IMG/VR virus record: IMGVR_UViG_3300027833_000228
Location: 1-23,097 of that record
Length of the DNA: 23,097 nt
Source: a virus
Strand: one strand, 5' to 3'
Part shown: positions 1 to 23,097 of the stretch, piece after piece
How positions within the stretch are numbered: the stretch's first letter is position 1
Layout: each line of letters starts with the position of its first letter
Notes under the pieces: generated by a model
Database searches by the model: none
Told to the model about the DNA's origin: nothing
Seen by the model: only the letters and a program-made list of their open reading frames with translations
Position numbers and translations under genes: made by a program

Positions 1-372
1 AGTGATATCTACATCTATCGCAGATGCATCACTTGATCCAACATATCCAATGTTCCAATCCCACGAATTACTATCTCCTGTGAAAAGAAGATTGTAAGTC
101 GAGCTATCAGCATCTATTGTACCAAAAAGTAAATTTTCATTACCTACTTGGTCAATATTAATGTTTAACGAAGAACCAGTAACAGACATAGGACTTGATG
201 AACTTGAAAAGTCATCTAATCCGATCTTGTTACCATAACCGTACTGGTCGATGTACAATGTTAATGTATCACCAGTTTGGTCAATGTTAATTTCGTTATC
301 ATCAGTTGCCTGAGCAATTGCGTTGAAAGAAAATAAACATAATAAAGATAAGCCTAATATTTTATGTTTCAT
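1..372 (-). CDS. Curlin-like (CsgA/CsgB-type) secreted fibre subunit, truncated by window start
   Basis: The reading frame starts at ATG 370-372 and stays open for 124 codons to base 1, so the C-terminus lies outside the window. Residues 1-22 form a classical Sec signal peptide: MKHK, a hydrophobic core, then NAIAQA with a likely cut after AIA or AQA. The mature part is Asn/Asp/Gln/Gly/Ser-rich and has curlin-type repeats: INIDQTGDTLTLYIDQYGYGN and, about 40 residues later, LNINIDQVGNENLLFG. These resemble the S-x5-Q-x-G-x-G-N-x-A-x3-Q repeat of CsgA/CsgB amyloid subunits, though they are degenerate. It overlaps the 3' end of csgG by 11 bp and has a weak SD (AGGG), so it is probably translated with csgG. 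I infer it is the substrate exported through the CsgG/CsgF pore. It could instead be a CsgB-like nucleator; the missing C-terminus prevents a choice. Confidence 0.72.
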   Translation of the reverse strand, partial: MKHKILGLSLLCLFSFNAIAQATDDNEINIDQTGDTLTLYIDQYGYGNKIGLDDFSSSSSPMSVTGSSLNINIDQVGNENLLFGTIDADSSTYNLLFTGDSNSWDWNIGYVGSSDASAIDVDIT

Positions 373-1345
373 TATTTTTCCCTTTTATTTTTTCATCAAG
401 GTTGTGCTTCTCGTTTGTTCCATCATGATCTTTTTGATGGGGGTGACGATGGCCAGCCTCGATTTCCCAGAACCCTCTATCGTGTCCTTGGTATACCATT
501 TCTAATACGGCAGCTTCTATAGCTGTTCGTACCGCATATGTCACTGATTCATTATTACCAACTCCGTCTTCATACTCAATTAACTGTGTTCCTTGTTCTA
601 TAAATCTAAATAAATCTCCGCCTGAGCCTACACTTAATACAGTTTTCCGAGTTTGAACATTCAATAATATTTCACCTGTTAATACTGAAACTGCACGTAT
701 TGAAACAGTAACTACGTCTTGTCGATATTGATTACTAAAACCAATACCTAGAGTTCTTGCTCCTCGTCCTCCAGTTCTAATATTACTATCATAACCAATA
801 ATTCCGCCTTCTATTATCATTCCTGCAAATAAAAGTGGACCAACACCAGTAGACGGTTTTTTCAGCTTCTTAGCTGCTTCGTCTCTAGTGGATCTTACAA
901 TCTGTCTTTCACGAACTAAGCCGTCAATACCTTCTCGTTCGACTACTCTAAACCATTTACCGTTTGCGGCTGTCTTTAAAGCATCAATTAATAATTCTGT
1001 TCCACCTTGTGTTACTGCGGTGGAGAAACTTTGTCCTGTCTGTGAATCTTTTCTTTGTCCTGTTTTATCTGCAAATCTATATACAGCAACGACTGGCATA
1101 GACTTAGCAGCTGGCAAAGCAAGTAAATCAATATACGAGGGCAGCTTAATAACTTCAGGCGCTTCTATGCATATTTGTTTACTTTCGGTGTATTGTCTTA
1201 CACCAGTATATAAATCTTTGCTCCACCCTTCTTTATATTGTCCTTGTCCATACTCACAATTAGCTGGTCCAGCTGACCACTGTGGCATTTGCGCACAACC
1301 AGTAAGGAATAATAGAAATAGGCTAGCCGCCGTCAGACGCATCAT
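362..1345 (-). CDS. csgG: CsgG-like curli secretion channel lipoprotein
   Basis: Product of 327 residues; E. coli CsgG is 277. CsgG forms a nine-subunit outer-membrane pore that exports curli subunits. Residues 1-17 are a lipoprotein signal with lipobox LTGC (Cys17). Blocks matching CsgG by eye are FADKTGQ (91-97), SFSTAV (106-111), a GGIIGYDSN-type segment (180-188), GARTLGIG (195-202), LTGEIL (222-227), LFRFIE (245-250) and HDRGFWE (288-294). Unusual parts are an extra stretch of roughly 30 residues after the lipid-modified Cys, containing Cys30 and Cys59, and a charged His/Lys-rich tail (about 295-327). An in-frame TTG at 1357 is possible, but ATG 1345 (or 1342) fits the GGGAG SD better. 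It overlaps csgF by 23 bp and the curlin-like gene by 11 bp, implying coupled translation. Confidence 0.93.
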   Translation of the reverse strand: MMRLTAASLFLLFLTGCAQMPQWSAGPANCEYGQGQYKEGWSKDLYTGVRQYTESKQICIEAPEVIKLPSYIDLLALPAAKSMPVVAVYRFADKTGQRKDSQTGQSFSTAVTQGGTELLIDALKTAANGKWFRVVEREGIDGLVRERQIVRSTRDEAAKKLKKPSTGVGPLLFAGMIIEGGIIGYDSNIRTGGRGARTLGIGFSNQYRQDVVTVSIRAVSVLTGEILLNVQTRKTVLSVGSGGDLFRFIEQGTQLIEYEDGVGNNESVTYAVRTAIEAAVLEMVYQGHDRGFWEIEAGHRHPHQKDHDGTNEKHNLDEKIKGKNNET

Positions 1346-1832
1346 CTCCACTCCCAAAATTTCCTGATCCTATAGGGATCTCAATAACTGTTGTTGAACC
1401 ATGCTCGTCAACAATTGTCATCTTAATAAATTCTTCACCATCCGCACCTGTTATGACTTCATAAGTTACAGTTGATCCTTCTAAAACAAAAGAACCAAAT
1501 CTAACTGGGTCGTCATTACTAAACATGTTATCAACTAACTGTTTTGATAACTGCGCATATATACGTGATTCTAAGTTTCTTATAAACTTGGCAAGAGTTG
1601 TATTTTCAGCAGCTCTTTGCGCTGCTCTTTCAGCAGCTTCCATTGCATCTTTAATTGCTTTCTTTCTGCCATGTTCTTGGTTTTCAACAGTTAGGTAGTG
1701 AGCCCCTGTTCCTATACCACTGAACGATGGATTTTTAAATCCGTGTACTATCGGTTCCGCCATTGTGTACTGAGCGCCGAAATACAAAATTAATATTAGA
1801 ATACCTAAACAGGTTCCATTAATTATTTTCAT
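1323..1832 (-). CDS. csgF: CsgF-like curli assembly factor
   Basis: Product of 169 residues. In E. coli CsgF is exported, plugs its N-terminus into the CsgG channel and helps place the CsgB nucleator. Residues 1-25 are a Sec signal peptide (hydrophobic ILILILYFG, cut after TMA). The mature N-terminus contains HGFKNPSFSG, matching the FxFRNPNFGG segment of E. coli CsgF that binds in the CsgG constriction. A middle helix rich in Ala, Glu and Arg (about 52-76) is followed by a segment like the CsgF helix that ends near GGLLS, then a beta-rich C-terminal part (TVTYEVITG..., STTVIEIPI). The C-terminal tail is Gly/Asp/Ser-rich. ATG 1832 is chosen over an upstream in-frame TTG because GAGGA lies six bases before it. 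It overlaps the upstream membrane-protein gene by 14 bp and csgG by 23 bp. Confidence 0.88.
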   Translation of the reverse strand: MKIINGTCLGILILILYFGAQYTMAEPIVHGFKNPSFSGIGTGAHYLTVENQEHGRKKAIKDAMEAAERAAQRAAENTTLAKFIRNLESRIYAQLSKQLVDNMFSNDDPVRFGSFVLEGSTVTYEVITGADGEEFIKMTIVDEHGSTTVIEIPIGSGNFGSGDDASDGG

Positions 1833-2124
1833 TTTTCTTCCTCTTTTTTCTTTCAAGCTCTTCTTCGGCCTTTTGAATAAGACCGTCCTTAGCTTTATAT
1901 TCTAAAACCACATTCACTTTCTGTTGCAATCTAATTAAGTCTTGATCTAACATTCGGACACGATCTATTACTTTAATTAATTGCATGTGATGTTTATCTA
2001 TAGCTGGTTGGATAGTTTCATTAATGAATTTCCAAACAAAATATACAAAATAACCTAAACCACAAACCATTATAGTAGGAAACCCGTATTCTTGCACTAT
2101 GGCAGCTATGTCTAATCCATCCAT
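1819..2124 (-). CDS. Small membrane protein with coiled coil, holin-like architecture
   Basis: Product of 101 residues. The N-terminus carries one hydrophobic segment (about residues 14-33, FPTIMVCGLGYFVYFVWKF), followed by an amphipathic helix with heptad-like spacing (about 40-75) and a very basic, Lys/Glu-rich tail (KAEEELERKKRKK). This single-membrane-segment plus coiled-coil layout recalls BhlA/UviB-type holin-like proteins and small membrane proteins of marine T4-like phages, but I see no diagnostic signature. It resembles the product of 2331-2627 in layout and in the G-[LF]-P motif before the membrane segment, so the two may be paralogues. It sits directly upstream of csgF and overlaps it by 14 bp. 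The function is unknown; a holin or a membrane anchor is an inference. Confidence 0.7.
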   Translation of the reverse strand: MDGLDIAAIVQEYGFPTIMVCGLGYFVYFVWKFINETIQPAIDKHHMQLIKVIDRVRMLDQDLIRLQQKVNVVLEYKAKDGLIQKAEEELERKKRKKNENN

Positions 2125-2127
2125 GTG

Positions 2128-2331
2128 TTAGAGGTCCAAGCTAAGTTGAACTTCCGACTTCTTAAAAAACATACATCCGTTTTGGTCTAACTCAAGCACA
2201 AACGAATCGCCAACATTTAAAGGCGTTCTGTCTATATTTACTTGGCTATGATCTTCTAGTGAAGAATTAACATCACTTAGCAGTAGCCCTTCTTCAGTTA
2301 TATCAAATTTGTAACCTACGTGCATTACCAT
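2128..2331 (-). CDS. Hypothetical 67-residue protein
   Basis: A small soluble acidic protein with no signal peptide or membrane segment. It has beta-like character (VGYKFDIT, DSFVLELD, CMFFKK) and I do not recognise a family. The start overlaps the stop of the preceding gene in a TAATG junction, and AAGGAG lies six bases before the first ATG, so translation is probably coupled. Three bases separate its stop from the next start. Its position between two membrane proteins of similar design, in the same late operon as csgF/csgG, is the only hint of function. Confidence 0.62.
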   Translation of the reverse strand: MVMHVGYKFDITEEGLLLSDVNSSLEDHSQVNIDRTPLNVGDSFVLELDQNGCMFFKKSEVQLSLDL

Positions 2332-2627
2332 TAGTCTCTCCTTACATCCACTTTTCCGTCTTCAATAAAATTTTCAGCTCTAGCTATACGATCGGTATCT
2401 GGTGTTAGTCCTAACGCTGAACTTACGAGTAAGTCGATCTTAATAATTTCGTTGCTCATGGACCTAGCTCGATTCTCCAAGCCCTCCGAAAATATTGTTA
2501 ATGTCTTAATACTATCAACGATTCCTTCAAAAATCTGTCTAATAATAATAAAGATAAAGAATCCCATTACAAGGGCGCCAGCAATCGGTAGGCCAACGTC
2601 TGAGATCAACTGCAAGATTTGTTCCAT
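2331..2627 (-). CDS. Small membrane protein, first gene of the curli/membrane late operon
   Basis: Product of 98 residues: a short N-terminal helix, then one long hydrophobic segment (about residues 13-32, LPIAGALVMGFFIFIIIRQI), then an amphipathic helical region (about 35-75) and a charged tail. From memory, proteins of this pattern (LISDVGLPIAGALV followed by a helix ending near SALGL) recur in T4-like marine phages without assigned function. It is similar in layout to the 101-residue protein two genes downstream. A GGAG SD lies six bases before ATG 2627, and a perfect TATAAATA late promoter lies about 37 bases upstream. Holin, antiholin or virion membrane protein are possible roles; none is proven here. 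Confidence 0.72.
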   Translation of the reverse strand: MEQILQLISDVGLPIAGALVMGFFIFIIIRQIFEGIVDSIKTLTIFSEGLENRARSMSNEIIKIDLLVSSALGLTPDTDRIARAENFIEDGKVDVRRD

Positions 2628-2663
2628 TTTCTACTCCATACGAAGCTAACTAGGGCTCCGTTC

Positions 2664-2671
2664 TATTTATA
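2664..2671 (-). promoter_or_regulatory. T4-type late promoter TATAAATA for the membrane/curli operon
   Basis: The minus strand reads TATAAATA, an exact match to the T4 late -10 element recognised by the gp55 sigma factor. It lies 37 bases before ATG 2627 in the divergent gap and points left. It is the only promoter-like sequence I see for the six-gene run down to base 1, which would make csgF, csgG and the curlin-like gene late genes. Confidence 0.7.
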
Positions 2672-2714
2672 ATGAGAAGACTCTGAAAAAAGTTAAAAAA
2701 AAGTGAAAAAACAG

Positions 2715-2743
2715 TTGACAAATTCGTTTTGATATGTTATAAT
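2715..2743 (+). promoter_or_regulatory. Consensus sigma70 promoter P1
   Basis: TTGACA (2715-2720), a 17 bp spacer and TATAAT (2738-2743), with TG one base before the -10 (extended -10). The sequence downstream of the -10 (ATACTTATAAATTA) is nearly the same as at P4. It should drive the gene starting at 2776 and is probably an early promoter using unmodified host RNA polymerase. Confidence 0.9.
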
Positions 2744-2775
2744 ATACTTATAAATTAAATTAAACAGGAAACTAA

Positions 2776-3072
2776 ATGGACATAAGAATACTTGGAAACC
2801 AACCAGAACCAACTTTAACTAGAGATGATGCTTACTACATCACAGACTTCGAGGTCAGAACTAAAGACTTAGAAACCTTTGAGCATGGTAAGATCTTAGT
2901 TGACCTATGGATCAAAAAGAATGATCCAACTCTGGAAGGCTGCCAGTTTAATCTTACAGATCCTATGACTGTAGGCATCTATCCTATGGTCGGCAAGACT
3001 AATATGGACAGCATCGTGTTAATGCTCGAAGAAATCGGCTTTTATGGTAAATCTGCTGGTTATTCATTATAG
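2776..3072 (+). CDS. Hypothetical 98-residue early protein
   Basis: No recognised family. The product is acidic and soluble, without signal peptide or membrane segment, and has an alpha/beta-looking pattern (AYYITDFEVRT, KILVDLWIKK, DSIVLMLEEIGFYG). It has its own strong promoter P1 and an AGGAA SD before ATG 2776. It is the first of the rightward small-gene cluster, and each of the first three genes there has a private promoter. Such small, strongly expressed early phage proteins often target host machinery, but nothing in this sequence says which. Confidence 0.72.
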   Translation: MDIRILGNQPEPTLTRDDAYYITDFEVRTKDLETFEHGKILVDLWIKKNDPTLEGCQFNLTDPMTVGIYPMVGKTNMDSIVLMLEEIGFYGKSAGYSL

Positions 3073-3087
3073 TTATAAGCTTATAAC
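3072..3087. repeat. 16-bp perfect palindrome GTTATAAGCTTATAAC
   Basis: A perfect self-complementary 16-mer that begins on the last base of the TAG stop codon of the preceding gene and sits about 30 bp upstream of the P2 -35 box. It has no loop or T-run, so it is a poor intrinsic terminator. It could be a protein-binding site or an mRNA-end structure, or chance in AT-rich DNA. Confidence 0.4.
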
Positions 3088-3117
3088 AAATTGATATAAA
3101 AATATGTTAACAAAGTG

Positions 3118-3146
3118 TTGACAAAGACTCTTTGATATGATATAAT
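3118..3146 (+). promoter_or_regulatory. Consensus sigma70 promoter P2
   Basis: TTGACA (3118-3123), 17 bp spacer, TATAAT (3141-3146), extended -10 TG. The spacer end TTTGATATGA and the downstream ATACATATTAAATAATTAAA are shared with P3. It drives the gene at 3190. Confidence 0.9.
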
Positions 3147-3189
3147 ATACATATTAAATAATTAAATAAACTTAAAAAGAGCACCAATA

Positions 3190-3402
3190 ATGAATTTAAC
3201 TAATTTAAATCTCGCCTTTGAAGAAGCTATGGCCGAAGATCTTAATGATATCTTTAGTGACTATAACGAATATATCATGGACAATGCTGATCCATCTGAA
3301 GTTACTATTTGTAACGGAGATACTCTCTTAGAAGCTGCAGAGAATGAATATCTTCTTGAAGAATTTAAAGCCTATTGGATTAAGCTCCAGTTAGAAAAAT
3401 AA
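3190..3402 (+). CDS. Hypothetical 70-residue acidic protein
   Basis: No family recognised. The product is strongly acidic, with many Asp and Glu residues spread over an apparently all-helical chain (FEEAMAEDLNDIF, TLLEAAENEYLLEEFKAYW). Small acidic phage proteins of this kind are sometimes DNA mimics or RNA-polymerase binders, but that is only an analogy. The SD is weak (AAGAG about ten bases before ATG), in contrast to the very strong promoter P2. Its stop is followed within 20 bases by promoter P3, so it is probably a single-gene unit. Confidence 0.7.
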   Translation: MNLTNLNLAFEEAMAEDLNDIFSDYNEYIMDNADPSEVTICNGDTLLEAAENEYLLEEFKAYWIKLQLEK

Positions 3403-3415
3403 GTGAAAATAAGTG

Positions 3416-3444
3416 TTGACAAACACCATTTGATATGATATAAT
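3416..3444 (+). promoter_or_regulatory. Consensus sigma70 promoter P3
   Basis: TTGACA (3416-3421), 17 bp spacer, TATAAT (3439-3444), extended -10 TG. The bases before the -35 (AAGTGAAAATAAGTG) recur almost unchanged before P4, showing that the duplicated module is larger than the promoter core. It drives the gene at 3489. Confidence 0.9.
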
Positions 3445-3488
3445 ATACATATTAAATAATTAAAATTTAAACTAAAGGAAACTATATT

Positions 3489-3767
3489 ATGCTAACTACT
3501 ACTGAAATGAACAAACTGAACTCTTTACTTGCTAAAGCTGATCAATCTCAGATGCGTCAAATTGGAAGCATGTTTAACGCTCAACATAAAGCTAAGCAGC
3601 AAGTTATTAAGAATTCCTTTAGGACTGGCCAGAACGTCTGGTTTACATCAAAGATCGGAGAGCGCATTGAAGGTGTTATCACAAAGGTCATGATCAAGAA
3701 CATCCAATTGAAAACTGCAGACGGCGGTTTGTGGAGAGTAACACCAGCTCTTCTAAAGTCTGCGTAA
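3489..3767 (+). CDS. Hypothetical 92-residue protein with SH3/KOW-like C-terminal half
   Basis: Residues 1-40 look helical and are rich in Lys, Gln and Met. Residues 44-90 have the pattern FRTGQNVWF, GERIEGVITKV, IQLKT, GGLWRVTPALL. This small beta-barrel, SH3/KOW-like layout (G-x-x-V-x-F, G-x-x-x-x-G-x-V, then W-R-V-x-P) is frequent in marine phage proteins, where it is thought to bind nucleic acid or act as an adaptor. The product is basic, consistent with nucleic-acid binding, but no target is known. It has an AGGA SD and promoter P3. A second promoter (P4) follows directly, so it is probably monocistronic. Confidence 0.72.
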   Translation: MLTTTEMNKLNSLLAKADQSQMRQIGSMFNAQHKAKQQVIKNSFRTGQNVWFTSKIGERIEGVITKVMIKNIQLKTADGGLWRVTPALLKSA

Positions 3768-3794
3768 ATAAGTGAAAATAAATGTCAAAAAGGG

Positions 3795-3823
3795 TTGACA
3801 AATACCTTTTGATATGATATAAT
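3795..3823 (+). promoter_or_regulatory. Consensus sigma70 promoter P4
   Basis: TTGACA (3795-3800), 17 bp spacer, TATAAT (3818-3823), extended -10 TG. The expected RNA start is near 3830. I see no further promoter before hemC ends at 6613, so P4 may drive seven protein genes and the tRNA as one operon. Confidence 0.9.
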
Positions 3824-3857
3824 ATACTTATAAATTATGAAAAATGGAGAAATGATT

Positions 3858-4172
3858 ATGACTAACTTTGATAAAGACCAATTTACTTGGGATGGAATGT
3901 ACTTAATGTATAGAGGCGGGTTTGAGAATGCACCTCTAATGAACGAGGTACATCCTGACTGTCACCCATCTTGGGTCGGTCTAGTTAAGCCATCATTTAT
4001 TGCTAGGTTCAAGTACGGCTCAAAGCCTTGGAAATCTTGGGTTAATGCAATCGTTGAAAACTACACTGTTGAAGAATACCTCGCAGAAGTTAAATCATCT
4101 TCTCCATTAGAAGCTGTTAATAAAATTGGTTACTCAGGAAAAGGAAGATACTTTTCAAGGAAGGCTGCATAA
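3858..4172 (+). CDS. Hypothetical 104-residue protein of a widespread phage type
   Basis: The sequence begins MTNFDKDQFTWDGMYLMYRGG and includes FIARFKYGSKPWKSWVNAI and NYTVEEYLAE. From memory, the order FxARFKxG..., then FTVEEY, recurs in many small uncharacterised tailed-phage proteins; no function is known to me. An in-frame ATG exists at 3837, but it would lie only about six bases into the P4 transcript without an SD. ATG 3858 has GGAG eight bases before it, so I place the start there. The stop overlaps the next start in a TAATG junction. It is the first gene of the P4 operon. Confidence 0.75.
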   Translation: MTNFDKDQFTWDGMYLMYRGGFENAPLMNEVHPDCHPSWVGLVKPSFIARFKYGSKPWKSWVNAIVENYTVEEYLAEVKSSSPLEAVNKIGYSGKGRYFSRKAA

Positions 4173-4366
4173 TGATTGAGATTTTACAAGAAGTAACTGA
4201 CTGGGGCAATGAGCCAGTTGCAAATGGTCTATATCATGTTAATAGCCAAGTTCAGCTTGTAGCTTATCAAGCTCCAGGCAGTGAATTAAAAGTCTTTAAC
4301 AAGCCAATGAAACAGTTTTCTAAAACTAGACGTAAATTTAAAAAGGTAGGTGAATATGAGCAATAG
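4172..4366 (+). CDS. Hypothetical 64-residue basic protein
   Basis: Translationally coupled to the previous gene through TAATG, with AGGAAGG inside the preceding coding end as SD. The product has a beta-like middle (NGLYHVNSQVQLVAYQAPG) and a strongly basic C-terminus (KQFSKTRRKFKKVGEY) that could touch nucleic acid. Short proteins of this kind, with a Y-H-V-N...L-V-A-Y core and an FSK-x-RRKF tail, occur in other tailed phages, from memory, without known function. It overlaps the next gene by 11 bp. Confidence 0.65.
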   Translation: MIEILQEVTDWGNEPVANGLYHVNSQVQLVAYQAPGSELKVFNKPMKQFSKTRRKFKKVGEYEQ

Positions 4367-4571
4367 TATAAAAGATCTTATTAAGACAGTAGGTGCATTC
4401 GTAATTGTTACTTGTACATTTGCATTTGCTTTTTCTTTCTATGCTGCAATCCCTGATGTTCATATATCGCATTCTACTGACGAGTGTGTTACAGTAATTA
4501 ACTATACTGACGAAGATATTTACTCTTGCGAAAATATGCCTACGAAGTATAACAAAGTGTGGGTAAAGTAA
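4356..4571 (+). CDS. Hypothetical 71-residue membrane protein, single N-terminal segment
   Basis: Residues about 11-30 (VGAFVIVTCTFAFAFSFYAA) form one hydrophobic segment, which may be an anchor or an uncleaved signal. The rest (DVHISHSTDECVTVINYTDEDIYSCENMP) is acidic with two Cys residues, compatible with a small exported domain and a disulfide. A GTG at 4350 is in frame, but ATG 4356 has AGGTAGG at better spacing. It overlaps the preceding gene by 11 bp and ends just before the TTG start of the next. An inner-membrane protein acting early in infection, such as in superinfection exclusion, is conceivable but not shown. Confidence 0.65.
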   Translation: MSNSIKDLIKTVGAFVIVTCTFAFAFSFYAAIPDVHISHSTDECVTVINYTDEDIYSCENMPTKYNKVWVK

Positions 4572-4572
4572 T

Positions 4573-5160
4573 TTGAATATATTTGTTTTAGATTCAGATC
4601 CTATTGCTGCGGCGCAAATGTGTTGTGACAGACACGTACCTAAAATGATTGTTGAGAGTGCACAAATGCTTTCAACAGCACATCGAATGCTTGACGGTAA
4701 ACCAGAGAGAAGAAGATCTCGATCTGGCAAAACCATGCAACAATACTACTCTTTTGGCGACGAAAGAGACGATACTTTTTACTTAGCAGTACACAAGTTT
4801 CACCCATGTACAACATGGACTATGGAAAGTAAAACTAATTATGAATGGCACTACGAACACTTTCGCGGCCTGGCGAACGAATTTGAGTTTCGTAGAAATA
4901 AACAACATCTTACATGGCATAAACTCGGCGTAAGCCTAAGCATGCCTCCTAAGAATATACCAGATATTGGACTCACGCCGTTTGCACAAGCGATGAGTCA
5001 GTATCCTGATTGCAAAAGTGATGATGCAGTTCAGGCTTACAGAAACTATTACCATGCAGCAAAACCTTTTGCTAAGTGGGATTGGGGTCGTCCAGCACCT
5101 AGCTGGTGGCAAGGATTTGAAGGTTACAACAAAGAGGAACTTTTAGATGGGATTACGTAA
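4573..5160 (+). CDS. Conserved phage protein, MNIFVLDxDP/HVxKMIxExAQMLSTAH family, function unknown
   Basis: Product of 195 residues. The N-terminal block MNIFVLDSDPIAAAQMCCD, then HVPKMIVESAQMLSTAH (about 26-42), and a second block VHKFHPCTTWTMESKTNYEW (about 73-92), match by memory an uncharacterised family common in marine T4-like phages and other large phages. The conserved His, Cys, Asp and Trp residues suggest an enzyme or metal site, but I cannot name a reaction. The start is TTG at 4573: the family N-terminus begins exactly there and the first downstream in-frame ATG would remove the conserved block. The next gene starts inside its end (14 bp overlap). Confidence 0.8.
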   Translation: MNIFVLDSDPIAAAQMCCDRHVPKMIVESAQMLSTAHRMLDGKPERRRSRSGKTMQQYYSFGDERDDTFYLAVHKFHPCTTWTMESKTNYEWHYEHFRGLANEFEFRRNKQHLTWHKLGVSLSMPPKNIPDIGLTPFAQAMSQYPDCKSDDAVQAYRNYYHAAKPFAKWDWGRPAPSWWQGFEGYNKEELLDGIT

Positions 5161-5473
5161 GCAAATAACAAACTTTTATAAGTATATTAAGGAGGCGCCT
5201 AAAGTGAATAACGAAATAGTAAGTACGTTGATGGAAGATTGCAAAAGAGGAAAACTCGATATAGACGAGGTTCTAGAAGCAGCTTTAAAAAAGTTAGCTG
5301 AAATAGACGAGCGCGCTGTGCTTACAATGGCAGTAGAACACGGCTTTATTATTTCCGAAGATTACGGTGATGATACTCTTGTTAGTATAGAAAGAGAGAT
5401 CGACTCTGATAAAAATCTAACAGCTCAGCAGAAGATCATTGAAAAAGTATTAGCTAGATACGGAGACCTTTAA
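5147..5473 (+). CDS. Hypothetical 108-residue protein
   Basis: No family recognised. The product is acidic and almost wholly helical in appearance: LRKQITNFYKYIKEA, EIVSTLMEDCKRGKLDIDEVLEAALKKLAEID, then AVLTMAVEHGFIISEDYGDD and a C-terminal helix. It has no membrane segment. The start overlaps the preceding gene by 14 bp with GAGG about ten bases upstream. The stop overlaps the next start (TAATG), so it lies in a tightly coupled stretch of the P4 operon. Confidence 0.68.
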   Translation: MGLRKQITNFYKYIKEAPKVNNEIVSTLMEDCKRGKLDIDEVLEAALKKLAEIDERAVLTMAVEHGFIISEDYGDDTLVSIEREIDSDKNLTAQQKIIEKVLARYGDL

Positions 5474-5691
5474 TGGAAATAAGTTTTGGTGTTATAGAGT
5501 TTATAGTTACAGCTGTAGTTTTTACTGTCTTTGGATACTTTGCTACCTGGGCAGATACTAAAAAAGAAATTGTGGCTTCTACTATAGAATCTCTTATTGA
5601 TCAAGGATTCCTTAAAACTACTGGGACAGGTGACAACTGTCACTTAATCAAGTTTGACGAATTCTTTAATATAGACAAAGAAGAAGAATAA
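5473..5691 (+). CDS. Hypothetical 72-residue membrane protein
   Basis: Residues about 6-25 (GVIEFIVTAVVFTVFGYFAT) form one membrane segment. The rest is predicted cytosolic, with VASTIESLIDQGFLKT followed by an acidic tail. The pattern of a membrane segment, a short linker and then a helix of the form V-x-x-x-I-x-x-L-I-x-x-G-F-[LI]-K recurs, from memory, in small T4-like marine phage proteins of unknown role. It is coupled to the preceding gene by TAATG and ends five bases before the tRNA-Glu gene. Confidence 0.68.
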   Translation: MEISFGVIEFIVTAVVFTVFGYFATWADTKKEIVASTIESLIDQGFLKTTGTGDNCHLIKFDEFFNIDKEEE

Positions 5692-5696
5692 ACCAA

Positions 5697-5771
5697 GCTC
5701 CCTTCGTCTAGTGGTTAGGACACCGGGTTTTCATCTCGGCAACAGGAGTTCGACTCTCCTAGGGAGTACCA
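5697..5771 (+). tRNA. tRNA-Glu (anticodon UUC), CCA encoded
   Basis: A full 75-nt cloverleaf can be drawn. Acceptor GCTCCCT pairs with AGGGAGT, followed by A73 and an encoded CCA. The D arm is GTCT...GGAC, the anticodon arm is CCGGG-TTTTCAT-CTCGG giving UUC, the variable loop is CAAC, and the T arm is AGGAG-TTCGACT-CTCCT. Known E. coli GluRS identity features are present: U34-U35-C36-A37, U11-A24, U13-G22 with A46, and no base 47. Oddities are a G-U pair at 1-72 and A73 instead of G73. It lies between a small membrane-protein gene and hemC, on the same strand and probably in the same transcript. Confidence 0.96.
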
Positions 5772-5785
5772 ATTGAGACTATATT

Positions 5786-6613
5786 ATGATACCATTAGTT
5801 GGCACACGTAAATCTAAACTAGCACTTGCTTATACTGCACAAGCTCAAGAACAAATTCCATTTCAAACGAATACAATCTTAATAGATTCTACAGCAGATC
5901 TAAATCCAACGATCGCCATTGAAGAAATGGGTGGTAAAGGTGTATTCTCTAAAGAAATAGAGCAAAGTCTTATTGATGGTAATATTGACCTTGCTGTACA
6001 CGCCTTTAAAGATCTCACTCGAGATAACGAAGAACACCTGCATATACCCTGTGTGGTACCCAGAAATGACTACCACGACTGCCTTGTTGGTAACCATATT
6101 AACCCCCGTACTATAGGTACAAGTAGTCCTAGAAGGATCTACCAGTTACGAGAGTTATACCCACGGGCTGAGATCATTCCTATACGTGGGAATATAGATA
6201 CTCGGATTAATAAGCAGGAGAATGGAGAATACGACGCGATATGTTTAGCTAAAGCTGGACTCGATGCTCTAGGATTAGAAAATAAGATCAGTAAAGTATT
6301 TGGAACTGCTGATATGCTACCTGCGCCAGGTCAAGGTGTTATTGCTATACAAACACGTATTAATGACTACATATCAAAAACTCTGTCAAATGTTAACCAT
6401 TGGAAAACATGGTATGAATGTATGGCTGAAATGGAAATGCTCAGAGAAATTGACGGGGATTGCCAAACACCGATCGGTGTACTAACACATACAGATAACG
6501 GAAAAATCTTCATGGTTGCTAAAAACTTTGAAACCGATAAGATCGCGTATGTCAATGGTCCCATAAAAGAATATCAATCTATTGGTTCTAAAGCGGGCCT
6601 AAAACTCTTATAA
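5786..6613 (+). CDS. hemC: Hydroxymethylbilane synthase (porphobilinogen deaminase)
   Basis: Product of 275 residues; E. coli HemC is about 313. The enzyme joins four porphobilinogen units into hydroxymethylbilane, the third dedicated step of tetrapyrrole synthesis, in the cytosol. Conserved sites are present in order: GTRKSKLAL with Arg8; GGKGVFSKE (about 49-57) with the Lys at the cofactor site; HAFKD with Lys75 and the catalytic Asp76 (E. coli Asp84); GTSSPRR with Arg116/Arg117; RGNIDTR (134-140); NGEYDAI; LPAPGQG; and DGDCQTPIG with Cys226, the dipyrromethane cofactor cysteine (E. coli Cys242). The shortfall is mostly in the C-terminal domain. It starts 14 bp after tRNA-Glu with only a weak SD and ends convergent with gp23. 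As all catalytic residues are kept, I infer an active auxiliary metabolic gene. Confidence 0.95.
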   Translation: MIPLVGTRKSKLALAYTAQAQEQIPFQTNTILIDSTADLNPTIAIEEMGGKGVFSKEIEQSLIDGNIDLAVHAFKDLTRDNEEHLHIPCVVPRNDYHDCLVGNHINPRTIGTSSPRRIYQLRELYPRAEIIPIRGNIDTRINKQENGEYDAICLAKAGLDALGLENKISKVFGTADMLPAPGQGVIAIQTRINDYISKTLSNVNHWKTWYECMAEMEMLREIDGDCQTPIGVLTHTDNGKIFMVAKNFETDKIAYVNGPIKEYQSIGSKAGLKLL

Positions 6614-6628
6614 AACTTTTTGTAAAGT

Positions 6629-6660
6629 AAAAAAAAGAGGGATCCGAAGATCCCCCTTTA
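6629..6660 (-). terminator. Intrinsic terminator of the late capsid block (cUUCGg hairpin)
   Basis: Read on the minus strand: TAAAGGGGGATC, loop TTCG, GATCCCTC, then eight T residues. The stem has one mismatch, and the loop is the extra-stable C(UUCG)G tetraloop known from T4 terminators. It lies 22 bases after the gp23 stop. Read on the plus strand the hairpin lacks a real U-run, so it is a poor terminator for hemC. Confidence 0.9.
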
Positions 6661-6681
6661 AAGTACCAATGTAACTTATTA

Positions 6682-7995
6682 TTAGAATAAGTTTGTTACA
6701 CGAACTCTTCTGTAGTACTTGTTCGCATTGTCGGTTAATGCACCAACACCTTGCGTAGTACCCTCTGCGAATGGATTAGCAACCATACCGTATCGAGTTT
6801 TGAATCCGATTTTTGGTTGGAAGCTATTCTCACCAACAGCACGAACCATTTGTAATGGAACGTATGGGCAGTAGAACAAGCCAGCATCGAATGCGCTAGA
6901 ACCTTTATATCCAACTACTAGGTAGTTAGAGCCAGCGAATGGATCGATGTATACTCTGAAACGTCCGTTAAGAACACCAGCAAAAGTATTACCAGTATCA
7001 TCAACTTCAAGAGTATTAGAGTTAAGAGCAGGTGCGTAGTCTAGTACACCAGCCATTTGCAATGCAGATGCTACGTCTGAAGAACAGATAACCATGTTAC
7101 CTTTCCCTCTACGAGTACCCTTTGCAATAGCGTTTGCTTCTTGCTCGATTTGGAACATAAGTCCCTTGAACTTCTCTACAGACCAACGACCGTTAGCGTC
7201 GACATCTAAGTCGAAAACACCAGCAGCAGCAGTACCAGGGGCACCAGCTTCAGCAGTCTTGTAAATTGTTCTAACAACTTCTCTGTTGATTTCTGTTAAG
7301 ATTTCAGATTGAAGAATGTTAGCAAGTTCAGTTTCAGCGTCTAAGCCGTGAACAGCACGTAGATCCTGAGCAAGCTCAGTAGTGTATTCAGCTTTTAGAG
7401 CTCTAGTTTTTGCAGCAACAGTTACTTTCTCGATTGAGAAGGCCATTTCTGCGTAGCCAGCTCCAACTCCATCACCAAGTGCTTCACCAGCGCCTGTTCC
7501 AAGACCAGTACCAGTTGTGATAAGGGCGTTGTTAGCGTTAGGTAAAGTGTTAGCGTGAGTGCCGTCACCAGAGAAGTCAGTATCCGCTTCCGCGTAGAAT
7601 GCTTCATCACCGTTTTGTGCACCGTATCTTGCTCTCATAGCAAAGATTAGACCAGTAGGACCAGTCATAGGCTGTACGCCACAGATGTCATATGCGATTA
7701 GGTTAGGAACCGCTCTTCGTACCAAACTAATAAGAATTGGGTCATAACCAGCTGTTGGACCAGCTGCTGTTGACGCAGATCCGAAACCACCTGTTCCAGC
7801 ATCGTTAGTTGGTGATGCTTCTGAAAGTAGGCTTGTCATATTTGCTGATAAATCACCAGTTTCTGACAGAGCTCTCTCTGTGTTTTCGAGGATCGTTGCT
7901 GTTACCGCTTTCTTATGAGAATCAGTAATAGGGGAAAAAGATGCATGCTCTAAGATAGGGCTCCACTTTTCCACCAATGCTTGATAGTTACTCAT
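6682..7995 (-). CDS. 23: Major capsid protein gp23
   Basis: Product of 437 residues; T4 gp23 is 521 with a cleaved 65-residue N-terminus. The N-terminal block (VEKWSPILEH) and later segments such as GPTGLIFAMRARYG, NREVVRTIYKTAE, GRFRVYIDPFAGSNYLVVGYKG and the C-terminal KIGFKTRYGMVANPF are typical of T4-type gp23. An L-x-E prohead-protease site, LSE at residues 57-59, sits where cleavage of the N-terminal peptide is expected. It lies directly downstream of gp21 and gp22, as in T4, with AAAGGAG as a strong SD. No gp24 vertex paralogue follows within the window. No TATAAATA-like late promoter is visible in the gap before it, so it may rely on upstream promoters or one inside gp22. Confidence 0.97.
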   Translation of the reverse strand: MSNYQALVEKWSPILEHASFSPITDSHKKAVTATILENTERALSETGDLSANMTSLLSEASPTNDAGTGGFGSASTAAGPTAGYDPILISLVRRAVPNLIAYDICGVQPMTGPTGLIFAMRARYGAQNGDEAFYAEADTDFSGDGTHANTLPNANNALITTGTGLGTGAGEALGDGVGAGYAEMAFSIEKVTVAAKTRALKAEYTTELAQDLRAVHGLDAETELANILQSEILTEINREVVRTIYKTAEAGAPGTAAAGVFDLDVDANGRWSVEKFKGLMFQIEQEANAIAKGTRRGKGNMVICSSDVASALQMAGVLDYAPALNSNTLEVDDTGNTFAGVLNGRFRVYIDPFAGSNYLVVGYKGSSAFDAGLFYCPYVPLQMVRAVGENSFQPKIGFKTRYGMVANPFAEGTTQGVGALTDNANKYYRRVRVTNLF

Positions 7996-8057
7996 ATCTA
8001 TCTCCTTTTGTATTAAATTAAATTAAGTTTTTTAAACAAACCAATTTTAATTATTCT

Positions 8058-9020
8058 TTACTTCTTAGTGTTGAAAGCTTCAACTAGAGCATTTATAGAA
8101 GTGTAATCAGAAGTTGGTTTTTTCACTTCCTGTTCTTCTAGAATAATTTCGTCTTCTTCGACATCCTCTACTTTAGGAGTAGCAATTTTGCCCTCGCTAA
8201 AGAAGGATTCCTTGATTACTGAAAGATTTTCTGCATATGCAGCTTCATCTTCAACGTCAAGCTTTTCAGAAAGTACTTTAAAACGTTCTATCTGATTTTC
8301 AGATAAACCGCTGACCATACCTTCAAATACTTTTTCAGCCTTCATAGAAGAAATAGCAGCTTTAAGTTCAATGTTTTCATTGACTACAGAGTTACTACCT
8401 GCTTCAAGGTCTGAAACTTGTTTTTCTAAACTTTCAACTACATCAAAAGTCTCTTCTGATATTTCGATGTTGTGCTCTTCGAAAAGTCCTTTAAGACCGT
8501 CTAGTAGAGATTCTGCCATTTCAACTTTGATACCGGCTTCTACAGCGATTTTATTCTCTTCCATCCACTCACCAACAACGTAGTCTAGATATTTGTCTAC
8601 ATTTTCAACAACATCCTTCATACGATTATCGATAGCTTCACTGAGTTCACTTTCTAGTTTAGTTTCTAGTTCTTCTTTCAAAGAGTCTGTCTTTGTTGCA
8701 ACTTGCTCATTAACAGCTGCTTCGAATACTAGTTTAATATTTGCTTTAAATTCATCTGAAAGATCAGTACCTTCAAAAATTGATTCGATTGAATTTTCAA
8801 TCTGTACAACTTCTTCAACAACTTCGTCAGTAGTTTCTACTTCTTCAGCAGTTGGTACTTTCTCACCGGCTTTTTCTTGACCTGGTGTTTTTACATCTGA
8901 TTTCTTGACTTCGACATCGCCCTTTTTCTTCTTAACAATTTCTCCACCTTCAGGCTTTACAGGCTGAGGTACTTCTGAGTAACCGTCGTCAGCAACGAAT
9001 TTATTTTTGTCGTCTGCCAT
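8058..9020 (-). CDS. 22: Prohead scaffold (core) protein gp22
   Basis: Product of 320 residues; T4 gp22 is 269. It is very acidic with Glu/Val/Lys-rich low complexity at the N-terminus and long coiled-coil-like stretches (TKTDSLKEELETKLESELSE; SLEKQVSDLEAG). There is no enzymatic motif. It lies between the gp21 protease and gp23, the invariant place of the T4 scaffold gene. The scaffold shapes the prohead and is degraded by gp21 after assembly; several L/I-x-E tripeptides could serve as cut sites. AAAGGAGAAAT forms a strong SD. Identification rests on position and composition more than on sequence identity. Confidence 0.88.
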   Translation of the reverse strand: MADDKNKFVADDGYSEVPQPVKPEGGEIVKKKKGDVEVKKSDVKTPGQEKAGEKVPTAEEVETTDEVVEEVVQIENSIESIFEGTDLSDEFKANIKLVFEAAVNEQVATKTDSLKEELETKLESELSEAIDNRMKDVVENVDKYLDYVVGEWMEENKIAVEAGIKVEMAESLLDGLKGLFEEHNIEISEETFDVVESLEKQVSDLEAGSNSVVNENIELKAAISSMKAEKVFEGMVSGLSENQIERFKVLSEKLDVEDEAAYAENLSVIKESFFSEGKIATPKVEDVEEDEIILEEQEVKKPTSDYTSINALVEAFNTKK

Positions 9021-9084
9021 AATTATTTCTCCTTTAATATCTATTTAAATACTTAAACTTATTGTAAATTGTTTATTAACAAAT

Positions 9085-9092
9085 TATTTATT
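9085..9092 (-). promoter_or_regulatory. Late-promoter-like AATAAATA upstream of gp22
   Basis: The minus strand reads AATAAATA, one base from the T4 late element, in the 78-bp gap between gp21 and gp22, 65 bases before the gp22 start. The gap is otherwise AT-rich with nothing else recognisable. AT-richness makes chance matches likely. Confidence 0.35.
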
Positions 9093-9098
9093 AATTGT

Positions 9099-9782
9099 TT
9101 AATCTCTTAAAGAACGAACGAATGATTGAAACATCCTTGCGGCCGTTGCTTCGTCAATTGTTCGCACTACACGATTAACTTTTCTTTCTACTTCTTCAAC
9201 GATCTCTTCAATTGCCTCAGCTACTGCTTGAGGTCTCCAAGATGAAGAAGCAATATCGTAATAATACTCTCTATTCTCCATAATACCATTTACAAATGCA
9301 TTAGGAGCTGAAGGATCAGTTACAATGTCTACTGTGGCAAGATGAAAGTCTTTTTGAACTTCCATAACACCGTCTGCTAGTTGTTTAACTGAACCCAAAC
9401 CTCTAGTTGAAACTCCGATTTTAACGCCTTCGTCAAGTAAAGATTTAACAATCTCACCCATTGGAGTAGATAAGATTTTTGCTTTACCGTAAAAGTCGTT
9501 GCCTTCACGTCTCATTGAAGTAATTAGGTGTGATACTCTATCACCATTAATTGTCGGGCCGTCTGGGTGGCCCAGTTCTCCAAGTGCACGCTTTGGTTGG
9601 ATAAATTCTTTATCATAGCGTGCCATCTCTTTCTCAAGAGTTTCACTCGGATAAGTACGTCCGTTTCTATTTTTTAGATCACCCTGCATGAAGATGCCTT
9701 CGATAAAGTGAGACCTAGTTCCGTCTTCTTTAGCTTCAGTAATCACTTCAAGATGTTCGTTTAATTCTGTAATAAGTTTCAT
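9099..9782 (-). CDS. 21: Prohead core protease gp21
   Basis: Product of 227 residues; T4 gp21 is 212. It is the serine protease that cuts capsid, scaffold and internal proteins at L/I-x-E sites during head maturation. Conserved segments are GIFMQGDLKNRNGRTYP (about 29-45), ALGELGHPDGP with His72, GVSTRGLGS with Ser125 as probable nucleophile, and VDIVTDPSAPNAFV with acidic residues 152/156. These match the His-Ser-Asp/Glu layout of herpesvirus-like prohead proteases. The gene lies between the 74-residue protein and gp22. A perfect TATAAATA lies 22 bases before its start. Confidence 0.95.
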   Translation of the reverse strand: MKLITELNEHLEVITEAKEDGTRSHFIEGIFMQGDLKNRNGRTYPSETLEKEMARYDKEFIQPKRALGELGHPDGPTINGDRVSHLITSMRREGNDFYGKAKILSTPMGEIVKSLLDEGVKIGVSTRGLGSVKQLADGVMEVQKDFHLATVDIVTDPSAPNAFVNGIMENREYYYDIASSSWRPQAVAEAIEEIVEEVERKVNRVVRTIDEATAARMFQSFVRSLRD

Positions 9783-9803
9783 AATTACACCTTTTCTTTG
9801 TTT

Positions 9804-9811
9804 TATTTATA
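9804..9811 (-). promoter_or_regulatory. T4-type late promoter TATAAATA upstream of gp21
   Basis: An exact TATAAATA on the minus strand lies 22 bases before ATG 9782 in the short gap after the 74-residue gene. Position and sequence fit a late promoter for gp21-gp22-gp23. Confidence 0.7.
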
Positions 9812-9818
9812 ACTTTCG

Positions 9819-10043
9819 TTATATTCTAGCGTCATAGTAATTCTTATTCAGTTCGCCGCGCTCTGCAGTCTCGCCCTTTTTTCTACACTTAACATAAGTA
9901 AGCTGAGCGTTACCACCAGTTGGAGTATATGTTCTAACACCAACTGCAGTTGTTCCATTGGCATCTGCATACGTATCTGCTGCTGTTGCTGCATTATCAT
10001 ATTGCCAAACCGCGTTCGATCCTGGTATGTCAACCCAAGCCAT
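9819..10043 (-). CDS. Hypothetical 74-residue structural-region protein
   Basis: It starts MAWVDIPGSNAVWQYDN and is rich in Ala, Thr, Tyr and Asn, with a beta-like middle (VGVRTYTPTGGNAQLTYVKCRKKGE). From memory, small proteins with this W-x-x-I/V-P-G-x-x-x-W-x-Y/F beginning recur in cyanophages and related marine myoviruses near capsid genes, without assigned role. It begins three bases after the stop of the 425-residue gene with a weak SD. Its place between gp20 and gp21 is where T4 carries gp67/gp68, but I see no similarity to either. Confidence 0.72.
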   Translation of the reverse strand: MAWVDIPGSNAVWQYDNAATAADTYADANGTTAVGVRTYTPTGGNAQLTYVKCRKKGETAERGELNKNYYDARI

Positions 10044-10046
10044 TCT

Positions 10047-11324
10047 TTAAACTCCAGCCTGAGTAGCAAATTTTAAGATTTCGCCAAATCCTTTTTTGTC
10101 TTTCATCATGTTAGTTTCCATCTCTTTACGATTTTTAGGATTTAATCCTTTCATCATCGCGTTGAGTGCCTTAACATCTTTAAAATCTAATTTAACCGAT
10201 TGACCATTCTTAAGTCTTATATTACCCGGCTTGAAATTGGCTTCTATTAAGGAGCTTTTTTTTTCTAAAGATTCTGTCTTAACACCAACAGATTTAGCTA
10301 ATCCTTTATGTACATCAGCAGCATCATCAGCATCACCGTAGTGACTTACAGCAAATTTCCAAACGTCTCTTGGTTCGCCACTTACAAATGCTTGTCCATC
10401 ACCGTGCATTGAGATTTTAACATTGAATCTTTTTTCTTGAGAAGCTTTTTGACTATCGCTACCAACAAAATCTACATCAATCTTAGATTCGCTTAAGTCA
10501 AACTTTTCTGTTATTTGACTAAACTCTTCAACTTCTTCATACATTCCTGAATTGATATATCCAGCTTCTAAATCAGTATCCATCACATCATCGTCATCGC
10601 CTTCAACATCGTCTTTGTCTAAGTCAATTGCTTTGTTTGTGATTTCGTTTCCTTTAGCATAAGCGTATAGGGATTTTACTTGACTAAATACTTGTGCTAA
10701 TTTTGACTGCCACCATTCTTCTGGATCCAAACCATCAATTTCTAAATACTCTTGGATTTCTTCAGAAGCGTAACATATAAAGTTGAGTTGTTTCATCATC
10801 ATTGAGACTTCTTCTTGGGGACTTTCCAGAAGATCTTCTGAATGAGATATTTTACTCATAAGACTTTTAAATGATATTGATTCTTTACTTTCGTTTTGGC
10901 GCTGAAGCACTGCAGCAACTTGAGGGTGTCTAGATAAACCTTTTGCAAGTTTATTGATAGCTGCAACTGCACCTGTCATATTACCACCGGCGTATCTCTT
11001 ATCAGAAGCAATACCAATTGCCATCTTAACTTCTCTATCAGAGAAGCGATCAATTCCTGACTCTTCAGATTCGTCTATATTACGGGGCATTTTAAACGGT
11101 TTAGCTTTTGCTGCAGCTCCACCATCATATTTTTTCTCGTCTTCACCGGCCTTTACATCAGCAAGCCTTTCCTTTTTTGTTTTACCAGGAATTTCTCCTG
11201 TGTGAACAAAGTCAGGCGCGACTGGGTGTTTTATTAATTCAATCTTATGCTGATCTTTAAATGCTCTCTCTTCCGGCGATTTTGGTTGCGCCACCTCAGA
11301 AAGCAGGTCTTTAAAGTTTTTCAT
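10047..11324 (-). CDS. Modular 425-residue protein between portal and prohead protease
   Basis: Visible blocks: an N-terminal MKNFKDLLSE helix; a basic/acidic linker; a module RFSDREVKMAIGIASDKRYAG continuing to LSRHPQVAAVLQRQNE (about 93-144); a helical module EVSMMMKQLNFICYASEEIQEYL continuing to WWQSKLAQVFSQVKSLYAYAKG (about 173-222); an acidic Asp-rich linker (about 235-251); a beta region (about 285-335); and a C-terminal module beginning IRLKNGQSVKLDFKDVKALN (about 369-420). From memory these modules appear in various combinations in marine T4-like phages. The product may be a head or core protein substituting for gp67/gp68; this is inferred from position only. Confidence 0.72.
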   Translation of the reverse strand: MKNFKDLLSEVAQPKSPEERAFKDQHKIELIKHPVAPDFVHTGEIPGKTKKERLADVKAGEDEKKYDGGAAAKAKPFKMPRNIDESEESGIDRFSDREVKMAIGIASDKRYAGGNMTGAVAAINKLAKGLSRHPQVAAVLQRQNESKESISFKSLMSKISHSEDLLESPQEEVSMMMKQLNFICYASEEIQEYLEIDGLDPEEWWQSKLAQVFSQVKSLYAYAKGNEITNKAIDLDKDDVEGDDDDVMDTDLEAGYINSGMYEEVEEFSQITEKFDLSESKIDVDFVGSDSQKASQEKRFNVKISMHGDGQAFVSGEPRDVWKFAVSHYGDADDAADVHKGLAKSVGVKTESLEKKSSLIEANFKPGNIRLKNGQSVKLDFKDVKALNAMMKGLNPKNRKEMETNMMKDKKGFGEILKFATQAGV

Positions 11325-11355
11325 ATTTAGTCCCTATTTAATCTTATCTAATCTA

Positions 11356-11363
11356 TATTTATT
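11356..11363 (-). promoter_or_regulatory. Late-promoter-like AATAAATA after gp20
   Basis: AATAAATA on the minus strand in the 57-bp gap between gp20 and the 425-residue gene, 32 bases before its start. It differs by one base from TATAAATA; support is its placement at the usual distance from a start codon. Confidence 0.4.
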
Positions 11364-11381
11364 ATCAATTTAAATTCGTTT

Positions 11382-12911
11382 TTAGAAAGAAGTGTCATCT
11401 TCAGCTTCATCATCTGGGGCTTCTGCCTTTTCTTTCTCCATCTGATCAGTCATATCCATAAATTCTTCTTCTGTAATCTGAAGGATATTTCTAATAACCC
11501 ATTCTCTTGAATAATATTTTCCAATGTGATCTTCAATATCTCTGAGAGTAGTCATACGCTCACGTAATATTTCGGATTGTTTTAACTCATCGTAATAATT
11601 ATCCCTAGCAAATTCATATCGGATATCGTTACGTATGGCATCAAATTCTTCAGGTGTTAAAACACCTTTTAAAATCAACTGTTTCTCTAGGATAATACTA
11701 AACAACCAAGAAAAACGTGATCTAATTCTCTTAATAAACTTACCAAACTTAAGTTCATCACGTGTAATTTCTGAAGCTCTACCAAAGGTCGCTTGACTCT
11801 CTGGCTCTAAACGCGTTAAAGGTACTTTCAGCGCTTTATATAATTTGCGTTGGAAGTACAACATGTTTGTGTCATCACTTAAACCAGCAGCTGAGCCTCC
11901 GGCTAGTGTATCAACTTCAGTTGTTCGTTCACCACCTCTTCGTGGGAACCAAAAATCTTCTGTCATTGTCATCATTTTGCGAGAATCATTAATCTCACCA
12001 GTTGATGAATTATATTGAAGCTTATTCTTGTGGCGAGTCATCATATCTCTAAGATATTGCTCTGCCTTAGCTTTCGGTAAATTACCGACATCAATATAAA
12101 AAATTCTTCTTTCAGGCGCTCTTGTTAGTGTGTAAATAACAGTAGCATCTTCTAACATACGTAGTTGGTTTAGCGGCTTGATCGCAGGATGTAAATGAGA
12201 TAGTACTAAACTATTATTCTCATTCATTAAACCCGATGTTACTCGAGCTACACTATCCTTAGTAATCTTAAAGCCTTGAGCTGAACCATCACCACCAGAC
12301 TTAGAAGAACCAAAACCATTTTCTGAGTACATATAATACTCATTCTTGATCTTCTTAGTTGGGACACCACTGTGTGGATCCTTACTCTTCTTATCAACTT
12401 CTCGTATTAATTTTAGTTTTCTAGGATCGCAGTATCTTATTTCTGCAATACCTTTTTTCAAATCCTTAGGATTAATAACTATGTGATAGTTTAATCTACC
12501 ATCAACATAGAACTTGTGAAACATATCATAACCATTATTAGCTATGTCCATCATGGCCAATACGTTATCAAATTCTTCTGTAATACGTTCCTTTACTTTA
12601 TCAGGCAAGTCAGCCTCACCTAAAGTAATCTTAACAACACTTTCATCAATATCAACAGATATCGCTTCGTTAACTACGTCGTCAATAGCCTGAGCAATTT
12701 CAGGCTGCATGGCCATATTTCTATACTTAGTGATCAGTTCAGATTCAGACTTAGCTGCACCTTCCATATCAAGTATAGTACTATAAAAACCACCAAGTGA
12801 ATTACCACTAACGGTAATCGCACCATCATCATTTTGAGGTGCCACAAAAGAGGCAACATCATTGCTAACCTCGTCTTGTGGCCTCTTTATTTCAAAGCCA
12901 AATAATTTCAT
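11382..12911 (-). CDS. 20: Portal vertex protein gp20
   Basis: Product of 509 residues; T4 gp20 is 524. Twelve copies form the portal through which DNA enters the head and to which the neck attaches. Typical gp20 segments are EITKYRNMA-like LITKYRNMAMQPEIAQAIDDVVNEAI (about 58-83), LNYHIVINPKDLKKGI, EIRYCDPRKLKLIRE, APERRIFYIDVGNLPK, DFWFPRRGGERTTEVDTL, and FGRASEITRDELKFGKFI. The C-terminus is acidic. The gene lies in T4 order after gp18 and gp19. The start is ATG 12911, 15 bp after the gp19 stop. Confidence 0.97.
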   Translation of the reverse strand: MKLFGFEIKRPQDEVSNDVASFVAPQNDDGAITVSGNSLGGFYSTILDMEGAAKSESELITKYRNMAMQPEIAQAIDDVVNEAISVDIDESVVKITLGEADLPDKVKERITEEFDNVLAMMDIANNGYDMFHKFYVDGRLNYHIVINPKDLKKGIAEIRYCDPRKLKLIREVDKKSKDPHSGVPTKKIKNEYYMYSENGFGSSKSGGDGSAQGFKITKDSVARVTSGLMNENNSLVLSHLHPAIKPLNQLRMLEDATVIYTLTRAPERRIFYIDVGNLPKAKAEQYLRDMMTRHKNKLQYNSSTGEINDSRKMMTMTEDFWFPRRGGERTTEVDTLAGGSAAGLSDDTNMLYFQRKLYKALKVPLTRLEPESQATFGRASEITRDELKFGKFIKRIRSRFSWLFSIILEKQLILKGVLTPEEFDAIRNDIRYEFARDNYYDELKQSEILRERMTTLRDIEDHIGKYYSREWVIRNILQITEEEFMDMTDQMEKEKAEAPDDEAEDDTSF

Positions 12912-12926
12912 TTTATATTACCTAAA

Positions 12927-13460
12927 TTAGGTTGTAGGAATTCCAGTAGTACCTTCTACTCTCCAGAAGTCATAACTGAAGTTGACCGTAAATTCTTCGA
13001 TCTGATCAGTTGTGCCCCAGTCCATAGTAATCTGGTCTACTGTAGTAGGATACATTCCTTCAAAGACGTAAGTTCTTATTGCGTCTCCATCTTTACTATA
13101 TTGTGTTATAATACCGTTAGATTTGTAATCTTGTGGTAATGCACGTAAGTTGCTATCGTGTGTATTAATAGCATTCATCCACGCTTCCATACCATTTCTG
13201 ACTACGAAATCCTCGTCGTTAATACAAGTTACTGTCCAATCTGCAAATGTTCTATCACCTGCATACTTAATCTGTCTTCCGAAGTAGTTAGCATTAAAAG
13301 TACCAACAGTAGAGGCTGGTAAACCAGCCGCACGTACCATAAATGGAACTTTAAAATCTGCTTCAGGAGCAACAGGGTTAAGAATTTGAACTTGGAACAG
13401 ACTTGGACGGGCACCGCCACCAGTTAACTGTGACTTAAATTCGTTAATGTTAAATGCCAT
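12927..13460 (-). CDS. 19: Tail tube protein gp19
   Basis: Product of 177 residues; T4 gp19 is 163. It forms stacked hexamers of the inner tail tube. The sequence begins MAFNINEFKSQLTGGGARPSL-type residues and contains FMVRAAGLPASTVG, FGRQIKYAGDRTF, VTCINDEDFVVRNGMEAWMN and MYPTTVDQITMDW, all typical of the T4 tube family. It has a strong AAAGGAG SD. An AATAAATA element lies 22 bases upstream. The neighbours gp18 and gp20 keep T4 order. Confidence 0.96.
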   Translation of the reverse strand: MAFNINEFKSQLTGGGARPSLFQVQILNPVAPEADFKVPFMVRAAGLPASTVGTFNANYFGRQIKYAGDRTFADWTVTCINDEDFVVRNGMEAWMNAINTHDSNLRALPQDYKSNGIITQYSKDGDAIRTYVFEGMYPTTVDQITMDWGTTDQIEEFTVNFSYDFWRVEGTTGIPTT

Positions 13461-13481
13461 GTTCGTATTCTCCTTTTATAT

Positions 13482-13489
13482 TATTTATT
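13482..13489 (-). promoter_or_regulatory. Late-promoter-like AATAAATA upstream of gp19
   Basis: AATAAATA on the minus strand, 22 bases before ATG 13460 and overlapping the gp18 stop codon. The spacing to the start is the same as for the exact element at gp21, which supports function despite the one-base difference. Confidence 0.45.
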
Positions 13490-15410
13490 AACCGATTGAG
13501 CCGACAATTTCTTCAAACTCAATCCCACTTCGTGTTGCCACAAAGGTTAATTCAATAACGTTAATTGAACGGGCCGGTTTAATAAAGATATTAGCTTTAA
13601 ATTTACCTTGATCAATTACCGCAGGAGTATTAACAGTAGCGTCAGCAATAACTCTAAAGTCAATTATACCTCTTCGTCCTTGAATTTCTCTTAGGAAAGG
13701 TTCAACGATATTCTTAAACTGTGTTTGAGAAAATTCGTCGTTTAATTCAAACAAGAATGTCTGAGCCGCATTAGCAATCGCCTTTTCAACCGAGATAAAC
13801 AGTCTTCGTACATTTAATCTGTCAAATGCTGAAGTTAAACCAAGTCCTGTTTTATCACCAAATAGTACAATTCCTTGACCTACTTGACTCATTACTGGGT
13901 TAATATCTTTGCTGTAGAGTTGATCTCTATGAGCTTTATTAGGATTAAACGCAAGTTTAACAACATTCTTGATTACGCCCTTACGGAAACCAGCTGGAGA
14001 TTCAAAAGGTTCAACTCTTGAAGCTAGACCAGCAGTATCACCATTCAGTGGTACCCAACGATAAAAATCATTATACTTATCGTATCTGTACTTGTATCCA
14101 GAATCCATAAACCAGTATGAGCTATTCTGAAGCGTATTTCTATATGCAATTGTTTTAGTAAGTTTTGCGTTTGTTTTATTTTCGTCTACTACTGCTTCTT
14201 TAGAAGGTGATAGGAATGCAACACAATCTTTTCTATAATCTGAGATATTAGAAATGATATAGTTAGCAAGGTTACCTGAGTTGTCACCTTTACCTTGAAG
14301 AATGAATGAAACATCAATTTCATTTGATGATTTAAACAAGTCGTAACCAGCAGCCTTCATACCAAGTGTTGCTGTTGATTCAGTACTACCTGCAGTACCG
14401 TATGCTAAACTCTCGTATGTGCTGTAATTAGTATTTGCGCTAAAGACTCCTGTATTAGCAACTTTAACCCAACTTGATTTAGCGGTAATAACATTATTGA
14501 AGTAATTTGTTGATCCATCAGGCAGTTGAGCAGCTGTATTTGCTGATACATCTTCATAAAGCTCTAGTATAGTACCTGCATCACCAGTAATACCTCCATC
14601 TTCATCTTTAACTAAGATGTGATAGTTACCAGTTTGTGGTGCTTTCTGGAATGAGCTGTGGTTTTTCCACTTACGTTTCAAACTTAACGTATCTAAAGCG
14701 TCTGCTGCAAGCTTGTATGTTCCGCCTAAAGAGACTGTGTATTCGTGAGATACAATCAATGAGCTGTTAGCTGTTTCAGTTCCAGCGGCCGCTAATGTCT
14801 TCTCAACAAATGCAGTTACTGGAATATCTTGATACCCAACAGATTCGTTACCGATTTCAATAACATCGCCAGCAACGAAGGAAGTATTTGAAATAGCGTT
14901 ACCTGGCAGCACTTCAAATACAACTGTATTTGCATTAAAGGCAAGTGTTTGGTTCAACGCTGTATTACCAGTTAATTTTGATGTAGGGATATCGCTGATT
15001 GCCATTACATCGTTTTCAAACGCAGTACTATGCACATATGATACTTCTAATGAATTACCCAGATCTCCTGGATATAAAGCCTCGAATGCACCACTTGTCC
15101 AAAGTGATGAATTTGCGTTTGATCTATCATCAGACGATGCTGTATTTGCACCGTTATCTATACGAGCTACGTAAAGAGCGTTTGAGTATGAAAGGTAGTC
15201 TGCTGCAACAAAGAATGTTTCATAGTTATCGTTATTTGGTTCGCCAAAACGGTTTACTAATTCATTCTCTGAAGAAACTAGTACTGTTTCACCGACCGGA
15301 CCCCATCTAAAAACACCTGCAATTGCAGCTGGTGGCGTTGCGATGGCCGGTACCGCGGCTGACGCGTCCACTTCGCGAACGATTACCGAAGGACTTACGG
15401 AAAAAGCCAT
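13488..15410 (-). CDS. 18: Contractile tail sheath protein gp18
   Basis: Product of 640 residues; T4 gp18 is 659. It forms the contractile sheath. The N-terminus (SPSVIVREVDASAAVPAIATPPAAIAGVFRWGPVGE) and the C-terminal half are typical: KDCVAFLSPSKEAVV, ALNGDTAGLASRVEP-like LNGDTAGLASRVEPFESPAG (about 458-478), VGQGIVLFGDKT, RLNVRRLFISVEKAI, and GRRGIIDFRVIADATVNTP. Residues about 120-350 are the variable surface domains, rich in Asn, Thr and Ser. It has a strong SD AAAGGAGAAAT and a perfect TATAAATA 62 bases upstream. It lies between gp17 and gp19 as in T4. Confidence 0.97.
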   Translation of the reverse strand: MAFSVSPSVIVREVDASAAVPAIATPPAAIAGVFRWGPVGETVLVSSENELVNRFGEPNNDNYETFFVAADYLSYSNALYVARIDNGANTASSDDRSNANSSLWTSGAFEALYPGDLGNSLEVSYVHSTAFENDVMAISDIPTSKLTGNTALNQTLAFNANTVVFEVLPGNAISNTSFVAGDVIEIGNESVGYQDIPVTAFVEKTLAAAGTETANSSLIVSHEYTVSLGGTYKLAADALDTLSLKRKWKNHSSFQKAPQTGNYHILVKDEDGGITGDAGTILELYEDVSANTAAQLPDGSTNYFNNVITAKSSWVKVANTGVFSANTNYSTYESLAYGTAGSTESTATLGMKAAGYDLFKSSNEIDVSFILQGKGDNSGNLANYIISNISDYRKDCVAFLSPSKEAVVDENKTNAKLTKTIAYRNTLQNSSYWFMDSGYKYRYDKYNDFYRWVPLNGDTAGLASRVEPFESPAGFRKGVIKNVVKLAFNPNKAHRDQLYSKDINPVMSQVGQGIVLFGDKTGLGLTSAFDRLNVRRLFISVEKAIANAAQTFLFELNDEFSQTQFKNIVEPFLREIQGRRGIIDFRVIADATVNTPAVIDQGKFKANIFIKPARSINVIELTFVATRSGIEFEEIVGSIG

Positions 15411-15471
15411 ATTATTTCTCCTTTAATATTATCTATTTAAAACTTTTGTCTAAAATTAGTTATCACAGTTC

Positions 15472-15479
15472 TATTTATA
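15472..15479 (-). promoter_or_regulatory. T4-type late promoter TATAAATA upstream of gp18
   Basis: An exact TATAAATA on the minus strand in the 94-bp gap between gp17 and gp18, 62 bases before ATG 15410. It would give separate high late expression of sheath, tube and portal genes. Confidence 0.7.
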
Positions 15480-15504
15480 AAAACAGAAAGCTTGTAAACG
15501 GGTG

Positions 15505-17112
15505 TCAAATTTGCCATGACTCTCTAGCAAAACCATAACCATCATCTTCAACAACATCACCACCATCATCTATAAATCCAAATGGTAATAAATCTTGTTC
15601 GATTTGTTCTTCCGTCTTTTGTCTTAAGCGCATCATAGTGTTAATATCAGTAAGATCTTTAAAGAATCCCTGGTCTGTTAACCACGAAAAGATAACTAAA
15701 TTCATTACCAAATCGTCGTGTGCACCAGATTCCGCTTCGTATGATGATCCTCTTTTTGAAAAACGCGATAACTCTTGTATTGTGTTATAATCCTGTAAAA
15801 TTAACTGATTTTGTTCAATCAGCATTTTTAATATAGAACAACCGATACTTTTAACACTTTTTGTTGTTCTTATTCCATTATCTGTTCTTTTACCAAACCC
15901 GCTTGAAATCCTTTTACCAGATCTTCCTGCGTTTTCAGTAAACAACAGATTTTCATAACCATAGTCCATTAAGAGCACATCTGATACTTGTTCACCGATA
16001 TCATTGATTTCGATAAGTACCGCGCCCTCATTGTACATTAATCCTATTCTATATATAATTGCCGCGAAATCCACTGGTGAGACAGTGTTGTCTCTAAAAG
16101 TGCAGACTTGCTTATAAGGCATAGTTGTTATATCTATTACATTAAACGTACTATAATCTAATCCTTTACCACGAGATACGTCAACTGTTATTACATACGT
16201 ATGATTTTCTAAAGCTACTTCGTATTGTGTTAAGAATTCTCTTTCTTGTATTGGCCGTGAATAAGCTAATTCTTTTAATTTAGAACCATCAATGAGTGTT
16301 CCTGAACTACCTAAAAATTCACAACAATATTCTTGTTTAAACTTTTGTTCGTCATGATCTAAAGCTTCGAGCGTTTCGGCTTTCCATTTTTCATCTCTAC
16401 CTGGTACATCGTTCCACATTACTTTAGTAAACTCGTAACCATTAGTACCTTCTTCAGCACCTTTACAAGTTTTCCAAAAATGATTTAAGCCGTTGGGGGT
16501 GGAGGTCATTAATAGTTTGGTAGATTCACCAGATGAAATAGTAGGATATACAGAAGCGAAAAACTCATCGTAACCTTCAATGAATGCAACCTCATCTAGA
16601 TATAGGAAATTTACAGACTTACCACGAATAGCGCTTGAAGATGTTGTTCCTGCTAATACTTGACAGCCATTCTCTAGTGCTATATTACCCTTATTCCACT
16701 CTTCGATACCTTGTTGTAGCCATTTCGGTAACGCTTCATATGCTAACTTGAGCCTACCCATAACTTCTCTAGAAGCATCTCCTTTGTTAGCAAGGATAGC
16801 AACAGTCTTAAATTCGTTAAACAATATGTAATGTAATATAACAGCAACAGCAGTAGTTGTTTTACCAGACTGACGAGCCGTTAAAACACAAGCACGTCGA
16901 TTTGCAAAGATTTTATTGCAAATTTCTTTTTGATAATCATACATGTCAAATGGTACTAAGCCTCTATCAACGTGCACAATCTTAATATAACTTTTTGCAA
17001 AGTATATGGGATCCTTAGCACATTTCATAAATTCTTTTATTTGTTCAGGCGTATACTCTATAGCTTCAGCTGATCGCTTGAGATATGAGTTTCCTAAATA
17101 TCCATTACTCAT
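15505..17112 (-). CDS. 17: Terminase large subunit gp17
   Basis: Product of 535 residues; T4 gp17 is 610. It is the DNA-packaging ATPase and headful nuclease docked on the portal. Motifs: Walker A ARQSGKTT (residues 79-86), Walker B FLYLDE (169-174), coupling motif TSTPNG (203-208). The nuclease domain has VDVSRGKGLDYS with Asp311, a second acidic site EINDIG (368-373), and AHDDLVMNL near residue 470. The start ATG overlaps the gp16 stop in an ATGA junction, giving coupled subunit synthesis. No intein or frameshift is seen. Confidence 0.97.
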   Translation of the reverse strand: MSNGYLGNSYLKRSAEAIEYTPEQIKEFMKCAKDPIYFAKSYIKIVHVDRGLVPFDMYDYQKEICNKIFANRRACVLTARQSGKTTTAVAVILHYILFNEFKTVAILANKGDASREVMGRLKLAYEALPKWLQQGIEEWNKGNIALENGCQVLAGTTSSSAIRGKSVNFLYLDEVAFIEGYDEFFASVYPTISSGESTKLLMTSTPNGLNHFWKTCKGAEEGTNGYEFTKVMWNDVPGRDEKWKAETLEALDHDEQKFKQEYCCEFLGSSGTLIDGSKLKELAYSRPIQEREFLTQYEVALENHTYVITVDVSRGKGLDYSTFNVIDITTMPYKQVCTFRDNTVSPVDFAAIIYRIGLMYNEGAVLIEINDIGEQVSDVLLMDYGYENLLFTENAGRSGKRISSGFGKRTDNGIRTTKSVKSIGCSILKMLIEQNQLILQDYNTIQELSRFSKRGSSYEAESGAHDDLVMNLVIFSWLTDQGFFKDLTDINTMMRLRQKTEEQIEQDLLPFGFIDDGGDVVEDDGYGFARESWQI

Positions 17113-17615
17113 GTTTTATCTTGTTCGCCATTTATCATTTTAAGTAAGTCGGCAGTAGATAATATTAAATTATTATTAGTAACTTCAGTTTTAGAAGGAT
17201 TTGCTTCTTCTTTAGCATATCTTTTCTTTGTTGACATTTCAACATAATCTTTGTTAGCGTCAAGTAGTGTTTTCATTAAAGTAGATACAACTTCAAAGGC
17301 TCTTGGTGACTCAGACTGCTTTGCAATCTCAACCATTTCTTTGATTGACTCATCACCCAAGTTAATAATATTCTCAATATTTTCTTTGGCTAACTCAATA
17401 TCTTTTAGATTCTCATCAGCCTGGCTATCTACAACTGCGAGAGGTTGTACTACACCTTCTACAGGTAAGTTATCAACTTCCTCGTCTTCAGCAATAACAA
17501 TAGGAAGAACTTCAGGATCATTCTCTCTGACTCCATCTAATATTGCTTGTTTTCTCTCGTCAGCGTCTTCTAGCGATCGCATATTAAGAACCTCAGCTAT
17601 TTTATCTTGTTTCAT
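17109..17615 (-). CDS. 16: Terminase small subunit gp16
   Basis: Product of 168 residues; T4 gp16 is 164. It recognises DNA and regulates the large subunit. The N-terminal half is acidic and variable. Residues about 95-125 (MVEIAKQSESPRAFEVVSTLMKTLLDANKDYVE) match the conserved central helices of T4-type gp16, and the C-terminal part is short and polar. The stop overlaps the gp17 start (ATGA). The start has no close SD: the nearest AGAAGG is about 13 bases away, inside the possible 30-residue reading frame upstream. Confidence 0.9.
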   Translation of the reverse strand: MKQDKIAEVLNMRSLEDADERKQAILDGVRENDPEVLPIVIAEDEEVDNLPVEGVVQPLAVVDSQADENLKDIELAKENIENIINLGDESIKEMVEIAKQSESPRAFEVVSTLMKTLLDANKDYVEMSTKKRYAKEEANPSKTEVTNNNLILSTADLLKMINGEQDKT

Positions 17616-17622
17616 TACTTAT

Positions 17623-17715
17623 TTATGACCTTCTCTGACCTGTAAATATTAGCCACCATTTAAACCATCTGCGGCCTTCACCATAAGCTGCTGATCTTAG
17701 TCTGTCGTATTTCAT
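17623..17715 (-). CDS. Possible 30-residue basic, Trp-rich peptide
   Basis: The frame begins at ATG 17715 in an ATGA overlap with the stop of the cytidylyltransferase-like gene and ends at TAA 17623-17625, seven bases before gp16. The product starts MKYDRLRSAAYGEGRRWFKWW and continues LIFTGQRRS. It carries eight Lys/Arg, three Trp, and the cluster RRWFKWWLIF, which could sit at a membrane or bind nucleic acid. It fills exactly the gap between the two genes and would be translated by coupling. Length is too short for statistical proof. Confidence 0.4.
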   Translation of the reverse strand: MKYDRLRSAAYGEGRRWFKWWLIFTGQRRS

Positions 17716-18125
17716 TTAAGGGCGCAAGCTTTTCTTAGCCCAGAAGTACTAAACCTGTGATCTCTTTTATTAAAATATAGTTCAATATCACGTTTTCGAC
17801 AAATATCTTTACCAGTAAACTCTTTATCTCTATATTCATCACCTAAAATACGAACATCAATATGATACAATTCTAATATATCTTCGAGATCTTGTTCTGT
17901 GTTATAAGGTATAATCTCATCAACATATGATATTGCCTTGAGTTGTGTATATCTTTCAACAATTGTTTGTATAGGCGGGTTTTTGTCTTTTGGTCTATCT
18001 CTAGCAGGATCCATTTGTAATCCTACCATTAAATAGTCGCATTGCGCTTTTGCATCTCTTAACATTTGCACGTGTCCTGCATGTAACAAATCAAACGCGC
18101 TACATGTAAATCCAATTCTACTCAT
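17712..18125 (-). CDS. Cytidylyltransferase-like (TagD-type) nucleotidyltransferase
   Basis: Product of 137 residues, close to the 130-residue glycerol-3-phosphate cytidylyltransferases. It has the HxGH nucleotidyltransferase motif in GFTCSAFDLLHAGHVQML (HAGH at 15-18), a basic-proline loop RPKDKNPP (44-51), ERYTQLKAISYVDEIIP, VRILGDEY (91-98) and RFSTSGLR (124-131), the counterpart of the ISTTxLR signature. Family enzymes join CTP or ATP to phosphorylated alcohols or sugars; the substrate here is unknown. Such genes recur in T4-like marine phages near the terminase, from memory. It interrupts the late block between gp15 and gp16 and has its own consensus sigma70 promoter, so it is probably expressed early. 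A possible 30-residue gene overlaps its stop. Confidence 0.88.
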   Translation of the reverse strand: MSRIGFTCSAFDLLHAGHVQMLRDAKAQCDYLMVGLQMDPARDRPKDKNPPIQTIVERYTQLKAISYVDEIIPYNTEQDLEDILELYHIDVRILGDEYRDKEFTGKDICRKRDIELYFNKRDHRFSTSGLRKACALK

Positions 18126-18158
18126 AATATCTCCGTCATCTTATAGATCTAATTATAT

Positions 18159-18187
18159 ATTATAACACACTTTGGTGCAAATGTCAA
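18159..18187 (-). promoter_or_regulatory. Consensus sigma70 promoter for the cytidylyltransferase-like gene
   Basis: The minus strand reads TTGACA (18182-18187), a 17 bp spacer and TATAAT (18159-18164), with TG one base before the -10. It has the same architecture as P1-P4 although its spacer is different. It lies between the gp15 stop and ATG 18125. A host-polymerase promoter inside the late structural block is unusual. Confidence 0.9.
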
Positions 18188-18190
18188 CCC

Positions 18191-19009
18191 CTAAGATGAA
18201 GGTGCAGTATTTGCAGTTTTAGATGCGTAATCCCAGTCATCATCATAATCTATTAAACTGTAATCAACAGACAGATCTTGGTCTGTGGTAGCAACATTAT
18301 TAGCATTCATACCAGGCTGTAAGGTATAAAACTCTTCTGGGGCAGTATTACTTGTTGAGTCTGTAGCATATCGTATATCAACAAACTTAATAACTTTACT
18401 TGATTTCTCAGGTCCGAAGTACCATGTTTTCATAGTAAAGTTAAGTGTATACACTATTGCTCTTCGTTCGTCAAAACTTCCTTCGTATACTTCATCCATC
18501 GAAACACCATTTAATATCAAAGGGATATCAATTGGTTCTAAACCAGTCATAAGTCTTACTGTTCGGGTGTAGTCTGGATTAAAGAATGGAATGATCTGTT
18601 CTAACAACTTAACTGCGTCTTCTTGGTATTTAGTCATAATAAACAGTTGGAAATCTAAGTTATATGGAACACCAGCATAAACAAACTTACGGCCGCCTAG
18701 CGTATCATCAACTACTGTTTTTCGTATTTTGGTAACAGGAGCAATTTTACGTTCTGAATCATATGTCATATTAGTCATTTCAAACGACATACGAGGTAGA
18801 GTGATTGCGGCTTTTGCTTTGAAGTCTGGATTTTGATCTAATCTTGATAATATCTTTTGATATGGTGCGTAAGAGATTGGCACAATCATTGATTGCTGTG
18901 TTACTCCACCATTATCAACTCTCTGAACTTGTAGTTGATTAAAGTATGTACCAAAAAGGGCTACATATTTGCGTGTTGTATTATTGTAGAAATAGTTAGC
19001 TATGGCCAT
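18191..19009 (-). CDS. 15: Tail completion / sheath terminator protein gp15
   Basis: Product of 272 residues, exactly the T4 gp15 length. In T4, gp15 caps the sheath and joins tail to neck. Family-like segments are NYFYNNTTRKYVALFGTYF (5-23), PISYAPYQKILSRLDQNPD (43-61), LPRMSFEMTNMTYDSERK (70-87), YNLDFQLFIMTKYQEDAVKLLEQIIPFFNPDY (about 116-147), and DERRAIVYTLNFTMKTWYFGP. It begins on the TAATG overlap with the gp14 stop. The last codons lie three bases from the -35 box of the promoter for the next gene. Confidence 0.95.
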   Translation of the reverse strand: MAIANYFYNNTTRKYVALFGTYFNQLQVQRVDNGGVTQQSMIVPISYAPYQKILSRLDQNPDFKAKAAITLPRMSFEMTNMTYDSERKIAPVTKIRKTVVDDTLGGRKFVYAGVPYNLDFQLFIMTKYQEDAVKLLEQIIPFFNPDYTRTVRLMTGLEPIDIPLILNGVSMDEVYEGSFDERRAIVYTLNFTMKTWYFGPEKSSKVIKFVDIRYATDSTSNTAPEEFYTLQPGMNANNVATTDQDLSVDYSLIDYDDDWDYASKTANTAPSS

Positions 19010-19698
19010 TAGGTATCACTTATAGTAATGTTTTCTGTAAACGGATCACTTTCAGAAAAGTCGAGAATATTATCGCCTTCTTGTTCGAATGTAAAGTTTC
19101 TTGCAAGAGAATCACTTCCATCAATTTCTGTATTAGCAAGGTCTTGTAAAGTAGTAGTTGATGTAGTGTCAATAGAATCAAAATAGTTATCAATATTTGG
19201 ATGGCCAGTTGAGAATCTTTGATTACTAAATTCAATTAACTCACATCTCATGTCTTGTACTTGTAAAGCGCCGGACTGATAGAATACGCTTTCATGTTCA
19301 ACAAATTTGATTTCAAACATTTTTTCGTTAAGCGGGAAGTATATTAAATCGCCTTCACGAGGTCGTATGATTTCAACAACTTCTCGTGTAACATGTCTTT
19401 CGAATGTTCTATTGGCCACAGTAAATGTAATACTGTCACGGATTTGTAAACCAAATTTAGATAAGAAATCGCCTTCACCTTCAAATCCATCAACGTTTTT
19501 AACATAAGCCTCAAACTGAAACACTTCATCGTATATTGGCAAATCGTCTTCGTTTAAAACATCATCACGGGCGCCTATAGTACGTTTGATGTACATAACA
19601 TCAACACCATACATACGAATGCTCTCAATAACTAAGTCATCAATTAAGCTTTGCTCGTTAAAGTTGTCGTAGTTTCTAAAGAATACATTGGTTGCCAT
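19009..19698 (-). CDS. 14: Neck protein gp14
   Basis: Product of 229 residues; T4 gp14 is 256. With gp13 it forms the collar that closes the filled head. Typical parts are FFRNYDNFNEQSLIDDLVIESIRMYGVDVMYIKR (6-39), EDDLPIYDEVFQFEAYVKNVDGFEGEGDFLSKFGLQI (about 50-86), and EGDLIYFPLNEKMFEIKFVEHE (about 113-134). The C-terminal third is Asp/Asn/Ser/Thr-rich. The start follows the gp13 stop by seven bases and the stop overlaps the gp15 start. Confidence 0.94.
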   Translation of the reverse strand: MATNVFFRNYDNFNEQSLIDDLVIESIRMYGVDVMYIKRTIGARDDVLNEDDLPIYDEVFQFEAYVKNVDGFEGEGDFLSKFGLQIRDSITFTVANRTFERHVTREVVEIIRPREGDLIYFPLNEKMFEIKFVEHESVFYQSGALQVQDMRCELIEFSNQRFSTGHPNIDNYFDSIDTTSTTTLQDLANTEIDGSDSLARNFTFEQEGDNILDFSESDPFTENITISDT

Positions 19699-19705
19699 CT
19701 AAACA

Positions 19706-20674
19706 TTATCCAATAAAGTTATAAGTGAGAGGTTGGTAAGAACGAATTGCTTCTTCTTCCATTTTTTCTCGCTCTGCTTTTGCTTCTGAAAGAATCTGTT
19801 CTCCATTAAAAGTAACACCACCAACTAATTGCATTCCGCTAAACTTAGTTAAATTTAAACCCCAATTTTCTCTAACTAAAACAGTTGCATAATTTTGTAA
19901 CCAGCGATCGCCCCAAACGTCTGAATAAGTATCGCCATCAATAACATCATAAGCTTCAATAATAACATACTCGCCAGGAACCATAAAGTCTTTATTAACA
20001 TCAAGGTATAAGCGATTAACATGTTTGTTATAACGAATCATTGGTTTACCTACAAGAATCTCCTGCAGGAATTGTAAGTGGCTCATTGTCATATAATAGT
20101 TTTGAACATTATATCCAGTGATATCTTCAATGTTATTCAGTACAAATTGATATTGAACATTAAATATACCAGAACCAGTTGAAAGATTTGATGTTAATGG
20201 AAAGACACCAGATATACCAAGCAGACCTGTAGGTAGAGTGAGATAACCATTTTCTCTATCACCTTTAGTAATTGTTGTTATAGTAGCAGTTACACCAGAA
20301 TTAGTACCAGTAACAACTTCATTTGCTTGGAATGGTATTAGCTCTTTGTGTGTAAGATTATCATAAACAATATCAGAACCTGCTACTTGATTTTTTGCAA
20401 TTTTAGCTGTTGCACCTGAAGTACTTCCAGTAATAGTTTCACCTATTACAAAGTTAGCAGCTACTGCAGCATTAAGTGTTAATTTACTAGCAGTAATTTG
20501 GTGTTTGAGATACACTTGTTGACTACCATTATAGTGATAGTCTCTCCAAAAAGAAACAGCTTCATCTATACGATCTTCTACTTGCTCATCAGATACATTA
20601 ATCTCAATGACCGGCGCGCCAATTTTTCTAAGAATATAATCTTTGAATAATGATCTTGAATTTGGTATTGCCAT
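19706..20674 (-). CDS. 13: Neck protein gp13 with inserted repeat module
   Basis: Product of 322 residues; T4 gp13 is 309. N-terminal FKDYILRKIGAPVIEINVSDEQVEDRIDEAV and C-terminal MIRYNKHVNRLYLDV, VIIEAYDVIDGDTYSDVWGDRWLQNY, SGMQLVGGVTFNGEQI and SYQPLTYNFIG are typical of gp13 in T4-like marine phages. Between YLKHQIT (55-61) and ENGYLTLP (141-148), which I recall as nearly adjacent in cyanophage gp13, there is a Gly/Thr-rich stretch of about 75 residues. It holds two related repeats: FVIGETITGSTSGATAKI (75-92) and FQANEVVTGTNSGVTATI (115-132). A GATAAATA late-like element lies 25 bases upstream. Confidence 0.95.
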   Translation of the reverse strand: MAIPNSRSLFKDYILRKIGAPVIEINVSDEQVEDRIDEAVSFWRDYHYNGSQQVYLKHQITASKLTLNAAVAANFVIGETITGSTSGATAKIAKNQVAGSDIVYDNLTHKELIPFQANEVVTGTNSGVTATITTITKGDRENGYLTLPTGLLGISGVFPLTSNLSTGSGIFNVQYQFVLNNIEDITGYNVQNYYMTMSHLQFLQEILVGKPMIRYNKHVNRLYLDVNKDFMVPGEYVIIEAYDVIDGDTYSDVWGDRWLQNYATVLVRENWGLNLTKFSGMQLVGGVTFNGEQILSEAKAEREKMEEEAIRSYQPLTYNFIG

Positions 20675-20698
20675 TTCTATATCTCTATTTGTTTATAT

Positions 20699-20706
20699 TA
20701 TTTATC
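20699..20706 (-). promoter_or_regulatory. Late-promoter-like GATAAATA upstream of gp13
   Basis: GATAAATA on the minus strand in the 32-bp gap between the glycine-rich tail-fibre-like gene and gp13, 25 bases before ATG 20674. One base from the T4 consensus and at a spacing similar to gp19 and gp21. Confidence 0.42.
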
Positions 20707-21249
20707 TTATGTAAAAGTAACAGTCGTACTGGTTCCAGTGCTACTGAAAGGATTATATAAAGCGCTTCCAGTAGAATTAGCGACGCTCCAAAGCCAATAA
20801 GTGTACCCTCCACTGCTGTTGTAATTGTATTGCCCGCTTGCTCTTTGATACGCAGTACTGCCTATAGTCATAGTAGTCCAGCCACTATTTGCTCGATTAC
20901 CACTAATCGTCAGATATACATTTTCGAAGTTAAACCCAACATTGTGGTGATGGTAACAATCTAGTATAGACGCACCACCATAAAGATTACTTGTTCCGTC
21001 AGAAATACTTCCACCATCACCGGCCTGGCCTTGAGGAGGTATTTCTGTCCAGTACCCTTCGAAATAGTTTGTTTGGTTTGGAATATAAATACTACCAACA
21101 TAACCGCCAGCTTGGTAGTAGTTGCCGCTTCCAACCGTGACAGTTTGGCTGTCCAAGTTACTGGCCCCGCCACCGCCGCCACCGCTACCCGTGCCTGCTG
21201 CTACTATTCCTGCGTTACTAATAATATTCATTACATGTGATAGTGCCAT
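20707..21249 (-). CDS. Glycine-rich tail-fibre-like structural protein
   Basis: Product of 180 residues. After an N-terminal helix (SHVMNIISNAGIVAAG) comes a run of Gly (GTGSGGGGGGAS), then a Gly/Ser/Tyr/Asn-rich beta-type chain (VGSGNYYQAGGYVGSIY) and a C-terminal end NPFSSTGTSTTVTFT. This end resembles the end of the partial protein at 22318-23097 (NPFLGQTGGGTVKMTFT), suggesting a shared terminal domain. Composition and position next to other fibre-like genes suggest a virion surface or fibre component. It may mediate attachment; a specific T4 counterpart is not recognisable. Confidence 0.75.
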   Translation of the reverse strand: MALSHVMNIISNAGIVAAGTGSGGGGGGASNLDSQTVTVGSGNYYQAGGYVGSIYIPNQTNYFEGYWTEIPPQGQAGDGGSISDGTSNLYGGASILDCYHHHNVGFNFENVYLTISGNRANSGWTTMTIGSTAYQRASGQYNYNSSGGYTYWLWSVANSTGSALYNPFSSTGTSTTVTFT

Positions 21250-21258
21250 TTTATTTTC

Positions 21259-22077
21259 CTATGCTCCCCCGAAGTATTCGACTTCATAATAACCAGTTGC
21301 TAATACTGGCGATCCACTACTATTCGCTGATATTTCTATTTTCATAACACAATTTTCGTCAGCATAAGAACTGAAGCTTCTAGTATCGTATACCACGAAT
21401 TCTCTTGTCGTGTTTAAAGCTATCCATGTGTTGAGTGTAGAACTTCGGGCTACGTTTAAGTTAACTGTACCTGAGTAATTAGACGCCTTTATATAATATG
21501 TTTGTGATGGAGTAATGTTATTCCAAGTTGTGGTAGAAAATAAAGTTTCGCCATTTCCGCCCGCATTATTTGGATGTTGCCATTTATATACATTACCATC
21601 TGCTTTAAATCTCCAGCCTGCTTCAAATGGCGTAACGCCAGTTGCATCTGCATTCCTTTCTGGGAGAGCCGTGGTTCCATCTAAAGTAACGGCTTCTGTT
21701 GGTGAAGATCCTGCGTAGCCTACAGCAGATGCTGCTTGGTAAGTATTTCTTGAAAGAAGTGTTACTTGCCAATATCTAGAGTTGCTCCAGGTTGGTTCTC
21801 CGCCTACCCACTTTATACTAGAAGGAAATGTTGGAGTATGACCAGAAGATGTTGTATCTAATAGTAACGCGGTTGTTCTACCTTCGTCTCCACCACTTAT
21901 AGTAAACGTTTGGTTTCCAGTCATGATACAAGTCTGAATAGAGTTAGACAAGGTAATATTACTAGTGACAGATGATGGTGAAGCGTGTAAGTCTCCATAC
22001 GTACCAGCCGTAGACTGAACATTTATAAAACTTCTATTATCATCTATAATAGTAGAGTTTGATATTTTAATTGCCAT
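21259..22077 (-). CDS. Tail-fibre-like protein
   Basis: Product of 272 residues. Residues about 42-115 form a block with ISGGDEGRTTALLLDTTSSGHTPTFPSSIKW, then EPTWSNSRYWQVTLLSRNTYQA, shared with the partial protein upstream (LMLDVSSSGHLPTWPSSIQW). A central block EAGWRFKADGNVYKWQ (about 152-167) and WNNITPSQTYYIKASNYSG, LNTWIALNTTREFVVYDTR and LATGYYEVEYFGG at the C-terminus have the pattern of marine-phage tail-fibre domains. There is no signal peptide. Together these indicate a virion fibre or baseplate-attached protein that probably contacts the host. The stop lies nine bases before the glycine-rich gene. Confidence 0.8.
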   Translation of the reverse strand: MAIKISNSTIIDDNRSFINVQSTAGTYGDLHASPSSVTSNITLSNSIQTCIMTGNQTFTISGGDEGRTTALLLDTTSSGHTPTFPSSIKWVGGEPTWSNSRYWQVTLLSRNTYQAASAVGYAGSSPTEAVTLDGTTALPERNADATGVTPFEAGWRFKADGNVYKWQHPNNAGGNGETLFSTTTWNNITPSQTYYIKASNYSGTVNLNVARSSTLNTWIALNTTREFVVYDTRSFSSYADENCVMKIEISANSSGSPVLATGYYEVEYFGGA

Positions 22078-22092
22078 TTTTAGTTTCCTCTA

Positions 22093-22305
22093 TTACTCTT
22101 CGGCAAGATATTCGATTATCTCATCTGCACTACCTCGAGCAGATGCTTGAGATGCAACAGTATCTATATTGCCTTCGCTGTCGTATATAGATGGCGCCTC
22201 AACATAAATTTGTGCTGGGTGTTCTAATACTCTACATGTAGTCCATGTATGATCTTCACCGTCTATATTTTCAATTCTTGTATTAAATTCGTATTCGTAG
22301 TCCAT
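22093..22305 (-). CDS. Hypothetical 70-residue acidic protein among fibre genes
   Basis: An acidic protein (MDYEYEFNTRIENIDGEDHTW, then VLEHPAQIYVEAPSIYDSEGN and a helical C-terminus SADEIIEYLAEE). No family recognised. It starts 12 bases after the stop of the partial fibre-like gene and ends 15 bases before the next, so it is co-transcribed with them. A chaperone or small structural accessory is possible from context only. Confidence 0.65.
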   Translation of the reverse strand: MDYEYEFNTRIENIDGEDHTWTTCRVLEHPAQIYVEAPSIYDSEGNIDTVASQASARGSADEIIEYLAEE

Positions 22306-22317
22306 TTTTATTTCTCT

Positions 22318-23097
22318 TTAGGTAAACGTCATTTTTACTGTGCCACCGCCTGTCTGGCCAAGGAAAGGATTTCGTGGTGAATCACCGCCGCTAGTGCCTG
22401 AGCCAGCATAAGTTTTGACCCAGGCTGATACATAAGCCCCGCCAGCAAAAAAAGTTGAATATGTTGAAGTGGCTCTTGACATAACCTGCACCCCGTTAGA
22501 ACTATCGCTATCAGTATCCCAGGTTAAAATAGACCATCCTGTTCCATCACCAGAAGTCGTTGGAGCCTGATTAGGGTAATAGGAACTGCCGTTTTGCAGC
22601 TGCAAGTAGAAGACATCATCTTGCTGACTGCTCTGATACATATATCCATCTCTAAAAGTCATTGATCGTACAGAGCCGGCAGGTGATGAATATATTCCAG
22701 TAGGAACTGCATTAGTATCCAATGAACCAAATGCCCCAGCTCCGTGCGGACTTCCAGTACCACCATTATTTTTACCGTAAAGCGCTGTGGCTGTATAACC
22801 GACATTACCAACAGTCATTGTATATTCCATATCATTAGCAGGAGTACCTGATCCTGTGCCCCAGCCTGTTGCTGTTGCTCTAATCGTAGTGCTGTCCCAA
22901 CAAGTAAAACCAACTACCCAATGTTGTACTCCAGTTGCATCCCAATCTGGTTCAGTGCCATCTCCTGGCCATTGTATTGATGAAGGCCAAGTTGGAAGAT
23001 GTCCACTTGAGGATACATCTAGCATAAGTATAGCACATTTTCCTGTGGCGATATTAGACGCAGTAAATGTAGTAGGTGCAGATAAAGTCCGCCTCAT
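22318..23097 (-). CDS. Tail-fibre-like protein, N-terminus cut by window end
   Basis: The frame is open to base 23097. A Met codon happens to lie at the very edge, but the paralogue at 21259-22077 has about 35 residues before the equivalent point, so the true start is probably beyond the window. The visible 259 residues hold the shared block LMLDVSSSGHLPTWPSSIQW, an Asn/Thr/Gly-rich middle (YGKNNGGTGSPHGAGAFG), SMTFRDGYMYQSSQQDDVFYLQLQ, and a C-terminal end NPFLGQTGGGTVKMTFT shared with the glycine-rich protein downstream. It is thus a hybrid of the two neighbours. I infer a virion fibre protein involved in attachment. Confidence 0.75.
   Translation of the reverse strand: MRRTLSAPTTFTASNIATGKCAILMLDVSSSGHLPTWPSSIQWPGDGTEPDWDATGVQHWVVGFTCWDSTTIRATATGWGTGSGTPANDMEYTMTVGNVGYTATALYGKNNGGTGSPHGAGAFGSLDTNAVPTGIYSSPAGSVRSMTFRDGYMYQSSQQDDVFYLQLQNGSSYYPNQAPTTSGDGTGWSILTWDTDSDSSNGVQVMSRATSTYSTFFAGGAYVSAWVKTYAGSGTSGGDSPRNPFLGQTGGGTVKMTFT

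Follow-up and report, generated by a model that had tools for sequence, protein, structure and literature searches.

A predicted late-expressed type VIII secretion module with degenerate curlins in a T4-like phage

Introduction

T4-like phages that carry homologues of the curli genes csgG and csgF raise the question of whether such a locus provides a bare pore or a system that exports a substrate of its own, and what a phage would gain from it. Phage CsgF and CsgG were first reported, together with "sibling capture," by Zaragoza-Solas in 2020 (PMC7029224). Buchholz (2022, PMC9004378) proposed a lysis pore, or "pinholin," and described phage Melnitz as being without fiber genes. Wittmers (2022, PMC9599517) described complete modules with curlin repeats, FecR, a cyclase, and genes labeled "HK." Here we analyzed a 23,097-bp linear virus record (the window), a T4-like phage region in which the end of the record falls inside the gene for a curlin-repeat protein, curlin 1.

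Results

Gene layout of the operon

The csgF, csgG, and curlin-like genes lie next to each other on the minus strand and overlap, as the original prediction had described them (Table 1); the csgG gene shares 11 nt and 23 nt with its neighbors. The operon starts at position 2627 with two genes for small membrane proteins, TM1 and TM2, and runs on past base 1. The description of the virus as T4-like was also borne out, since the tail sheath, tail tube, portal, head protease, major head protein, terminase, and head-tail connectors around the operon gave strong PHROGs matches. The predicted set of three genes was therefore present and yet incomplete, in that the membrane pair and late promoter upstream and the FecR, curlin 2, and cyclase genes downstream had been missed. 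The downstream genes were read in a relative, L004, which reaches 7.5 kb further; its CsgG is 93% identical to that of the window, and its DNA is about 85-93% identical along shared stretches. The gene order in L004 is TM1, a 66-aa protein, TM2, CsgF, CsgG, curlin 1, a FecR-domain protein, curlin 2, HemE, and a CHASE2-adenylate cyclase.

Table 1. Features of the curli-type operon in the window
Feature	Position	Strand	Remarks
Curlin 1 (secreted curlin-repeat protein), first 124 aa	1-372	-	ATG at 372; signal peptide about 1-20; gene cut by contig end
CsgG, outer-membrane lipoprotein pore	362-1345	-	Lipobox LTGC; Pfam CsgG 1.2e-51
CsgF, pore partner/chaperone	1323-1832	-	Pfam CsgF 9.6e-14
TM2, 101-aa small membrane protein, coiled tail, TM1 paralogue	1819-2124	-	phrog_18771
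67-aa protein, function unassigned	2128-2331	-	Window's closest relatives only (8 loci)
TM1, 98-aa small membrane protein, first operon gene	2331-2627	-	phrog_18771
TATAAATA, T4-type late promoter element	2664-2671	-	37 nt upstream of TM1

Pore proteins

HMM searches identified CsgG and CsgF as the families that had been named from the sequence (Table 1). The phage CsgG aligns to the E. coli CsgG structure 4uv3 over 71-301 (E 1.9e-46), and its lipid-attachment Cys is invariant in 13 phage sequences. Compared with that of E. coli, the constriction loop has one additional residue and keeps the Phe of the SFST/NFST motif. CsgF keeps the N-terminal pore-binding motif, as F-K-N-P-S-F-S-G (INPxFGG in bacterial homologues); a PDB sequence search with CsgF gave nothing useful. 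No match to CsgE, CsgC, or CsgD was found among the ORFs of the L004 module, and published alphaproteobacterial modules are also without these three proteins (PMC9599517).

Curlin 1 and curlin 2 as candidate substrates

The curlin 1 fragment in the window matches Pfam Curlin_rpt at 2.1e-4 (21.6 bits; cut-off, 20.7), and 16 of 17 curlin 1 orthologues match it at an E value of ≤0.01. Relative to shuffles, the pattern Q.G..N occurs twice where 0.0 is expected, and [ILVFM].[ILVFM].Q occurs three times where 0.2 is expected. The full-length protein in L004 (243 aa, 10976-11707) carries G..N turns at residues 51, 77, 99, 125, 151, and 173, so that the degenerate series continues beyond base 1, as had been anticipated. 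This protein matches the NCBIfam CsgA model at 8.4e-9 in three stretches, far below the equivalog cut-off of that model. AF2 predicted all-beta folds with regular strand-turn-strand ladders for both curlins at moderate pLDDT (74 for curlin 1 and 76 for curlin 2). When the family profiles were compared with the whole PDB, E. coli CsgA (8enq) ranked first for both, weakly in each case (E 0.012 for curlin 2 and 0.19 for curlin 1). Foldseek searches of the PDB with the curlin models gave no significant match (best E, 0.08-0.14), the weak ones often being beta-solenoids, and a PDB sequence search with single curlin 1 gave nothing useful. On the basis of the Curlin_rpt and CsgA matches, the repeat statistics, the AF2 ladders, and the PDB profile ranking, we conclude that curlin 1 and curlin 2 are degenerate curlins, and we infer that they may form fibers. 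Since the repeats continue past base 1, the CsgA model scores, and the prediction is all-beta, neither of the outcomes that would speak against the original prediction (no further repeats and no solenoid-like fold, or a pore outside the CsgG family) was obtained.

Two conserved Cys residues lie near the C terminus of curlin 1 in the window's clade, and curlin 2 of L002, L003, and L004 ends in a conserved Cys pair of the C-x-TVGGC type; both are possible disulfide caps.

Conservation of the module

A scan of IMG/VR with CsgG gave 373 relatives, 80 of which were kept. Linkage was assessed in 163 CsgG loci from two scans, including HTVC008M, Melnitz, and the window; the set holds some near-duplicates, and each gene was counted at loci with sufficient flanks. 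CsgF was retained in 147 of 147 such loci, a curlin gene was next to CsgG in 131 of 131, FecR was found in 96 of 96, and the cyclase was found in 63 of 64. The proposal that a curlin-type substrate makes the locus more than a bare pore is upheld by this linkage and by the Curlin_rpt score above the cut-off. The implied newness of a linked substrate is not, because one is already present in HTVC008M, where it is annotated as CsgB-like, and in Melnitz, where the annotation is curlin repeat, and complete modules were described by Wittmers et al. in 2022. We reject the bare-pore reading of Buchholz et al. as a general one, because no testable locus has CsgG without a curlin gene after it and the GenBank record of Melnitz annotates two curlin-repeat genes.

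The window adds a further example to the type VIII secretion modules already published for pelagiphages, from a lineage separate from those of HTVC008M and Melnitz. All are T4-like and share the order TM1-TM2-CsgF-CsgG-curlin 1-FecR-curlin 2-cyclase, whereas the window's group has two additional genes, HemE ahead of the cyclase and HemC upstream. Like E. coli curli (csgBAC-DEFG), the phage module has CsgG and CsgF homologues, a lipoprotein pore, and a curlin-repeat substrate. In contrast to E. coli curli, no CsgE, CsgC, or CsgD is seen, the curlin repeats are more degenerate, and FecR, the cyclase, and the TM pair are added.

A paralogous membrane pair accompanies CsgG

TM1 and TM2 are paralogues (hhalign probability, 97) of 92-115 aa, each with a single TM and a charged coiled tail. 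The pair is upstream of CsgG in all 147 loci with enough upstream DNA; in at least five loci of the HTVC008M type, TM1 is between CsgF and CsgG rather than first. When TM1 was used as the scan query, 80 loci were recovered; CsgG is present in 71 of them, and the remaining 9 are cut off before it could be seen. Among 50,697 phage records, the only ones with TM1/TM2 are the six that contain both CsgF and a CsgG of the marine phage kind. The only apparent exception is L098, a 6.9-kb contig binned as Pirellulales, in which csgF-csgG-curlin has no TM pair upstream; judged by eye, it is phage-like, with Hsp20-like, ClpS-like, and heme-oxygenase-like genes.

Two same-sized hypothetical proteins had been noted previously (PMC7029224) and correspond by size and position to HTVC008M gp011/gp012. 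Since they share the position, are short, and occur in one or two copies, the genes labeled "HK" in PMC9599517 are inferred to be TM1/TM2. The identification as histidine kinases was rejected, given the length of 92-115 aa, no Pfam kinase match, and no catalytic domain. TM1/TM2 were also rejected as equivalents of CsgA/CsgB, being membrane proteins without curlin repeats. Holins such as phrog_4898 are likewise small, with one TM near the N terminus and a charged coiled tail, but the profile similarity is weak (TM2, best 1.1e-4, 3 of 10 members; TM1, 0.013, 2 of 10 members) and could be a generic TM-coil likeness. Weak matches of the TM proteins to models of ATP synthase b and T2SS M were also obtained, and, unlike these holins, TM1 and TM2 form a paralogous pair tied to CsgG.

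The operon is predicted to be expressed late

Of 137 distinct loci, 86 have the T4 late promoter core, TATAAATA, in the 120 nt preceding TM1, compared with a mean of 2 and a maximum of 6 in shuffles. The core also lies upstream of CsgF in 32 of 118 loci (shuffles, about 2), and in the same locus survey it was absent before CsgG, curlin 1, and FecR. On the minus strand of the window it occurs three times, ahead of TM1 (Table 1), the head protease (9804-9811), and the tail sheath (15472-15479). TATAAAT is a known T4-like late promoter, as used in PMC9004378. Because TATAAATA precedes TM1 as it does the tail sheath and head protease genes, we predict that the curli operon is expressed late.

A perfect sigma-70 consensus (TTGACA-17-TATAAT) lies on the minus strand of L004 (13671-13699), 25-32 nt from the 3' end of curlin 2, into which it points in the antisense direction. 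It is in the same place in L007, L008, and L014 and absent in L019, L020, L024, and L032. This site could give rise to an early antisense RNA over the late operon.

FecR-domain protein

The phage FecR protein has a signal-peptide-like start followed directly by the FecR domain, with no further hydrophobic segment. An iron regulator of the FecI/FecR/FecA kind was rejected because the topology is wrong, without a cytoplasmic anti-sigma N-domain and TM. From its sequence, the FecR-domain protein looks exported rather than regulatory for iron. The L004 protein (11661-12827) contains a region of acidic LDxDxL repeats, and it has a weak match to the surface adhesin Lsa33 (6.3e-8).

Lineage and bacterial counterparts

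The CsgG of the window is only 43-47% identical to those of HTVC008M and Melnitz and falls in a separate clade (SH-aLRT 97, quick tree). The nearest MCP/terminase sequences are those of the Sinorhizobium phages phiM12/phiN3 (65%/58%); among the curli phages, Melnitz is next (64%/51%). These affinities lean toward the alphaproteobacterial T4-like phages.

A CsgG search of genome contigs returned, as best matches, mostly phage contigs binned into MAGs. Two loci from Caulobacteraceae MAGs, L090 and L091 (83-kb and 32-kb contigs), carry csgF-csgG-curlin-curlin-FecR-CHASE2 cyclase in one run, with CsgG 56-58% identical. They differ from the phage module in having both curlins before FecR, no TM1/TM2, and bacterial flanks (phosphoesterase, amidohydrolase, acyl-CoA dehydrogenase; glycosyltransferases, peptidase, TonB receptor). 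In a quick tree, the CsgG sequences of phages and Caulobacteraceae group together (SH-aLRT 97). Five other alphaproteobacterial csg loci have curlins, and the phage models for FecR and the cyclase gave no match in them. L090 and L091 contradict the published statement (PMC9599517) that bacterial T8SS operons contain neither FecR nor the cyclase. The simplest reading is that a phage would have taken over a bacterial csg-FecR-cyclase locus and then added TM1/TM2. The literature searched held no report of the late-promoter statistic, an obligate paralogous pair, or a bacterial FecR-cyclase csg locus. The late promoter, the paralogous small membrane pair, and the Caulobacteraceae csg-FecR-cyclase loci are newly tied to the known module here.

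Possible functions of the module

We favor, with somewhat better than even confidence, late export of curlins from the infected cell. Late in infection, both curlins would cross the inner membrane via the host Sec system, be released through the CsgG-CsgF pore of the phage, and form curli-like fibers on the infected cell. TM1/TM2 would act in the inner membrane as a pair, specific to phages, that assists export or sets its timing, and the exported FecR-domain protein and CHASE2 cyclase may be an envelope-sensing pair that the module kept from its bacterial ancestor. The benefit would most likely be a pre-lysis fiber coat that glues neighboring cells, debris, and progeny together or shields the dying cell. 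Given the late timing, aggregation of cells, debris, and progeny seems the likeliest purpose, a tentative assignment that we hold at clearly less than even confidence; cultures of Melnitz showed no clumping (Buchholz et al., PMC9004378), which counts against it. The degenerate curlin repeats, the Foldseek searches with no significant match, and the fact that no CsgE or CsgC is seen are points against late export. If late export is correct, marine phages that are very common cause the cells they infect to produce functional-amyloid fibers as infection ends, a capacity that is not encoded by the known hosts themselves.

The main rival couples the module to lysis, because the TM proteins weakly resemble holins. 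TM1/TM2 would be a holin/antiholin-like inner-membrane pair, CsgG, with or without fibers, would open the outer membrane, and the module would time or execute release. This idea extends the pinholin proposal of Buchholz et al. and fits the late promoter, the small single-TM paralogous pair that is nearly always first in the operon, and the phrog_4898 matches; apart from "pinholin," the word "holin" does not occur in the text of the Melnitz paper (PMC9004378). We nevertheless regard it as unlikely, since the holin match is weak and the TM-plus-coil shape shared with ATP synthase b and T2SS M could explain it, CsgG is sited in the outer rather than the inner membrane, and lysis has no need for the universal linkage of curlin, FecR, and cyclase. 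An elaborate form, which we hold to be rather doubtful, is that TM1/TM2 are an unrecognized holin/antiholin-like pair whose inner-membrane holes, with the CsgG pore and secreted amyloid, make a late release device, with progeny ending up attached to or enclosed in a mesh of amyloid after lysis.

Early superinfection exclusion or surface masking, in which the fiber coat blocks rival phages during infection, was proposed by Wittmers et al. (PMC9599517) and agrees with the surface-exposed fiber expected from the module. We consider it decidedly improbable, because the late promoter points to expression with the structural genes, which leaves little time for a protective coat. The curlin genes would be incidental if CsgG served as an open channel importing nutrients or cofactors, as proposed in PMC7029224 and PMC9599517 and in keeping with a module without the CsgE gate gene. 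Uptake is very improbable: neither the curlin after CsgG nor the CsgF kept at every testable locus is needed for it, and import would be of little use at so late a time. With the late promoter and the obligate membrane pair, the aggregation, exclusion, uptake, and lysis ideas can be told apart by timing and by the effects of gene removal on lysis, clumping, and fibers.

Heme biosynthesis and other accessory genes

In the window, a tRNA-Glu(TTC) gene on the plus strand (5697-5771) is directly followed by HemC (5786-6613, plus strand), a hydroxymethylbilane synthase (TIGR00212, 8.7e-72) found in 13 loci of the window's group. HemC matches in the phage collection were only 31-37% identical and look like bacterial DNA in phage-labeled records; porphobilinogen deaminase has been mentioned for deep pelagimyophages (PMC7029224). 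HemE, a uroporphyrinogen decarboxylase (L004, 13730-14671), is flanked in 12 loci by curlin 2 and the cyclase and had no convincing match in isolated phages. Where the flank allows, HemE carriers are nearly always HemC carriers too. Amid the structural genes, the window also encodes a cytidylyltransferase-like protein (17712-18125, minus strand; CTP_transf_like, 6.4e-13).
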